From the NCBI RefSeq assembly GCF_014203225.1, contig NZ_JACHIO010000014.1, positions 124,001-188,000 on the forward strand: a stretch of 64,000 bases of DNA. Reading direction: 5' to 3'. Below the pieces are notes generated by a model. The model did no database searches, was not told the DNA's origin, and was given only the letters and a program-made list of their open reading frames with translations. Position 1 is the stretch's first letter; every line of letters starts with the position of its first letter. The stretch comes from Granulicella mallensis (lineage in GTDB: Bacteria; Acidobacteriota; Terriglobia; Terriglobales; Acidobacteriaceae). The translations under genes were made by a program, and so were the position numbers. Below are positions 1 to 64,000 of the stretch, piece after piece.

Positions 1-1065
1 CGGCAGTTGATGGAAGGGCTCACCCTCAGCGCCGACTATGCTGGCGCCAACGGCAAGTTCCTTCCCACCAGTATTGGAAGGGGAATCTATTCGAATCAGC
101 TCGATCCGCAGTATTACGCGCTCGGCAGCTTGCTGACGGCCTCAGCGAGTGCGGCAAATGTTGCGGCGGCGCAGAAGATTCTGCCATCGTTCAAGCTGCC
201 CTCCGCGAACTACTCTCCGAGTGCGTCGATCGGGCAGGCGTTGAGGCCCTTTGCTCAATACAACGGCTTCTCCGACATCTGGGGGAACGTTGGGACGTCG
301 ACCTACAATGCTCTCCAGATCCAATTGACGCAACAGCAGCGCTGGGGATTGAACTATGGCCTCGCATATACCTGGGCGAAGACGATGGATGATACCGGTA
401 CGAGCCGTTCTGCGTATGGCGTAAACGGTATCCCCGCGGGCTACGTTGAACGTTCTCCGAGCGCGAGCGTAGACATTCCCAACCGGATCTCCTTATACGC
501 TGTCTACAATGCTCCCTTTGGAAAGAGCGGGCCCTGGATCGAACGCCAACTGGTGAAGAACTGGACACTCTCGACCATCCTTCAGCACCAGGCGGGACTA
601 CCTCTCGCGATCACTGCGAGCGGCTGCAACATGCCGTTCGGAGGCACCTGCATGCCGAACCTGAATCCGGCACACACAGGTCCGATCCGCATCAACGGTG
701 GCTGGGGACGAAAGGGCCCTACGGCTTCGACGACTCAGTACATCGATCCCACGGCGTTTTCCGTGCCTGCAGCCTATACGCTCGGGAATGCCCCACGTAC
801 CTACGCCTATGGGCTGCGTGGCCCAGGAAACTATGACGAGTCACTCAGCTTACGGCGCGCTTTCGGGATCTGGGAACGCCTGAAGTTCACCTTCGAAGCG
901 AGCCTCTTCAATGTGGACAACCACGTCGACTACAGTTCACCGGGCGTATCCTTCTCGAGCGCGATTCCCAACAGTACCAGTGGGAGTTCGAATGCATTCG
1001 GCACCGTGACCGGACAGGCAAACAGCTCGCGGCGCGCCCAGTTCTCCGCCCGACTTGATTTTTAG
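1..1065 (+). CDS. TonB-dependent receptor, Oar-like (C-terminal part, cut by window edge)
   Basis: The reading frame is open from the left edge, so only the last ~354 residues of an outer-membrane receptor are present. The sequence has the alternating pattern of a 22-strand barrel, with phrases typical of acidobacterial Oar-like receptors: YNALQIQLTQQQRWGLNYGLAYTWAKTMDD-like text near residue 100 and a final strand ending in the aromatic F (RLDF). These receptors normally run 1000-1200 residues, with a carboxypeptidase-regulatory-like domain and plug at the N-terminus, so roughly two thirds lie outside the window. The fucosidase gene follows 75 bp downstream on the same strand, so uptake of fucose-containing glycans is a reasonable inference but is not shown by the sequence. 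Confidence 0.85.
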   Translation, partial: RQLMEGLTLSADYAGANGKFLPTSIGRGIYSNQLDPQYYALGSLLTASASAANVAAAQKILPSFKLPSANYSPSASIGQALRPFAQYNGFSDIWGNVGTSTYNALQIQLTQQQRWGLNYGLAYTWAKTMDDTGTSRSAYGVNGIPAGYVERSPSASVDIPNRISLYAVYNAPFGKSGPWIERQLVKNWTLSTILQHQAGLPLAITASGCNMPFGGTCMPNLNPAHTGPIRINGGWGRKGPTASTTQYIDPTAFSVPAAYTLGNAPRTYAYGLRGPGNYDESLSLRRAFGIWERLKFTFEASLFNVDNHVDYSSPGVSFSSAIPNSTSGSSNAFGTVTGQANSSRRAQFSARLDF

Positions 1066-1140
1066 TGCAGCTGACCGCACTGGGATCTACTGCATCCACG
1101 CAAACATCTCAACCCTTGAGCTTCAAACGTGAAAGGAATT

Positions 1141-2736
1141 ATGGCGGAGCAAGTTGTGAACGGGCTTACCCGGAGAGAGTTCATGATCAAAGGAACGGTC
1201 GCAGCATCGATGGCGGCCGCGATGGGGAACACTACTGTCTTCGCGCAGAAAGGAGCTCCCGCAGGCGCGCCAGATGCCTACGCCACCGCAAAACCGATGA
1301 TCGATGGCGCATTCAAGCCGACCTGGGAATCTCTGAGAGATCACTACGTCACCCCGGCATGGCTTAATGAAGCTAAGTTCGGCATTTTTATTCATTGGGG
1401 ACTGTATTCCATCCCGGCTCACATCAACGAGTGGTACATCCGTCACATGTACACAACCGACGTGGAATGGCATACGAAGCACTATGGTCCGCCTGACAAA
1501 TTCGGCTATAAGGACTTCATCCCATTTTTTACAGTCCCAAAGTATCAGCCAACAGAATGGGCTTCCTTATTCAAGCAGGCTGGAGCTCGATATGTCGTAC
1601 CGGTTGCGGAACATCATGACGGGTTCGCGATGTGGAACAGCGAGATCACTCCCTGGTGCGCCGGCAAGATGGGACCGAAGCGTGATCTTATCGGCGAGCT
1701 GGCCGGGGCCGTCAGGCAGCAGGGCATGATCTTCGGCGTCTCCAGCCATCGAATGGAACACCATGATTTTGCGTATCCGGCGGACGGCGTGCCAAACGAT
1801 CAGTTCGATCCGAAGTATGCAGGGTTTTATGGCCCACCGATCCCCGGAGACATGAATGAAGGGAATGCCTCCAGGGAGTTCCAGGAGGATTGGCTCGCAC
1901 GTGTGCAAGAGCTCGTCGACAAATACGAGCCGCAGATGATCTATTTCGATAATGGGGTCAATCCCCGCGAATATGACGACGTGAAGCTGCGCGCTGCCGC
2001 TTATTACTACAACCGCGCACTCCAGTGGAAGAAGCAGGCGACCCTGGCGACCAAAGATGTGGCCTATCTCTTCGGCAGCGTTCAGGATTTTGAGAAGGCT
2101 CAACGCGCTCCAAACTGGATCTATCCGGCAGCGGGCTGGCAATGCGACGACGCGCTCGGCAACACGTGGGGCTATACAGACGGAATGACGATCCGGCCTG
2201 CTGACAGCATTATTCGTGAGCTTATCGAAATGTCCAGTATGGGCGGCAATCTGCTGCTGAACATTTCACCGCAAGGTGACGGAAGCATTCCCGAACAGCA
2301 GCAACAGGTGCTGCGTAGCGTAGGCGAATGGTTACGTGTCCATGGAGAAGGAGTTTATGGAAGTCATCCGTGGAGGGTGATGGGCGAAGGCCCTTCTACA
2401 CCCGCAGAAGCACCGGGCAACTGGAAGGGTGGATCGACTGCTCAGGCAGGTCCGCGAATTCAAGCAAGGCGTCCCGCACCGCTCACGGAAGAAGACTTTC
2501 GCTTCACGACCAGTGGCGGGAATCTCTATGCCTTTGGTTTTAAACCACCTGCAGGGCGAGCGAAGATCAAAAGCCTGAGAGTCGGGCTCGCAAAAGTCGA
2601 TCAGGTGCAACTCATGGGAGATTCAACTCCTCTGCGTTTCGAGCAGACCGACACGGCTCTTGAGGTGCAGATACCAGCGCAAGCTCTTACGGTATTTCCG
2701 TACTGTCTCCGGGTTCGCGGGATGATGCCCTTGTAG
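1141..2736 (+). CDS. Alpha-L-fucosidase, GH29, Tat-exported
   Basis: The protein (531 aa) begins with a twin-arginine signal (TRREFMIKG, then an alanine-rich stretch ending near VFAQ), so it is probably exported folded. A GH29 catalytic domain follows: FGIFIHWGLYSIPA, the YVVPVAEHHDGFAMW region, and the nucleophile motif MIYFDNG, whose Asp is the expected nucleophile. MSSMGGNLLLNISPQGDG is also typical of the family. It should release L-fucose from glycans in the periplasm. A GTG at 1129 is in frame. The ATG at 1141 was chosen because AAAGGA lies just upstream of it and nothing like a ribosome binding site precedes 1129. The three following genes form a fucose-processing run on the same strand. 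Confidence 0.92.
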   Translation: MAEQVVNGLTRREFMIKGTVAASMAAAMGNTTVFAQKGAPAGAPDAYATAKPMIDGAFKPTWESLRDHYVTPAWLNEAKFGIFIHWGLYSIPAHINEWYIRHMYTTDVEWHTKHYGPPDKFGYKDFIPFFTVPKYQPTEWASLFKQAGARYVVPVAEHHDGFAMWNSEITPWCAGKMGPKRDLIGELAGAVRQQGMIFGVSSHRMEHHDFAYPADGVPNDQFDPKYAGFYGPPIPGDMNEGNASREFQEDWLARVQELVDKYEPQMIYFDNGVNPREYDDVKLRAAAYYYNRALQWKKQATLATKDVAYLFGSVQDFEKAQRAPNWIYPAAGWQCDDALGNTWGYTDGMTIRPADSIIRELIEMSSMGGNLLLNISPQGDGSIPEQQQQVLRSVGEWLRVHGEGVYGSHPWRVMGEGPSTPAEAPGNWKGGSTAQAGPRIQARRPAPLTEEDFRFTTSGGNLYAFGFKPPAGRAKIKSLRVGLAKVDQVQLMGDSTPLRFEQTDTALEVQIPAQALTVFPYCLRVRGMMPL

Positions 2737-2808
2737 CGAACTGCAGTCGTATCTTGACCGGCTCCCAAGCCGGGCGGCAACAAATTTCGTTTCATCCAGT
2801 GAAGGCCC

Positions 2809-3180
2809 ATGCAGAGATTCTGTTTCACGCTTAAGCTACGCTCCGACCCAAAACTCATTGCTGAGTACGTAGAGTTGCATCGCCATGGACGCCCGGAGAT
2901 TCATAAGAGCATTCGTGATGCCGGTATTCTCGATATGCAGATCTTCCTTACGGGAAACCAGTTGTTCATGATCATGGATACGACGGATGGATTCACGCCG
3001 GAGCGCAAAGCAAAGATGGATCGGGAAAATCCGGCAGTCATGGAGTGGGAACGTTTGATGAGCCGCTTCCAAGACGTCGATGAAGAAGGCGATCCAACGG
3101 CACGTTGGCTTCCTCTTACCAAGATCTATCAACTTGAACAGAACCAGGTTCACCCCTGGCCGATGGACAAAACAGGCTGA
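2809..3180 (+). CDS. L-rhamnose/L-fucose mutarotase (COG3254 family)
   Basis: This small protein (123 aa) of the L-rhamnose mutarotase family has the family hallmarks: an early aromatic start (RFCFTLKLRSDP), the conserved His in YVELHRHGRPEI, and the Trp-rich C-terminal region. The family interconverts anomers of 6-deoxy-hexoses. Its place directly after a fucosidase and before two sugar dehydrogenases suggests L-fucose as the substrate; that is inference from context. It is somewhat longer than the usual ~104 residues because of a C-terminal extension (QVHPWPMDKTG). GAAGG sits a few bases before the ATG. Confidence 0.82.
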   Translation: MQRFCFTLKLRSDPKLIAEYVELHRHGRPEIHKSIRDAGILDMQIFLTGNQLFMIMDTTDGFTPERKAKMDRENPAVMEWERLMSRFQDVDEEGDPTARWLPLTKIYQLEQNQVHPWPMDKTG

Positions 3181-3217
3181 TTTAGGTAAACGTTAACCCT
3201 AGAGGCAGGCAGTAACG

Positions 3218-4189
3218 ATGCGATATCGAGTTCTCGGAAATACCGGAGTTTCCCTCTCCTCCATCGGCTTTGGCGCGTCTCTCCTTGGCGATGTGTTTGG
3301 GCCTGTGTCTCGTTCGGGTGATGCGGTGTTGATCGGTGCGGCGATCGACAGGGGTATCAACTTCTTTGATGTCTCTCCTTACTATGGATCGGGCTTAGCA
3401 GAGGAGCGGCTCGGGATCGCCCTGGAACCGCACCGAAAGAATGTTGTGCTTGCAACCAAGTGTGGACGTCACGGCACAGACGACTTCGATTTTTCGGCAA
3501 AAGGGATAAGGTCGCAGGTAGAAGCATCCCTGCGACGCCTGCGGACCGATTCTGTTGATCTGTTGCAGGCGCATGACGTCGAATTTGGTGACGTTGAGCA
3601 GATTATCCATGAGACGCTACCCGCTCTTGCAGAGCTAAAACGTGAGGGGAAAGCGCGATTCATCGGGATCACTGGATACTGGCCTGGTCTGCTTGCACAA
3701 ATCGTGCAGAGCCATCCAGTGGATTCTGTCCTCAACTACTGCCACTGGAATCTGTTTGCAAACGATATGGATGCTCTTCTGACGCCGGCCACACAAGCAA
3801 AGGGTGTTGGTCTGATCAATGCGTCTCCTTTGCATATGGGACTGCTTGGTGGTGGCCCGATTCCAGAGTGGCATCCGGCTCCCGAGACGATCCGTGCGGT
3901 CGCGCGGTCTGTGGTGGCGGAGTGCAGAGGGAGAAGTATTGATCCAGCGACACTCGCAGTCTGGAAGTGTCTTCAACACCCTGTAAAAGCCAGCACGCTG
4001 GTTGGGATGGCGAATGCCGCAGAGGTAGCAAGCAGTTGCGCAGCCTTGGAATTACAACCAGAGAAAGATCTGCTCGCAGCGATCACAGAATCCATACGTC
4101 CTGTCCATAACGCTGCATGGCCACAGGGCAGGCCGCAAAACCAGGATCGCGCACTCGGTCACGACTCGCTCTCATTGGAGCCACGATGA
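3218..4189 (+). CDS. Aldo/keto reductase, probable L-fucose (D-threo-aldose) dehydrogenase
   Basis: The 323-aa protein has the aldo/keto reductase TIM-barrel pattern. The start is MRYRVLGNTGVSLSSIGFG. The catalytic Asp and Tyr lie in FFDVSPYYGSG, the catalytic Lys in LATKCGRHG and the His in LLQAHDVEF. The closest named types are L-fucose dehydrogenase/D-threo-aldose 1-dehydrogenase and L-galactose dehydrogenase, which oxidise the free sugar at C1 to the lactone with NAD(P). The neighbours (fucosidase, mutarotase, zinc dehydrogenase) fit a non-phosphorylating L-fucose route. The lactonase, dehydratase and aldolase of that route are not in the window. AGGCAGTAACG precedes the ATG. Confidence 0.82.
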   Translation: MRYRVLGNTGVSLSSIGFGASLLGDVFGPVSRSGDAVLIGAAIDRGINFFDVSPYYGSGLAEERLGIALEPHRKNVVLATKCGRHGTDDFDFSAKGIRSQVEASLRRLRTDSVDLLQAHDVEFGDVEQIIHETLPALAELKREGKARFIGITGYWPGLLAQIVQSHPVDSVLNYCHWNLFANDMDALLTPATQAKGVGLINASPLHMGLLGGGPIPEWHPAPETIRAVARSVVAECRGRSIDPATLAVWKCLQHPVKASTLVGMANAAEVASSCAALELQPEKDLLAAITESIRPVHNAAWPQGRPQNQDRALGHDSLSLEPR

Positions 4190-4226
4190 TTGAGCGGATC
4201 GGAACCTGCTGCAGAAAGGGTAAGCC

Positions 4227-5234
4227 ATGAGAGCGTTATCGCTACTCTCGCCAGGCAAATTATCGATCGTCGATGTTCCCGAGTTAACCGGGGAGGACGG
4301 CGTGTTGTTAAAGGTTGAGATGGTCGGCCTCTGCGGCTCGGATCTGAATAGCTATCGAGGCAACAATCCGATGGTCTCTTATCCGAGAATTCTCGGGCAT
4401 GAGATCGCTGGAACGGTGATGGAAGGAAGCTCTCTGTACGCGCCTGGCACAAGGGTCATGGTTTCTCCTTATACCCATTGCGGAACTTGCGCGGCCTGCA
4501 TTCGTGGACGGTTTAACGCTTGCCAGTGCAATGAGACCTTTGGCGTGCAACGGGATGGCGCACTTGTGGAATGGCTCCGTGTTCCCGAAGACAAACTGTA
4601 CGCCTCGTCGAAACTGTCCCTGCGAGAACTCTGCCTGGTGGAACCGCTTACGGTGGGCTTCCATGCTATAGCCCGAGGCCGTGTAACCGCACAAGATGTG
4701 GTGGCCGTTTATGGTTGCGGTGGCGTCGGACTAGGGGCGATTGCTGGAGCCGCCTTTCGTGGTGCACAGACGATTGCGATCGATCAGGATGAGGAAAAAC
4801 TTAATACGGCTCAGGCGGCGGGAGCCGCGCACATCCTCCATACGAAATACGATGACGTGACCGCGAGGTTGATGGAACTCACAAACGGCAAAGGTCCCGA
4901 TGTGATCATCGAGGCGATCGGGCTTCCGCAAACCTTTCGTGCTGCAGTAGAGCAAGTGGCCTTTACAGGCCGTGTCGTTTACATCGGCTATGCCAAACAG
5001 CCGGTGGACTACGAAACAAAACTATTCGTGCAGAAGGAGCTCGACATCCTCGGCTCCCGAAACGCTCTCCCGGAGAATTTTCGAGAGGTCATCGCGATGC
5101 TCGAATCGGGCATGTTTCCGGTCGCGCGCACTATCAGTGCCGTTGTTGGTATGGAGGAGGCACCTCTAAAGTTTGCCCATTGGGCGGCCCAACCCGAGAC
5201 TGTCACAAAAATCCTGGTCCGGGTCGCCGAATGA
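4227..5234 (+). CDS. Zinc-dependent medium-chain dehydrogenase (sugar/polyol type)
   Basis: The 335-aa medium-chain dehydrogenase has catalytic zinc ligands visible in GLCGSD (Cys) and GHEIAG (His-Glu), a structural zinc cluster of closely spaced Cys (CGTCAACIRGRFNAC), and a Rossmann motif around VAVYGCGGVGLGA. It resembles sorbitol, threonine and 2-keto-3-deoxy-sugar-acid dehydrogenases; the exact substrate cannot be read from sequence. As last gene of the fucose run it could oxidise 2-keto-3-deoxy-L-fuconate or another intermediate. AAAGGG lies 6 bp before the ATG. No terminator-like hairpin was found before the convergent ABC transporter gene. Confidence 0.82.
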   Translation: MRALSLLSPGKLSIVDVPELTGEDGVLLKVEMVGLCGSDLNSYRGNNPMVSYPRILGHEIAGTVMEGSSLYAPGTRVMVSPYTHCGTCAACIRGRFNACQCNETFGVQRDGALVEWLRVPEDKLYASSKLSLRELCLVEPLTVGFHAIARGRVTAQDVVAVYGCGGVGLGAIAGAAFRGAQTIAIDQDEEKLNTAQAAGAAHILHTKYDDVTARLMELTNGKGPDVIIEAIGLPQTFRAAVEQVAFTGRVVYIGYAKQPVDYETKLFVQKELDILGSRNALPENFREVIAMLESGMFPVARTISAVVGMEEAPLKFAHWAAQPETVTKILVRVAE

Positions 5235-5347
5235 TGGGAACACGGGGCATGCCTAAATGGTAGACCGGTGAACGGCTTCAACGTTCAGGAAGGGAGCTCG
5301 GGGTGAAAGAAGCTTGAATCTGCGAATTTGATGACACGCCCTGGCGT

Positions 5348-6682
5348 TTAGACAGCGGAGGGAGAATCCAGTTCGGTGGCGTCCTCTTCCGGCTCGGCGA
5401 GATAGAGGCGTTCTTCATCCGCGTCGTATTCGAAGAGGTGCGCGTAGCGGCCCCAGTCGATGAGCGTTTGAAATTGCTTCTCCGCTTCCTCATCCGAGAA
5501 GTGTTCATCCAGAATGTCCAACAGAAACTCTTTGCCGATACGCCCATCGCGCTTTTCTTCCAGCACTCGCAGGACGGTTGCGGTGAGAGGGACGCGGCTG
5601 AGGAGCTGTTCCTTGAAGATCTCGTGGCTGCGGTGAACGCCGGCGGTAGCGAACTCTTTTCCTGTGTCCGTGAGGATTACATCGCCTTCCGCAACGCTGG
5701 CAAAGCCGAGGAGAGCTGACGCATCGACGGCCGGCAACAGGTCGTCGATCTCCAACCGCAGGTCATTTGCGAGTTGCGGCAGGTCCTCGCGGCCACCGCG
5801 ATCGTGGATGATCTCCAGCAGGCCGCTGATGCCTCCCGAACGTGCATGCGGCAGCATGGGGAAGCGCTTCGTTGGCTTCGCGGTTGCCGCAGGGATCTCT
5901 TCTACCGCCGCTTCGGGGTTCGTCATCACGGTATATACGTGATCCACGAGCGCGCGAAAGCGAGGTCCGTTCTTATCTCTGGGACGCGGAATGTCGACTC
6001 GGACTTCTCCGCGAATACGCCCCGGATTCGTGCCGAGGATCACGATTCGATCGGCGAGAAGGATGGCCTCCTCGATGTTGTGCGTGACCAGCAGAATGCT
6101 CTTGGAGGGGAACGAGCCCTTCTCCCATAGATCGCTGATTTCACCGCGAAGGTTCTCTGCGGTGAGGACGTCGAGGGCGCTGAAGGGTTCATCCATCATC
6201 AGCACATCCGGCTTCATGACGAACGCCCGGGCGAATCCGACACGCTGGCGCATTCCACCCGAAAGCTCCTTCGGATACGCTCCTTCAAACCCTTCCAGAC
6301 CGACCATCTGCAGAGCGTGCATGGCTTCCTTCTCCGCGGTCTCTTTGGAGACTCCACGGGCAGTCAGCCCAAGCTCGGCATTTTCCTGGACGGTCAGCCA
6401 GGGGAGTAGCGCGAAGCTCTGAAAGACCATCGCGACGTCCGGGTTCGGTCCCCGCAGAAGCACACCGTGACGCGTCACGGTGCCGGTGCTCGGTTCAATG
6501 AGCCCCGCCAGGATGCGCAGTAGTGTGCTCTTGCCGGAGCCGCTGCGTCCGAGGAGTGCTACGACTTCACTGGGGGCAACGTTGAGCGAGACGGTCTCAA
6601 GAACTGTCTGCTCTCCACCTGCGGAGAGTGGGAATGTCTTCGAGACCTGTTCGGCCGTCAACAGGGTTGTGGCTTGTGCCAT
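5348..6682 (-). CDS. ABC transporter ATP-binding protein, NitT/TauT class with AAA-associated C-terminal domain
   Basis: Residues 1-260 form an ABC ATPase: Walker A GRSGSGKST, signature LSGGMRQR, Walker B VLMMDEPFSALD and the H-loop VTHNIEEA. It is of the SsuB/TauB/NrtD type. At 444 aa it is far longer than the usual ~260, because it carries an additional C-terminal domain of the AAA-associated type (from about residue 275, starting near FPMLPHARSGGISGLLE), found in a subset of nitrate/sulfonate-type ATPases and likely regulatory. GGAGA stands 6 bp before the ATG. It lies 13 bp after the permease gene, so the two are co-transcribed. No substrate-binding protein is adjacent, so the substrate is unknown. 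Confidence 0.9.
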   Translation of the reverse strand: MAQATTLLTAEQVSKTFPLSAGGEQTVLETVSLNVAPSEVVALLGRSGSGKSTLLRILAGLIEPSTGTVTRHGVLLRGPNPDVAMVFQSFALLPWLTVQENAELGLTARGVSKETAEKEAMHALQMVGLEGFEGAYPKELSGGMRQRVGFARAFVMKPDVLMMDEPFSALDVLTAENLRGEISDLWEKGSFPSKSILLVTHNIEEAILLADRIVILGTNPGRIRGEVRVDIPRPRDKNGPRFRALVDHVYTVMTNPEAAVEEIPAATAKPTKRFPMLPHARSGGISGLLEIIHDRGGREDLPQLANDLRLEIDDLLPAVDASALLGFASVAEGDVILTDTGKEFATAGVHRSHEIFKEQLLSRVPLTATVLRVLEEKRDGRIGKEFLLDILDEHFSDEEAEKQFQTLIDWGRYAHLFEYDADEERLYLAEPEEDATELDSPSAV

Positions 6683-6695
6683 GTTGCTTCTCCGA

Positions 6696-8444
6696 TCAAC
6701 TAAGTTGGAACCGCGTTTGCGCCAGACGATAGAGCGGCTTCCACAAAATACGATTCAAGGTGACGACGAACACGCTCATCAAGCTAACGCCGAGTACGAT
6801 GCGCGGCCAGTCGCCGACCGAGGTTGCGTCAGCGATGTAGGCGCCCAGGCCTGCGGCCCTCAGCGTTGTGTGTCCCCAGGAGACGATCTCGGCCACAATG
6901 CTCGCATTCCAGGCTCCGCCTGAAGCGGTGATGGCGCCCGTGACCCAGGAACCGAAGATGCTCGGGCCGATGAGGAACTTCCATTTGCGGAAGCCGCGAA
7001 GGCCGATGCTGGTGGCCATCTCGCGCAGATCGTTGGGGACGGACTGCGCTCCGCCAATGACATTGAACAGCAGATACCACTGTGCTCCAAGGGCCATCAA
7101 CAACATGCTGCCCCAGTTCAGGTGGATTCCCAACCGGATGAAGATGAGCGTCGCAAACGGAAAGAGGAAGTTCGCCGGGAAGGAAGCGCAGATCTGTACC
7201 AGCGGCTGAGACAGGCGCGCGAGCCTGGGATTGAAGCCGATGGCAACGCCGATGGGGGTCCAGATAAGGGTGCTCAAGACCAGCAGCGCCAGCACCCTGG
7301 CTCCGGTTGCCAGCCCGAGCAGAGCGGCGTGGCCGACCTCGGCCATGCCGACACTCGAAAGGATGAAGCGAACGGCGGCAATGATCATCCCCAGGGCCAG
7401 CAATGAAACTACAACGTTGAAGACTCTATCCGCAGTCTTCGACGGGCTCGTGTGCCCCGCGTGCGGCCTTACTCTCGTGAGGTTGGAGAACAGCCGGTCC
7501 AGCCTGATCAGAGACGGGCCCAGGATGCGTTCAAAGAGAGCGGGAAGGGATGCGGCACGCCAAAGGTCAACGACCCAGAAGCGGCGTTCTTCACCGGCGC
7601 TCAACTCCAGCTTGTAACGATCGGCAATCGTGACCAGCGGCTTCCAGAAGAACTGGTCGATCAGCAGGACCAGAATGATCATCGTCACAACAGCCCAGGC
7701 GACTGCGTGCAGGTCGCGAGCGGCAATGGCGGAGGCGACATACGAACCCAGCCCAGGGAGCGTGTATTGCCGGTTCAATACGCTGATCGATTCGCTGGCA
7801 GCGAGGAAGAACCATCCGCCGCCGAAGCTCATCATGCCGTTCCACACCAGGCCGATCACGGAAGAAGGCAGTTCCAGCCGCGTGAACCGCTCCCACTTGG
7901 AGAGGCCGTAGAGCGTTACCATCTCGTCCATCTCGGCCGGAACCGTGCGGAGGGACTGGTAGAACGAAAAGGCCATGTTCCAGGCCTGGCCTGTGAAGAT
8001 GGCAAAGATGGAGGCGGCTTCGAGGCCAAGCAGGCTGCCCCTGAACATCGCAATAAACAACGTCACTGTGACGGAGAGGAAGCCGAGCACCGGGACGGAC
8101 TGAAGGATATCCAGCAGCGGGATGAGGACCTTCTCCGCTCGCCGGCTTCGTGCGGCGGCATAGCCGTAGACGAAGGTGAAGAGGGTTGAGAATCCCAGTG
8201 CAATGAACATTCGCAACGTGGAGCGAGCAGCGTAATTCGGAAGATTGCGCGGGTCCAGGCTGATCGTTGGAATGACATCCGGCGGACTGAACTTGACGAG
8301 CGATTCAGCGCCTACGCGTGCGGCCACATACAGCAACACGAGTGTCCCGAGGCCCACCGCGATATCGGCGGCAGCGAAGGAGGGTTGCGAGTCCGATTCA
8401 GTCCGAAAGCCAAGACCGAACTGCGGTATACGGGAAAATTTCAC
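6696..8444 (-). CDS. ABC transporter permease, two fused permease domains
   Basis: This 582-aa membrane protein has two BPD-type permease modules in tandem. The first spans roughly residues 60-260, with an EAA-like loop around MVTLYGLSKWERFTRLELP. The second spans residues 350-575, with MATSIGLRGFRKWKFLIGPS as its loop. Typical NitT/TauT permeases are ~260 aa single modules that dimerise; here both halves are in one chain, a known arrangement in acidobacteria and a few other groups. Translation seems to start at GTG (8444), where the ribosome binding site is weak. The ATPase gene follows 13 bp downstream. The imported substrate (nitrate, sulfonate, taurine or bicarbonate-like) cannot be told. 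Confidence 0.88.
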   Translation of the reverse strand: MKFSRIPQFGLGFRTESDSQPSFAAADIAVGLGTLVLLYVAARVGAESLVKFSPPDVIPTISLDPRNLPNYAARSTLRMFIALGFSTLFTFVYGYAAARSRRAEKVLIPLLDILQSVPVLGFLSVTVTLFIAMFRGSLLGLEAASIFAIFTGQAWNMAFSFYQSLRTVPAEMDEMVTLYGLSKWERFTRLELPSSVIGLVWNGMMSFGGGWFFLAASESISVLNRQYTLPGLGSYVASAIAARDLHAVAWAVVTMIILVLLIDQFFWKPLVTIADRYKLELSAGEERRFWVVDLWRAASLPALFERILGPSLIRLDRLFSNLTRVRPHAGHTSPSKTADRVFNVVVSLLALGMIIAAVRFILSSVGMAEVGHAALLGLATGARVLALLVLSTLIWTPIGVAIGFNPRLARLSQPLVQICASFPANFLFPFATLIFIRLGIHLNWGSMLLMALGAQWYLLFNVIGGAQSVPNDLREMATSIGLRGFRKWKFLIGPSIFGSWVTGAITASGGAWNASIVAEIVSWGHTTLRAAGLGAYIADATSVGDWPRIVLGVSLMSVFVVTLNRILWKPLYRLAQTRFQLS

Positions 8445-8610
8445 GGCCCTGTTGACCTTCCTCTCCGAATTTGCTCGGTGCGTCGGAAAAGGATACCAAA
8501 GCCATGTTGCGTTCCCGCAAAACGTATCTCTATGTCAAAGACGCACGATTCAACTCTATTCGTTCCTAAGGAGGTCAGGATTTATGCACCCCTACCGTTT
8601 TGTTTACGTC

Positions 8611-8853
8611 CCCCCACAGAGACGTCATCCTGAGCGAAGCGTCCCGGTCTTTGGGACGCGGAGTCGAAGGACCCCGAAGGTTGCAATCCTGCGCATGCCC
8701 CTCGCACCTTTTCTACCCCATGCGCCTGAGCCTGGGCTTTCGTACTGGAAAGGTTCCAACATCATGGGCGAGATAAAGACTTTCGGGGTCCTTCGACTCC
8801 GCGCCTCGCAAAAAACGCGAGGCGCTCCGCTCAGGATGACGATCTTGTGGGGG
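8611..8853. repeat. Palindromic intergenic repeat, family A (GTCATCCTGAGC type), copy A1
   Basis: A long inverted repeat fills the space between two genes. Both arms read inward as CCCCCACA..CGTCATCCTGAGCG(A)AG, then an arm-specific hairpin, then GGAGTCGAAGGACCCCGAA. The left arm hairpin is GCGTCCC/GGGACGC; the right arm hairpin is GCGCCTCG/CGCGAGGCGC. The inner region of about 115 bp holds no gene. The repeat is entered from the left by a strong Shine-Dalgarno and ATG (see findings). Confidence 0.85.
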
Positions 8854-8867
8854 ATGAAAGCAAGTGG

Positions 8868-9521
8868 CTAAAGAATATTGACGGCCCGCGCCGCCAGGAG
8901 GGCCACCGTCGTGAAGGAGATGAGTGCCTGTATCATCACCATGACCTTTGCCCAGGATGACAGAACGGGAGTATCGGTGGGCGAAAAAGCCGTGCTGGTA
9001 TTGAACGCCAGAAACAGGTAGTCGATAAAACCGGGACTCCAGCATTGCTCCCCCATGACTCGTTTCGACTGTTGATCGAGGGTCATCTGCGGAAACAGAA
9101 AAGCTCCATCGGTATGAACTCCGCGCAGTTCGCGTGCACGAGGCCCTCCCGCATCCAGACGCCAATACCACGATGCGAAGACGAGAATGTTCGTGATCCA
9201 TAGCGCAGCAGCGGAGATCAAAAGCTCTTTCGGCGTCTCCTTATGCGAGGGAAGGGCTAGGAGAAGAAGTCCCAACGACCAAACCATGTCCACGGTCACG
9301 ATGGAGACCATCAGATACCCCAGGACCTGGTTGAGACGGTTATCTCCATGAAGTCGTGCCAATACCGTAGGGATGGTAAGTCCCGCCACGATAGGGATCA
9401 GGAGCCAGCCTGGCCCTACGGACAGAGACTCCGGCAAGGCCAGACGCAGACCGCCGACAGCAAGGAGAGCCAGCAGCGCGGGCCAGCGTGGTTCCAGATG
9501 GATAGAACGCGTTGTCATCAA
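8868..9521 (-). CDS. Integral membrane protein, DUF1345-like
   Basis: The product is a 217-aa protein with about five hydrophobic segments and a soluble loop in the middle (residues ~120-160). The last third, FIDYLFLAFNTSTAFSPTD followed by a final helix ending RAVNIL, matches the conserved end of DUF1345 membrane proteins, whose function is unknown. The pattern also recalls the pore region of small ion channels, but no selectivity motif is present. ATG at 9521 (MTTRSIHLEP) was preferred over a GTG at 9578, since the extra 19 residues are polar and unlike the family. It overlaps the outer edge of no other gene; palindromic repeat A1 lies 14 bp downstream. Confidence 0.65.
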   Translation of the reverse strand: MMTTRSIHLEPRWPALLALLAVGGLRLALPESLSVGPGWLLIPIVAGLTIPTVLARLHGDNRLNQVLGYLMVSIVTVDMVWSLGLLLLALPSHKETPKELLISAAALWITNILVFASWYWRLDAGGPRARELRGVHTDGAFLFPQMTLDQQSKRVMGEQCWSPGFIDYLFLAFNTSTAFSPTDTPVLSSWAKVMVMIQALISFTTVALLAARAVNIL

Positions 9522-9758
9522 GGTGTCTTCATCGATAGAACGTTTAAACCGGCCGGGACTGATCCTTCCTCCCGGCACATGGGGAGAACTGAGTTCATCT
9601 TATTTGAGATAGATGGGATTGCGACCGCACTCGTCGCTCAGCGCTGAACGATAGAAACGTCTGGCCTTTTCCGCTAACGATCGGCGATAGGGAATTGAAT
9701 ATGGATTTAGATAAGGGACTCACTACACTAGCCTGTCTTAATACAACGCTAAAATGCC

Positions 9759-9789
9759 CTATTCATGCGGGTTTTACCGCCATGAATAG
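9759..9789 (-). terminator. Hairpin, likely terminator of the GH1 gene
   Basis: CTATTCATG pairs with CATGAATAG around a GC-containing inner stem (one bulge). It lies 22 bp beyond the beta-glucosidase stop codon, and on the minus strand GGGCATTTTAG follows. The T-tract is short, so the assignment is moderate. Confidence 0.5.
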
Positions 9790-9811
9790 AGCATTAGCTT
9801 AGGGAAATGAG

Positions 9812-11281
9812 TTAGGAAACAGCGTTCTTCGCTATTACCTGCTTATAGAACTCCGCGCTTAACTTAGGCGTCCGCTGCTGCGTGGCGAAATCGACATAGA
9901 TGATGCCGAAGCGCTTCTCGTATCCATCGGCCCACTCGTAGTTATCCAGCAGGCTCCAGAGGAAGTAGCCTTTGACCGGCACGCCCTCGGATACTCCGCG
10001 CTGAAGCTGGGTGAGGTAGTTACGCAGAAACATCACGCGGTCCGTGTCGTAGACCTTGCCCTCAGGTGTGAGGTGGTCGTTCGAAGACGCGCCGTTCTCG
10101 GTGATGTACATCTCCTTCACCTTCCAGACCTCATGGACCAGCTTCGGTCCCCAGTAGATGCCCTCCGGGCCGACGTTGAGCCAGGGGCTGAACATGTGGG
10201 GATAAGAGCTGGGAGGAGGTACGACGGCGTAGCCCTTTTCTGAATTGTCCGCACGAACATACATGGGCTGATAGATGTTGATGCCCACGAAGTCCAGCGG
10301 GCTGCGAATGATCTCCATCTCTTCCGCTGTGAACCTGGGAGCGTTTTCTCCGAGGCGCTTGAGGTAAAGGTCCGTGTAGCGTCCCTCCTGCACCACGGTG
10401 AGGAACGAAGCATTCTCTTCGCGCAGGGCCTTGTGCGCGGCTTCGATGTGTTCCGGCGATTCGACGACCGGCGTCGTCGCGGAGATATTCTCGGCGAGGC
10501 CGACCTTGGTGCCGGGCTTGACCGTTGCGCGAATCGCCCGCACTGCCAGGCCGTGGCCCAGCACGACGTGGTGGTTCAACTGCGCGAGACGCTTGTCATC
10601 GAGCTTGAGGCCGGGCGCGTGCCTGCCTTCTCTGTTGCCTACGTCGACGAAGGTGCGCATCTCGTTCATGGTCATGAAGTGGCGGACCTTGTCCGAGAGC
10701 TTGCCTGCGGTGTAGCCCGCGTAGTCGGCAAAGGCCTTGGAGGTGTCGTGGTTCTCCCAGCCGCCCTTGTCCTGCAGCGTCTGGGGGAGGTCCCAGTGAT
10801 AGAGCGTGCAGAAGGGTTGAATTCCGGCTTCAAGAAGAGCGTCGGCCAGGTGATGGTAGAAGTCCAGTCCCTGCGGATTAGGGGAGCCGGTGCCGGTGGG
10901 GAAGATGCGCGACCAGGAGACCGAGAAGCGGAAGGTCTTAAGCCCCAGCCCCTTCATGATCTGGATATCTTCCTTGTAGCGGTGGAAAAAATCGTCGGCG
11001 ACATCGCCGGTATCTCCGTTGTGGGTCTTGCCCGGAGTATGGGAGAAGGTGTCCCAGATCGAGGGGCCGCGGCCAGCCTCGTGGACTGCGCCTTCTACCT
11101 GGTAGGAGGCTGTTGCCGAACCCCAGAGAAAATCGCTGGGAAAGGTTCGGGTCGTCCCGGCAGAGTGCGTTGAGGGGGCCGAGGCTCCTTCGGTTGCGAA
11201 TCCAACACGAGGTAGGGAGAGGGCTGCGGCGGAACCGCCCAGGATGCGGGCAAGGGTGCGGCGAGTGATGTTATTCAACAC
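9812..11281 (-). CDS. GH1 beta-glucosidase, Tat-exported
   Basis: The protein (489 aa) has a Tat signal (TRRTLARILGG, then LSLPRVGFA) and a full GH1 domain from FPSDFLWGSATASYQVEG onward. The acid/base Glu is in FMTMNEM and the nucleophile Glu in MYITENGA; the GH1 ending LWSLLDNYEWADGYEKRFG is intact. It should hydrolyse beta-glucosides in the periplasm. An upstream TTG at 11299 is in frame, but the GTG at 11281 has GGAG five bases before it and was taken as the start. It lies downstream of the large TonB receptor gene on the same strand with a terminator between, so the two may be functionally but not transcriptionally linked. Confidence 0.92.
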   Translation of the reverse strand: MLNNITRRTLARILGGSAAALSLPRVGFATEGASAPSTHSAGTTRTFPSDFLWGSATASYQVEGAVHEAGRGPSIWDTFSHTPGKTHNGDTGDVADDFFHRYKEDIQIMKGLGLKTFRFSVSWSRIFPTGTGSPNPQGLDFYHHLADALLEAGIQPFCTLYHWDLPQTLQDKGGWENHDTSKAFADYAGYTAGKLSDKVRHFMTMNEMRTFVDVGNREGRHAPGLKLDDKRLAQLNHHVVLGHGLAVRAIRATVKPGTKVGLAENISATTPVVESPEHIEAAHKALREENASFLTVVQEGRYTDLYLKRLGENAPRFTAEEMEIIRSPLDFVGINIYQPMYVRADNSEKGYAVVPPPSSYPHMFSPWLNVGPEGIYWGPKLVHEVWKVKEMYITENGASSNDHLTPEGKVYDTDRVMFLRNYLTQLQRGVSEGVPVKGYFLWSLLDNYEWADGYEKRFGIIYVDFATQQRTPKLSAEFYKQVIAKNAVS

Positions 11282-11342
11282 AGAAGCTCCAGGCTGCAAA
11301 ATTCTTTAGTCAGTCAATCACAGCAATCAAATGAAAAGCCAA

Positions 11343-11377
11343 CGAGCCGCCGATCCGTGAAGGCTATCGGCGGCTCG
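11343..11377 (-). terminator. Rho-independent terminator of the TonB receptor gene
   Basis: A perfect 12-bp stem (CGAGCCGCCGAT with ATCGGCGGCTCG) has an 11-nt loop. On the minus strand TTGGCTTTTCATTTG follows. It lies 28 bp past the receptor stop codon. Confidence 0.75.
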
Positions 11378-11405
11378 CCGTGTTTTCCAGTTAGTATCTG
11401 TCTGC

Positions 11406-14400
11406 TTAGAACTGTAGCTTCAGAGCAAACTGAAACTCCCTGGGGTTGTAGTTAGGATCAACTTGGGTAATCTGTCCGAAGCCCGCGTTGCCAAACTGCT
11501 GCTCCGGTTGGCCATTATTCCGAATATAGAAGTTGGGCGTGTTGGAGATGTTGAAGGACTCGACACGGAACTGCACATTCACAGGTCCCGCAATGGGAAA
11601 GGTCTTGAATAGGGAAAGATCGACGTGCCGGAAGTCGGGACCAAACAGCGAGTTGCGCTGGGTGTTTCCAACGGTTCCGAGCGGTTGAGGAGCGAAGGCT
11701 GCCGTGTTGAAGAACTCTGTCAGGGTCTTGTGAGCCAGACGAGCCTCCCCGATTTGGTTGGGCCGATCAGGATTATTGCAGTTTTGCGGGCATGCACGAT
11801 TGCTGAAGCCGTGCTGTTTGCCGTCGCTTTCGACAGGATTGTCGACGCCGGAACCCGAATTGACGATCGAGAAGACCTTTCCACTCTGCCAGGCCGTGAT
11901 GATATTTGCCTCCCACCCGGCGAAGACAGCCTTTTTGATGCCGCTGAACTCCTTTCCGTACTGCAGTTCATAGTTGAGCGAGAGAGCAAAGCGGTTTTGA
12001 ATATCGGTGTCCGATTTGCCGTACTCGATCTGGCGGATGCGGGTCGGGTCGGCGTGGGACCAACCCTGGTCGCCCTGCTGGGAGAAGCTGCTGATGTCGG
12101 CCAGGGCCTTGGCCCAGGTGTAGTTCGCATCGAAGGCCAGCCCCCTGGTAAAGCGACGCTGGAAGGAGGTCTGCAGACCGTTGTAGTTCGAGATGCCCTC
12201 GCTCTGGATATAGCTGACTCCACCCAGATTGGGAAGCGTCGCGCTTAGGGGACGGGCTGCTCCGGCTGGATTAGTGAGGACGTTGAAGGGCTTGGGTTGG
12301 TTGATGTTGTCGATCGACTCCGGCAGGTGCTGGCCTATGCTGCCTACATAGCCGATGGTGAAGACATTGGCGCCAAACTGCTGCTCAAGCTGCAGATTGA
12401 ACTGCTGGATGAGAGCCGATTTGAAGTTGGGGGCTTCGGCCACGAACCCAAGACCGGGGATCGTGGACAGGTTCGCGATTTGGGCTGCCGTAGGAGGCGC
12501 GGGAACCGGCAAACCCTCGTTTAGCGTTCCAGGTTGACCTTGAGCCGCGCAATCCCCGTTTTGGCCAGCAAATTGATTCTGGGCCATTTCGATCTGGACG
12601 GCGATGGTGGACTGGCAGGAGGGGTTATAGACGGAGGTAAACGGTGCGTTCTTCAGATCGGCGTTCGAGGTATAGTTGCCGGGAAAGAAGCTAAGACCGT
12701 AGCCTCCGCGAAGGACAAGCGTAGGCGTCATGGAATAAGCGAAGCCGAGGCGGGGAGCGACGTTGGAGTGGTCGGTCGGAATGTCTACCTGGGAGTTGAC
12801 GCCATTGACCCCGGCAATCTTCAAGGCCGAGGATACGTTTCCGGCATTCAGGGTGAGCGCCTCCGGGAAGTCGAAGTTCGAGATATGGTTATGCGCTTCG
12901 GTGAAAGGGGTAAAGACGTCGTAGCGAACGCCCAGCAGCAGCGTCAGCTTCGGGCTGATCTTCCAGCTATCCTGCGCGAAGCCGCCCGGCTCGTAGCTGC
13001 GGTAGTCGGGAGGGCTCAGGTTGAAGTTGCGCTGTTGGTTGTTGAAGGCGCCGACCAGGGTTGAGGCAAGCTGATTATTTTGCTGCGTCAATTGGTCAGG
13101 GTCGCTATCGCTGGGCAGATTGAACTGGTACGCGCCAACGGCAGAGGCGCTCTGCACGTTGCGAGCCTGTCTGCGAAGGAAGACGGCACCGAACTTAAAG
13201 TTGTGGTTCCCCTTGGTCCAGCTTAGTGAACCGGAGTACTGGAAGGTGTTGTCGATGTCCTGCAGAGGAACATAAGCACCGTCGCCAATATCGCCGAAGG
13301 GGCCGACGGAGATGGGTGTCAGGGAGTTGGCGAAAGGGCTGAAGGCGGTCATATTTGCCGGAAAACCGACGGTCTGATCGGCATTCAGGCCATAGTTGAG
13401 CGGGAGTGAGAGGTTGTTGATCCGAGTGAAGGCCGCCCTGAGGTCGAGCAGGAGATTTGAGTTGAAGATATGCGTGTAACCAAAGGCATATTGCTGGGCT
13501 ACATCGGTCGCGGGACCGTCGAAGTTATACCGGCCGCCGCTGATCTGAAGACCATTCACGGTTCCAAAGTTTGGCGGCGTGAAGGTAAGGACTTTGTTAT
13601 ACGAAAAGCGCCCGAAGAACAGGTTCTTGTCGTTGAACTTGTGGTCGACTCGAGCGTCGTACGTATTGAAGTTCTGTGTTCTGTTGGGGCTGATCGTAAA
13701 GTTCGGCGTGCCTGGAGCAGCGCTGGGATTTGTTGGCGCCGGGAAGAGCTTCAGGTAGTTCAGAGCGATCGAATTGATGGGAAGGCCTGCCGTTCCGTTG
13801 CTCGTCGAGAGCAGCGACTCGGGACTGTTGCCCGCGCCGATGCTGTTGATGTCGTCGTACTCAGCGAGAGTGGGAACTGTGCCGGTGAGAGTAGAGCCCA
13901 AAACCTCCCGGAATCCTTCGTAGTCGAAGTAGAAGAATGTCCGGTCACGGAAGATGGGACCGCCGATGCTGCCGCCATACTGGTTCTGACGAAGTTCGGG
14001 CTTGGCTCCTGTGGTTGAAAAGACGGAGCGGCCGTCGAAGATATCGTTGCGGAAGTACTCGTAGGCGGAGCCATGGAAGTGGTTGGTTCCAGAGCGGGTG
14101 ACGATGTTAATGACGCCGCCGGCCGTACGGCCGGCCTCTGCGGCGTAGCTGTTGGTCTGGATCGTAATCTCTTGAATACCTTCGACGTTCGGCTTGATGC
14201 CGATGGTGCCGATTACGCGTTCGTTGTCGTCAACCCCGTCAACGACCCAGTTGTTGAGCGCCTCGTCCTGTCCATTGACGGAGAGGCCGTTGGCGTTGGT
14301 GCGGCGATCGTCCGGGCGGCCACCACTGCCGAGACCGTTGCCGGCACCCTCATTGGCGCCCGGAACGAGGTCGATGAGTTGAACGAAGTTACGTCCGTTC

Positions 14401-14909
14401 AAGGGCAGATCCTGCACGGCTTTTGCTGTCACGGTCGAACTGACGGTGGCGCTGTCGGCCTGGAGCAGGGGAGTCTGGGCCTCCACGGTTACGGTCTCTG
14501 TTGTGCCGCCGGTTAATAGACGGACGTCGGCGCGGGCGCGATCACCGGCTTCTACAGCCAGGTTCGATGTCGTCGATGTCTTGAAGCCGGATAACTTCAC
14601 GGTTACGGAGTAGCGGCCGACCGGAAGCAGGGTGAATTGGAAGTCGCCGCTTGCGTTGGACACGTCTGTGCGCTGACTGTTGGTGTCGAGGTTCAACAGC
14701 GTGACGTTTGCGTTGGGAATGACCGCACCTGTGCTGTCGGTGACGGTTCCAAGGATGTCGGCGGTGGTCAACTGGGCATGCGCTGCCCGCGATCCGAAGA
14801 ACGATCCGCCGATCAGGATCGTAAGAAGGATGAGCAGGCGTCCTGCCTGCCGACGGAAGTTCTCGCACTGGCCTGTGCGGCGTTGCGTAAAGGTCGTATT
14901 TTCGATCAT
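11406..14909 (-). CDS. TonB-dependent receptor, Oar-like with carboxypeptidase-regulatory-like domain
   Basis: This 1167-aa outer-membrane protein has a cleavable signal (a hydrophobic run ending RAAHAQ). A carboxypeptidase-regulatory-like beta-sandwich follows (ADILGTVTDSTGAVIPNANV), then the plug (LPLNGRNFVQLIDLVPGANE and the GGVINIVTRSGTN motif), then a long barrel ending in aromatic F (LKLQF). The architecture is the one expanded in acidobacteria for uptake of large organic substrates. The ATG at 14909 was chosen over one at 14933 because AGGAAA sits just before it. The neighbouring GH1 gene suggests a beta-glucoside or oligosaccharide as cargo, by inference. A divergent regulator-like gene shares the upstream region. 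Confidence 0.93.
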   Translation of the reverse strand: MIENTTFTQRRTGQCENFRRQAGRLLILLTILIGGSFFGSRAAHAQLTTADILGTVTDSTGAVIPNANVTLLNLDTNSQRTDVSNASGDFQFTLLPVGRYSVTVKLSGFKTSTTSNLAVEAGDRARADVRLLTGGTTETVTVEAQTPLLQADSATVSSTVTAKAVQDLPLNGRNFVQLIDLVPGANEGAGNGLGSGGRPDDRRTNANGLSVNGQDEALNNWVVDGVDDNERVIGTIGIKPNVEGIQEITIQTNSYAAEAGRTAGGVINIVTRSGTNHFHGSAYEYFRNDIFDGRSVFSTTGAKPELRQNQYGGSIGGPIFRDRTFFYFDYEGFREVLGSTLTGTVPTLAEYDDINSIGAGNSPESLLSTSNGTAGLPINSIALNYLKLFPAPTNPSAAPGTPNFTISPNRTQNFNTYDARVDHKFNDKNLFFGRFSYNKVLTFTPPNFGTVNGLQISGGRYNFDGPATDVAQQYAFGYTHIFNSNLLLDLRAAFTRINNLSLPLNYGLNADQTVGFPANMTAFSPFANSLTPISVGPFGDIGDGAYVPLQDIDNTFQYSGSLSWTKGNHNFKFGAVFLRRQARNVQSASAVGAYQFNLPSDSDPDQLTQQNNQLASTLVGAFNNQQRNFNLSPPDYRSYEPGGFAQDSWKISPKLTLLLGVRYDVFTPFTEAHNHISNFDFPEALTLNAGNVSSALKIAGVNGVNSQVDIPTDHSNVAPRLGFAYSMTPTLVLRGGYGLSFFPGNYTSNADLKNAPFTSVYNPSCQSTIAVQIEMAQNQFAGQNGDCAAQGQPGTLNEGLPVPAPPTAAQIANLSTIPGLGFVAEAPNFKSALIQQFNLQLEQQFGANVFTIGYVGSIGQHLPESIDNINQPKPFNVLTNPAGAARPLSATLPNLGGVSYIQSEGISNYNGLQTSFQRRFTRGLAFDANYTWAKALADISSFSQQGDQGWSHADPTRIRQIEYGKSDTDIQNRFALSLNYELQYGKEFSGIKKAVFAGWEANIITAWQSGKVFSIVNSGSGVDNPVESDGKQHGFSNRACPQNCNNPDRPNQIGEARLAHKTLTEFFNTAAFAPQPLGTVGNTQRNSLFGPDFRHVDLSLFKTFPIAGPVNVQFRVESFNISNTPNFYIRNNGQPEQQFGNAGFGQITQVDPNYNPREFQFALKLQF

Positions 14910-15085
14910 GTCGTTTCCTGTCTCGAAAGTCATGGGTCTCTGTTACTGAATTAGAGGCTGGAGGGTTAAATAGATGGGCGTTTCCCTTACGGGTTCGCGA
15001 CATCCAAAGAGGGGCTTTTGGTTCGGCACGGATCATAGGTACCTGTTTCCGGGCTGTATAGGGTTCATCTGGTATCTCACCGGAA

Positions 15086-15147
15086 GGTAAAGAGGTATTT
15101 GCCCGCAAATCCGCACTTTTTGAGGGAAGGTAAAGAAGAGGTAAAGA
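15086..15147. promoter_or_regulatory. Direct repeats GGTAAAGA in a divergent promoter region
   Basis: GGTAAAGA occurs three times on the + strand, starting at 15086, 15129 and 15140, with wider contexts GGAAGGTAAAGAGG, GGGAAGGTAAAGAAG and GAGGTAAAGAGAG. Spacings are 43 and 11 bp. The cluster lies between the receptor gene (minus) and the gene at 15211 (plus), within 130 bp of the latter. It looks like a binding site for a transcription factor; the bound protein is unknown. Confidence 0.5.
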
Positions 15148-15210
15148 GAGCTATTGTCAGGGGTATAGGGGTTGGCCTATGCTGGGCAGCAACTTCCAAG
15201 AGGTATAGCG

Positions 15211-16557
15211 ATGAATCCTGTGGCCGACGAGACCAGCGTTTGGATCCCAAGGACGGAGGAAGACAAAGAGAAGGTCAGACAACAGATGAACCGTCTGTTG
15301 GAGACGAGCCATTTCAAAAACAGCAGGCGCTATCCTTTGTTGTTCCGCTTCATCGTGGAGGAGACGCTGGAAGGCCGGGGCGAATTCCTGAAGGAGCGCC
15401 TCCTGGGTGTGCGCGTGTTCGAACGCCCGGCGGACTACGATACGGCGTCGGACCCCATCGTGCGGGTTACCATCGCCGAGATCCGAAAGAGGATCGCGCA
15501 GTATTACCACGAAGAGGCGCACGAGTCGGAGATGCGCATCGAGTTGATGCCGGGCAGGTATGAACCTGAGTTCCGCCCCCGTAAAGAGGCCGGCTCCGAC
15601 CAACATTCGATCGCCAGAGTGGCTGCCTTCCTCACAGACACCCATGCTGCGGAAAACGCCGCTTCAGAGTCGCAGGCTGCTGCCGTAGCTACGGCGAGAT
15701 CAGGCCGCAAACGCCTGGTGCTGTATATCCTGGGAGTAGCGGCTGTACTTCTGGTTGCCGTGGGCGCCGGGTTTTTCTGGCGCGGGATGCACCCCTCCGC
15801 ACTCGACGCCTTCTGGGGACCGCTGCTGGCTAACCGCCGGACGGTTGTCTTCTGCCTGCCGATGGAAGTTGAAAAGTCAGGCTCCCAGACCGCTGCCGCT
15901 GCCGGAATCCTGGTCCAGGACCCTGCAGCGACACCGAATCATCCCAACCCGCCGGTTGCTCCCGTGTCCGACACGCCGATAGCCTCCAGCTTTCTGGCAC
16001 ACGAGACCCTGGGAGAGAACATCGTCTTTTCGGATGCCCTGGCTACGCTGCGCATCTCTAATTTTCTGGCGGCGCACAATCGGGAATCCAACTACCGCTT
16101 GAACACAACGACGACGCTCGACGACCTGCGCCAGGGACCGGTGGTGCTGATCGGCGGCCTGGACAACCAGTGGACGCTGCGGGCGATCGCTCCGCTGCGT
16201 TACCGGTTCTCCGGAACGTACCAGGAGGAGTACTGGATCTCCGACGCGAAGAACCCTGAGATGAAGGACTGGGGTCTCGACCTGAAGATTCGACTCGCGG
16301 ACGCGAAACGCGACTTCGCGATCGTCGCACGTATCCATGATGAGTCCACCGGACAGGTGGAGGTGATCGTGGCTGGAATCGGTATGAGCGGGACGGCCGC
16401 CGCCGGTGAGTTTCTGGTCGACCCGCGACAGATGGAAGAGCTTCGCCGCCGTATCGGCCCAGGGTTTCAGGACCATGATTTTGAGGCGGTGCTGAGAATG
16501 GATGTCGTGAATGGGATCGCGGGCTCGCCGAAGATTCTGACCGTGGCTGTCTGGTAG
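15211..16557 (+). CDS. Membrane-anchored protein with N-terminal DNA-binding-like domain (acidobacterial family)
   Basis: In this 448-aa protein, residues ~15-115 are basic and helix-rich (VRQQMNRLLETSHFKNSRRY, DPIVRVTIAEIRKRIAQYY). This segment recurs in many acidobacterial proteins ahead of a membrane helix and probably binds DNA. One transmembrane segment is near residues 165-185 (LVLYILGVAAVLLVAVGAGFFW). The rest is presumably periplasmic and has no motif I recognise. GAGG lies 8 bp before the ATG at 15211; an upstream TTG (15172) is less likely. Its divergent position next to a TonB receptor suggests a role in controlling that receptor, which is inference. Confidence 0.6.
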   Translation: MNPVADETSVWIPRTEEDKEKVRQQMNRLLETSHFKNSRRYPLLFRFIVEETLEGRGEFLKERLLGVRVFERPADYDTASDPIVRVTIAEIRKRIAQYYHEEAHESEMRIELMPGRYEPEFRPRKEAGSDQHSIARVAAFLTDTHAAENAASESQAAAVATARSGRKRLVLYILGVAAVLLVAVGAGFFWRGMHPSALDAFWGPLLANRRTVVFCLPMEVEKSGSQTAAAAGILVQDPAATPNHPNPPVAPVSDTPIASSFLAHETLGENIVFSDALATLRISNFLAAHNRESNYRLNTTTTLDDLRQGPVVLIGGLDNQWTLRAIAPLRYRFSGTYQEEYWISDAKNPEMKDWGLDLKIRLADAKRDFAIVARIHDESTGQVEVIVAGIGMSGTAAAGEFLVDPRQMEELRRRIGPGFQDHDFEAVLRMDVVNGIAGSPKILTVAVW

Positions 16558-16570
16558 CTCGGCTGTTTTT

Positions 16571-16763
16571 GCCTTTGCTTTTCTGGTTGTCATTCCGAGC
16601 GTAGCGAGTGAACCTGCTTCCTCCCGCTTTTAACTCGTGCCGATACAGCCTATGCCCTCTTGGTTTCACCCACGGTTTTCTGGGCAATACGAACGAAAAA
16701 CGGGAGACAGCAGGTTCGCTCGCTGCGCTCGGAATGACAACCAGAAAAGCAAAAAGCAAAGGC
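16571..16763. repeat. Palindromic repeat family B (GTCATTCCGAGCG type), copy B1 without gene
   Basis: The arms run from the outside inward as GCCTTTGCTTTTCTGG, TTGTCATTCCGAGCG, (T/C)AGCGAG(T/C)GAACCTGCT. About 80 bp of centre carries no ORF. The same arms flank the GIY-YIG gene at 42985, so this is the gene-less form of that element. The centre contains GATACAGCCTATG, which resembles the -10/ATG junction of the gene-bearing copies. Confidence 0.88.
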
Positions 16764-16831
16764 GGAAGCAACGGCTACGGCCACTGGCTCGCCTATAGTT
16801 CTTAGACAGGTTCTAAAAGAACTGCTCTGGG

Positions 16832-17740
16832 ATGCACACGATGGAGATCAAACATCTACGCTCATTTCTGGCCGTGGCGCAGGCGCTCAGCTTTACTGCC
16901 GCCGCGCGCAAGCTCCATCTGTCGCAGCCCGCGCTGACTGCGCAGATCCAGGCGCTGGAGGCAGACGTTGGCGTGGCGTTGTTGGAGCGCACGCGCCGCA
17001 GTGTGCGCCTGACTCCCTCCGGTGAGTTCTTCCTGCGCGATGCTGAAGCCATTCTGAAGATGGCGGAGGAGGCTCGGGCCAATGCCCAGCGCGTTGCCGC
17101 AGGTCAGGCCGGGCATCTGAAGATTGGATTCGTCGCGTCGGCCGCGCTGGAGATCGTTCCTTCCATCGTGCTGGCCTTTCGCCGCAGCCATCCGCGCGTC
17201 ACGCTCGATCTGCTGAACATTCGCACGACCGACCAGATCGCACTGCTCGAAGAGCGCAAGCTGGACGCAGGCTTCCTTCGTCTGCCCACCGGCAGCAAGG
17301 GCCTCAGCATTACGCGCATTCACCGGGAAAGATTTGTGCTCGTCGTGCCGAAGGGGCATCGGCTGGCAAACAGCAGGCCTTTCACGCTGAAGGAGCTGGA
17401 GCACGAACCCTTCGTCGCCTATGCCCGCAAGTGGGCGCCGGGTTTTTACGATCGCTGGATCGGCATGTTCATCGCTGCCGGCGTCAGCCCCAGGGTCGTC
17501 TTCGAGGCAGGAGAGATGGAGACGATGCTGGCGATGGTTGGCGCCGGAGTCGGGATCGCCGTGGCTCCGCAGGGGCTGGTGCGACGCCAGGTGCGCAGCC
17601 TCGTTGTTCGCTCTCTGCCGCAGAAGGCTCCGCTCTCTGAGATCGGTCTGGCGATGCGTTCAGGCAACACCGATCCGCTCGCAGAGGAGCTGCTCAGCAT
17701 CGCGCTTAAACTCGACAAGAAGAGCGCCGGTGGCAAGTAA
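16832..17740 (+). CDS. LysR-type transcriptional regulator
   Basis: The 302-aa protein has the LysR N-terminal winged helix: MEIKHLRSFLAVAQALSFT, then AARKLHLSQPALTAQIQALE and LERTRRSVRLTPSGEFFL. The effector-binding domain follows from about residue 95 (GHLKIGFVASAALEIVPSIV). Two ATG codons (16832, 16841) are possible starts and neither has a clear ribosome binding site. The oxalate decarboxylase gene lies 95 bp downstream on the same strand, so it is the obvious candidate target. Most LysR genes are divergent from their targets, so this co-directional arrangement is less usual. Confidence 0.9.
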   Translation: MHTMEIKHLRSFLAVAQALSFTAAARKLHLSQPALTAQIQALEADVGVALLERTRRSVRLTPSGEFFLRDAEAILKMAEEARANAQRVAAGQAGHLKIGFVASAALEIVPSIVLAFRRSHPRVTLDLLNIRTTDQIALLEERKLDAGFLRLPTGSKGLSITRIHRERFVLVVPKGHRLANSRPFTLKELEHEPFVAYARKWAPGFYDRWIGMFIAAGVSPRVVFEAGEMETMLAMVGAGVGIAVAPQGLVRRQVRSLVVRSLPQKAPLSEIGLAMRSGNTDPLAEELLSIALKLDKKSAGGK

Positions 17741-17835
17741 TCTGCTTATCTGTTTTTTCTATCAATGTGAACTAAACATACGATTGGACAAATAACCCGG
17801 CCGGGACTTGAATCAACTTCAAGGAGCATTCGACC

Positions 17836-19107
17836 ATGCAAAACGAAACTGTAGCGATGAAAGAAAAAGAGCCTGTCAGCCGCCGTTCTTTTCTGGGCTC
17901 CGCAGCCGCCGCCATCAGCGCCGGAGCTGTTATCTCCGCGCCCTTCGCCTTCGCCCAGAGCAGGAGCGAGATCTTCAAGGGCGAACAGGATCATTCCGCC
18001 AGCAATCCCGGGCCCGTCAACAAAGCTATCGCCGGACAGAACGGCTCCTCTGAGCTGCCGCCGGACACTGACAAGGGCGACGTCAACCCCTTCTGGTACT
18101 CGTTCGATCTCTCGCATCGCCGCGTGCAGGACGGCGGCTGGACGCGCCAGGTAACGGAGAAAGACCTGCCCAGCTCCCGCGACCTCGCGGGTGTGAACAT
18201 GCGGCTCACGGTCGGCGGCTATCGCGAGCTGCATTGGCACACCGCCAACGAGTGGGCGTTCATGATCTACGGCAACGCGCGCGTTACCGTGCTCAATCCC
18301 GACGGGACGATCTTTATCAACGATGTAACGGAAGGCGATCTCTGGTACTTTCCCGCAGGATTTCCACACTCGATCCAGGGCCTCGGGCCAGATGGCTGCG
18401 AGTTCCTGCTGGTGTTCGATGAAGGCTCGTTTTCTGAATATCAAACCTTCCTGATCTCGGATTGGCTGGCACACACGCCCCCCGAGGTGATCTCCAAGAA
18501 CTTCGGTCTGCCGGAGTCCGCGGTGCGCAAGCTTCCGGACGATGAACTGTATATCTTTCAAGGAGAGGTCCCGGGTTCGCTGGAGGACGATAAGAAAGCA
18601 GTGGGCGGCAAGGCTGTGGAGTCGAAGATCGAATACACCTTCCGCATGAAGGCGATGAAGCCCACGCTCGAAAATGCGAGTGGCGACGTACGGGTTGTGG
18701 ACTCCAGCCTGTTTACCCCTTCGAAGGCGATCTCCGGCGCGATGGTGCGCATCAAGCCAGGCGGAATGCGCGAACTGCACTGGCACCCGAACGCCTCCGA
18801 GTGGCAGTACTGGATTAGCGGCAGCGGCCGGATGACGGTCTTCGCCTCGTCGGGCAAGGCGCGCACGATGAACTTCAATCCGAACGATGTTGGCTTTGTA
18901 CCGGCTGTGGCAGGCCACTATATCGAGAACACTGGGACGGAGGACCTTGTCTTCCTTGAGCTCTTCAGGAGCAGCTACTTCGCGGAGTTCTCGTTGAACC
19001 AGTGGATTCGCCGCCTGCCGCTACAGATGGCGGAGGACCACCTGCACCTGAGCGAAGGCGAGATTGAGAAGATCCCCAGCGCGAAGCTCGATGTCTTGGG
19101 GCGGTAA
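17836..19107 (+). CDS. Oxalate decarboxylase-like bicupin, Tat-exported
   Basis: The protein (423 aa) begins with a Tat signal (SRRSFLGSAAAA.. AFAQ). Two cupin barrels follow. Their manganese-ligand signatures are ELHWHTANEWAFMIYG and ELHWHPNASEWQYWISG, each with the HxH and Glu of the bicupin oxalate decarboxylases. The active-site lid, SENST in Bacillus OxdC, reads SEYQT here: the catalytic Glu is kept but three following residues differ. The enzyme should convert oxalate to formate and CO2 in the periplasm, consuming protons. AAGGAG lies nine bases upstream of the ATG. It sits directly after a LysR gene. Confidence 0.9.
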   Translation: MQNETVAMKEKEPVSRRSFLGSAAAAISAGAVISAPFAFAQSRSEIFKGEQDHSASNPGPVNKAIAGQNGSSELPPDTDKGDVNPFWYSFDLSHRRVQDGGWTRQVTEKDLPSSRDLAGVNMRLTVGGYRELHWHTANEWAFMIYGNARVTVLNPDGTIFINDVTEGDLWYFPAGFPHSIQGLGPDGCEFLLVFDEGSFSEYQTFLISDWLAHTPPEVISKNFGLPESAVRKLPDDELYIFQGEVPGSLEDDKKAVGGKAVESKIEYTFRMKAMKPTLENASGDVRVVDSSLFTPSKAISGAMVRIKPGGMRELHWHPNASEWQYWISGSGRMTVFASSGKARTMNFNPNDVGFVPAVAGHYIENTGTEDLVFLELFRSSYFAEFSLNQWIRRLPLQMAEDHLHLSEGEIEKIPSAKLDVLGR

Positions 19108-19117
19108 AGCTGCTGTC

Positions 19118-19303
19118 GTTGCTTGTTTTTCGTCGTCATCCTGAGCTGTAAGCGAAGGACCCCCGCATTGGTGGTGGCACAGCCGTTTGGGCCTGCCCCC
19201 GATGAACAGTGCCCGCAGCGAGCAAGGTTCGCTCCATCTGGCATCGTGCAAAATGCGGGGGTCCTTCGGCTACGCCTCAGGATGACGGCGAAAAACAGGC
19301 AAC
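19118..19303. repeat. Palindromic repeat family A, copy A2
   Basis: The arms read GTTGCTTGTTTTTCG, CGTCATCCTGAGC, (N)GCGAAGGACCCCCGCATT from both ends inward. The centre is ~80 bp without an ORF. The element starts 11 bp after the oxalate decarboxylase stop and could also act as its terminator. Confidence 0.85.
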
Positions 19304-19416
19304 GGCAACAATCACAATAGCCGCAAATCGCTTCACGAAGGCTGCTTCGAGCCTCTCGGATTCTGCCAAGCGTCTACACTAGAGATATGCCCGTCCCCGC
19401 GAAGTCCGGAGGCTCG

Positions 19417-20367
19417 ATGCAGCGCATCCTCAAGTTTTCGCTTGCGCTGACCCTGCTCTACATTCTTGCAACGCTGTTCTTCGGCCTGCGTGCGCACTCA
19501 CTCGCGCTGATCTCCGAAGCCGGGCACAACGTCTCCGACTTTCTTGCGCTCGCGCTCAGCTTCGTCGCGGTTTATCTGCAGACGCGGCCCGCAACCGATG
19601 AGCGTACCTTCGGCTATCAGCGCGCGGGTGTCCTGGCGGGCTTCGTCAACGCGCTCAGCCTCCTGGTACTCGCCGTCTGGATCGCCGTCACGGCATTGCA
19701 GCGTTTCTTCCATCCGGTTACCGTGGAGCCGCACCTGATGATGGCCGTCGCCGCTGCCGGTGTCGTCATGAACGGCGCGATCGCCGCGCTGCTCTGGAAG
19801 TTCTCCGGCGACGTCAACATCCGCAGCGTCTTCCTGCACATGTTGGGCGACACGCTTTCGACTGCGGCGGTCATTCTCGGCGGCCTGGCCATTCTGTTCA
19901 CGCATCAGCAGTGGATCGATCCGCTGCTCTCGCTCATCATCGCCACGATGATCCTGTGGAGCTCCTGGGGCATCGTGCGCGAGACGCTGCACATCCTGCT
20001 CGAAGGCACACCACGCTCGCTCGACCTCGGCGAGATCCGTGCTGCCATGCAGGGTGTGGAAGGCGTCGTGAATGTGCATGATCTGCATGTCTGGAGCCTG
20101 ACCTCGCAGTCGCACGCGCTCTCCAGCCACGTGCAGGTCATCGAGATGCAGCTCGCTGAAAGCGAAGCTGTGCTGGAGCGCATCAATCACCAGCTACGCG
20201 ATCACTTCGGCATTCACCACTCGACGATCCAGATCGAAGTGACTGATTGCCCGACGGTCGATGGCTGCGTGTCGCCGCCGGAGCCGGATGTGATCGACGG
20301 CCACTCGCACCATCATCATGGGCCGGGTGGACATCATCATGGTCATGAGCATAGCCACGCGCATTGA
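19417..20367 (+). CDS. Cation diffusion facilitator (zinc/cobalt efflux), CzcD/ZitB type
   Basis: The 316-aa protein has six predicted membrane helices. CDF metal-site motifs are visible in SEAGHNVSDFLAL (HxxxD, helix 2) and HMLGDTLST (HxxxD, helix 5). A cytoplasmic C-terminal domain follows (DLHVWSLTSQSHALSSHV), then a His-rich tail (HSHHHHGPGGHHHGHEHSHAH-like) that probably buffers metal. An ATG at 19387 is in frame, but the ATG at 19417 has GGAGG four bases upstream and gives a first helix close to the start, so it was chosen. It should export Zn2+ or Co2+ in exchange for protons. Confidence 0.9.
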   Translation: MQRILKFSLALTLLYILATLFFGLRAHSLALISEAGHNVSDFLALALSFVAVYLQTRPATDERTFGYQRAGVLAGFVNALSLLVLAVWIAVTALQRFFHPVTVEPHLMMAVAAAGVVMNGAIAALLWKFSGDVNIRSVFLHMLGDTLSTAAVILGGLAILFTHQQWIDPLLSLIIATMILWSSWGIVRETLHILLEGTPRSLDLGEIRAAMQGVEGVVNVHDLHVWSLTSQSHALSSHVQVIEMQLAESEAVLERINHQLRDHFGIHHSTIQIEVTDCPTVDGCVSPPEPDVIDGHSHHHHGPGGHHHGHEHSHAH

Positions 20368-20394
20368 GATGCGATGTATCTCGGGAGAACGACG

Positions 20395-20652
20395 ATGGCC
20401 GCAACAACGATGGTTCACGTGCGCGTGGATGAAAAGGTCAAGCTCAATGCCGCGGCCACACTTGCTTCCATGGGGATGTCGATCTCAGATGCCGTGCGCA
20501 TGATGCTGGTGCGTGTTGCGGCAGAAAAAGCGTTGCCCTTCGAGGTGCGTGTGCCCAACGCCAAAACCGTCAAAGCATTGAAGGCCGTGGACCAGAAGAA
20601 AGGTAAGCGGTTTCGTTCCGCGGACGCTCTTTTCAAGGACCTGGGAATCTAA
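20395..20652 (+). CDS. RelB/DinJ-family antitoxin
   Basis: The 85-aa protein has a ribbon-helix-helix start (MVHVRVDEKVKLNAAATLASMGMSISDAVRMML), the hallmark of RelB/DinJ antitoxins. The second half (ALPFEVRVPNAKTVKALK) matches the toxin-wrapping segment. GGGAGA lies six bases before the ATG at 20395, which was preferred over an upstream ATG (20374). A YafQ-like toxin gene starts 3 bp after the stop but is frameshifted. The antitoxin may therefore survive as a repressor or as a guard against toxins elsewhere. Confidence 0.88.
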   Translation: MAATTMVHVRVDEKVKLNAAATLASMGMSISDAVRMMLVRVAAEKALPFEVRVPNAKTVKALKAVDQKKGKRFRSADALFKDLGI

Positions 20653-20655
20653 GGT

Positions 20656-20921
20656 ATGCGCGAGATCGTACGCGCCGCCCAATTCAAGCGTGATGTAAAG
20701 TCAGCCGCAAAGCGTGGCAAGGACATGGAAAACTGCGGCAGGTAATTCTTCTGTTAGTTGAAGAAAAACCGCTGCCGACAAGCTATAAAGACCACTCGCT
20801 TAGCGGCAACTGGAAGCTTCATCGCGACATTCACATCGAGCCGGATTGGTTATTGCTCTACAAGATTGATGGCAACGATCTTTATCTGGCTCGCACTGGC
20901 ACACACGCTGACCTATTTTAA
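20656..20921 (+). pseudogene. YafQ-type mRNA interferase toxin, inactivated by a 1-nt deletion
   Basis: The first 26 codons (MREIVRAAQFKRDVKSAAKR.. DMEN) match the start of YafQ toxins, then the frame closes at a TAA after CGR. From the same point, one base back, the frame continues as LRQVILLLVEEKPLPTSY, then DHSLSGNWKLHRDIHIEPDW and LLYKIDGNDLYLARTGTHADLF, stopping at 20921. This is a complete YafQ C-terminus including the catalytic His-rich end. One A missing from the run at GAAAACTGC explains it. The final 9 bp overlap the convergent S9 peptidase gene. A sequencing error is possible, and a programmed frameshift is unlikely because no canonical slippery heptamer is present. Confidence 0.88.
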
Positions 20922-23063
20922 TATTTGCCTAGGCTTCAGCGTCCGCTCAAAAAACTTCGACGCCGCCTCATAGCTCGCGAGCCAGTCGCGATGCAGTAGA
21001 AAGTCATGCACCTCGTCAGGCAGAATCAACTCTTCGACAGGCACACCGCGAGCCCGCAGGACATCGGCGAGCACCGGGGTCTCGGCGTAGGCGACCTCGG
21101 GATCGTCGTCGCCGTGGATAAAGAGCACGGGCGAGCGCCATTGATCCGCCGCCGCAATCGGCGAGCTATTGCGAGCCTTTAGAGCAATCGCATCTTTCTC
21201 GGCGTTTGAGCCACGCAGCCACTTGGCAGCGTCATCTTCCAGGTTCCAGTCGTGGACTCCGTGAAAGTCCACTCCTGCGGCGAACAGGTCGGGGTTGCGC
21301 GCCAGTGCCAGGGCTGTGAGATAGCCGCCATAGCTCCCACCCCACACGCCGATGTGCTTCACGTCGACATCGTCGCGAGAGCGCAGATAGGCAGCGGCAG
21401 CGAGCACGTCGTTGTATTCCTTCGCACCAGCAGCTCCTGAGTCTTCGCACTGGCGGAAGTCCGTTCCATAGCCGATGCCGCAACGATAGTTCACCGAGAG
21501 CACGATGAATCCACGCGAGGCTAGATACTGGTTCATGGCATAGGCATTGGAGTAGTAGTCCATCGCCGGATAGCCAAGCAGCATCTGCCGCTCAGGGCCG
21601 CCGTGGAAGAAGACGATGGCAGGACGTTTGCCTATCTTGCCCGCCAACTCTGGTTTGAACAACTGCGCATGGAGAGTAATCCCATCCGTCGAGTGCAAGA
21701 GCACCTGCTGCGGCGTGACTAACGTAGTGGGATAGCTTTGCGGCAGCGCGCCAGCATGTAACGCAGCAAGCGTTCCATCCGTAGCCACAAGCACAGGGTG
21801 CGATGGCGTACGCGCATCGGAAGCAATGGCCGCAGCCGCGCCGGTGGAATCCATTTGAGGATGTGTCTCAATCCCGTTACCGTGAGTAAGAGCCATAGGC
21901 TTTGCGTTCGCGTGAACAAGATCGATCTTCCAGAGATGACGACGATCCGCATCGGTGGCGTTAGAGGTGTAGAGGATCGTTCGTCCACCAGAATCCAACG
22001 TGGCATCTTCCACCTCGAAGGCTCCGGGAGTAAGAAGACGCGGCTGCGAACCATGCTCGTCAAGTTTTGCCGACTTGTCTTTGCTAGCAATTTGTATCGA
22101 GTAGAGATGCACCCAGCCATCGGCTTCGCTGAAGAAGATCAGCTTGTTCTCCACACTCCAGAACACATGCGGGCCGCCGCTTGAGAGATGAGGCAGAACA
22201 CTCCCGCGCTCGTTGGGCTTCGGCGAGTAGAGAGTACGCGCTTCACCGCTGGCGACATCCGCAAGCTGAATCGACCAGGGATACGCGGAGGTGCGGTTGA
22301 GCGCGAACTCCGGCGCCTCTGTAAACGGCTTGCGCAGCCAGGCAATCTGTCTGCTGTCGGGAGAGAAACTCGGTGCGAGATCGCTGCCGGTTCCAGGCGC
22401 GAGGAAGCGGAGGGTGTGTGTGCCCAGATCGAAGAGGCCGATAAAGCTGTGGTCTTTACGGCGGCTGACGAAGGCCAGCAGCTTTCCATCCGGGGAGAGC
22501 GTGAGGGAGCTCGCGGAGCCACGGTCGAAGACGAGCTGATGTGCGGTGGTGGGAGCCGTGAGATCGGCGCTCCAGATCTGGCCGCCGCGCAGGAACAATA
22601 CGCTTCGACCATCGCGCGAAAACAGCGGGGTATGGCCTTCGCCGAGTAATAGGGGCTCACGCCCTGCGGCGAGCGGCTGCACCCAGACCTCGACCGGCGT
22701 GGTTCTTTGCAGATGTGCCGGGTTCGCAGGCTTGCCGCTGGCACCGTTCTCCGCGCCGCGGCTGTAGGCGAGGCTGGTGCCATCGGGGGACCAGGCGAGG
22801 CCATCGATATCCTGCCCGTCGTCCTCGGTGTACGGTGTGATCTGCCGCGCTGCCGCCTGTGGTCCGCCTACCCAGATATTGCGGCGTCCTTCGGCATTTT
22901 CTATCCAGGCAAATTGCTTGCCAACGGGGGCTGCCGTCAGCGAGAGTGCATAGGGTGCGCTGAGGATCTGCTGTAGGGTAAAGACTTGTTGGGCTGGTGC
23001 CGGACTTGTGGCGGCCAGGCTTGTGACGACAAGAATCAACGCAAGAGGAAACAAGCGGCGCAT
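20913..23063 (-). CDS. S9 family prolyl oligopeptidase-like peptidase, secreted
   Basis: The 716-aa protein has a cleavable signal peptide (MRRLFPLALILVVTSLAA.. APAQ). A WD40-like beta-propeller follows (repeats such as SPDGTSLAYSRG, SPDGKLLAFVSRR, SPDSRQIAWLRK). The C-terminal alpha/beta-hydrolase has nucleophile Ser in GVWGGSYGGY, Asp in HGDDDPEV and His in EVHDFLLH. The family removes dipeptides or cleaves after specific residues in short peptides. The ATG at 23063 was chosen; the longer frame from 23126 would add residues with no signal character and overlap the divergent gene. Confidence 0.9.
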   Translation of the reverse strand: MRRLFPLALILVVTSLAATSPAPAQQVFTLQQILSAPYALSLTAAPVGKQFAWIENAEGRRNIWVGGPQAAARQITPYTEDDGQDIDGLAWSPDGTSLAYSRGAENGASGKPANPAHLQRTTPVEVWVQPLAAGREPLLLGEGHTPLFSRDGRSVLFLRGGQIWSADLTAPTTAHQLVFDRGSASSLTLSPDGKLLAFVSRRKDHSFIGLFDLGTHTLRFLAPGTGSDLAPSFSPDSRQIAWLRKPFTEAPEFALNRTSAYPWSIQLADVASGEARTLYSPKPNERGSVLPHLSSGGPHVFWSVENKLIFFSEADGWVHLYSIQIASKDKSAKLDEHGSQPRLLTPGAFEVEDATLDSGGRTILYTSNATDADRRHLWKIDLVHANAKPMALTHGNGIETHPQMDSTGAAAAIASDARTPSHPVLVATDGTLAALHAGALPQSYPTTLVTPQQVLLHSTDGITLHAQLFKPELAGKIGKRPAIVFFHGGPERQMLLGYPAMDYYSNAYAMNQYLASRGFIVLSVNYRCGIGYGTDFRQCEDSGAAGAKEYNDVLAAAAYLRSRDDVDVKHIGVWGGSYGGYLTALALARNPDLFAAGVDFHGVHDWNLEDDAAKWLRGSNAEKDAIALKARNSSPIAAADQWRSPVLFIHGDDDPEVAYAETPVLADVLRARGVPVEELILPDEVHDFLLHRDWLASYEAASKFFERTLKPRQILK

Positions 23064-23124
23064 ACGGGGAAGATTATCAGCGGATAGGCCGTCGTGCATC
23101 CAATTCAGGTAAGGGGCGTATGCC

Positions 23125-23625
23125 ATGTCGCAGAGCCATGTTCAGGACCACATCGAACTGATTGCGAAACATGAGCAGGAGTTTCTCTCGCAACGGACGC
23201 GCGCGGTGCGGGTCAGTGATGCCATTGCGGGCTTCGTCGGCAGCCTCCCCTTCGTCGTGGGGCATCTTTGCGTGTTTGCCCTGTGGATCGGGTACAACCT
23301 TCTGCCGCACACCCGGCACTTTGACCCGGTTCCGTTTTCTCTGCTGCAGACGTGTGTTGCGATGGAGTCGATCCTGGTGGCGAGCTTCATCCTGATGCGG
23401 CAGACCCGCCTGGGCCGCCGCTCGGATGAGCGCGACCACCTGATGCTGCAGATCCTGATGCTGACCGAGAAGGAGATAACTGCCGTGCTGGGCATGGATC
23501 GGCATATCGCCAACGAGATGGGCTTGAGCCGGGAGGCCAATACCAAAGAGGTGCGCGAGCTGAGTCAGGACACGTCGATTGAAGATGTGGCGCAGACGAT
23601 CAGAGAGAAGTTGCCGGAGAAGTGA
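23125..23625 (+). CDS. DUF1003 family membrane protein
   Basis: The 166-aa protein has two adjacent hydrophobic helices (IAGFVGSLPFVVGHLCVFALWI and FSLLQTCVAMESILVASFILM). A charged stretch before them and MRQTRLGRRSDERDHL after them are typical of DUF1003 proteins. Function is unknown; some relatives are linked to cyclic nucleotides or Mg transport, without proof. The C-terminus is acidic and helical. It is divergent from the S9 peptidase, 61 bp apart. Confidence 0.8.
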   Translation: MSQSHVQDHIELIAKHEQEFLSQRTRAVRVSDAIAGFVGSLPFVVGHLCVFALWIGYNLLPHTRHFDPVPFSLLQTCVAMESILVASFILMRQTRLGRRSDERDHLMLQILMLTEKEITAVLGMDRHIANEMGLSREANTKEVRELSQDTSIEDVAQTIREKLPEK

Positions 23626-23722
23626 TGGGGTGCGTGTAGCCTTTTTGCTAAGAACATCCCAAAACATTGTCATCTCGACCGGAGGCGCGCTTTTTGCGCC
23701 GTAGTGGAGAGACCCCTGTATT

Positions 23723-23751
23723 TTGCTCGAACTGGCAAAATGCCGGATACT
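23723..23751 (+). promoter_or_regulatory. Possible promoter inside element C1
   Basis: TTGCTC (23723-23728) and GATACT (23746-23751) are separated by 17 bp, as in a sigma-70 promoter. The -10 element ends 7 nt before the ATG of the nuclease gene, so the transcript would start at or next to the start codon (leaderless). There is no Shine-Dalgarno sequence. The -35 hexamer is part of the arm itself. Confidence 0.4.
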
Positions 23752-23758
23752 CAGCCAT

Positions 23759-24082
23759 ATGCGCGAATTCGCCTATGTCTACATCCTCGCGAGCGGCTTC
23801 AAACGCCTGTACATCGGTGTTACCAGCTCGATTGAGAAGCGAATCTTCGAACACAAGAACGGCGCATTTCACGGCAGTTTTACGGAGCGCTACAACATCA
23901 AGTACTTGGTGTACTTTGAGCGGTTCAGCGATATACAAGTGGCTATTGCTCGCGAGAAGCAGTTAAAACGCTGGTCGCGCATTAAAAAGATCCGGCTGAT
24001 CGTTGCGGCGAATCCAGACTGGAAGGACCTGAGCGAAGAGTGGGGTAAGCCAATCGAGCCCTTCCGGGAACCGCAACGGTGA
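23759..24082 (+). CDS. GIY-YIG endonuclease (COG2827/URI type) inside palindromic element
   Basis: This 107-aa single-domain protein carries the GIY-YIG motif as YVYIL (6-10) and LYIGVT (17-22), with catalytic Arg in EKRIFEHK and Glu in AIAREKQLKRW. The length is normal for the small URI-type members. A longer frame from 23723 starts within the repeat arm and was rejected. The gene fills the space between the two arms of element C1. It is a paralog of the nuclease at 42985; both share LVYFERF and AIAREK(Q/E)LK. The likely role, by inference, is nicking or cutting the hairpin-forming arms during movement of the element; related family members are often annotated only as putative nucleases. Confidence 0.88.
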   Translation: MREFAYVYILASGFKRLYIGVTSSIEKRIFEHKNGAFHGSFTERYNIKYLVYFERFSDIQVAIAREKQLKRWSRIKKIRLIVAANPDWKDLSEEWGKPIEPFREPQR

Positions 24083-24183
24083 TTCAAGCACCTGCAAAAT
24101 ACAGGGGTCTCTCCACTACGCATGACATAAAGCCGTCATGCTCCGGTCGAGATGACAGCGTTTGGGGGGGGCTAGTTTAAAAA

Positions 24184-24218
24184 GCAGAGAGCAGTCGTTT
24201 TAAACGACTGCTCTCTGC
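24184..24218 (-). terminator. Rho-independent terminator of prfA
   Basis: A perfect 16-bp stem (GCAGAGAGCAGTCGTT with its complement) has a 3-nt loop. It is followed on the minus strand by TTTTTAAA. It lies 37 bp past the prfA stop codon. Confidence 0.88.
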
Positions 24219-24254
24219 CTTCAATCTCTCCGCTGTGTAGACGCAAAGCCCAAA

Positions 24255-25325
<1,071 letters not shown>

Positions 25326-25495
25326 AAGGCGGCTCCTCCTGCGAAGGCAGGGAACTGGAAACAGGAATTAGGAAACAGGGAGAAAGACCGGGAGGGCGCA
25401 GCTAGGCAAAGTCGTGACGCGGGGGCGTCACGCGGGAGGTGCTCACCGAATTTGTGCCTGTGCGAAACATGTCTATTTAGATGATACAGCCGCCG

Positions 25496-25894
25496 TCAAG
25501 GGTGCGTCGGGGCAGAGGGTGTATCGGCTTTGGGTCCCAGGCCTACGACGTCGAAGTCGCGGATGGTGCCATCGGGCAGTAGGAAGCGGTAGACGACGAA
25601 GGTGTCGTAGCCGTTGAGGCGTTTTGGAATAAAGTTTGTATTAGAAAGCTGGGCTTTGTAGTCTCCTAATGCAAGGACACCCTGGCCGCTACCCCCTTCG
25701 CTCTGGAGTTCCACCTGCTGTCCGTCAATGATGGCGTCAAGCTCCTGATAACCCACATCTCCCATTCGGCCAGAAATGAACCTGGAGACCACAACATGAA
25801 CCAGGATGGGGTAGTCCGCTGGGTTGGAACTTGGTTTGGCAGCGAAAATGAAGGGTGCTTGCATCAGTAGTAACGCAAGGACGAGCTTTTTCAT
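25496..25894 (-). CDS. Small exported protein of unknown function
   Basis: The 132-aa protein has a clear signal peptide (MKKLVLALLLMQAPFIFAA). The mature part is ~110 residues, predicted mostly beta (VHVVVSRFISGR, TFVVYRFLLPDGTIRDFDVVG). Similar short proteins are frequent in acidobacteria, but I do not recognise a named domain. The ATG at 25894 has GGAG 10 bp upstream; a longer frame from 25942 would bury the signal peptide. Confidence 0.65.
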   Translation of the reverse strand: MKKLVLALLLMQAPFIFAAKPSSNPADYPILVHVVVSRFISGRMGDVGYQELDAIIDGQQVELQSEGGSGQGVLALGDYKAQLSNTNFIPKRLNGYDTFVVYRFLLPDGTIRDFDVVGLGPKADTPSAPTHP

Positions 25895-25963
25895 TGAGGT
25901 GGTCTCCAATAGTGCAATGTAGCGGCCTAGAGGGGAAGACACGATCTGGCGGCTGGAGTTGCT

Positions 25964-26155
25964 GTTGCTTGTTTTTCGCCGTCATCCTGAGCCATCGGCG
26001 AAGGACCCCCGCATGGGGGACTGGCACTGCATCCCGGCGCTGCAAGAGCTTTTAAGCACCTCAGGCGTGACAGGCAGCGCTCGCTTCATCCGGCATCGTG
26101 CAGAATGCGGGGGTCCTTCGCGTACCGCTCAGGATGACGACGAAAAACAGGCAAC
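25964..26155. repeat. Palindromic repeat family A, copy A3
   Basis: GTTGCTTGTTTTTCGCCG, TCATCCTGAGC, GGCGAAGGACCCCCGCAT run inward from the left. The right arm mirrors them (ATGCGGGGGTCCTTCG .. GAGC(G)..GATGACGACGAAAAACAGGCAAC). The central ~85 bp has no gene. Confidence 0.85.
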
Positions 26156-26300
26156 AACGAAGCCAGGCAAGGGCAAAAGGTTGCCCCGGAAGCTACTTTG
26201 ACAATGTCTTTACAAATACATGACATCACAAAACCCAACTCTCGCGCTAGAATTACAAAAGAGAAATGGCGATTAGCGAATTCCATTCGCCTGGTTCGAC

Positions 26301-27032
26301 TTGCAAGTGCAGACCATCCTCTCCCGGAGACTAAATTTCTTGAATCTGCGCCTCCTTCCCGCATCGTTCTCCTTCCCTATACGCAAACTCGCGTTTGCCG
26401 GTCTTGCGCTCGCCGGTCTGGTCGGCCTGAGCCTGCCTGCCTCTGCTCGCAGCACACGAATGCACATGCACTCACGCGTACTGGCCTTCAGGCCTGTGGC
26501 CCTGCTCGCTCCCGGGACCTTGCCCGAGGACGGCGAAAATCTGCCCACGGCCGGCCACAAGTACGAGCTGAAGCTCTACCACCTGCACACCGGCGAGAGC
26601 ATCGATGTGGTCTACCGCATCGGCAACGTGTATATTCCTGCGGCGATGGAGAAGCTCAACCACTTTCTGCGCGACCACCGGACCGAGGATGAGAGCCACT
26701 ACGATCCCCATGAGTTCGACCTGCTGCACAATCTGCTGGCCCGGCTGGGCCGGCCGCAGGGCATGATCGACGTCGTTTGCGGCTATCGCACCCCGGAGAG
26801 CAATGAATATCTACGCACTCTCAGTGCGGATACCGGCGTTGCCAAGCACTCGCAGCACATGGAGGCCAAGGCGATCGACATCCGCGTGCCCGGCGTTCGC
26901 ACCCGCCGCCTGCGCGATGCCGCGTTAAGCCTGCAGGCTGGGGGCGTCGGTTACTACCCGATCAGCCAGTTTGTGCATGTCGACGTGGGCCCCGTCCGCC
27001 ACTGGACGTTCTCCGGTCACGGCGACAGCTAG
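26301..27032 (+). CDS. DUF882/M15-like peptidase (YcbK type), exported
   Basis: The protein (up to 243 aa) has a basic N-terminus and a hydrophobic segment (KLAFAGLALAGLVGLSLPASA), so it is exported or anchored. The DUF882 domain follows: YHLHTGESIDVVY, then LNHFLRDHRT, IDVVCGYRTPESN, zinc ligands in SQHMEAKAIDIRV and the final His in FVHVDVGPVRHW. Relatives are predicted zinc D,D- or L,D-peptidases acting on peptidoglycan. The start is uncertain: TTG 26301, GTG 26307 or TTG 26340, the last with GGAG upstream. Confidence 0.83.
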   Translation: MQVQTILSRRLNFLNLRLLPASFSFPIRKLAFAGLALAGLVGLSLPASARSTRMHMHSRVLAFRPVALLAPGTLPEDGENLPTAGHKYELKLYHLHTGESIDVVYRIGNVYIPAAMEKLNHFLRDHRTEDESHYDPHEFDLLHNLLARLGRPQGMIDVVCGYRTPESNEYLRTLSADTGVAKHSQHMEAKAIDIRVPGVRTRRLRDAALSLQAGGVGYYPISQFVHVDVGPVRHWTFSGHGDS

Positions 27033-27084
27033 GCCCTGGCCGCTGTAGATTGATCCAACCTTGCACCTGAGGCCATAATGCTTC

Positions 27085-28164
27085 ATGACGACCTCTACCA
27101 GCTTCCTTCCGGCCTCTGAGTTAGTTTCAGCAGAGCCCGCGCAGGCCGTTCTTCCCCGCGGATGCACCTTTACCGAGTCCGACTGGCGAGCGCTTGCGCC
27201 TTTCTGGTATCCGGTCGCCTTCTCGCATGAGGTCGGCAGCCAGCCCTATGCGGCGACTCTTCTCGATGAGCGCGTCGTGGTCTATCGCCTCTCCGACGGC
27301 ACGCTGGCCGCGGCCCGCGATATCTGCCAGCATCGCGGCGTTCCGCTGAGCATGGGGCACGTTGAAGGCGACGAGATCATCTGCAAATATCACGGGCTGC
27401 GCTACGATCGCGAGGGCCGCTGTACCTGCATCCCCGCACATCCCGGCGGAGCGATCTCTCCCCGCCTGCGACTCCAGATGTTTCAAGTGCAGGAGCGCTA
27501 CGGCATGGTGTGGGTGCGGCTGGTGGACAACGGCCCGCTGGCGCTGCCAGAGATGAACGAGTGGGACGACCCGGCCTACCTCACCGTGCTGCCCAACAGC
27601 GTTTCCATCAAAGCGGCCGCAGGGCGCCAGATTGAGGGCTTTCTCGACGTCAGCCACTTCGCGTTCATCCACACGGAGAGCTTCGGTGAGGCGGATAACA
27701 CTGCTGTGCCGGACTATCCCATCACGAAGACTCCGGCCGGGTTTGTGGCCGATTACATCAGCACGGTCAGCAACTACTCGCATGGGTACAAGCACCTGAA
27801 CCCGCCGGGGTTTCTCTGGCGCAGGCGGTTCGAGGTCTACTACCCCTTCACGGCAAAGCTCACGGTCTTCTTCCCGAACGATGGCCAGCTCCACATTATG
27901 AATGCGGCGTCGCCAGTTTCGGCGCGGCAGACGCAGCTCTTTGTGCCGATCTGCCGGAACTTCGATAAGGACGCTCCGCTGCAGGCGACGCTCGATTTCA
28001 ACCACCAGGTGTTTGCGGAGGATATCGCGATCGTCGAGCGGCAGTGGCCGGAGGATCTGCCGATCGATCTTCAGGAGGAAGCGCATTTTCCGGCGGATCG
28101 CAGCTCGATCGCCTATAGAAAGGGTCTGGCTGCGCTGGGGCTGGGGCTTAGCTATACGGCGTAG
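27085..28164 (+). CDS. Rieske non-heme iron oxygenase (aromatic ring-hydroxylating type)
   Basis: The 359-aa protein has an N-terminal Rieske [2Fe-2S] domain: ligands CQH and CKYH (pattern C-x-H ... C-x-x-H) around residues 80-105. The catalytic domain has the mononuclear-iron motif in FLDVSHFAFIHTESFG. It resembles vanillate O-demethylase and related phenoxy/aromatic oxygenases. No reductase component gene lies next to it. GAGG is 12 bp upstream of the chosen ATG (27085); another ATG at 27078 is out of frame. Substrate unknown. Confidence 0.87.
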   Translation: MTTSTSFLPASELVSAEPAQAVLPRGCTFTESDWRALAPFWYPVAFSHEVGSQPYAATLLDERVVVYRLSDGTLAAARDICQHRGVPLSMGHVEGDEIICKYHGLRYDREGRCTCIPAHPGGAISPRLRLQMFQVQERYGMVWVRLVDNGPLALPEMNEWDDPAYLTVLPNSVSIKAAAGRQIEGFLDVSHFAFIHTESFGEADNTAVPDYPITKTPAGFVADYISTVSNYSHGYKHLNPPGFLWRRRFEVYYPFTAKLTVFFPNDGQLHIMNAASPVSARQTQLFVPICRNFDKDAPLQATLDFNHQVFAEDIAIVERQWPEDLPIDLQEEAHFPADRSSIAYRKGLAALGLGLSYTA

Positions 28165-28189
28165 AAGGTGTTTGGTGCAGCGTCTGTTT

Positions 28190-28345
28190 TGAAGGGTACG
28201 GCCTTTAGGCCGTACGTAAGATTTGTTCAGAGATGCGGCTTTAGCCTCGGAGGGACTCTTTGCCGAGCGAGCATTCCCTCCGTGGCTAAAGCCACACGAG
28301 CAGCAGGGCAGGGACGGCGGGACTGAAGTCCCGCCCCTTCAAAGC
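28190..28345. repeat. Palindromic repeat family D (GGCTTTAGCC type), copy D1
   Basis: The region has the perfect palindrome GTACGGCCTTTAGGCCGTAC (28196-28215) and an inverted pair ATGCGGCTTTAGCCTCGGAGGGA / TCCCTCCGTGGCTAAAGCC-like arms. It ends near CGGGACTGAAGTCCCG. A related element is at 46706. Confidence 0.7.
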
Positions 28346-28480
28346 CAAGGCAACAACCAAAGCCAAGACAACAACCAAAGCCAAAGCAACGACCAAACCG
28401 AGGCGATGACCAAAACCAGGGCGACGACCAAAACGAAGACAACAGCCAAGCAAAAGCAACAATCAACGCAAAGGCAACAC
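28345..28480. repeat. Low-complexity tract of CAAAGCCAAGACAACAAC-like units
   Basis: Imperfect, irregular repetition of CAAAGC, AACAAC, ACCAAA and AAGACAAC. Similar short tracts flank the outer edges of palindromic families A and B in this window (for example at 43358-43420), so it may be debris of such elements. There are no unique spacers and no CRISPR character. Confidence 0.5.
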
Positions 28481-28576
28481 ATTCCGAGTTCAATCCCCTT
28501 CGGGGATCAGTAGATTCTGTAACCCCTCGGGCCCCGCAACAGTCCTATATCTGTACAACGACCCACGGAGGTCTCC

Positions 28577-29260
28577 ATGTCCCGCTTCAACCTGCTGCGA
28601 AACTCGATGCTCGCTGTTCTGCTCGCTTTCTCACTCTGCGCCGGATGCAAGGCCGCCGATAGGCCCCCTGTTCCCGCTCCCACCACCGACGTTGCTCTCG
28701 CCACTACCGCAGGAAAGCAGAAGGCCATCTTTGCGGGCGGCTGTTTCTGGGGCACACAAACGGTCTTTGAGCATGTGCGCGGCGTGCTGGCTACGACCGC
28801 CGGTTATGCGGGCGGCTCGGCCTCGACGGCAACCTACGACCAGGTAACGACGGAGACCACCGGCCATGCTGAATCTGTCGAGGTCGTCTACGATCCCTCG
28901 AAGATCACCTACGGACGGCTGCTGCAGCTCTTCTTCTCGGTGGTGCATGATCCGACACAGCTCGACCGCCAGGGTCCGGATGTAGGAACGTCCTACCGGT
29001 CGGCGATCTTTACGCTCAATGACGATCAGCGCCGCATCAGCCTGGCCTATATCGCGCAGCTCAACGCCGCGAAGGTCTTCCCCAAGCCGATCGTCACGGA
29101 GGTTACGCCCTCGAAGGGTTTCTATCGCGGCGAAGACTATCACCAGGACTACGCGCTCAACAATCCGAACAATCCCTACATCCTGGTCTGTGACCGTCCC
29201 AAGCTCGAGGCGCTGAAGAAAGAGTTTCCCGAGCTGTACGTTCCCTATAAGGGCAAGTAA
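28577..29260 (+). CDS. msrA: Peptide methionine sulfoxide reductase MsrA, probable lipoprotein
   Basis: The 227-aa protein contains the MsrA catalytic signature AGGCFWGTQTVFEHV with the reactive Cys, plus AGYAGGSASTATYDQV and the conserved YHQDYA near the C-terminus. The N-terminus is a signal ending in LCAGC, which could be a lipoprotein cleavage site (Cys24; Cys at -3 is unusual). So it probably repairs oxidised methionine in periplasmic proteins. GGAGG is five bases before the ATG. A Pro/Thr-rich linker precedes the domain. Confidence 0.92.
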   Translation: MSRFNLLRNSMLAVLLAFSLCAGCKAADRPPVPAPTTDVALATTAGKQKAIFAGGCFWGTQTVFEHVRGVLATTAGYAGGSASTATYDQVTTETTGHAESVEVVYDPSKITYGRLLQLFFSVVHDPTQLDRQGPDVGTSYRSAIFTLNDDQRRISLAYIAQLNAAKVFPKPIVTEVTPSKGFYRGEDYHQDYALNNPNNPYILVCDRPKLEALKKEFPELYVPYKGK

Positions 29261-29261
29261 C

Positions 29262-29375
29262 AGCCCCGAAGGGGCGACGTCATACGAACCCAGGGTAGAA
29301 GTCAGTTCCGAAGAGCAAAGGGCTGAAGGCCCGAGCTATCGGTAATACCACGATAGATTGGGTCTTCAGCCCTTT
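29262..29375. repeat. Palindromic repeat family F (CAGCCCCGAAGGGGCG type), copy F1
   Basis: CAGCCCCGAAGGGGCG starts 1 bp after the msrA stop. Further in, AAGGGCTGAAGGCCC and GTCTTCAGCCCTTT are inverted. A longer copy of the same family is at 52514. Family A copy A4 abuts it on the right. Confidence 0.65.
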
Positions 29376-29380
29376 CTGTC

Positions 29381-29545
29381 GTTGCTTGTTTTTCGCCGTC
29401 ATCCTGAGCCAACGGCGAAGGACCCCGCATTAGTGGTGGCAAAGCGTGTCATCGACATTAGTGGTGTTTTTGCTTTGCGTCAGTGGTGGCAAGAATGCGG
29501 GGGTCCTTCAGCTACGCTTCTGGATGACGACGAAAAACAGGCAAC
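29381..29545. repeat. Palindromic repeat family A, copy A4
   Basis: The arms are GTTGCTTGTTTTTCGCCG, TCATCCTGAGC, GGCGAAGGACCCCGCATT and their inverted copy with a few substitutions (AGCTACGCTTCTGGATGACG). The centre repeats TTAGTGGTGGCAA-like text. Confidence 0.82.
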
Positions 29546-29569
29546 GGCACAACAAACGGTAAAACTGAA

Positions 29570-29623
29570 AAGGCCGAAGACTGCGGCGAGGGTTTGTTTC
29601 CTCTCTCCGCGGTCTTCGGCCTT
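29570..29623 (-). terminator. Hairpin terminator of the His-rich small gene
   Basis: AAGGCCGAAGAC pairs with GTCTTCGGCCTT, extended by GCGG/CCGC around one mismatch. On the minus strand TTTTCAGTTTTACC follows. It starts 20 bp past the stop of the gene at 29644. Confidence 0.75.
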
Positions 29624-29643
29624 CTTTCGTGCAGGAGTTTCAG

Positions 29644-29838
29644 TTACTGCTTGCTGACAGACTTGGAGTGCGCATCGGCGGAGTGCTTGTGAGCCTCTGT
29701 CGAGTGCTCATGGGCCTTCTCCGAGTGCTCGTGAGCGGCCTTGTGATCGCCGCTTTCGTGGTGTTCCGCTGCCGCGTGGTGGGCCTTGGCCGCGTGCTCA
29801 TGGTGTTCTGCTGCCTTCTTGTGCGCTTCGTGTGCCAT
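29644..29838 (-). CDS. Small His/Ala-rich helical protein
   Basis: The 64-aa protein is composed almost entirely of Ala, His, Glu, Lys and Ser in short repeats (AAEHHEHAAKAHHAAAEHHE, AHEHSEKAHEHSTEAHKHS). It should form a long amphipathic helix and could bind metal or be a stress-induced filler protein. Such proteins occur in many soil bacteria without known function. AGGAGG lies nine bases before the ATG at 29838, a strong signal that it is translated. A terminator follows. Confidence 0.75.
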   Translation of the reverse strand: MAHEAHKKAAEHHEHAAKAHHAAAEHHESGDHKAAHEHSEKAHEHSTEAHKHSADAHSKSVSKQ

Positions 29839-29960
29839 GGTGTGAATCCTCCTGGGACCTCTGGAGAGTTGCCCCAGACCGTCTGAGTCGGATGCCCCGG
29901 ACCGAGGTTGTGCTGCCGGGCGAACGTTCATCGAGGATTCACCGCCTGTTCGCAAACGCA

Positions 29961-30001
29961 GAAAACCCCTCTTCTCGCGATTGCTGAGAAGAGGGGTTTT
30001 C
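29961..30001 (-). terminator. Terminator of the FecR-domain gene
   Basis: A perfect 16-bp stem (GAAAACCCCTCTTCTC and its complement) has a 9-nt loop, 34 bp beyond the stop of the gene at 30035. The A/T ends could serve both strands. Confidence 0.8.
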
Positions 30002-30034
30002 TGTGAGTACCTGGATCTGGAGCGGGTTCAGGGA

Positions 30035-30913
30035 TTAGCGATGACCGCCGCCACCACCGCCGTGGAAGCCTCCGCCACCACCGCCGCCATGGAAGCCGCC
30101 TCCGCCGTAGCCACCGCCACGGTATCCGTAGCCGCCACGGAAGCCGTAACCACCGTAGAAGCCATAGCCGAAGCCGTAGTACGGATAGCCCCAGCCCCAA
30201 TAGTCATAGGGTCCAAAGCCGTAGCCATAGCCGTAATAGGGGTAGCCACCATAGCCATAGTCGCCACCATCGTCGCTACGATAGCGAGCGTAGTTAGGCA
30301 CCGGCAGCAGGTCGGCGCGAGCCTGGTTGGGATCATTTTCGACCGAGCGGATGGGTTGTGAGCCGAAGGAGACCTCGTGGTTCTCCTTCACCTTCACGCC
30401 CTTGTCGGTGGCGTTGGTCTGGTGGGAGTAGGCGCGGGCCTCACCTTTGAAGACGCGGACGGTGTTGGTGTCGGCGTTGAAGGTGTAGATGCCGTCCTTT
30501 ACCAGAGCGGCCTGTCCGCCGGGCAGGTCGACGAGGATCTGGGCGCTATCCGCGGGGTGAAAGACGCTGACGTTGGCGAGACCATGCTCCAACCGCAGCT
30601 CGGTGCCGCTGGCGTCGGCCGAGATGGTACGGACGGCGGTATTCGGTCCAACGCGAACCAGAACGCCGGGCATGACGCGGGCGCTGGCCGTGCCGTCGGT
30701 AGTCTCAAGAGACTGGCCGCTGCCCAGGTTGTGGGCGCGGAAACCGTTGGGGACCGTGCGCTGGATGGGAGCCGCCTGGTTCTGCACGTAATTGGTAGGG
30801 GGTGGTGCAGGAGCACTATCGGGGTCAGCTGTACCCGTATTCTGCGCCAGCGACGTGGCGGCAGATGCGGAGAGCATCGCCAGGGCAAGCAGGAGAGTTG
30901 AGGACCTTTGCAT
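30035..30913 (-). CDS. Secreted FecR-domain protein with Gly/Tyr-rich tail
   Basis: The 292-aa protein has a signal peptide (LLLALAMLSASAATSLAQ). A FecR-like domain spans about residues 75-190 (ARVMPGVLVRVGPNTAVRTI, LRLEHGLANVSVFHP, VRVFKGEARAY). The C-terminal ~80 residues are almost only Gly, Tyr, Pro and Phe, with runs such as YGYGFGPYDYWGWGYPYYG and GGGGFHGGGGGGG. FecR domains sense or bind ligands in the periplasm; there is no FecI sigma factor next to it, so a surface or envelope role is as likely. GAGG is eight bases before the ATG. Confidence 0.8.
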   Translation of the reverse strand: MQRSSTLLLALAMLSASAATSLAQNTGTADPDSAPAPPPTNYVQNQAAPIQRTVPNGFRAHNLGSGQSLETTDGTASARVMPGVLVRVGPNTAVRTISADASGTELRLEHGLANVSVFHPADSAQILVDLPGGQAALVKDGIYTFNADTNTVRVFKGEARAYSHQTNATDKGVKVKENHEVSFGSQPIRSVENDPNQARADLLPVPNYARYRSDDGGDYGYGGYPYYGYGYGFGPYDYWGWGYPYYGFGYGFYGGYGFRGGYGYRGGGYGGGGFHGGGGGGGFHGGGGGGHR

Positions 30914-31014
30914 CGTAAAAACCTCTATGTACTTAGATGCGGATTGATTGGAAATGTTTCGGTAGCGGCTAGTGCGGGTGCGGTATGGTTTGTCATTTAT
31001 TTGTCTCGTGCGAG

Positions 31015-31075
31015 TGTTTTGCTTTTCGCCGTCATCCTGAGGCGTAGCCGAAGGACCCCCGCATTGGTGTTGCCG
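31015..31075. repeat. Half element of palindromic family A (A5)
   Basis: Only a left arm is present: GTTTTGCTTTTCGCCGTCAT, CCTGAGGCGTAGCCGAAGG, ACCCCCGCATTGG. No mirror arm follows. Family C copy C2 begins ~65 bp downstream, so the missing half may have been lost or replaced. Confidence 0.7.
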
Positions 31076-31141
31076 ACCATGTAGGGAGCCAGCACCTCAG
31101 AACAGGCGACTAAACTTCAAGAACAGCTTCACGGTAGATCA

Positions 31142-31336
31142 CCCCCAATGCTGTCATCTCGACCGGAGGCGGCGTTCTTTGCCGCCGTAGTGGAGAGACC
31201 CCTGTATTTTGCTCGTGCAGGCGATGTTGCCCGATGTGAGCAGTATGGGTGATCGATACACCCTCGAAATACAGGGGTCTCTCCACTGCGCATGACATAA
31301 AGCCGTCATGCTTCGGTCGAGATGACAACGTTTGGG
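31142..31336. repeat. Palindromic repeat family C, copy C2 without gene
   Basis: The same arms as element C1: TGTCATCTCGACCGGAG, inner hairpin, GTAGTGGAGAGACCCCTG, TATTTTGCTCG. The left hairpin is GGCGGC/GCCGCC (GGCGC/GCGCC in C1), a compensated change. The right hairpin GCATGAC/GTCATGC is the same as in C1. The 49-bp centre has no ORF. Confidence 0.88.
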
Positions 31337-31446
31337 TGATCCCACAACACCCCTTACCAGCCTCAATCGAAAAGCAGTATCGTCTCTACGACAGCAAACC
31401 GCGCCGCCCAGGCAACTTCAACCCGGCGCAAGGCAGGGAGAGTGCC

Positions 31447-31980
31447 ATGAAAGCTCGTCCAGCCGTAAGCTTCTTCATCCTGGGACTGGCCCTTACGCCG
31501 GCAGGAGCGCAGCAGCGTGGCGAGGCCACTCCGGCGGCGATGGCTGCGTGTGGCCCGTCGAGTGCCAGCTTTGACGTGAAGTCCGACAAGTCCCAGCAGC
31601 CCGCGCCGCAGGTCCCTCCCGGCAAGGTCCTGGTGTACCTGTTCGAGAACATTGCGAGGGCTCCCCTGAGCGGGGCGCTGGTGAGAGTGGGCGTGGACGG
31701 CCAGTGGGTGGGCGCGACTCTGAACGAAACCTACCTGACCTTCCTGGTCGATCCCGGCATCCATCATCTGTGCGTGCGGGCCCAGGGCGCTGCTCCGTCT
31801 CTGGCGGAAGATGGAATCGCCCTGCGCCGGTTGAACGCCCAGCCGGGCAAGACGTATTACTTCCGCGCCCAGGTCTTGCGGTCGGAGGGCTCCGGCATCA
31901 CCCTGCTGGACACGGTGGACGAAGACCAGGCCCAGTTCCTGCTCCAGACCTCAGCCCGCGCCATTTCGCATCCGAAGTAG
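31447..31980 (+). CDS. Exported protein with DUF2846-like domain
   Basis: The 177-aa protein has a signal peptide (VSFFILGLALTPAGAQ). The mature domain (PPGKVLVYLFENIARAPLSG, VRVGVDGQWVGATLNETYLT, VDPGIHHLCV) matches the style of DUF2846 domains, small beta-sandwiches common in secreted proteins. Function unknown. The ATG at 31447 has GGGAG upstream; the open frame extends back into the repeat C2, which is not credible as coding. Confidence 0.7.
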   Translation: MKARPAVSFFILGLALTPAGAQQRGEATPAAMAACGPSSASFDVKSDKSQQPAPQVPPGKVLVYLFENIARAPLSGALVRVGVDGQWVGATLNETYLTFLVDPGIHHLCVRAQGAAPSLAEDGIALRRLNAQPGKTYYFRAQVLRSEGSGITLLDTVDEDQAQFLLQTSARAISHPK

Positions 31981-32058
31981 GGAGTGTGGAGCAGGAAGTT
32001 GCCATAGGCCGCGTATCGCGGCGTTATCATAGGGGTGCGCCACCCGGGAGGGCATTGC

Positions 32059-32289
32059 ATGGGAGAACTGAATCGCATCACGCAGAACCCCGCTGTCATG
32101 GGCGGCAAGGCCTGCATCCGTGGAATGCGCGTGACGGTCGGAATGATCGTAGGGCTGATCGGCTCCGGGCGGAGCGTGGATGAAGTGCTCGCAGCGTACC
32201 CCTACCTTGAACGTGAAGATGTGCTCCAGGCCCTTCGGTATGCGGCATGGCTTTCAGAGGCGCGTGAGGTCGTGCTAGCCGAGGCATGA
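32059..32289 (+). CDS. DUF433 antitoxin
   Basis: The 76-aa protein has the DUF433 pattern (ITQNPAVMGGKACIRGMRVT, then SVDEVLAAYPYLEREDVLQA), a small helix-turn-helix antitoxin. The gene overlaps the next by four bases (ATGA), the usual arrangement with DUF5615 toxins. GGGAGG lies eight bases before the ATG. Confidence 0.88.
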   Translation: MGELNRITQNPAVMGGKACIRGMRVTVGMIVGLIGSGRSVDEVLAAYPYLEREDVLQALRYAAWLSEAREVVLAEA

Positions 32290-32660
32290 AGCTGCTCATC
32301 GACATGAATATGTCTCCGCTTTGGGTGGAGATATTGAAAGACGCAGGTTTCGAAGCGGCGCATTGGTCGTCGCTCGGGATGGCGAACGCTCCAGATTCAG
32401 AGATTATGGCCTTTGCGAAAGCAAACGGCTACGTAGTCTTTACGCAGGATTTAGATTTCGGTCTCCTTCTGGCTACGACACTTGGCGAAAGGCCCAGCGT
32501 CGTTCAAGTTCGTGCACAGGATGTTTTACCGGACACGATCGGCAAACAGGTCATCGAGGCCTTGCAGCAGATGATGACTGAGCTGGCTGAGGGTGCGCTG
32601 GTTACCGTCGATCCGAAGAGAACGCGACTGCGGATATTGCCTTTGCGGTCGAGAGACTAA
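32286..32660 (+). CDS. DUF5615 PIN-like toxin
   Basis: The 124-aa protein has the PIN-like/Mut7-C fold residues: Asp in KLLIDMNMSP, Asp-Ser-Glu in NAPDSEIMAFA, and Asp-x-Asp in VVFTQDLDFG. These acidic positions form the nuclease site of PIN-like toxins. Translated by overlap with the DUF433 antitoxin. Its stop TAA lies in the first bases of repeat G1. Confidence 0.87.
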   Translation: MKLLIDMNMSPLWVEILKDAGFEAAHWSSLGMANAPDSEIMAFAKANGYVVFTQDLDFGLLLATTLGERPSVVQVRAQDVLPDTIGKQVIEALQQMMTELAEGALVTVDPKRTRLRILPLRSRD

Positions 32661-32773
32661 AGCAAATTTCCTGTAGGTGTGTAGCGAAACCGCGACATCT
32701 ATGGCCGTTTTTACCCGGAAAAACGGTGCTGCACGCCCGATTCAACTTCCGAGTAACAGGAAATTTGCTCTAA
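32661..32773. repeat. Palindromic repeat family G (AGCAAATTTCCTGT type), copy G1
   Basis: AGCAAATTTCCTGT (32661-32674) is inverted at 32756-32769, with an inner hairpin GCCGTTTTT/AAAAACGGT. It starts exactly at the stop codon of the DUF5615 gene and ends against an IS5-type transposase remnant. Confidence 0.8.
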
Positions 32774-32774
32774 A

Positions 32775-32876
32775 GCGGCGGAAGTGTTTGAGTCTGTTGA
32801 AGCATCGCTCGATGCAGTTACGATGCTTATAAACCCCTCCAGCTTCCGGTACCCTTAGAAATCTGTCACGTTCAGC
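32775..32876 (-). pseudogene. IS5-type transposase remnant (C-terminal catalytic segment)
   Basis: In one frame the minus strand reads AERDRFLRVPEAGG, then VYKHRNCIERCFNRLKHFRR, which is the conserved end of IS5-type DDE transposases (Y-K-x-R-N-x-I-E-R-x-F-x-x-L-K-x-x-R-R, with the catalytic Glu). After RR the frame enters repeat G1 (TTTAGAGCAAATTT) instead of the expected IATRY. Upstream the frame is closed by TGA. Only ~34 codons remain. Confidence 0.8.
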
Positions 32877-32951
32877 TCATAAATACGCGATCTAGATACA
32901 GCACTAAGGCATCACGGTGTATCTTTCTTGAGCTGATTCCAGCTACTTGGC

Positions 32952-34541
32952 CTATGTAATTTGTAAAATACCGCGCTTCAAGAGATTCACAATCATGCTG
33001 TGTGATGCAGAACCCGGATCTAACAACTCGCCAACTGGAAATGGCTCGACCAAAGCGCCGTAGTTGTACGACGTCGCCGCTATTAGAGCCTTACGTTCTG
33101 ATGACCTATGCTTCGCTGTGCGCTCTAAATCCCCAATTGTAGCTTCCGGGCAATATGCATAAACCTCTTTCAAGCTAGCCTCCGCTCTCGCATAGCCGTT
33201 AAAGGCATTATCAAAATCAAGATATGCACGTGACTTTTGCATAATTGAGGCAGCGATAATTTGTGACTCCCATAGAGCGATGAATCTATCGATGACGGCA
33301 CTCCATGTATAGTTCTCATTGACTGTGCGCCTCGCCTCGGCTGCCATCGATAGGCGGAGTTTGTCAGAGCTTAAGACGAGCTCTATTCGCTTTGTCATTT
33401 GTGCGATATCAATGATCGTACGAGATGCTAAGATGCGCTCGGCATCCGCGTTCCAGTTGATGGCACCTGTAACATTTACATCATTTTGATGAGCTGACTC
33501 AATCCACGTATCAACCAGAAATCCAGTAATTCCATCTTTTATTAAATCGCGGTAGCCACTCCAGTTTGGCGCAACTACAGGCAGCCCACTCGCCATGGCT
33601 TCGACTACGGAGAGTCCAAACGTTTCCTGCACGTTATCAACTGGAGATACAAAGACGTCAGCGCTAGCATAGATATATCTCTTCAAATAGCTAGGGAAGT
33701 CCAGTCGAAAATCCACAAGGTCGCTGACATTACAGTCGTGCGCTATTTGCAGTAAAGCTTCCTTGTATCCAGCTTGTTCTTCATGGCCGGCGATAAGAAG
33801 CCGTATGCCCCCAACTCGCCTCCTCATATCCGCGATCACCCGGATCAAGGGTTCGAGGTCGGCTTTATACCCAGCGTTCAACCTGCCCGAATACAAAATC
33901 ACGCGACCGACCTGTGGCAGGCCAAGGACATCTCTCGCAAGAGTTTGGTCAACTTCTCTGAGCATTGCAGATTCTGTCGCAAGAGGTAAAACGTGAATTA
34001 TATTTTCCATGTCAGCGAGGCGTGACTTTATGCCGAGACGGTTTAGTATCTCGGCAAGCTGATTAAATATATTCGTGATTGCGTCCCGTCCTGCTGTGCT
34101 TGTCACAACAATTGAGTCCGAGGCTTGAGCGAATAGGTATTGCGAAAGAAAGTTGTCCATCAATCTGGGTGTGGGAATAGCATGCACCAGACTGCAAACC
34201 GGAATACTTGCTTTTACCGCGCCAAAGCATTCAGCCATAGCAGAGAAATATGGGAAGGCGGCAAGGCCAATTACGGGTTTATTGCTGACGATATCACTTA
34301 GCTGATCGGGGTAGCATACGCTGATCTTATTTTGCAACTCGGATGGAAGATCTCTACGGCTAAACCACTTATCATCTTGTGATTTACGACCATCTGACTG
34401 TAGCGCATAAACCTGCTGGATGCCACTATGTTGAAGGCACGCCATAGTCATATCATTTGTTGCTACTGCTGATCCATTCCTGTCGGCTACTTTGAAATCC
34501 GATATAGAGCGCCTGTATGAGACAAACTGTAAGATGTTCAT
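32952..34541 (-). CDS. Glycosyltransferase, GT1/GT4-like
   Basis: The protein (529 aa) has a GT-B fold. The C-terminal half carries the group 1 signature: VILYSGRLNAGYKADLEPLI, RLLIAGHEEQAGYKEALL, then YASADVFVSPVDNVQETFGL and SVVEAMASGLPVVAPNWSGY with the donor-binding Glu. A C-terminal extension of ~120 residues is not part of the usual domain. AGGAG is three bases before the ATG at 34541, which beats a start at 34580. The gene is clearly AT-richer than its surroundings, a sign of transfer. Sugar donor and acceptor unknown. Confidence 0.82.
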   Translation of the reverse strand: MNILQFVSYRRSISDFKVADRNGSAVATNDMTMACLQHSGIQQVYALQSDGRKSQDDKWFSRRDLPSELQNKISVCYPDQLSDIVSNKPVIGLAAFPYFSAMAECFGAVKASIPVCSLVHAIPTPRLMDNFLSQYLFAQASDSIVVTSTAGRDAITNIFNQLAEILNRLGIKSRLADMENIIHVLPLATESAMLREVDQTLARDVLGLPQVGRVILYSGRLNAGYKADLEPLIRVIADMRRRVGGIRLLIAGHEEQAGYKEALLQIAHDCNVSDLVDFRLDFPSYLKRYIYASADVFVSPVDNVQETFGLSVVEAMASGLPVVAPNWSGYRDLIKDGITGFLVDTWIESAHQNDVNVTGAINWNADAERILASRTIIDIAQMTKRIELVLSSDKLRLSMAAEARRTVNENYTWSAVIDRFIALWESQIIAASIMQKSRAYLDFDNAFNGYARAEASLKEVYAYCPEATIGDLERTAKHRSSERKALIAATSYNYGALVEPFPVGELLDPGSASHSMIVNLLKRGILQIT

Positions 34542-34668
34542 TGTGCTCCTGTGCAAGCTCAGCTTCAACCAATGCACCACTGAAAGTGCGTAGACCAGAC
34601 GGACTTGAAAAGGGCCGCGATCTTATGCGGTTATTTTCTCCTAAGCGAGTCTCTTCGATTCACAATGG

Positions 34669-35514
34669 TCAATTCATCGTTGGCTTAGAAGCGTTCTCGA
34701 TCCGAATAGTCTCAACTTGGCCCTTGGCTGTTTTAAGTTTCAGCCCGAGTTGTTGCATCAGATTGGTAGTTGCCAAAGCCTCGTCGTGATCACTAGGGGG
34801 CATTTCAACAGTAAAGTTATAGAATCTCTTTAGGCCCGTCTGATCCACTACGGGACGCTCTAGAGTGCTACTCACCTCTTGAACCAGGCTTGCTATCGAA
34901 ATATGAGTGCCGAACTCCTCATATCCACCCGACATGCTAACGTGAAATCCCCTCGTGCGAAGATCATCCTCCTTTGCCTCTTTCATTTGTAGAGTTTTAG
35001 TTCCCCTAACTAAAACGAAGATCGGGCCGGTCGTTATCTCCCGATGAAATCGTAAACCAAACCTTTCGACGAGAAGGGTCTGGAGCATCTTTCGCTCCTC
35101 ATCATTTAGGGTCATTCTGGTGGAAGCCTTACCCATGTCTCCTCTTTCAGAAGTAGCGGGCGGTAAGGCGACAACATCATATCGATCTGCCTCAAGCCAA
35201 CTGGGTCCTCCCACAACTTGAAAGGGACGAATGTTAAAGGCTTCGAGGATGAGCGCCTTCAGAGTGGCGAACCCGATGTAAACTTTACCGCTAGGGACTA
35301 CTCGAACACCAACGCTTGTCCCATCTTTCGATGGTCTTACCGTCGCAACCTCGAATGCGGTTGTTTGCGAAACTGAAGTCTTGGTGTGTAGTGTAGTCGG
35401 TGCTTGTGCTCTAGATGCTTGGCCAAACCCATTCGACACAGAAACCAACAAGAACCCCGCGAGGATTAGTTGGCATTTGCTAAGGCTACGAGAGAAGCCT
35501 CTCGAAACAATCAT
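34669..35514 (-). CDS. TIGR03435 family secreted protein
   Basis: This 281-aa member of the acidobacterial TIGR03435 paralog family has a signal-like N-terminus (LILAGFLLVSVSNGFG). The family phrases are FEVATVRPSKDGTS, ILEAFNIRPFQVVGGPSWLE, RYDVVALPPAT, MLQTLLVERFGLRFHRE and VVDQTGLKRFYNFTVEM. Function of the family is unknown; members are often found in large numbers per genome. Sequence composition is AT-richer than the flanking core genes. Confidence 0.88.
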   Translation of the reverse strand: MIVSRGFSRSLSKCQLILAGFLLVSVSNGFGQASRAQAPTTLHTKTSVSQTTAFEVATVRPSKDGTSVGVRVVPSGKVYIGFATLKALILEAFNIRPFQVVGGPSWLEADRYDVVALPPATSERGDMGKASTRMTLNDEERKMLQTLLVERFGLRFHREITTGPIFVLVRGTKTLQMKEAKEDDLRTRGFHVSMSGGYEEFGTHISIASLVQEVSSTLERPVVDQTGLKRFYNFTVEMPPSDHDEALATTNLMQQLGLKLKTAKGQVETIRIENASKPTMN

Positions 35515-36040
35515 AAACGCGCCTTTCTTCTAACTCAGTGTTAACGAAAGACCGCAGATCTGTATGTGCCGAAGCAACGATCGATGATCAACCATTCAAG
35601 CGAGAAATGATAGCTCGTTAGATGTCTAATCGGCGAGGGGATCTGGTCGATCAAGTCCATGACGCCAGTCATGGCCGAACGCTTTCAGTTTCATCACAGG
35701 ACTGTTTAAGTTGCGGGAATCCTGCAAATGATTGTCCTATCTCACAAGGTGAAGATAGCCAATGTCTGTACGTACACGGCAGATGTCAGGGTTCTTGAGC
35801 TTGTAACTGTCGACGACAAGACGCCTACCAGGTAAATGCCAGATGGCATAGCTCAAGCAAAGCATTGCATCGTGTATCGCAATGCTTGCCACCCCAGAGA
35901 CTTTCCAGTGCGGAACAAGCCTCCCGGTAGGAAGCGTCGACTCAAATGCCCAATTACAGGCTCATCCGAAGTAGAAGTAGCGGACACGGAGCACTTGTGA
36001 CGGCGCAACAGGTGCTCCCTTTTATCTGGCCGCTTATGCA
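35515..36040. other. Gene-poor stretch with a possible decayed ORF
   Basis: No intact gene was found. On the minus strand 35737-35961 one frame of 75 codons stays open (CNWAFESTLPTGRLVPHWK near its start, WHLPGRRLVVDSYKLKNP near its middle, ending YLHLVR) but has no plausible start codon and follows a TGA. It could be the end of a decayed gene or chance. Base composition is as AT-rich as the neighbouring island genes. Confidence 0.35.
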
Positions 36041-36301
36041 TTATGGATGAGCACCGCACTGGCCAACAGGCGCCCCGTTATTCTGGACATTGCAACTGTG
36101 GCAACCGATGGATCCAAAATTTTCGCACAGTCCCGAGGAGGTGCCGTTGTTGCAATTGATGACTAGACAGTTAGTTGGAACTGCCTGAGGTTCAATTGGA
36201 GTACGCAAAGTTGCCTGCGCAAAAGCTGCTAATTGGAAAACCATGGCAACTGCTGATGCAACCGCACCAGATGTAATCACGCTCTTCTGGCTAACATTCA
36301 T
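36041..36301 (-). CDS. Small secreted six-cysteine peptide
   Basis: The 86-aa product has a signal peptide with cleavage expected near AFAQ-A (residue ~29). The mature part of ~57 residues has six Cys (45, 50, 59, 67, 70, 82) and no other known motif. Six Cys imply three disulfides, so it is probably a compact extracellular peptide. AGGAGAGG precedes the ATG at 36301, so translation is likely. The gene directly upstream (61 bp, same strand) encodes a membrane thioredoxin-like protein with CPYC, a natural partner for forming or reducing these disulfides. Not a family I recognise. Confidence 0.62.
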   Translation of the reverse strand: MNVSQKSVITSGAVASAVAMVFQLAAFAQATLRTPIEPQAVPTNCLVINCNNGTSSGLCENFGSIGCHSCNVQNNGAPVGQCGAHP

Positions 36302-36362
36302 ATTAACCTCTCCTAAATTGGTTACGTGCTCCATTCACAGCGCTCAGACGTATTCACAATTC

Positions 36363-36917
36363 TTAGATGAGCAACTTATTTAATACGGCTATATCATCTG
36401 CAGACAATACCCCTGCCCACACTCTCTTTACTTTTGAGTCACTTCCAATGACAATAGTCTCCGGCGTAGCAATGAGATTAAGCTCCGCCATTTCCTCAGG
36501 ATCCATTTTGTGGATAGTCCGAGCACGTCCCGGTTGTTTCTTAGAAAGAAACTCTGGTGTGGCCATGCCAGTAAGATCTACAGTTACAAAGTCCACAGAT
36601 TTATCGGGAACTCGAGTAATTAGTGAGCTCCAGTTTGACCAATTCTTCTCGCAATAAGGACAGACCGGAGAGTACGCCATGATAACAGTTGCTTTTTTCC
36701 CCGATGTAGCAATAGTGACTGGTCTGTCATTTAAATCCAAGCCAGTTACTGTGTTCACCACTTTTCCCATGATAGTAACTTCTGTGGACTTTTCCGCTCT
36801 CGTACTTCGCAGAGATCTATTGTCACGTAGCAAGTAGATGTTGGCGGTAGTCATCGCCACACAAAGCACCACTAGAAGATAAACAAACCACGGCGTGCGC
36901 TGCTCGGCTGTATGCAA
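36363..36917 (-). CDS. Membrane-anchored thioredoxin-like protein (redoxin)
   Basis: The 184-aa protein has an N-terminal membrane helix (residues ~11-30, FVYLLVVLCVAMTTANIYLL). A periplasmic thioredoxin fold follows, with the active site CPYC (86-89, SPVCPYCEKNW) and a cis-Pro region near IATPETIV. CPYC is the glutaredoxin-type dipeptide and suggests oxidant/isomerase rather than strong reductant activity, by analogy only. Translation starts at TTG (36917) with AGGAG six bases upstream. It is likely co-transcribed with the six-cysteine peptide. Confidence 0.78.
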   Translation of the reverse strand: MHTAEQRTPWFVYLLVVLCVAMTTANIYLLRDNRSLRSTRAEKSTEVTIMGKVVNTVTGLDLNDRPVTIATSGKKATVIMAYSPVCPYCEKNWSNWSSLITRVPDKSVDFVTVDLTGMATPEFLSKKQPGRARTIHKMDPEEMAELNLIATPETIVIGSDSKVKRVWAGVLSADDIAVLNKLLI

Positions 36918-37033
36918 TTTGGCTCCTGCGAATGACAGTTACTTGTAGGAAATCCTAATCTCTAAAAATAAGTCTTCGCAAGCCGATGCTCATAAGCAAC
37001 AATGCTGAATCGAATGCGCGGTAATGCAGAAAA

Positions 37034-37075
37034 AAGGAAAAGGGGTGCGAGTTTAAACTCGCACCCCTTTTCCTT
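37034..37075 (-). terminator. Terminator of gyrA
   Basis: A perfect 42-nt palindrome (AAGGAAAAGGGGTGCGAGTTT and its complement, without a spacer) is followed on the minus strand by TTTTCTGC. It starts 15 bp past the gyrA stop codon. It could also terminate transcription from the other side. Confidence 0.88.
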
Positions 37076-37089
37076 CATATAATGGCTAA

Positions 37090-40026
37090 TTACTGCAGCA
37101 ACGCCCCATTCTCCGTGGGGCTCTTCGGGTCTTCCGGAGGGATGACCATCGCTGCTGCTACCTTGTCGTCGGTGTCGAGGTCCAGGAGCTTGACGCCCAT
37201 GGTGGCTCGTCCTGCGGCGCGGACGGACTTGGTGTCGATGCGGATGATCTTGCCGAACTGGCTGATCACCATCATCTCCGTTGTGTCGTCCACCAGTTGA
37301 ATGCTGGCGACCTTGCCGATCTTCGGTGTGGCGCGCATGTTGATTACGCCCTTGCCGCCGCGGGATTGCAGGCGGTAGGAGTCAACGTCAGTCCGCTTGC
37401 CGTAGCCGTTGTCCGAGACCGAAAGGATCAGGCAGGGCGTCAGGCCGAGCTTCTCGTCGAGCTGCTGCAGCTTGGCTGCTGCGGCCTCCGAGAGGACCGG
37501 AGCGCCCAGTTCGCCGGGTTCTGCCAGTTCCATGGGCTGGGCCGCTACGCTCTCGCCGGCTTCGTCGAGAACGGCTTCCACCTGGGCGGTGAGACCGGTC
37601 TTGGCGGCTAGTTCGAGACGCTGCTTGTTGCGCGCCTCGGGCGAGGGCGTAACTGCTGCGCCGATCACGTAGTCGTCCTTCTTCAACGTGATGCCGCGGT
37701 TGCCGAAGGCCGGACGGCCCATCGGGCGCAGGTCCTGCTCGTTGAAGCGGATCGCCATGCCGTCGTGCGTCGCCAGGAAGATGACCTGCTCGCCGTCCGT
37801 GATGCGGGCGGTGATGAGCTCGTCTTCCTTGTCGATGCCGATCGCGATGATGCCGCGGGCCATGACGTTCGAGAAGTCCTTGAGCGCGGTCTTCTTCACC
37901 GTGCCGTTGCGCGTGGCGAAGAGTACGTACTTGCCCTCTTCCGCCAGGTCCTTGACCGGCAGAATCGTCACCACCTTCTCGCCCGGCTGCAGGTCGACCA
38001 GCGAGGCCATCGCCTTACCCTTGCCGGCGGCGCCGATGTCGGGAATCTCGTAGACCTTGAGCCAGTAGACGCGGCCCGAGTTCGTGAAGCAGAGCAGATA
38101 GGCGTGCGTGGAGTCGATGATGAGCTGCGCGACGAAGTCTTCTTCGCGCGTCTTCATGCCCAGCCGTCCCGTTCCGCCACGGCGCTGCTGGCGGTAAGTG
38201 GAGATAGGCGTGCGCTTCAGGTAGCCGGTGTTCGAGACCGTGACCGCTACCTGCTCATCGGCGATCAGGTCTTCGAGCGTGAGCTCGGTCGACTCGTCGA
38301 GGATGGTGGTGCGGCGGGCATCGCCGTACTTGTCGCGAATATCTTCGAGTTCCTTGATGATGACGCGGCGAAGCTTCTTCTCGCTGGCGAGAATCGACTC
38401 GTACTCGGAGATGTTGTCGCGGACCGCGCGCAGCTCGTTCAGCAGTTCGTCGATCGAGAGCTGCGTCAGTCTGTAGAGCTGCAGTTCGAGGATCGCGTCG
38501 ATCTGGCGGTAGCTGAGGATCAGCGTTCCGGCCGTGTTGTTCGAAAGCTGTGCCGAGACCGAGCCGCCGGCCAGGTCGATGGCGTACTTCGCCGGATCGA
38601 GCGTGACGCCCTGCAGTTCGGTGCCGCGCAGGTTGATGCGGCGGTTCGAGAAGTAGCTGAACAGGTTCTCGCGGGCATCGGCGCGGCTGGAGGACTGCCG
38701 GATGATGCGGATGACCTGGTCGAGATGGTCGAGCGCGATCTGGTAGCCGAGCAGTACGTGCTCGCGCTCGCGGGCCTTGTTCAGCAGGAACGCGGTGCGG
38801 CGGCGAACGACGTCGATGCGGTGCTCGATGAAGGCCCAGATGGCTTCGTTGAGCGGCAGTTCCTTCGGCTGGCCGTTGTGTACGGCCAGGAAGATCATGC
38901 TGAAGCTCTCCTGCATGGAGGTGTGCTTGTAGAGCTGGTTGAGCACGATCTCCTGCTGGGCGCCGCGCTTGAGTTCGATAACGATCCGCATACCGTCGCG
39001 ATCGCTCTCGTCGCGCACGTCGGAGATGTCGTCGACGATCTTCTCGGTTACCAGCTCGGCGATGCGCTTGATCAGGTTGGACTTGTTGACCTGATACGGG
39101 ATCTCGGTGCAGATGATGGCCTGGCGGCCGCCGCTGATCTGCTCCATGCCGCACTTGGCGCGCATCATGAAGCGGCCACGGCCGGTCTTGTAGGTCTGGG
39201 TCAGGTTGCCGCGACCGTAGAGGAAGCCGCCGGTCGGGAAGTCCGGGCCCTTGACGTGTTCGAGTACGATCTCAAGGTCGCTGCGGGTCTCGCCCTTCTC
39301 CTTTTGCAGGAGAGAGATGGTCGCGTTGAGGACTTCGGTGAGGTTATGCGGCGGAATGTTGGTCGCCATGCCGACGGCGATACCGGTGCTGCCGTTGACG
39401 ATCAGGTTCGGGATGCGTGCGGGCAGAACGGTCGGCTCGGAGGTCGATTCGTCGTAGTTCAGGGTGAAGTCGACGGTGTCGGAGTCGATGTCGGCGAGCA
39501 TTTCACCGGCCAGGCGGGTCATGCGCGACTCGGTATAACGCATCGCGGCGGGTGGATCGCCGTCGACGGAGCCGAAGTTGCCCTGGCCGTCGATCAGGGG
39601 ATAGCGCAGCGAAAAGGGCTGGGCCAAACGCACCATGGTGTCGTAGATCGCGGAGTCGCCGTGGGGGTGGTAGTTACCCATCACGTGTCCGACGACCTTG
39701 GCCGACTTGGTGTACTTCTTGTTGAACTGGAGACCCATCTCCTGCATTCCATAGAGGATGCGGCGATGAACTGGTTTAAGCCCGTCACGGACGTCGGGCA
39801 GCGCGCGCCCGATGATGACCGACATCGAGTAGTCGAGATACGACCGGCGCATCTCCTCCTCGATGTTGATGGAGTTCATGTACAGCGCACCGGGTCCGGT
39901 GGGCGTGGTGGGGCCGTCTCCGCCAGCACCGCCCGCAGGGGGAGGATTATTGGAGTTCGCATCCTGGGGGCTGGGGGGAGTTTGGTCGGGTCCTAAAGGC
40001 AATTGCGGGTTCTGATCGTCTGGCAT
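37090..40026 (-). CDS. gyrA: DNA gyrase subunit A
   Basis: The 978-aa protein has a winged-helix/tower domain with the catalytic Tyr in [10 protein letters not shown]. The quinolone-resistance region reads [18 protein letters not shown], keeping the Ser and Asp of sensitive enzymes. The C-terminal beta-pinwheel carries the GyrA box as QRRGGTG, so it is gyrase rather than topoisomerase IV. It is longer than the usual ~860: a Pro/Gly-rich N-terminal tail of ~45 residues, and a charged Ala/Glu-rich insertion of ~60 residues inside the pinwheel (from near [18 protein letters not shown] to LDEKLGL). The ATG at 40026 was chosen over a TTG at 40032. Confidence 0.96.
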
Positions 40027-40099
40027 GGGCAATCTCTATTATAGCTGGCTGGGCCGCGAAAAGAGGGGGTTGGGGAGGATGCCCCGGAGATGCGTAGCC

Positions 40100-40385
40100 T
40101 TTGCTTTTCTTGTTGTTATTCCCCTCAAAGCCGTCATCCTGAGCGAAGTGTCTCGCGCTTTTGCGAGACACGAAGCCGAAGGACCCCGAGAAATTTGTCT
40201 GACCTCTGCTTTCCACACCTTTTCAACCGTGGACGCTGAGGCTCGGGGTTAAGGGTTGGAAAGGTGCGAAGAGCATTGGCAGGATGCAGGGTTTCGGGGT
40301 CCTTCGACTCCGCAGCTCGCCAAGTGCGCGAGCTGCTTCGCTCAGGATGACGGTTTGGGGGGACAACAGGGAAAGGCAAAAACAA
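40100..40385. repeat. Palindromic repeat family A, copy A6 (long form)
   Basis: The outer edges TTTGCTTTTCTTGTTGTTAT and its mirror surround the arms CCGTCATCCTGAGCGAAG, hairpin, CCGAAGGACCCCGA. The left hairpin is GTGTCTCGC/GCGAGACAC; the right hairpin is GCAGCTCGC/GCGAGCTGC. These have different sequence but the same position, as in A1. The centre has no gene. Confidence 0.85.
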
Positions 40386-40457
40386 AGACAGATCAACCGC
40401 ATGACTCGCCGCTTTTCTCATGCGCAGGATGCATCGGGACGTTTACACTCACAATCG

Positions 40458-41408
40458 ATGCAGACACTGACCGAACTCAACGACCAATTTGGCATTCCCC
40501 ACGTGCTCGTCTTCGCAGAGGGCAAGGGCGGACTGCTCTGTGCGCAGATTACGACCGAAGCCTGCACGGCGACGCTCTACCTGCAGGGCTCGCACCTGGT
40601 GCACTGGCAGCCAGCCGGGCAGAAGCCGGTGCTGTTTCTCAGCGATCGCTCGAACTACGCGCCGGGCAAGGCGATTCGCGGCGGCGTGCCGGTGATCTTT
40701 CCGTGGTTCGGCGCACGCACCGGTGCTCGCACCGACGGCCCGATGCACGGCTTCGCCCGGACCCAGCTCTGGCAGGTGGCGTTCGCGGCTGTTTCGGGCA
40801 AGGACCTGCACCTGACCCTGACGCTCGGGCCTACCGACGAGAGCCGCGGGCTCGGCTACGACCACTTCCGCGTGGCTTATGAGCTGATCCTGGGCAGCAC
40901 GCTGACGCTGCGGATCAGCGTCGTCAACCTGGACCCGGAGGAGCAGGCCGGGACGCCGATGCACTTTGAAGAGGCCCTGCACTCCTATCTCGCGGTCGGC
41001 GAGCCGGAGCATCTGCGCATCTACGGCCTGGGCCAGACCGAGTTCCTGGACAAGGCCGACGGCTTCAAGCGCAAGAAGCAGACCGAAGACGTTCTGACGC
41101 TGCATGAGCAGACGGACCGGCCGTATCTGAACACGACCGCGACGGTTACCGTGGAAGATCCGGACCTTGGCCGCCGCCTGGTGGTGGCCAAGCAGGGCTC
41201 GAAGACGACGGTGGTGTGGAACCCGTGGTCGGAGCTGGCGGCGAAGATGTCGGACTTTCCGGCCGAGGGCTGGCGCGGGATGACCTGCATCGAGACGGCG
41301 AACGTCGCTGAAAACGGCGTGACTCTGAAGCCGAAGGAAGCGCATACGATGGAGGCGAAGATCTCGGTCGAGCCCTTCAGCGGCAGCGCGACGGAACGGA
41401 CTCAGTAA
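40458..41408 (+). CDS. D-hexose-6-phosphate mutarotase (YeaD type)
   Basis: The 316-aa galactose mutarotase-like beta-sandwich has RGGVPVIFPWFGAR, the catalytic His in DGPMHGFART, a second His in FEEALHSYLAV, and the catalytic Glu in CIETANVAENG. The enzyme equilibrates alpha and beta anomers of glucose-6-phosphate. The ATG at 40458 was taken; the frame stays open far upstream through repeat A6 but this is not credible coding. It is followed after 9 bp by the maf gene, so the two are likely co-transcribed. Confidence 0.88.
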   Translation: MQTLTELNDQFGIPHVLVFAEGKGGLLCAQITTEACTATLYLQGSHLVHWQPAGQKPVLFLSDRSNYAPGKAIRGGVPVIFPWFGARTGARTDGPMHGFARTQLWQVAFAAVSGKDLHLTLTLGPTDESRGLGYDHFRVAYELILGSTLTLRISVVNLDPEEQAGTPMHFEEALHSYLAVGEPEHLRIYGLGQTEFLDKADGFKRKKQTEDVLTLHEQTDRPYLNTTATVTVEDPDLGRRLVVAKQGSKTTVVWNPWSELAAKMSDFPAEGWRGMTCIETANVAENGVTLKPKEAHTMEAKISVEPFSGSATERTQ

Positions 41409-41417
41409 GCTGTGGAG

Positions 41418-41993
41418 ATGAGACCACTGATTCTTGCCTCGGCCTCGCCGCGGCGTCGCGAGCTGCTGGCGCAGGCCGGCTTTACGTTCGAGGTGCGCGC
41501 GGCGGACATCGACGAGAGCCGCCACGCGGGCGAGCTGCCCAAGGACTACGTGCGGCGCCTGGCGCTGGAGAAGGCGCAGGCAATTGCGGCGCGAAACCCC
41601 GGAGCGGTCGTGCTCGGCGCAGACACGACCGTCGTGCTGGAGGGCGAGGTGCTGAACAAGCCCGCCGACCGTGCCGATGCTGAGCGCATGCTGCGGCTGC
41701 TCTCGGGACGCACGCACCAGGTGCACACGGGGCTCGCGGTGGTGGGGGCGCTTGGGCACCAGTCGCACGTGGAGACGACTGATGTCGTCTTCCGGGTGAT
41801 CGCTGAGGACGAGCTGGCGGCTTATCTGGCGTCGGGCGATCCCATGGACAAGGCAGGAGCCTATGGCATCCAGGGCTATGCGGCACGGTGGATTCCTCGG
41901 ATCGAGGGCGACTACTTCAACGTCGTCGGATTGCCGCTGGCGGCAGTGGTACGGCTGTTAGGGACGGTCTCCTCAGAATACGGCGAAAGATGA
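41418..41993 (+). CDS. maf: Maf-like nucleoside triphosphate pyrophosphatase
   Basis: The 191-aa protein starts with PLILASASPRRRELLAQAGF, the Maf signature, and has the catalytic LGADTTVVLEGEVLNKP and KAGAYGIQGYAARWI. Maf proteins hydrolyse dTTP/UTP or modified nucleotides and have been linked to septum control. ATG 41418 or GTG 41412 could be the start; the spacing from the preceding stop is under 10 bp in either case, suggesting coupling. Confidence 0.92.
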   Translation: MRPLILASASPRRRELLAQAGFTFEVRAADIDESRHAGELPKDYVRRLALEKAQAIAARNPGAVVLGADTTVVLEGEVLNKPADRADAERMLRLLSGRTHQVHTGLAVVGALGHQSHVETTDVVFRVIAEDELAAYLASGDPMDKAGAYGIQGYAARWIPRIEGDYFNVVGLPLAAVVRLLGTVSSEYGER

Positions 41994-42085
41994 ACTTTTC
42001 CACATGGATATCCAGAGGTAGTCTTTTTGGAACATCCCCCGCAAAATTCAGCGGACTGCAACATTCATTCGATACGCTAACCTTT

Positions 42086-42850
42086 ATGCGACTTAGCTTC
42101 GTCATACCGGCGTACAACGAAGAAGCCTACCTGCCAGCGTGTCTGGAATCCATTCTCGGTCAGATCCAGGGCCTCGAAGGCCGTACCGAGATCATCGTCG
42201 TCAACAACGCCAGCACGGACTCCACGCGAGAAGTCGCGCTCCGCTATCCCGGCGTTACCGTCGTCGACGAGCCCCGCAAGGGCCTTACCTTCGCTCGTCA
42301 GGCGGGCTTCGCCGCCAGCTCCGGCACCCTGATCGCTAACGTCGACGCCGATTCACGGCTCACGCCCGGCTGGGTCTCCAATATTCTCGCCGCCTTCGAT
42401 GCCGAGGTTCCTGCCGGCAAGCGTCCTCTGGCCGCCTTCTCCGGCCCGATTCTCTACTACGACCTCACACCCCGGCAGCGCGTTCTGGTGCACGTCTTCT
42501 ACATGACGGCGTGGATGACCTATGCGATGAACCGCTATATCCTGCGCGTGGGCTCGATGGTGCAGGGCGGCAACTTCGTTACCGCTCGCTGGGCGTTGGA
42601 GGCGATCGGCGGATTCAATCTCGCGATCAGCTTCTACGGCGAAGACACCGACATCGCCCGCCGCCTGAACGATGTGGGCGAAGTCCGCTTTACCTTCGCG
42701 CTGAAGATGTTTTCCTCGGCACGCCGCCTGAAGAAGGAAGGCATGCTGACAATGGCCGCGCGCTACTCGATCAACTACCTCTGGACGACCTTCTTCAAGC
42801 GGCCCTATACGCATACGCATATCGATATCCGGGAACAGCCGGAAGGGTAG
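42086..42850 (+). CDS. Family 2 glycosyltransferase
   Basis: The 254-aa protein is a GT-A fold enzyme: MRLSFVIPAYNEEAYLPACL, IIVVNNASTDSTREV, the metal-binding DADS in LIANVDADSRL, and FYGEDTDIARRL as acceptor/catalytic loop. A hydrophobic stretch (LVHVFYMTAWMTYAMNRYIL) near residue 150 may touch the membrane. An in-frame ATG at 41990 overlaps the maf stop (ATGA) and would add 32 residues that do not look conserved. The ATG at 42086 gives the standard family start but has no clear ribosome binding site, so the choice is uncertain. Confidence 0.85.
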   Translation: MRLSFVIPAYNEEAYLPACLESILGQIQGLEGRTEIIVVNNASTDSTREVALRYPGVTVVDEPRKGLTFARQAGFAASSGTLIANVDADSRLTPGWVSNILAAFDAEVPAGKRPLAAFSGPILYYDLTPRQRVLVHVFYMTAWMTYAMNRYILRVGSMVQGGNFVTARWALEAIGGFNLAISFYGEDTDIARRLNDVGEVRFTFALKMFSSARRLKKEGMLTMAARYSINYLWTTFFKRPYTHTHIDIREQPEG

Positions 42851-42971
42851 TGGGCGGTAGGTTTTAGTCGCTGCCTTGTTATTGCCGTTGCTTTTGCTGT
42901 TGTCGTTGCACTTGCTTTTCTGGTTGTCATTCCGAGCGTAGCGAGTGAACCTGCTTCCCGCCCGCTGAGGC

Positions 42972-42977
42972 TATACT
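42972..42977 (+). promoter_or_regulatory. Possible -10 element inside element B2
   Basis: TATACT ends 7 nt before the ATG of the nuclease gene, the same distance as GATACT in element C1. No convincing -35 was found and no Shine-Dalgarno exists, so a leaderless transcript is suggested. Confidence 0.35.
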
Positions 42978-42984
42978 GCCCGCG

Positions 42985-43278
42985 ATGCAAAACCGCGAAT
43001 ACCACTTCTACGTCTACATTTTAAGTAGCAGGTCGCGCGATCTCTATATCGGCATGACGAACAATCTGCGTCTCCGTATCAGCCAACATCGCGAGATGAG
43101 ACCTGGAACCTACACCGCCCAGTACAACATCCATCGTCTCGTGTACTTCGAGCGATTTCAGTATGTTCGCAGCGCTATTGCTCGCGAAAAAGAGTTGAAG
43201 GACTGGACGCGCGAAAAGAAGATGGTGCTGATCGAGAAGGTCAATACGACGTGGGAAGATCTTGCGGCGAGCTGGTGA
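42985..43278 (+). CDS. GIY-YIG endonuclease (COG2827/URI type) inside palindromic element
   Basis: The 97-aa single-domain nuclease has GIY-YIG motif halves YVYIL (9-13) and LYIGMT (20-25), Arg in LRLRISQH and Glu in AIAREKELKDW. It is a paralog of the protein at 23759 (shared LVYFERF, AIAREK, LK-W-R-KK) although the flanking repeats belong to a different family. It sits centrally between the two 59-nt arms of element B2. No Shine-Dalgarno; a TATACT box is 7 nt from the ATG. Enzymatic role by inference: cutting or nicking of the element arms. A general DNA-repair role of URI-type nucleases remains an alternative. Confidence 0.88.
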   Translation: MQNREYHFYVYILSSRSRDLYIGMTNNLRLRISQHREMRPGTYTAQYNIHRLVYFERFQYVRSAIAREKELKDWTREKKMVLIEKVNTTWEDLAASW

Positions 43279-43423
43279 AGCTGGCGTCGTTGCTGCTCCG
43301 GGCGGGAAGCAGGTTCACTCGCTGCGCTCGGAATGACAACCAGAACAGCAAGTGCAAAAACAACAACAACGACAAAAGCAAGAACACCGCCGAGCCAAAA
43401 CAATTGCAGAACACAAAATCAAA

Positions 43424-43460
43424 AGCGGCTGGTAAGGGCAACAACCCCTTACCAGCCGCT
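43424..43460 (-). terminator. Terminator of the PHP-domain gene
   Basis: A perfect 15-bp stem (AGCGGCTGGTAAGGG and its complement) has a 7-nt loop. On the minus strand TTTTGATTTTG follows. It starts 18 bp past the stop codon at 43479. Confidence 0.85.
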
Positions 43461-43478
43461 CTATTTCTGTTCCTGAAG

Positions 43479-44630
43479 CTAAACCAGTTCCAGTCCCTGC
43501 CGCAGGTCGTTCACGCCGGGGAACGCGAGGCTTAGCGGAGCCGATACGCCGCGCTTGCCGAACAACCGCACCAGCTTGATCGCATTCGTGATCGCTGCCG
43601 GAGGCGCGCCGCCGACCCAGAGTTGGCTCAGTTGCCGCATCTCGCCGTTGGCATCCGGATGGAAGACCCGGTCGTCCCACTTCTGCCAGCCCGGGAGGAA
43701 CTGTGGGAAGTCGGTAACTGCATTCAATGTGGACTGCAGGATACGCTGCTCCCAGCGCTCCTGGTACTGATCCATGAAGTGAACGTGGCTACGACGCTCG
43801 ACGCGGATCTCCTCGACGAAGTCGTTGAAGTTGGTCGCCGTCGTCAGGTTGATGTTGGCGTTCGGCTCCAGCCCGTGACGGTCGCCGCCTGAGATCAGCA
43901 GGTAGCCGAGCTCGCGGGCCATGCGGCCGACTTCGCGGTTTTCCTGAGCGTGGCGCAGACCGTTCAGCTCCAGGGCGTGGATGCAGCCGCGTACCTCAGC
44001 CATAAACCGTCGTGCTTCAGTAACGTGCGCCGGACCGACCTTGTGCAGATCCCACAGCGGGTGGTTGAAGACGATCAGAACATGCGGCTGTTCGTGCAGT
44101 TCGCGAAGCATCTCGACCAGCTTGGCGTCGTTCGGGGCGGCGGTGTAGGCCTCTAAGCGGCTCATCCACTCCGTGCCGGTGCCGCTGGGCAGGTTGTGGA
44201 TGCCGAGATGGAAGACCGTCTGGCCGTAGGGAGCGGACCACTCAACCGACATCGGAATGTGTCGCGACGAGGGTACGGCGCGCAGCAACAGCGTGCCTTC
44301 GAGCGTGTCATGGTCGGTGATCGATACCAGCGGATACAGGCCAAGGCGCTGAATCTGCTTGGCTTCCAGGTCATAGGCCATGCGGGGCTGCAAGGGCGGA
44401 CGCCAGTTGGCACGGTCAAAATCCAGCTTGACGCTATATCTTTCGGAAGCTCTCTTCTCGTAGAACGAGAGAACGCTGCCCATGCCCGGCAGCGCCACTC
44501 CCATCTTGTGGATAAAGCCCAATGTCTCCTCGGAGCAGCTGGTATGGCTGTGCAACGAGACGCCTGTTGTGAAGGCTGCTGTAGCTAGCGGCTGTTTCCA
44601 GTTGGTCGAGACTTTTGACTGAGCCTGCAT
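43479..44630 (-). CDS. PHP-domain metal-dependent hydrolase
   Basis: The 383-aa protein has PHP motif I as VSLHSHTSCSEETL, motif II as SITDHDTLEG, further His in IVFNHPLWDLHK and the closing GGDRHGLEPN, all metal ligands of the PHP superfamily. It is related to the COG0613 (trpH-like) phosphoesterase group, but the substrate is unknown. A long insertion between motif I and II (residues ~40-95) is unusual. GGAG lies seven bases before the ATG. Confidence 0.8.
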   Translation of the reverse strand: MQAQSKVSTNWKQPLATAAFTTGVSLHSHTSCSEETLGFIHKMGVALPGMGSVLSFYEKRASERYSVKLDFDRANWRPPLQPRMAYDLEAKQIQRLGLYPLVSITDHDTLEGTLLLRAVPSSRHIPMSVEWSAPYGQTVFHLGIHNLPSGTGTEWMSRLEAYTAAPNDAKLVEMLRELHEQPHVLIVFNHPLWDLHKVGPAHVTEARRFMAEVRGCIHALELNGLRHAQENREVGRMARELGYLLISGGDRHGLEPNANINLTTATNFNDFVEEIRVERRSHVHFMDQYQERWEQRILQSTLNAVTDFPQFLPGWQKWDDRVFHPDANGEMRQLSQLWVGGAPPAAITNAIKLVRLFGKRGVSAPLSLAFPGVNDLRQGLELV

Positions 44631-44832
44631 GGTAGCTCCTGGCGGCTATGACATTTTTAGTGCTGTACCAAAGCTTGCCAGCGAAATGCGAATGCACCGT
44701 AATCAGAGCAATAACAGACGTTCAATTTGTCGAAATATGTGCCGAATTATGTACCTTTTAGCGCTGGCTCAGGGGTACCTTTTTATTCTTTTAGCAGACC
44801 GCCGGGCTCAGGAGTGAATTCCGGGGCGGTTA

Positions 44833-45618
44833 TCAGTCTCCCGGGGTGGGTGCTGTCAGCTTCAATTCGCCTGTATTTCGCTTTCCCGTAGGACAGATAT
44901 CCAGCAGAGGACAGGCCTCGCATCGGGGTTCGGAGAACGTGCAGAGCGTCTGCCCATGCAGCTTTACCAGCGAGTGGTGCTCATCGAGCATCTCTGCATC
45001 CCAGGTCTCGGGAACCAGGCGCATCAGGCGTTCTTCGGTGATCGCCGCGTCCGCGCGGGGAACGACACACAGCCTTTGGACTACCCTTAAATGGTTGGCA
45101 TCGATGGAGATCGCCCGCCGCCGCAGCGTACTGAAGTTCACCACGGCAGCCGAGACCTGAGGTCCCACGCCTTCGAACTGCTCCAGCCACGAACGGATCT
45201 TGTCTGTGCGATAGCGGGCGAGAAAGTCCAGGGTCAACGAGCCGTAGCGCTCGGTGATGCCCATCAGCGCGGCCTTCAGGCGTGGAGCCTTCACTTCGGG
45301 AAAGGTGACGACTGCAATCGCGCGCTCAATTTCGGCGACCGTGGCGTCGCGGACTGACTCCCAGTTTCCGGGGCCAGCCTGAAAGTAGCGCTCGAGATCG
45401 CGCATGACCTGGTGGGCCGAAGGGGTCTTGGTGCGTCCGGCCAGAAGAGAGTAGATGAACTGTGTCAGCGGGTCCCACGGCTCGCGCGGCGCGGGCTGTC
45501 CGTAGTGGCCCAGCAGTAGCCGATGGATGTGGGGCAGACGATCCGCCTCCTCGGGCGTAAGAGGCCGCCGCTGCGGGGTCGCCGGATCGGCTGGTTCGTT
45601 GAAGAGTTCTGCGGTCAC
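44833..45618 (-). CDS. Endonuclease III-like HhH-GPD DNA glycosylase
   Basis: The 261-aa protein has an HhH motif FEGVGPQVSAAVVNFS, the catalytic Asp in ISIDANHLRV and a C-terminal four-Cys iron-sulfur loop (CTFSEPRCEACPLLDIC). In E. coli Nth the residue after the HhH glycines includes the Schiff-base Lys (GVGRKTA); here it is Gln, so a monofunctional glycosylase without lyase activity is predicted. It removes damaged bases. Its start overlaps the stop of the isoaspartyl peptidase gene by four bases (ATGA). Confidence 0.85.
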   Translation of the reverse strand: MTAELFNEPADPATPQRRPLTPEEADRLPHIHRLLLGHYGQPAPREPWDPLTQFIYSLLAGRTKTPSAHQVMRDLERYFQAGPGNWESVRDATVAEIERAIAVVTFPEVKAPRLKAALMGITERYGSLTLDFLARYRTDKIRSWLEQFEGVGPQVSAAVVNFSTLRRRAISIDANHLRVVQRLCVVPRADAAITEERLMRLVPETWDAEMLDEHHSLVKLHGQTLCTFSEPRCEACPLLDICPTGKRNTGELKLTAPTPGD

Positions 45619-46616
45619 CCGTTCCTTGTAACCCCCAACTGATGTCCTTCGCTCGTCGCCAGCCCCCAGGCCATGCGCGGCGTGTTGTGCGCGAGGCCTA
45701 CCGAGCCATCGGGTCCCATCAAGATGATGCCGCCGTGTCCGCCGAGCCTCTTATAGAGATAGGCGATGGCATCGGTCGCCGCCTGTTGTGGGGGCGATCC
45801 TGCTGCGACGCGGTCCACGGCCCACTTGCCCAGCACCAGCTTCATGATCGGCTCGCCCCAGCCGGTCAGGGAGACGGCGGCGCTCTCGTTGTCGGCATAG
45901 CAGCCGCAGCCGATCAGGGAACTGTCGCCGACGCGGCCGGGGGCCTTCGAGAGCGTTCCCCCGGTGGAGGTGCCGGCCGCCAGATTGCCGTCCGCGTCGA
46001 TCGCGACCGCGCCGACAGTGTCGTGCGAGTGGAGCGTCGGGTCGGTTACCTGGAACTCTTCCGGTAGTGTGCGTATGGCTGCGGTCATTGCATCGGTATC
46101 GACTGCAGCCTCGCCACTGAATGTTGTGTCCCGGCCGCCTGCGGCTTCGGCACGCTGGAAGGCCATCAGCCGCTCGCGTTCGCGAGGGACGATCAACTCC
46201 GTGTTGTCTACGAGCCGCATGCCGTGCTGTGTCGCAAACCGCTCCGCTCCGGTGCCGACGAAGTACACGTGCGGCGACTGGTCCAGCACCAGCCGCGCTG
46301 CCTGGATCGGGTTCCGCAGGCGCTCGACGCAGGCTACGCCGCCGGTGCGCAGGTTGGCGCCGTTCATCAGCAGGGCATCGAGCTGCACGCGGCCGTCGCG
46401 GGTCAGGAACGAGCCGCGCCCGGCGTCGAAGGTGTCGTCGTCTTCCATGATGGTGACGGCGGCTTCCACTGCATCGACGGAGCTGCCGCCGCGCGCGAGT
46501 GCATCCCATCCGGCACGCAGGGCGTGGCGAATGCCGTTTTCATGGGCGGCAATGGCATCGTCGGGCATGGCCCATGCGCCGCCGTGGATCAAAAGGATAG
46601 GAGAGCGTTTCGTCAT
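45615..46616 (-). CDS. Isoaspartyl peptidase / L-asparaginase (Ntn hydrolase)
   Basis: The 333-aa plant-type asparaginase has the N-terminal ILLIHGGAWAMPDD, FDAGRGSFLTRDG, and the autocleavage site before the nucleophile Thr in HDTVGAVAIDADGN, followed by STGGTLSKAPGRVGD and GCGCYADN. It should self-process into alpha and beta chains and hydrolyse isoaspartyl dipeptides and asparagine. It has no signal peptide, so it is cytoplasmic. It is translationally coupled to the glycosylase gene downstream. Confidence 0.92.
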   Translation of the reverse strand: MTKRSPILLIHGGAWAMPDDAIAAHENGIRHALRAGWDALARGGSSVDAVEAAVTIMEDDDTFDAGRGSFLTRDGRVQLDALLMNGANLRTGGVACVERLRNPIQAARLVLDQSPHVYFVGTGAERFATQHGMRLVDNTELIVPRERERLMAFQRAEAAGGRDTTFSGEAAVDTDAMTAAIRTLPEEFQVTDPTLHSHDTVGAVAIDADGNLAAGTSTGGTLSKAPGRVGDSSLIGCGCYADNESAAVSLTGWGEPIMKLVLGKWAVDRVAAGSPPQQAATDAIAYLYKRLGGHGGIILMGPDGSVGLAHNTPRMAWGLATSEGHQLGVTRNG

Positions 46617-46705
46617 CGCTCTGTGATTGTAATTTGACGCGTGTGTGCAGCGTTTTTGTGGGGTCAGGTCCGGGGCAGCGATTGAAGGTCATGTACTTTG
46701 CGGGT

Positions 46706-46864
46706 CGGAGGGAGCCGTGGCCTTCAGGCCACGGAATAAGGGACAGGCGAGAATTGGGCTTTAGCCCCGGGCTGTTTCTCCGCAGCCGTAAAGAAGGCCC
46801 GGGCCTAAAGGCCACATCTTTGCTATGCCTTATTTCCGTAGCCTAAAGGCTACGGCTCCCTCCG
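46706..46864. repeat. Palindromic repeat family D, copy D2
   Basis: The arms read CGGAGGGAGCCGTGGCCTTC, AGGCCACGGAATAAGG and their mirror CCTTATTTCCGTAGCC, TAAAGGCTACGGCTCCCTCC, with an inner pair GGGCTTTAGCCCCGGGC / GCCCGGGCCTAAAGGCC. No gene inside. Confidence 0.82.
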
Positions 46865-46983
46865 TCTCCCTGATGCTGAAGCATCAGGGAACGCGCTTCG
46901 CGCTGTGCCGAACAGCCCATCATTCTTCAATGAACGAATGCTTTACCACTCTAGCTGACCCACAAATAAGATAGGCAAGAGTG

Positions 46984-47017
46984 AAAAGGGAGCAGGATTT
47001 TATTCCTACTCCCTTTT
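46984..47017 (-). terminator. Terminator-like hairpin after the Vps62-like gene
   Basis: AAAAGGGAG pairs with CTCCCTTTT, with an inner AGGA/TCCT extension. It lies 90 bp past the stop at 47108. On the minus strand CACTCTTGCC follows, so the T-tract is limited to the stem. Confidence 0.55.
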
Positions 47018-47107
47018 ACTTTAGGAAACTCTGCTTTGATGGTCTGATACATTTCGCCCTGGCAATATTCAGGCAATGAACCTGGCTTCAGCAGAGCGTT
47101 TCGTGAC

Positions 47108-48214
47108 TTACTCCTGAGGCTCAGTTGAGATATACCAGTTCTGAGTCTCCGGTCCGAGCGGCCCGTTCTCATTCGTGTAGCTACTCAGTGCGCCAATAAA
47201 GTTGGCACCCTTCGCGAGAACATCCAGCTCTGTCGTCGCTCCGCTCGGAAGGCTGGGCGGATCGTAGATGGTGCTCGTCAGCGCCGGTCCCCAGTGACCA
47301 TTGAAAGATAGCCATTGAGCTGCTGTTGCGTTGTTGTCGAGTAGAACAAGCTGGCTGGTATTCTGCCACGGCGTCCAGCTGATTCCATTGGAATAAAAGT
47401 TCGTTGGCTTGTGGTACACGGTGAAGGTTCCAGTGTTGGCCGTATTGTCAACTACCTTTACCCAACTTACTGGAGGCAGCCCAGGCGAATTCAAAATGAC
47501 GTCATTGACCTGGATGCCGGCAGTGGGGTAGTTCGCATGACTATCCCATCCCGAATAAACAATGGGATGAGTGCCATCGAGCGGCGGATCTGTTACCCAC
47601 TGGTTCCCGCTGTGCTGGCTGTAGAAGACACCGATAAGGCTGGACTGATCTTCTGAGATTCTTACCGTAACGTGTTCCCAGTCGCCATAGTGCAGCGCAA
47701 ATCCGGCCCAATCCAGGTTGTACGGCTCGGTCTTGAAGTTGGTGATGACACCTACCTGAAATGGCTGAAACCCATTCCACGTATAGAACAGAAAATATTT
47801 GATGTCGATATAAGTGCCGAAATCAAGGACCTTGACATAGACAGGGGAGTTTACCTGCCCCATATTCGCAGTACTCGAGGCAACGGCTGCATCTCCGGAC
47901 TCGAAGTCGTTGGAGGGTGTGGGATAAACGCCGTTGGAAGGTACAAGGTAGTTCGTAGAAGTAGTATTTGCGGCAAGACTTGCAGGAGTAACTGCAGTCG
48001 TGATGACATTCCCATTGGAGTCCACGAGATTGGACTGGCTGAAGAAATTCTCAACCGACGTGGGATGGTTGTTATCGTAAGCGTTGAGATAAATCGTAGG
48101 CGCGTACTGTTGAATGGTGCTTAGACTTACTGTCTGAGCATGGGTTTGTGTAGTAGCCACAACGGAGGCCGCAAGCGCCAGAAGGCGCAGGAATTGCTTT
48201 GACACACTTGACAT
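47108..48214 (-). CDS. Secreted Vps62/DUF946-like protein
   Basis: The 368-aa protein has a signal peptide (FLRLLALAASVVATTQTHAQ). The mature part starts with QQYAPTIYLNAYDNNHPTSV and has the Vps62/DUF946 phrases WAGFALHYGDWEHVTVRIS, VFYSQHSG and HPIVYSGWDSHANYPTAG. Such domains occur in fungi, plants and a set of bacteria and are of unknown function, perhaps binding carbohydrate or membranes. The ATG at 48214 has GGGAG eight bases upstream. The gene is AT-richer than the neighbouring core genes. Confidence 0.78.
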   Translation of the reverse strand: MSSVSKQFLRLLALAASVVATTQTHAQTVSLSTIQQYAPTIYLNAYDNNHPTSVENFFSQSNLVDSNGNVITTAVTPASLAANTTSTNYLVPSNGVYPTPSNDFESGDAAVASSTANMGQVNSPVYVKVLDFGTYIDIKYFLFYTWNGFQPFQVGVITNFKTEPYNLDWAGFALHYGDWEHVTVRISEDQSSLIGVFYSQHSGNQWVTDPPLDGTHPIVYSGWDSHANYPTAGIQVNDVILNSPGLPPVSWVKVVDNTANTGTFTVYHKPTNFYSNGISWTPWQNTSQLVLLDNNATAAQWLSFNGHWGPALTSTIYDPPSLPSGATTELDVLAKGANFIGALSSYTNENGPLGPETQNWYISTEPQE

Positions 48215-48693
48215 AATCTTCTCCCGGAGTACGTATCGAGTAGATCGAAACAAACTGTGCGTGCCGCTAATATTTTGTATTTTGGGAAGGGTATCGATAG
48301 CCCGGCATTATGCCCGGCATGGATAGCTAGTGGATAGCTGACAACAACAGGTTTTATTGAGTTGGGGCTGAATCATCTCTGCGAGTCCCTCTTTCCTGTG
48401 ATCCGAAGCTATTATTAGAGCGGCGCAGGGAAAGATATGTGAATACCTGGATAAAATCAGGTGCAGCATTTTATTCTCAATGAAAATGGTGTTTCAGTTA
48501 GAAACTGTCTGGCCGGTTGCCCATGATCGTTCATAGTATTTTCCAGGTTATATACAGTAACTGCGCAGGGACCATGGCCAGCTCCTACAAAACTGGTCTG
48601 TTCTATAACTCAATCTGTATACCAAGACCAAAGACGGTAATCAGAGATTACACCTGCACTGACTCCCGAGCATTTTGAGATCAGCGATAAAAC
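48215..48693. other. Intergenic stretch without recognised content
   Basis: No ORF, RNA gene or clear inverted repeat of the families seen elsewhere. Composition is AT-rich like the preceding gene. It presumably contains the promoter of the Vps62-like gene. Confidence 0.5.
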
Positions 48694-49839
48694 CTACTCT
48701 GCCTGGGCGATCATGCCGGCCAGCAGCGCGGTTCGTTCCGCCAGGTGTGCCTTCACCACATGCTCGTGGGCCGCATGGGCTCCGGCTCCGACCGCACCCA
48801 TGCCGTCGAGCGTCGGCACACCGAGCGCCGCGGTAAAGTTGCCGTCCGAACCGCCTCCGGTCGAGGCTTCGTCCAGCACAAAGCCCATCTCCTCGGCCAG
48901 CTTTTGGGCGAGATGAAACAGCGCTTCGGTTCCTGCCTTGCGCTCCATGGGAGGGCGGTTGATTCCGCCCGTTACCGTCAGGCGGCAGGCCTTGTCCGTG
49001 ACCTCCAACCCGCGGAAAAGCTTCTCCACGCGTGCTGCGTCGTCGGCCTTCGCGATGCGCACGTCTACCTCGGCAGTACACTCTGCGGCAATTACATTCG
49101 ATCGCGTGCCTCCGGTGATGACTCCCGGATTTACCGTCAGACCCTGGCTCAGGTCGGTAAATCCGGCAACTGTCTGCACCAGGCGGGCCATCTCCAATAC
49201 CGCGGAGTGCCCGCGTTCGAAGTCCACGCCGCTGTGTGCCGCTACGCCCTCAACCTTCAGCTCGTAGTTTCCGACACCTTTGCGCGCCGTCTTATAGGCC
49301 AGACCCTGCGCGGGCTCCAGCACGAACACCGCAGAACACTCCTGCGCAATCTTTTCAGTAATGGCCCGCGAGATCGGGCTGCCGATCTCTTCGTCGCTGT
49401 TCAACAGCAGCGTCACGGGTCGCTCCGCTCCGAGCGCCTTTACTGCCATCAGCGCCTCAAGAGCCATCACGACACCGGCTTTCATGTCCACCACGCCGGG
49501 CCCGAAGATCTTGCCGGCGTCTTCCTTCCAGGGCATCTTTGCCAGCGTCCCCATGGGCCAGACGGTGTCCAGATGCCCGAGCAGCAGGACGCGTCCGCGC
49601 CTGGAAGAGCCACTTTGGGCTGGCTCAAAGCGCAGCTCCAGCACATTGCCAAATCCCTCCTGCGGATGCCGCCGGATCTCGCCGCCCATCTCCGCCACCC
49701 AGCCCGAGACCAGCGCTCCGGCGCGATCCACCGCGGCCTTATCTTCGCTGGGAGACTCGACTTCAACCAGTTCCTGCAGCCGCTGCAACAACCGCTGCTC
49801 GTCTGCTGCTACTACGCTTACTATGTCCGCCATCGCCAT
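48694..49839 (-). CDS. M20 family metallopeptidase (carboxypeptidase G2-like)
   Basis: The 381-aa protein has the metal site of M20 enzymes: His in LLLGHLDTVWP, the bridging Asp in GPGVVDMKAGV, the general-base pair in NSDEEIGS, a further ligand Glu in FVLEPAQ and the last His in GAHAAHEHV. A dimerisation domain is inserted around residues 185-290 (KVEGVAAHSGVDFERG). It resembles glutamate carboxypeptidases and succinyl-diaminopimelate-type hydrolases; there is no signal peptide. It is divergent from lpxC, with an 18-bp palindrome between them. Confidence 0.9.
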   Translation of the reverse strand: MAMADIVSVVAADEQRLLQRLQELVEVESPSEDKAAVDRAGALVSGWVAEMGGEIRRHPQEGFGNVLELRFEPAQSGSSRRGRVLLLGHLDTVWPMGTLAKMPWKEDAGKIFGPGVVDMKAGVVMALEALMAVKALGAERPVTLLLNSDEEIGSPISRAITEKIAQECSAVFVLEPAQGLAYKTARKGVGNYELKVEGVAAHSGVDFERGHSAVLEMARLVQTVAGFTDLSQGLTVNPGVITGGTRSNVIAAECTAEVDVRIAKADDAARVEKLFRGLEVTDKACRLTVTGGINRPPMERKAGTEALFHLAQKLAEEMGFVLDEASTGGGSDGNFTAALGVPTLDGMGAVGAGAHAAHEHVVKAHLAERTALLAGMIAQAE

Positions 49840-49901
49840 AACTTCTACGCTAACGCGAGGGAGGCGAAAACCAGCAACCGGCCCGTACCAAATCTCTCAA
49901 C

Positions 49902-49919
49902 TGTGTCTAATTAGACACA
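49902..49919. promoter_or_regulatory. Perfect 18-bp palindrome in the lpxC / M20 divergent region
   Basis: TGTGTCTAATTAGACACA is its own reverse complement. It lies 62 bp before the lpxC start and 63 bp before the M20 start, a position suited to an operator for both. The binding protein is not known; MarR- and TetR-type repressors bind sites of this size. Confidence 0.6.
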
Positions 49920-49980
49920 CCACAGCGCCCTGTTCCCGGATGTAGCCTGTGGTTCTGTTACAAGAATCAGGGAACCGCAC

Positions 49981-50910
49981 CTGCCTAACGACGCCCAATT
50001 CGAGCAGACCATCCATAGTCCACTGGATTTCAGCGGCATTGGCCTGCATTCCGGCGCGGAAGTCACCATGCGGCTCGTTCCTGCGCCTGCTGGTTCGGGC
50101 ATCGTCTTCCGCCGCACCGACCTGGATAACTTCGAGATTCCTGCTACCGGCCGCAACGTCGCGAAGGTCAGCTATGCGACCTCGCTGATGCGCCAGGGCG
50201 TGCTGATCTCGACGACCGAGCACCTGCTCTCCGCGCTGATCGGGCTGGGTGTCGATAACGTCATCGTTGAGGTCGACAACCTCGAAGTCCCGATTCTGGA
50301 CGGCTCCGCCCGGCCCTATGTGGCGGCTATGCTCGGTGCGGGACTCAAGCGCCAGCGCCGCAAGCGTGAGTACCTCCGCATCCTGAAAGAGATCGAAGTC
50401 CGAGAGGGAAGCAAGTTTATCGGCGTCTATCCCGGTGAGGGCTACTCGATCCACTACACCATCGACTTCCCTGAGCCCATCGGGCACGAGACCTTTGTGG
50501 GGGATCTCGAAGCCGGGGACTACTGCAACCTGATTGCGCCCGCGCGTACCTTTGGCTTTCGCGAGGATGAGCCCATGCTGCGCGATATGGGCCTGATCCG
50601 CGGGGCCTCCGACGAGTGCGCCATCATCATCGGCGGCGGCGAGGTACAGAACGGCCCGCTGCGCTTTGGCGATGAGTTCGTACGGCATAAGGTCCTCGAC
50701 CTGATCGGCGATCTGGCTCTTGCAGGCCGTCGCATCTGGGGACGCGTGGTAGCCGAACGCGCCGGCCATGCCATGCACACCGCTCTGGTGCAGCGTCTGC
50801 TGCGTGACCGCTCCGCCTGGGAGCTGGCTCATCGCTATGAAGAGCCGGTGGCTGCGGCCAAACCGGCTGTTATGCCTGTGGGCGCTACGCTGCAGCCTTC
50901 GCACGCCTGA
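49981..50910 (+). CDS. lpxC: UDP-3-O-acyl-N-acetylglucosamine deacetylase LpxC, apparent CTG start
   Basis: The 309-aa zinc deacetylase catalyses the first committed step of lipid A synthesis. Zinc ligands are visible: His in STTEHLLSAL, and His and Asp in HKVLDLIGD. The catalytic His is in AGHAMHTAL. The N-terminal family motif DFSGIGLHSGAEVTM lies upstream of the first ATG (50068), so that ATG cannot be the start. Back to the stop TAG at 49912 there is no ATG, GTG or TTG in frame. CTG at 49981 follows AGGGAA by 6 nt and gives a start (PNDAQFEQTIHSP) and total length that match the family (~305). The conclusion of CTG initiation is an inference. Confidence 0.88.
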   Translation: MPNDAQFEQTIHSPLDFSGIGLHSGAEVTMRLVPAPAGSGIVFRRTDLDNFEIPATGRNVAKVSYATSLMRQGVLISTTEHLLSALIGLGVDNVIVEVDNLEVPILDGSARPYVAAMLGAGLKRQRRKREYLRILKEIEVREGSKFIGVYPGEGYSIHYTIDFPEPIGHETFVGDLEAGDYCNLIAPARTFGFREDEPMLRDMGLIRGASDECAIIIGGGEVQNGPLRFGDEFVRHKVLDLIGDLALAGRRIWGRVVAERAGHAMHTALVQRLLRDRSAWELAHRYEEPVAAAKPAVMPVGATLQPSHA

Positions 50911-50940
50911 GGCGTGTCATCAAATTTCGAGATCGAACTA

Positions 50941-51283
50941 TGCAACAGCTTGCTGTGGCACTGTTTCGTTAAGGGCATGGCTTCAGCCATGCCGTAGGAG
51001 TAAGGCTCAACCCGCCTTCCTTTCTGCCGAAGGTTGGAGCGAAGGCGAAGCCGTAGCGACCGAATTGCTTTCCTCTATGCCGCCAAGACTGTCTAGGGCT
51101 CGCAGGGATGTATTCGTAGCGAGGGAGTGATTGGTTTCGCCACAACCAAAGAAGGCAATTCAGTCGTTGCGGCTACGCCTTCACTCCAGCCTTCGGCAGA
51201 GAGGTACGGCCTTTGGCTCGACGTTTTACGGCATGGCTGAAGCCATGTCCTTAACGAAACAGCGCCGCGGCAAGCTGTTTGCA
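50941..51283. repeat. Very long inverted repeat, family E
   Basis: Two arms of ~140 nt with moderate identity: TGCAACAGCTTGC.., CTGTTTCGTTAAGGRCATGG, CTTCAGCCATGCCGTA, CTGCCGAAGGYTGGAG, GAAGGCGWAGCCG, GAATTGC. The 14-bp palindrome ATGGCTTCAGCCAT is embedded in each arm. The centre is ~60 bp and codes for nothing recognisable. Confidence 0.82.
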
Positions 51284-51337
51284 CAGTCCAACTTCATCCC
51301 AAGAGCAATTTGATGACACACCCAAAGTCTTCGCGAG

Positions 51338-51871
51338 TTATCTCGCAAACGATGGCCCACCAGCGCCGATCAGCTCCCAGATTCGCGCGAGATGATGATC
51401 GTCGTGCTCGGCGACAAAGTACAAATGGTCTACGAGCCGCATCGGCGTCTTCAAGCGCGGGTGAGGAATGGCTCGGGTCCATAGCGAGGTGTCCAGCTCT
51501 TCCACACGCTTCAGCAGCCGTTCTCTGGCAGTGCGGAACTCCGTCAGAATCTCTTCCAAGGGGCGCGCGTTGTGGTTCGCCTGGTCGGTCTTTCGGTTCT
51601 GCAGGTCGGTCAGGGTAAGCTGCTCGCTGGCCGCGACGTAATCTTCCACGCGCGACAGCCACAGCGGTTCGAGGTCCACCAGGTGACCGGCGTGTTCCTG
51701 GGCCGACCACTTTTCCTGCGCCTTCTCGGTCAGGCTTTTGTGAGAGTGGCCACGAAGAGCCTCTTCCAGCCTGGCCGGAGTGCCACGCAGACGGGCGCGC
51801 AGATTCGGATGCAGCTCCACCGGAAACGAAAACTTAAACTTACGTTCAAACCAATCTGGCACTTGACTCAT
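51338..51871 (-). CDS. DinB-family metal-binding protein
   Basis: The 177-aa four-helix protein of the DinB superfamily has His ligands in SAQEHAGHLVDLE and VAEHDDHHLARI. Members include thiol-dependent transferases and damage-inducible proteins, and the specific function is unknown. The ATG at 51871 has GGAG four bases upstream. The C-terminus ends close to repeat E. Confidence 0.8.
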   Translation of the reverse strand: MSQVPDWFERKFKFSFPVELHPNLRARLRGTPARLEEALRGHSHKSLTEKAQEKWSAQEHAGHLVDLEPLWLSRVEDYVAASEQLTLTDLQNRKTDQANHNARPLEEILTEFRTARERLLKRVEELDTSLWTRAIPHPRLKTPMRLVDHLYFVAEHDDHHLARIWELIGAGGPSFAR

Positions 51872-52003
51872 GGGCTCCACCGATCGAAAAGACAGCTCTC
51901 AGTAGATATCTTGCCACTTGGGACAAACGAAGGCAGGTTTGCCAGTGGTTCAAAAGACACGTAGCGTCGAAGAGGTACCAGATGAACGGACAGGAACAAC
52001 CGC

Positions 52004-52468
52004 ATGACCGCCGCTATCGCGCTGGGCTCAAATCTGCCGTCTCCTTTTGGTGACCGCGCCGCTAACCTGCAGGAAGCCCTGCGCCGTCTCGAAGCCCTCG
52101 GCCGAGTTACGGCGGTCTCCAGCTTCCATGACACCGATCCCGTGGGTTACGAAGATCAACCGCGCTTCCTGAACGCCGCAGCGCTGCTCGAAACCGAGCT
52201 CTCGCCGATCGATCTATTGCGTGGGTTGTTAGCGATCGAACACACCATGGGTCGCGACCGCGAGAATGCGCCGCCCAAAGGTCCGCGTGTCATCGACCTT
52301 GATCTGCTGTTATTTGGCGATGTCGTTTTGCAGACGCACGAACTCACGCTGCCGCATCCGGCGATGCACGAACGTCGCTTTGTTCTTGCGCCATTGGCCG
52401 AGATTGCACCGGAGATGGAGCATCCTGTCCTGCGTAGAGATGTTGCCATGTTGTTACAGCATGCATAG
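52004..52468 (+). CDS. folK: 2-amino-4-hydroxy-6-hydroxymethyldihydropteridine pyrophosphokinase
   Basis: The 154-aa protein starts with IALGSNLPSPFGDRAANL. The substrate loops and metal-binding motif (HTMGRDRENAPPKGPRVIDL, then DLLLFGD) and LPHPAMHERRFVLAPLAEI are HPPK hallmarks. It attaches pyrophosphate to the pterin in folate synthesis. AGGA lies eight bases before the ATG. No other fol gene is nearby. Confidence 0.95.
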   Translation: MTAAIALGSNLPSPFGDRAANLQEALRRLEALGRVTAVSSFHDTDPVGYEDQPRFLNAAALLETELSPIDLLRGLLAIEHTMGRDRENAPPKGPRVIDLDLLLFGDVVLQTHELTLPHPAMHERRFVLAPLAEIAPEMEHPVLRRDVAMLLQHA

Positions 52469-52513
52469 ATCGCAACGATAAGTAGGGATAGGCGACGACA
52501 GCCACATGCCTTC

Positions 52514-52702
52514 AGCCCCGAAGGGGCGTTTCATACCAGCCCAGGGCGAAGCCCTGGGTTACGTGGTTAAAACGACAGAGCGCTGAAGGCGCGATCTATT
52601 GTTGGTAGAGCCGATAGATCGGCCCTTCAGGCCTCTGCCTCTTTCTCTACCTATAACCCAGGGCTACGCCATGGGCTGGTATAGAACGCCCCTTCGGGGC
52701 TG
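52514..52702. repeat. Palindromic repeat family F, copy F2
   Basis: CAGCCCCGAAGGGGCGTTTC, ATACCAGCCCAGGGC, GAAGCCCTGGGTTA and the mirror TAACCCAGGGCTACGCC, ATGGGCTGGTATAGAACG, CCCCTTCGGGGCTG. The centre contains GCGATCTATTG and TCGGCCCTTCAGG. It ends 19 bp before the remaining codons of a truncated higB. Confidence 0.82.
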
Positions 52703-52720
52703 GGGTTGTGGCCCGTTCAA

Positions 52721-52807
52721 GGTTGTTTGCCAGCAGAGTTATTCTCTTTCTTGACGCACAAGCAGTATGACAATCGAGCGAACTGGGATAGAGGGGTTCC
52801 ACGATGA
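52721..52807 (+). pseudogene. HigB toxin remnant (C-terminal end only)
   Basis: One frame upstream of and overlapping higA reads ELFSFLTHKQYDNRANWDRG, VPR, stop. LTHKQYD is the conserved C-terminal motif of HigB mRNA interferases (RFVLTHKEYD type). The stop codon overlaps the higA start (ATGA), the normal higBA junction. Everything before it is missing and palindromic repeat F2 occupies the place. Confidence 0.75.
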
Positions 52808-53205
52808 GCACAGCACTAGCGAATCCAACCGAAATGATCAGACAAGGGGCGCCGCACCTCATCCACTCGGATGAGGAACTCGCGGAATACACTGAGGCTC
52901 TCTTCGACCTGACGGCAAAGGCTACTCCCTCTCGGGAAGAGGAAGAGGCGATCGAGCTTCTGACGCTTCTTATAGAACGCTACGAAATGGAGCGCTACCC
53001 TGTACCCGACGCCGGCCCTATCGATGTGCTGCGATTTCTTCTCGATCAGAACGGGCTTTCACAACGAGACATCGCTGAAGATCTTGGCAGCGAAAGCACC
53101 GTATCGCTCGTTCTTTCAGGCAAACGCCTTCTGAATCGCGATCACATTATGCGGCTCAGCCAGCGTTTCCACGTCTCTCCGGCGGTTTTCTTTGGAACAA
53201 CGTAG
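52804..53205 (+). CDS. HigA-like antitoxin / helix-turn-helix regulator
   Basis: The 133-aa protein has an acidic helical N-terminal half (SDEELAEYTEALFDLTAKAT). The C-terminal HTH (NGLSQRDIAEDLGSESTVSL, VLSGKRLLNRDHIMRLSQRF) belongs to the COG5499 HigA type. Its partner toxin HigB is truncated, so this is an orphan antitoxin. A residual promoter function or cross-protection against other HigB toxins is possible. Confidence 0.86.
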   Translation: MSTALANPTEMIRQGAPHLIHSDEELAEYTEALFDLTAKATPSREEEEAIELLTLLIERYEMERYPVPDAGPIDVLRFLLDQNGLSQRDIAEDLGSESTVSLVLSGKRLLNRDHIMRLSQRFHVSPAVFFGTT

Positions 53206-53257
53206 AAGAAAGCATGGCTACGCGTTCTGCCTTCGGTAACGGGCGCGAAGGCTGCTG

Positions 53258-54958
53258 TTACTTCTTCTCTTCGTGGTATTCCTGCTCGGTATTGATGCCC
53301 CACACCGTAGCCTTGTCCACGTGTCCCGCGGCGATGCCGTCCACCACGGCCATCGCCGTCAGCATCGAGTGGTCCTGGTTGTTGTACTTGTGCATGCCGT
53401 TGCGGCCGACCAGGAAGAGATTCTCGAAGCTGTCGGTAAACTCGCGCAGCTCGTTGAAGCGGTCATAGGTTCCGAAGTACGCGGGGTAGGTCTTCGGCAC
53501 GCGCACCACGTGGGAGTCCGTCACCTCGCTGGTTCGCAGGATGCCGATCTTCTCCAGCTCCTTTGCGGCAAAGCTCTTCAGTTCTTCGTCGGGCATCGAC
53601 CACAGCGGATCGGTGTCGTAACAGAAGTACTCCAGTCCGATCCATACCTTCGTCGGGTCGGAGACCATGTAGGGGGACCAGTTGTTGAAGATCTGCAGCC
53701 GCCCCAGCAGAACGTCGGGCTCCTGGATGTAGATCCAGGTGTCCTTGATAAGTCCACCATCGGGTTCGCGCACGTCGAGCTTGTTGGCGAGCACGCCCAC
53801 CGTGATGAAGTCGCGATACTGCAGGCCGTCGCTCACCTCGCGCACGTTGGCAGGAACATCAACCCTCAGCGCCTGCACCAGCTCGCGCATGGGCATCGTG
53901 GAGATGAAGTAATCGCCCTCGAATCGCTGCCGTTCGCCGGCATCGTTTACAGCCTCGATGGCGACGACACGTGAGCCTTCGACGAGAATTGCATCGACCT
54001 TCCACTGCATGTGGATCTCGCCGCCCATGGCGATGACCTTCTCGGCGACGTGCTCCCACAACTGGCCCGGTCCGAACTTCGGATACAGAAACCGCTCGAT
54101 CAGCGAGGTGTCCGTGCCCTTTTGCGCGACATCGTTCTCCGCACTCTTTGGCTGCGCGCTGAAGGCCTTCTTGACGAAGTGCTTCAGCGCCGTCGTCAGC
54201 GAGAGGCCCTTGATGCGCTGCGCTCCCCACTCGGCGGAGATCTTGTTGCACGGCGTTCCCCATACCTTCTCGGTGTAGCTCTTGAAGAAGGTGAGATAGA
54301 GTTCTTTGCCGAAGCGGTTGATGAGAAAGTCTTCGAGGCTCTTCTCTTCCTTGATCGGGTTCACCCGGCTCATCACGTAGCTGTAGCCGATCTTCCCCAT
54401 GCGCACGGGGCCGAGGTTCGCGATTGTGTTGCCGGTGAGCTTGATGGGATAGTCGAAGAACTTGCGCAGGTAGTAGATGCGGCTCTTGCGCGGACGCACC
54501 AGCATGACCAGGTCGTCGGACTCGGGCGGCGGGGCAACGACGGTGGCTGCTACCTCTTCATCTGTAGCGGTCTCCTCTTCTTCGTCGTCATCGTGGGCTT
54601 CCAGGTCCGGGTGCAGCGGCCCCATGCCGCGCAGAGGCGGTTCTTCCGGAAGATGTGCTGGAACTGCGACGGTACGTTGCTTGCCCTGGTAGCTGATATC
54701 GACGCCGGTAGGCGCGGCGTCCGCCAGGTCGGGAGGCATCAGGTCCATCCACCACTGCATCACGCGGTCGCTCTTGGAGAAGAAGCGGTGCCCGCCGATG
54801 TCCATGCGGTTGCCCTTATAGCGGATGGTGCGGGAGATGCCGCCGATCTCACCGCTGGCTTCCAGAATGACTGGTTTCACGTCGGTCTTGCGCAGAAGTT
54901 CCAGTGCCGCCGTAAGTCCTGCCGGCCCCGCTCCGATGATGATTGCCTTACGCGCCAT
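53258..54958 (-). CDS. FAD/NAD(P)-dependent oxidoreductase, protoporphyrinogen oxidase/UGM-like
   Basis: The 566-aa protein has an N-terminal FAD-binding dinucleotide fold ([39 protein letters not shown]). The body belongs to the amine oxidase/protoporphyrinogen oxidase-like group that includes UDP-galactopyranose mutase ([16 protein letters not shown], and [20 protein letters not shown] at the C-terminus). A strongly acidic low-complexity insertion is present near residue 130 ([16 protein letters not shown]). Similar proteins are often encoded in polysaccharide loci; the substrate is unknown. The ATG at 54958 was preferred over 55000. Confidence 0.8.
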
Positions 54959-55125
54959 GCGCTTTCTCTTGCTCCGAACACGCATTCCGCGTCGAATCAA
55001 GCTTATCGCATGGGTGCGTTACGGTGCTTATGAGATGGGTTGATGTTGCACTAGTTGCGATGCGACTCGAGGATGGCAACGCGCTCGCGCAGGGTGGAGA
55101 TAGCCTGCATATTGGATAGCTCGGT

Positions 55126-55335
55126 CTAGGCTTTAGCCTCAGAGATGGCAGCCAGGATGCCCTTGTATTGAGCTTCCGACTGCTTTTCGAGCGACGAGAT
55201 CTGCCGTTCCACGGAATTGAAACGCTCTTCGACGCGCTTCTCAAAAGAGTCCTGGCGAACCTTCAATTCACGCACGTCGGGCGCAATCACGTCCTGAACC
55301 AGCCGCTGAAGTGTTTGAAGGACGTTATCGCTCAT
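55126..55335 (-). CDS. Small coiled-coil protein ending at an in-frame amber codon
   Basis: The 69-aa product is predicted to form a continuous coiled coil (heptads in QDSFEKRVEERFNSVERQIS, SLEKQSEAQYKGILAAISE). It stops at TAG (55126-55128). The same frame stays open after that stop for 24 more codons with matching character (TELSNMQAISTLRERV, AILESHRN) and ends at 55051. So the gene may carry a nonsense mutation or be read through. Function unknown. GGTAGAG precedes the ATG at 55335. Confidence 0.55.
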   Translation of the reverse strand: MSDNVLQTLQRLVQDVIAPDVRELKVRQDSFEKRVEERFNSVERQISSLEKQSEAQYKGILAAISEAKA

Positions 55336-55390
55336 GGTCACTCTACCTACACCAGATACTATTATCGACGCTTCCGATCAAGCAAGATAA

Positions 55391-55427
55391 TTCCCGCATC
55401 GCACCCTCTTGCCGTGCGATGCGGGAA
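55391..55427 (-). terminator. Terminator of clpB
   Basis: A perfect 14-bp stem (TTCCCGCATCGCAC and its complement) has a 9-nt loop, starting 6 bp past the clpB stop. On the minus strand TTATCTTGCTTG follows. Confidence 0.8.
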
Positions 55428-55433
55428 TCACGC

Positions 55434-58067
<2,634 letters not shown>

Positions 58068-58173
58068 CTGTTCTCTCCTCCATCAATCTCTCTCGTAGCT
58101 CTCGAACTCTCTGCCCGCGAGCTCAACAAAACCTCTGTCATCCCATCCTTGGGCCGTATCCTACTCTCGACAC

Positions 58174-58887
58174 ATGCCCGAGCCGAACTCCCATCTCTCG
58201 CAACCCGAAACTCAATCCGACCGGGAACTTCGCGCTGCCGGGGAGCTGCCTGTGGCTATGCTTCTGGCCTGTACCGGCGGCGGTCTCGATGCCTTCGTCT
58301 ACCTCAACCACGGCCACGTCTTCGCTGCTGCCATGACGGGCAATGGCATCTTCCTTGGCGTCGCTGTACTGCAGCACAACTGGGCGCAGGCCGGTCGCCA
58401 CCTGGTACTGCTCGCCTCCTTTGTCGTTGGCGTCTTCAGTTCCAAGGCGCTTGCCGGCACTCTCAAACGGCACGCCATCGTCATCGGTCTGCTGGGCGAG
58501 ATTGGCATGCTCTTTCTCGCCTCGTGGTTGCCGGGCTCGTTTCCCGACGGCGTCTTCGTGCCCATGCTCGCGGTGGTTGCCGCGTACCAGACGGCCAGTT
58601 TCAGAACCGCCGACACCTACTCCTACAACTCGACCTTCATGAGTGGCAATCTGCGCGCAGCCATCGAAGGCCTCTACGATGCCTTTACTCCCAGCCATCG
58701 CGAGACAGGCCTGCGCCAGTTCCGGAAGCTGGCGTTGATCGTCGCCAGCTTCCTGGCAGGGGCGATCCTCGGAGCCATTCTTGCTCCACGCCTGTTCAAC
58801 CACACACTGTGGTTTTTCGACGTGCTGCTGCTCGTCGTGCTGGCGCTGGTGGTACGCCACAGTCGGGATGTTGCGGAAAACTCGTAA
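58174..58887 (+). CDS. DUF1275 (YoaK) family membrane protein
   Basis: The 237-aa protein has six hydrophobic segments and the DUF1275 phrases TGGGLDAFVYLNHGHVFAA, AMTGNGIFLGVA, and YNSTFMSGNLRAAIEGL. The repeated T/S-x-G-N elements in helices 2 and 6 suggest an internal duplication. It is a putative transporter with no known substrate. Divergent from clpB. Confidence 0.83.
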   Translation: MPEPNSHLSQPETQSDRELRAAGELPVAMLLACTGGGLDAFVYLNHGHVFAAAMTGNGIFLGVAVLQHNWAQAGRHLVLLASFVVGVFSSKALAGTLKRHAIVIGLLGEIGMLFLASWLPGSFPDGVFVPMLAVVAAYQTASFRTADTYSYNSTFMSGNLRAAIEGLYDAFTPSHRETGLRQFRKLALIVASFLAGAILGAILAPRLFNHTLWFFDVLLLVVLALVVRHSRDVAENS

Positions 58888-59030
58888 ACTGTTCATTCTG
58901 CAAGAGAATCTAAAAGATGTGAACCGGAGTCCACGCCGGCTCACGTATTCTTTAGACGCAACTATAGTCTTAAAGTTGCATGAAACTTGACATAGATAGA
59001 CTCATGTTTAGCCTCCGAGACGACATCGTT

Positions 59031-59083
59031 TTATCGGCATCTTATCGGTAAAATAAAAACACAGTAACAACGTTTTATCGGCA
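59031..59083 (+). promoter_or_regulatory. Three TTATCGGYA repeats before the Fic gene
   Basis: TTATCGGCA at 59031, TTATCGGTA at 59042 and TTATCGGCA at 59075 (full forms CGTTTTATCGGCA, CTTATCGGTAAA, CGTTTTATCGGCA). Starts are 11 and 33 bp apart, so all face the same side of the helix. They end 28 bp before the fic ATG, where a repressor would block transcription. The winged-helix domain of the Fic protein itself is a candidate binder. Confidence 0.6.
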
Positions 59084-59111
59084 CGCCAAAGCCCCTCTGT
59101 GAGGATATGAA

Positions 59112-60233
59112 ATGCCAATCGAGCAGCATGGCTTTCAACCCGTCTTCAGCATTACACCGGCGATGGCTGGCGGGTTAATGCGCATTGAAGCGATGAAGCA
59201 GGCGATAGAAGACCTGCCCATTACTCCTCGATTGCTTGCCAATCTGCGGGAGACCGCGCGACTGTTTTCGACTCACTACTCCACCATGATCGAAGGCAAT
59301 CTGCTCACCCAGGAACAGGTGGCGCAGGTGATCGGCGAAGGTCAGCATTTTCCCGGTCGTGAGCGAGATCAGGACGAGGTGCGTGGCTATTATGCCGCCC
59401 TCGATGAGCTAGAGCAGCTTGCCAACAACCCCAAAGAGGTGACCGAGACGGCGGTGCAGAACCTGCACGCCCTGGTAATGGGCTCAGGAAAGACGCGCGT
59501 GAGGCCAACGCCGTATCGCGATGGGCAGAACGTCATTCGAGACAGCGTAACCGGCAACATGGTCTATGTGCCGCCGGAGGCTAGCGATGTTCCAGTTTTG
59601 ATGAAGGATCTGATCTCCTGGATCAATCTGAAGGATGAGCTTCCCGTCCCGCTGAAGGCTGCTTTGGTGCACTATCAGTTTGCGACGGTGCATCCGTACT
59701 ATGACGGCAACGGGAGGACGGCTCGTCTTCTGACGACCTTGATCCTGCACCGGGGGGGCTATGGGCTAAAGGGACTCTACGCGCTGGAGGAGTACTACGC
59801 ACGAGACCTCAAAGCCTATTACGAAGCTCTGAGTCTTGGCCCGTCACACAATTACTACCTGGGGCGGGCGCAGGCTGACGTTACAGCCTGGGTGGCCTAC
59901 TTCATTGAGGGCATGGCGGCTTCGTTCGAGAAGGTGCACGCACAGGCAAAACGCGAGTCTGCGGCAGGCGGTCGCGATCAGTCCCGGCTGTTGCGTAATC
60001 TGGATGTGAAGCAACGGAAGGCCCTTACACTCTTTGAAGACTCGCGAGCGATCACTGCGAGGGACGTTGCCGTATTGTTCGGCTTCCAGCAGCGTACAGC
60101 TTCGGCGCTTTGTCAGCGGTGGGTTCTTGAGGGCTTTCTGGTAACTGCGGATGCAGCTAAAAAAACGCGGCGCTATCACCTTGCTGAAGAGTATGAAAAA
60201 TTATTGGGAAGAACGAGCGGAGTAGACCTATGA
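59112..60233 (+). CDS. Fic family AMP-transferase with inhibitory helix and C-terminal winged helix
   Basis: The 373-aa protein has the Fic motif at 194-205 (HPYYDGNGRTAR), giving the catalytic His and the nucleotide-binding GNGR. The autoinhibitory (S/T)xxxE(G/N) motif is at 57-62 (STMIEG), N-terminal to the Fic core, so it is class II. The C-terminal ~90 residues resemble a winged helix (ITARDVAVLFGFQQRTASAL, CQRWVLEGFLV). It probably AMPylates a protein target under control of the inhibitory Glu, and may regulate its own promoter through the upstream repeats. Its stop overlaps the start of the next gene (ATGA). Confidence 0.9.
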   Translation: MPIEQHGFQPVFSITPAMAGGLMRIEAMKQAIEDLPITPRLLANLRETARLFSTHYSTMIEGNLLTQEQVAQVIGEGQHFPGRERDQDEVRGYYAALDELEQLANNPKEVTETAVQNLHALVMGSGKTRVRPTPYRDGQNVIRDSVTGNMVYVPPEASDVPVLMKDLISWINLKDELPVPLKAALVHYQFATVHPYYDGNGRTARLLTTLILHRGGYGLKGLYALEEYYARDLKAYYEALSLGPSHNYYLGRAQADVTAWVAYFIEGMAASFEKVHAQAKRESAAGGRDQSRLLRNLDVKQRKALTLFEDSRAITARDVAVLFGFQQRTASALCQRWVLEGFLVTADAAKKTRRYHLAEEYEKLLGRTSGVDL

Positions 60234-61420
60234 CCATGCCCCCATCGACCATGAGCCGGAGGCGTTTCTGCGCCGTTTCCGTAGCCACTGCCCTTTCAAG
60301 TCAACATCTTGCGTTGGCCGCCACGAAGCAAAGTCCTTTCGCGATGGTGGCCGCCGCCGACCATGACCGCGTCCTGCGTCTCGCCGATCACTGGCTGCCG
60401 GAGGCTCCGCAGACGATTACGTCCTTTCATTCCTCCAGGAGCCCCGCTGGGCCGCACGACTTCTTCTCCGAGGCCGACTACTTCTGGCCCAACCCGGCGA
60501 ATCCGGCCGGTCCCTACAAAGAGATCGACGGCAAGAGCAATCCGGACAACTTCCAGGACCATCGCCGGGCGATGATTCGCCTGAGCCAGGCGATGCCCGC
60601 GCTGACTGCCGGGTACGTCCTCACGAAGCGTAAAGACTACGCCCATGCTGCCGCGGCGCACCTGCTGGCATGGTTCGTCACGCCGGCCACGCGGATGAAG
60701 CCTAACCTCGAGTATTCGCAGGGCGTGCGAAACGGAGGCCCGACGGGCCGCAGCTACGGCATCATCGACACGCTGCATCTGGTCGAGGTCGCCCGCGCCG
60801 CCGGCTTCCTGCGGAAGTTTTTTTCGCCTGCGGAGTGGGCCGACCTGCGAGGCTGGTTCCGTGACTATCTTCTCTGGATGAAGACCAGCGAGAAGGGCAT
60901 GCGCGAGCGGGATGCGACCAACAATCACGGTATCTGCTGGGCCTTGCAGGCGGCGGAGTTCGCCCGCCTTGACGGCGACGAAGACACCCGCGCGGAGATT
61001 CGCGAGCGCTTTGAGACAGTGCAACTGCCGATGCAGATGGCTCCGAACGGCAGCTTTCCCCGCGAGCTCGCCCGCACCAAGCCCTACGGCTACTCCATCT
61101 TCAACTTTGACGCGGCGGCGGCGCTCTGCTGGTCGCTGGGCCAGCAGGAGATGGTTCGCTTCTCGCTCCCCGATGGACGTGGGATGTGCAAGGCCGCCGA
61201 GTTCCTGGAGCCATACCTGGCGGACAAGGAGAAGTGGCCCTACCCGCACGACGTGCAGCACTGGGAGAGCTGGCCTGTCCGCTCGCCGGGGTTGCTCTTC
61301 TGTGGCGTGGCCTGCGGGCGCGAAGAGTATCTCGAGCTCTGGCGCAAGCTCGATCCCGATCCGACCGATCCCGAGATTATAAGGAACTATCCGATCCGGC
61401 AGCCGGTGTTGTGGGTTTAG
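60230..61420 (+). CDS. Alginate lyase-like (PL5-type) protein, Tat-exported
   Basis: The 396-aa protein has a Tat signal (MSRRRFCAVSVATALSSQHL). An alpha/alpha-toroid domain of the alginate lyase family follows: DYFWPNPANPAGPYKEIDG, MKPNLEYSQGVRNGGPTGRS, the catalytic-type ATNNHGICWALQ and KPYGYSIFNFDA. It should cleave uronic-acid polysaccharides in the periplasm. The start codon at 60230 overlaps the fic stop. Other in-frame ATGs at 60236 and 60251 place the Tat motif closer to the start. Functional connection with the Fic protein is not evident. Confidence 0.82.
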   Translation: MTMPPSTMSRRRFCAVSVATALSSQHLALAATKQSPFAMVAAADHDRVLRLADHWLPEAPQTITSFHSSRSPAGPHDFFSEADYFWPNPANPAGPYKEIDGKSNPDNFQDHRRAMIRLSQAMPALTAGYVLTKRKDYAHAAAAHLLAWFVTPATRMKPNLEYSQGVRNGGPTGRSYGIIDTLHLVEVARAAGFLRKFFSPAEWADLRGWFRDYLLWMKTSEKGMRERDATNNHGICWALQAAEFARLDGDEDTRAEIRERFETVQLPMQMAPNGSFPRELARTKPYGYSIFNFDAAAALCWSLGQQEMVRFSLPDGRGMCKAAEFLEPYLADKEKWPYPHDVQHWESWPVRSPGLLFCGVACGREEYLELWRKLDPDPTDPEIIRNYPIRQPVLWV

Positions 61421-61530
61421 AGCATTTTCCCTGTTGCCGGGAATCCGGAAGCGGGCGTGCAGTGGCGTTTTCATTAGGGAAAACGCCCATAAGAATCGAG
61501 GCACCGCTCTACACCTACAGGGCAAATGCT
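61421..61530. repeat. Palindromic repeat family G, copy G2
   Basis: AGCATTTTCCCTGT (61421-61434) is inverted as ACAGGGCAAATGCT (61517-61530), with the inner pair GGCGTTTTC/GAAAACGCC. As with G1, the element begins exactly after the stop codon of the preceding gene (TAG is part of its TTTAGAGC edge). Confidence 0.8.
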
Positions 61531-61823
61531 CTAGCTAGAACTTCTTCGTTGGGTGATGAGATTGCTCACGGACAAAAGCGGGTACCCCTACTAATTTGGG
61601 GAGTAGGGGAATATTTGCGTTCCTCGTGGTTTCTATACCTAGAGCGGTCACAGGGGTAAGCGGTATATCGATCGCGAAGCCCTCTGCTTCCATTTTGCAG
61701 CTCTGCGGTTTCCGTTCGAAATGAATTCGCTACCCGTGTCAATATCGGGGTTACCCGTAATAAGCGGTTTTGCCGCACACAGGCCTGCCCCAAGAATCTA
61801 TCCAGGAGTGGAACACCACGATC

Positions 61824-63323
61824 ATGTCTTTCGTTTCCAGAAGCTCGCGCTTCCTTTTAGCAGCAGGTCTTATCACCGTTTCCACTTCACTCTTGCGGGC
61901 ACAACAAAATGAGCCTCAAAAGCCTGACAACAGTATTTTGTCGATGATCCAGCACTTTTCAGAAGATGCTCCCGGAGCATGGACCGCAGACCAATTGACA
62001 ACCATGGGCCGTATTCGCGATGCGGCGCTTACCGATCCCTATGCCTATAACGAACTCGACCACCTGGCCAACAACATTGGGCCGCGTCTGGTGGGCTCTG
62101 CCCAGGCGCAGGGGGCTGTCGACTGGGTGGCCGAAGAGTTGCGCACGCTTGGCGCGAAGGTCACGCTCGAAAAGACCATGGTTCCCCATTGGGTGCGTGG
62201 TGAAGAGCTGGCCTCTCTCACGTCATGGCCTGGAGGAGTTCCAGGTACACAACAAAAACTAGTGGTGACCGCCCTTGGCGGGAGCCCGCCTACGCCGAAA
62301 GAGGGGCTTACAGGCGAGGTCGTGGTCCTAAACAGTTTTGCCGAGCTAAAAGTTCTTCGTCCAGGCTCTCTGAAGGGTAAGATCCTCGTCTTCAATCGCC
62401 CCTTCGACAAGGAGCTTGCGGCAGCGGGGCAGGGAATCGCCGCCTATGAGCAAAGCGTCTTGTACCGAGCCCTGGGGCCCACCGCAGGCGGTGCTGCAGG
62501 CGCTGCTGCGGTACTAGTCCGGTCCGTCGGCAGTGCGGACTTCAGGCTGCCACACACAGGTGAGACTCTCTATGCGAAGAATGTGGTTCAGGTTCCGTCG
62601 GCAGCTCTGGCTGCTGAGGATGCCGACCTGATTGCTACCCTGGTAAAACAAGGACCACTGACCTTGCACCTGGCCTTGACGACTCAGATCCTGCCGGACG
62701 TGCCAAGTTACAACGTCATTGCCGACTGGCCGGGAACCGAACATCCCGAACAGATCGTCATGGTTTCGGGCCATTTGGACTCCTGGGATCTGGGCACCGG
62801 AGCTATTGACGACGGAACCGGAATCGTCATGTCCATGCAGACGATTCACCTATTGGCGAAACTTGGAATCCACCCTCGCCGGACAGTGCGATTCGTTGCC
62901 TGGATGGGAGAGGAGTCGGGTGCACAAGGAGCGTTCACTTACGCCCATGATCATGAATCTGAGATCGGTTCGCACGTGGCTGTTCTGGAAGAGGATTTTG
63001 GAGCTGACCACCCCATTGGTTTGACGTTCAGCGGAGTAGCCGCTCTCAGAGGATATCTGGCGCCTCTCGCGAAGGTCTTAGACCCAATCGGTGCGAGCAT
63101 GATCACTCCGGGCGACGAAATTGGAGAGGATGTCGCGCCGCTGATCAGTAAAGGCGTACCGGGATTCACTGCAGCCCGTGATCCACGTTTTTATTTCCAA
63201 TATCACCACACGGCAGCCGACACCTTCGACAAGGTCGATCCCAAAAATCTGGCCGCAAGCGCAGCGGTTATGGCCGTTACCGCGTATGCGCTGGCGGATG
63301 CTGAGACCCCGGCACCTCGGTAA
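61824..63323 (+). CDS. M28 family aminopeptidase, secreted, with PA-like insertion
   Basis: The 499-aa protein has a signal peptide (FLLAAGLITVSTSLLRAQ). A protease-associated domain is inserted around residues 120-250 (VVVLNSFAELKVLRPGSLKG). The M28 catalytic domain has di-zinc ligands in SGHLDSWDLGTGAIDDGTG, the general base Glu-Glu in WMGEESGAQG, Asp in LEEDFGADHP and the final His in YHHTAADTF. It should remove N-terminal residues from peptides outside the cytoplasm. ATG 61824 was chosen because the longer frame (61770) precedes the signal peptide. AGGAG lies further upstream than usual. Confidence 0.9.
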   Translation: MSFVSRSSRFLLAAGLITVSTSLLRAQQNEPQKPDNSILSMIQHFSEDAPGAWTADQLTTMGRIRDAALTDPYAYNELDHLANNIGPRLVGSAQAQGAVDWVAEELRTLGAKVTLEKTMVPHWVRGEELASLTSWPGGVPGTQQKLVVTALGGSPPTPKEGLTGEVVVLNSFAELKVLRPGSLKGKILVFNRPFDKELAAAGQGIAAYEQSVLYRALGPTAGGAAGAAAVLVRSVGSADFRLPHTGETLYAKNVVQVPSAALAAEDADLIATLVKQGPLTLHLALTTQILPDVPSYNVIADWPGTEHPEQIVMVSGHLDSWDLGTGAIDDGTGIVMSMQTIHLLAKLGIHPRRTVRFVAWMGEESGAQGAFTYAHDHESEIGSHVAVLEEDFGADHPIGLTFSGVAALRGYLAPLAKVLDPIGASMITPGDEIGEDVAPLISKGVPGFTAARDPRFYFQYHHTAADTFDKVDPKNLAASAAVMAVTAYALADAETPAPR

Positions 63324-63348
63324 AGATTTGCCAAAACGCCTCCAGGTC

Positions 63349-63379
63349 TTGTGCCCGGTCCTGTCAGGACCGGGCACAA
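63349..63379 (+). terminator. Terminator of the M28 peptidase gene
   Basis: A perfect 14-bp stem (TTGTGCCCGGTCCT and its complement) has a 3-nt loop, 26 bp past the stop codon. CAGGTTTTAC follows. Confidence 0.8.
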
Positions 63380-63504
63380 CAGGTTTTACAGCGTATGGCA
63401 GCTCACGGCATAGGGACTTGCAGCGAAGGGGGCTTTACCACCAGCTCTTTGGGAACCTTGAATAGGGACGTCAAGATATCCTTAGTTGCATTCACGGAGA
63501 CGCC

Positions 63505-64000
63505 ATGGCCCACTTCGCACGAATCTCTTCCGTCGCCCTCAGTTGCACACTGCTTGCCTTACCCTTTGCCGCTGCCCAGACAGCACCCGTAACCGCCCAG
63601 CACGCGATGGTCGTCACGATTCACCATGACGCTACCGACGCCGGAGTGGAGATCCTACGCGAGGGCGGCAATGCGGTCGATGCGGCGGTTGCCGTCGGCT
63701 TTGCCCTGGCGGTGGTGCACCCGGCGGCCGGCAACATCGGCGGCGGAGGCTTCATGCTCATTCGCCCGGGCACCAAAGCTCTGGCTCACGGACAGCCGCA
63801 CTTCCTCGACTACCGCGAAAAGGCTCCCGCTGCCGCCGGTACCAACATGTATCTCGACGCGCAGGGGAACGTCATTCCGAAGATGAGCACGGTCGGCTCC
63901 AAGGCCAGCGGCGTTCCCGGTACCGTCGCCGGTCTCACCTATGCGGAGAAACAATATGGCCGGCTGGGCCTCGCGAAGGTGATGCAACCGGCTATCAAGC
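63505..64000 (+). CDS. ggt: Gamma-glutamyltransferase (N-terminal part, runs off the window)
   Basis: The open frame from ATG 63505 (GGAG six bases upstream) runs to the right edge without a stop; 165 codons are visible. It starts with a signal peptide (ISSVALSCTLLALPFAAAQ). The N-terminus of the gamma-glutamyltransferase large subunit follows: HHDATDAGVEILREGGNAVD, AAVAVGFALAVVHPAAGNIG, GGGFMLIRPG, FLDYREKAPAAA, and SGVPGTVAGL. The catalytic Thr lies outside the window. The enzyme cleaves glutathione and gamma-glutamyl peptides in the periplasm. Confidence 0.9.
   Translation, partial: MAHFARISSVALSCTLLALPFAAAQTAPVTAQHAMVVTIHHDATDAGVEILREGGNAVDAAVAVGFALAVVHPAAGNIGGGGFMLIRPGTKALAHGQPHFLDYREKAPAAAGTNMYLDAQGNVIPKMSTVGSKASGVPGTVAGLTYAEKQYGRLGLAKVMQPAIK

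Follow-up and report, generated by a model that had tools for sequence, protein, structure and literature searches.

A GIY-YIG nuclease gene enclosed by inverted CGTC-type REPs in Granulicella mallensis, and the recurrence of this nuclease-repeat pairing across bacterial phyla

The stretch of DNA analysed here (hereafter the window) comprises 64,000 nucleotides, C14:124001-188000, of the 6.47-Mb, 52-contig genome of Granulicella mallensis (G000). Between its GT2, maf and yeaD genes and a PHP gene, neighbours that lie as first noted and keep the names that the preliminary description of this DNA gave them, a small gene for a GIY-YIG nuclease is enclosed by two inverted copies of a palindromic repeat of the family termed B2 (Table 1). 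That description had reported two 59-nt arms with two mismatches at 20 bp from the gene, which the coordinates bear out exactly: each arm is 59 nt long, 2 mismatches separate them, and the gap between arm and gene is exactly 20 nt on either side. The inverted similarity of the arms runs further outwards, with mismatches, to about 88-102 nt. The inverted-repeat score of the module is 121, against best scores of 26-38 at control positions, in line with the earlier judgement that coincidence is unlikely.

Table 1. Positions and strands of the features discussed, counted from the first nucleotide of the window
Feature	Position	Strand	Remarks
Gene-less B2 REP dimer	16589-16738		head-to-head; C14:140589/140715
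C1 module	23658-24167	+	GIY-YIG match at 23765-24043 between C1-family REP arms
Gene-less C1-family REP dimer	31153-31326		C14:155153/155314
Left outer extension of the B2 inverted repeat	42877-42905	+	hexamer-like NTTGYN tract
Left arm, B2-family CGTC-type REP	42906-42964	+	GTCAT head at 42926, tail faces gene
GIY-YIG nuclease gene	42985-43278	+	97 aa plus stop
Right arm, inverted copy of B2 REP	43299-43357	-	head points outwards
Right outer extension of the B2 inverted repeat	43358-43386	-	inverted hexamer-like NTTGYN tract
Bidirectional terminator-like hairpin	43424-43460		separate, outside the B2 module

The 97-aa product matches the Pfam domain GIY-YIG (PF01541; E=5.6e-15, 55.8 bits against a cut-off of 22.6) and carries the catalytic Y, R and E of that superfamily; a search of NCBIfam with the same protein gave no match. 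All of the invariant residues of the family are present (Y21, G23, T25, R31, H35, E68, K72, W74, R76, and N87), among which Y21, R31, and E68 are presumed to be catalytic. The nearest solved folds to its AlphaFold model (pLDDT 91.7, pTM 0.83) were UPF0213 protein BH0048 (1zg2), and then Slx1, EF2693, and UvrC domains. GIY-YIG enzymes are familiar as nucleases and homing enzymes and are not known to act as stand-alone DNA transposases. Comparison of the gene between G000 and the sister species G002 gave dN 0.017 and dS 0.63, which indicates that it is under strong purifying selection.

The genome holds four GIY-YIG paralogs, and all four (4/4) are enclosed by inverted palindromic arms, which belong to three families: B2 (one paralog), C1 (one paralog), and D (two paralogs, both outside the window). 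The C1 arms read GTCATCTCGACCGGAG...GTGGAGAGACC and differ from those of B2, so the assignment of the two to different palindromic families, first made from the window alone, holds. Heads of the form TGTCAT or CGTCAT are found in all three families of this genome and in most of the arms elsewhere, and the family D REP carries an extra inner hairpin.

The B2 repeat is abundant. Its core, GTCATTCCGAGCGNAGCGAGNGAA, was found with up to 3 mismatches in 179 copies genome-wide (90 forward and 89 reverse), and the core read backwards, as a control, in 0 copies. Among the first 100 listed copies, every pair of adjacent copies less than 2 kb apart (34/34) is arranged head-to-head; 33 of these pairs are spaced at 100-147 nt, and the sole wider one, at 388 nt, is the GIY-YIG module itself. 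In G002, the spacing is 128-163 nt in 33 head-to-head pairs; of two wider pairs, one is the module (399 nt) and the other is 1295 nt apart. The gene-less dimer is thus a unit of almost constant size, and the module repeats this arrangement with a gene inside; the gene-less B2 dimer of Table 1 is a non-autonomous form of the family. The conserved unit reaches about 15 nt past the GTCAT head (TTGCTTTTCTGGTT) and then fades through hexamer-like tracts. Hexamer-like NTTGYN units (e.g., TTTGCT) are present in varying number at both outer ends of B2 copies and are inverted between the two ends.

CGTC-tagged REPs have been described as mostly head-to-head dimers with a CGTC or TGTC head, in which AT begins the stem (Di Nocera et al. 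2013; PMC3733652). All three arm families of the genome have the head of this superfamily (CGTC, TGTC, or CCTC), here as TGTC or CGTC, followed by a stem that starts with AT, and the copy number and head-to-head arrangement of B2 agree with that description. The B2 arm has no perfect stem of 8-9 bp with a loop of 4-5 nt, a structure that is present in the arms of S. meliloti and A. lipoferum, and B2 is thus a divergent relative rather than a canonical member of CGTC-1 to -4.

Homologous sites in relatives bear on the age and the mobility of the modules. G002 holds the B2 module at the same site as G000, so the element predates the split of the two species, and within each arm the two genomes share an identical inner stretch of 39 nt (GTCAT to CCCG). 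Near-identical arms had initially been taken as a sign of recent formation, a view not supported in light of the shared element, its unchanged inner arms, and the dS of 0.63 of the gene that they enclose. This dS is 3-5 times that of the correctly framed neighbour genes (0.12-0.21, with GT2 left out because its value was out of frame), while the inner arms are identical. Given the raised value relative to the neighbours, the nuclease gene looks either partly replaced inside fixed arms or unusually fast at silent sites. A search for presence or absence polymorphism had also been proposed for this locus: presence does vary at homologous sites, but the B2 site of the window gave no clean empty allele, as G010 lacks the element but has unrelated intergenic sequence there. 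The C1 site contains the gene in G000 but only a REP pair of that family, with no gene inside, in G002. In Azospirillum lipoferum a module lies between sufB and sufC, and the same site in A. oryzae, A. ramasamyi, and B510 holds neither REP nor gene. The site between fnrL and a response-regulator gene in Sphingobium has a module in 3 strains, a single palindromic REP in 2, and neither in 1. Two sites fit the pattern of a homing endonuclease, whose gene lies in its own recognition site and whose uninserted alleles retain that site, and the Azospirillum sufB-sufC site does not. No clean target-site duplication was seen at the compared sites, where only one ambiguous 2-bp repeat was found. Taken together, the comparative sites strongly indicate that the modules are mobile.

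Several further observations were made at these and other loci. At the place of the module in their relatives, Sphingobium strains TYG64 and TYG74 (L273 and L274) have one near-perfect palindrome (TCCGTCACCCCGGGTCAAGCCCGGGGTGACGGA in TYG64); it resembles a fusion of the outer halves of the arms and is a possible excision footprint. Three insertions of G000 are absent from G002 (C14:15299-15625, 63357-63787, and 174911-175326, the last at 50911-51326 of the window); they are 325-429 bp long, have inverted-repeat character and no obvious ORF, belong to other repeat families, and are possibly RAYT/TIR-related miniature elements. Several of the 11 Y1/RAYT loci of the genome (L278-L288) have inverted repeats of their own kind with scores above 100, a separate REP-like economy. 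On a Planktothrix plasmid (L113), a copy of the module lies between the genes for a type IIL restriction enzyme and a DISARM helicase.

The pairing of nuclease and REP recurs well beyond this genome. A GIY-YIG match was found in 17 of the 28 genomes of the genus (partial only in 2 of them), and scores in the search of 297 genomes of the phylum were bimodal, with at least 97 bits for REP-type proteins and no more than 75 bits for other small GIY-YIG proteins. With a flanking inverted repeat counted when its score was at least 35 within 250 bp of the gene, 49 of the 77 REP-type genes of Acidobacteriota were flanked in this way (33/48 and 16/29), compared with none of the other small GIY-YIG genes of that phylum (0/20) and none of the control positions in the same loci (0/188); the maximum score in an earlier control set (n=108) was 38. 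Flanking inverted repeats were likewise found bacteria-wide at 60 of 80 loci vs. 16 of 1529, the 80 being loci of named genomes, chiefly alpha-proteobacteria but also beta- and gamma-proteobacteria, Bacteroidota, and others. In a plasmid collection, some records of which are evidently chromosomes filed as plasmids, 10 of 12 loci were flanked by inverted CGTC-type REPs. Arms of this type were seen in Neisseria gonorrhoeae (dRS3), S. meliloti, A. lipoferum, Novosphingobium, Sphingobium, Rhizobium, Shinella, Aeromonas, Planktothrix, and Spirosoma; the pairing is not confined to this locality but extends across phyla and across the CGTC REP superfamily. About one quarter to one third of the relatives have no detectable inverted pair, and most of the 20 such loci that we inspected retain at least one REP. 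Copies of the gene number 0-6 per genome, with a patchy distribution and differing genomic sites. In an Aeromonas caviae record (4.9 Mb) and in the genome of Pseudomonas sp. P818 (5.1 Mb), the exact REP pattern, which misses degenerate copies, occurs twice each, and in both cases these copies are the arms of the module; in an S. meliloti record (3.7 Mb) all 3 exact copies lie within about 360 bp of the gene. This confinement suggests that gene and arms travel together and argues against a gene that merely landed in an abundant pre-existing repeat.

Nuclease and arms are not only associated, they are specific to each other and have co-evolved. For the tree congruence check that the preliminary description had called for, arm class was defined by the four bases after GTCA, with one label (TCCT of L003) assigned by hand where the automatic head finder had picked an inner motif. 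On a maximum-likelihood tree of 41 proteins, arm class needs 12 changes, vs. a mean of 22.6 when classes are shuffled (0 of 200 shuffles as low). Shuffles confined to the paralogs within each genome, which remove host phylogeny from the comparison, needed 19.0 changes on average and never fewer than 13 (0 of 2000 as low as 12). Nearly all B2-like rows cluster in a single group (12 rows from several genera), with 2 rows of other classes inside it and 1 B2-like row outside, and classes TCCT and TCTC each arose more than once; the match between class and clade is therefore strong but not perfect. This agreement, together with presence and absence at homologous sites, supports the co-evolved nuclease/repeat pairs that had been suspected from two modules in one window.

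The repeat load of genomes follows the nuclease as well. Of the 35 genomes of the phylum with at least 20 hits of GTCATYYYGASCG, 24 have a REP-type nuclease, vs. 8 of 262 others (p=2e-20, computed from tallies taken by hand and with relatedness left in), and the load of GTCATYYYGASCG is also related to the nuclease inside the family of the window (p=9e-4). In the genus, C1 and B2 counts combined are higher in genomes with a full-length nuclease (p=3e-5), and more than 20 B2 copies occur only in G000, G002, G001, and G010, each of which has a B2-armed nuclease among the subset of loci read. Exceptions with many repeats and no full nuclease match are G152, G220, G137, and, in the genus, G014.

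We consider it fairly probable that the module is a REPtron-like element, in which the GIY-YIG nuclease mobilises itself and the gene-less CGTC-type REP dimers. The nuclease would specifically recognise and cut the REPs that belong to its class (GTC head plus palindrome). Cutting would mobilise its own module and also the head-to-head REP dimers without a gene at other sites of the genome, which would be non-autonomous (REPIN/MITE-like) derivatives of the module; copying might proceed by a transposition-like or a break-repair (homing-like) route. We infer from the patterns described above both the cutting of the arms by the nuclease and the role of this cutting in movement. The wider proposal, that a single-domain GIY-YIG nuclease alone mobilises the CGTC REP superfamily across phyla, each class with its cognate clade, is held more tentatively, with slightly more doubt than belief.

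The serious rival is a homing-like passenger: the REPs would spread by other means, and the gene would copy itself into gene-less REP pairs by cutting, with the arms serving as homology. Sites that hold the gene in one genome and gene-less REPs in another (the C1 site and the solo palindrome of Sphingobium) are what it would predict, and the raised dS of the gene suggests replacement inside fixed arms, but exact REPs that occur only as module arms (Aeromonas and Pseudomonas) or beside the gene (S. meliloti), the sufB-sufC relatives with neither REP nor gene, and a repeat load that depends on the nuclease all argue against it, and we regard it as unlikely. Less probable still, and in our view quite improbable, is a nuclease that serves the host by processing REP hairpins or cruciforms (in regulation or genome maintenance) and mobilises nothing. 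Host service would suit the strong purifying selection and a fold closest to UPF0213 and the structure-specific nuclease Slx1, but it sits poorly with patchily distributed genes in 0-6 copies per genome at different sites, whose divergent paralogs have each their own arm class, and it leaves the arms at the gene itself unexplained.

Two other explanations merit hardly any credence. That the RAYT (tyrosine) transposases of the genome move the GTCAT REPs, the GIY-YIG nuclease being incidental, draws on the 11 PF01797 matches found there, but most RAYT genes are flanked by long inverted repeats that differ in sequence, and GTCAT REPs enclose none of them (an incidental motif lies near a single one), on which grounds RAYTs were rejected as the partner; a 2013 survey likewise found no RAYT with CGTC REPs on its flanks (PMC3733652). 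It is equally far-fetched that the arms act as a bidirectional terminator, or that they came to be paired by accident in a genome dense in REPs, with about 180 copies of B2. A terminator unrelated to the gene had been named at the outset as an outcome that would undo the pairing, but a B2 arm alone folds into a weak hairpin, no terminator-like site was found at the B2 arms, and the terminator-like hairpin of the locus stands apart (Table 1). Comparable arms are missing at control positions and at other GIY-YIG genes, and some genomes have no further exact REP copies; the controls, together with genomes whose exact REP copies are confined to the module, rule out chance proximity in REP-rich DNA.

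If the wider proposal is true, such nucleases would be transposon enzymes without relation to HUH, DDE, or serine transposases. A nuclease cognate to CGTC REPs would bring REP biology a second enzyme class besides RAYTs. CGTC REPs were concluded in 2013 to be apparently without a dedicated transposase (PMC3733652), and the main text of that study does not mention GIY-YIG (PMC3733652). We found no literature linking GIY-YIG to REPs among open-access papers, and the sole co-mention of the two was in a gene list (PMC9465073). As the pairing recurs in many phyla, the nuclease is a strong candidate for the missing REP-spreading enzyme: small, widespread, and cognate to its repeats, it is a direct candidate for CGTC REPs such as Neisseria dRS3 and the common alpha-proteobacterial REPs, and can be tested in vitro. 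The many natural nuclease/repeat pairs also offer material for decoding sequence recognition by GIY-YIG enzymes.

Among known systems, the module resembles the REPtron, or RAYT-REP (REPIN) system, in its single nuclease gene between inverted REPs, its many gene-less dimers of fixed spacing, and its class-specific pairing of enzyme and repeat. It differs in that the gene between the REPs encodes a GIY-YIG enzyme, whereas that of a REPtron encodes a RAYT, an HUH Y1 transposase, and in that its REP heads are CGTC/TGTC rather than GTAG. Known CGTC-tagged REPs of Neisseria (dRS3), S. meliloti, and A. lipoferum serve as arms here, and acidobacterial families whose inner loops are long and variable now join them. 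With GIY-YIG homing endonucleases of the I-TevI type the module shares the catalytic domain, a mobile gene, and possibly mobility by cut and repair, but its nuclease lacks a separate DNA-binding domain, neither intron nor intein is involved, and palindromic repeats flank it in intergenic DNA. The small UPF0213/COG2827 GIY-YIG proteins (1zg2 and 1ywl) share its small single-domain fold, but the 20 other small GIY-YIG genes of Acidobacteriota that were tested are not enclosed by REPs, and the REP-type proteins form a separate, high-scoring group.
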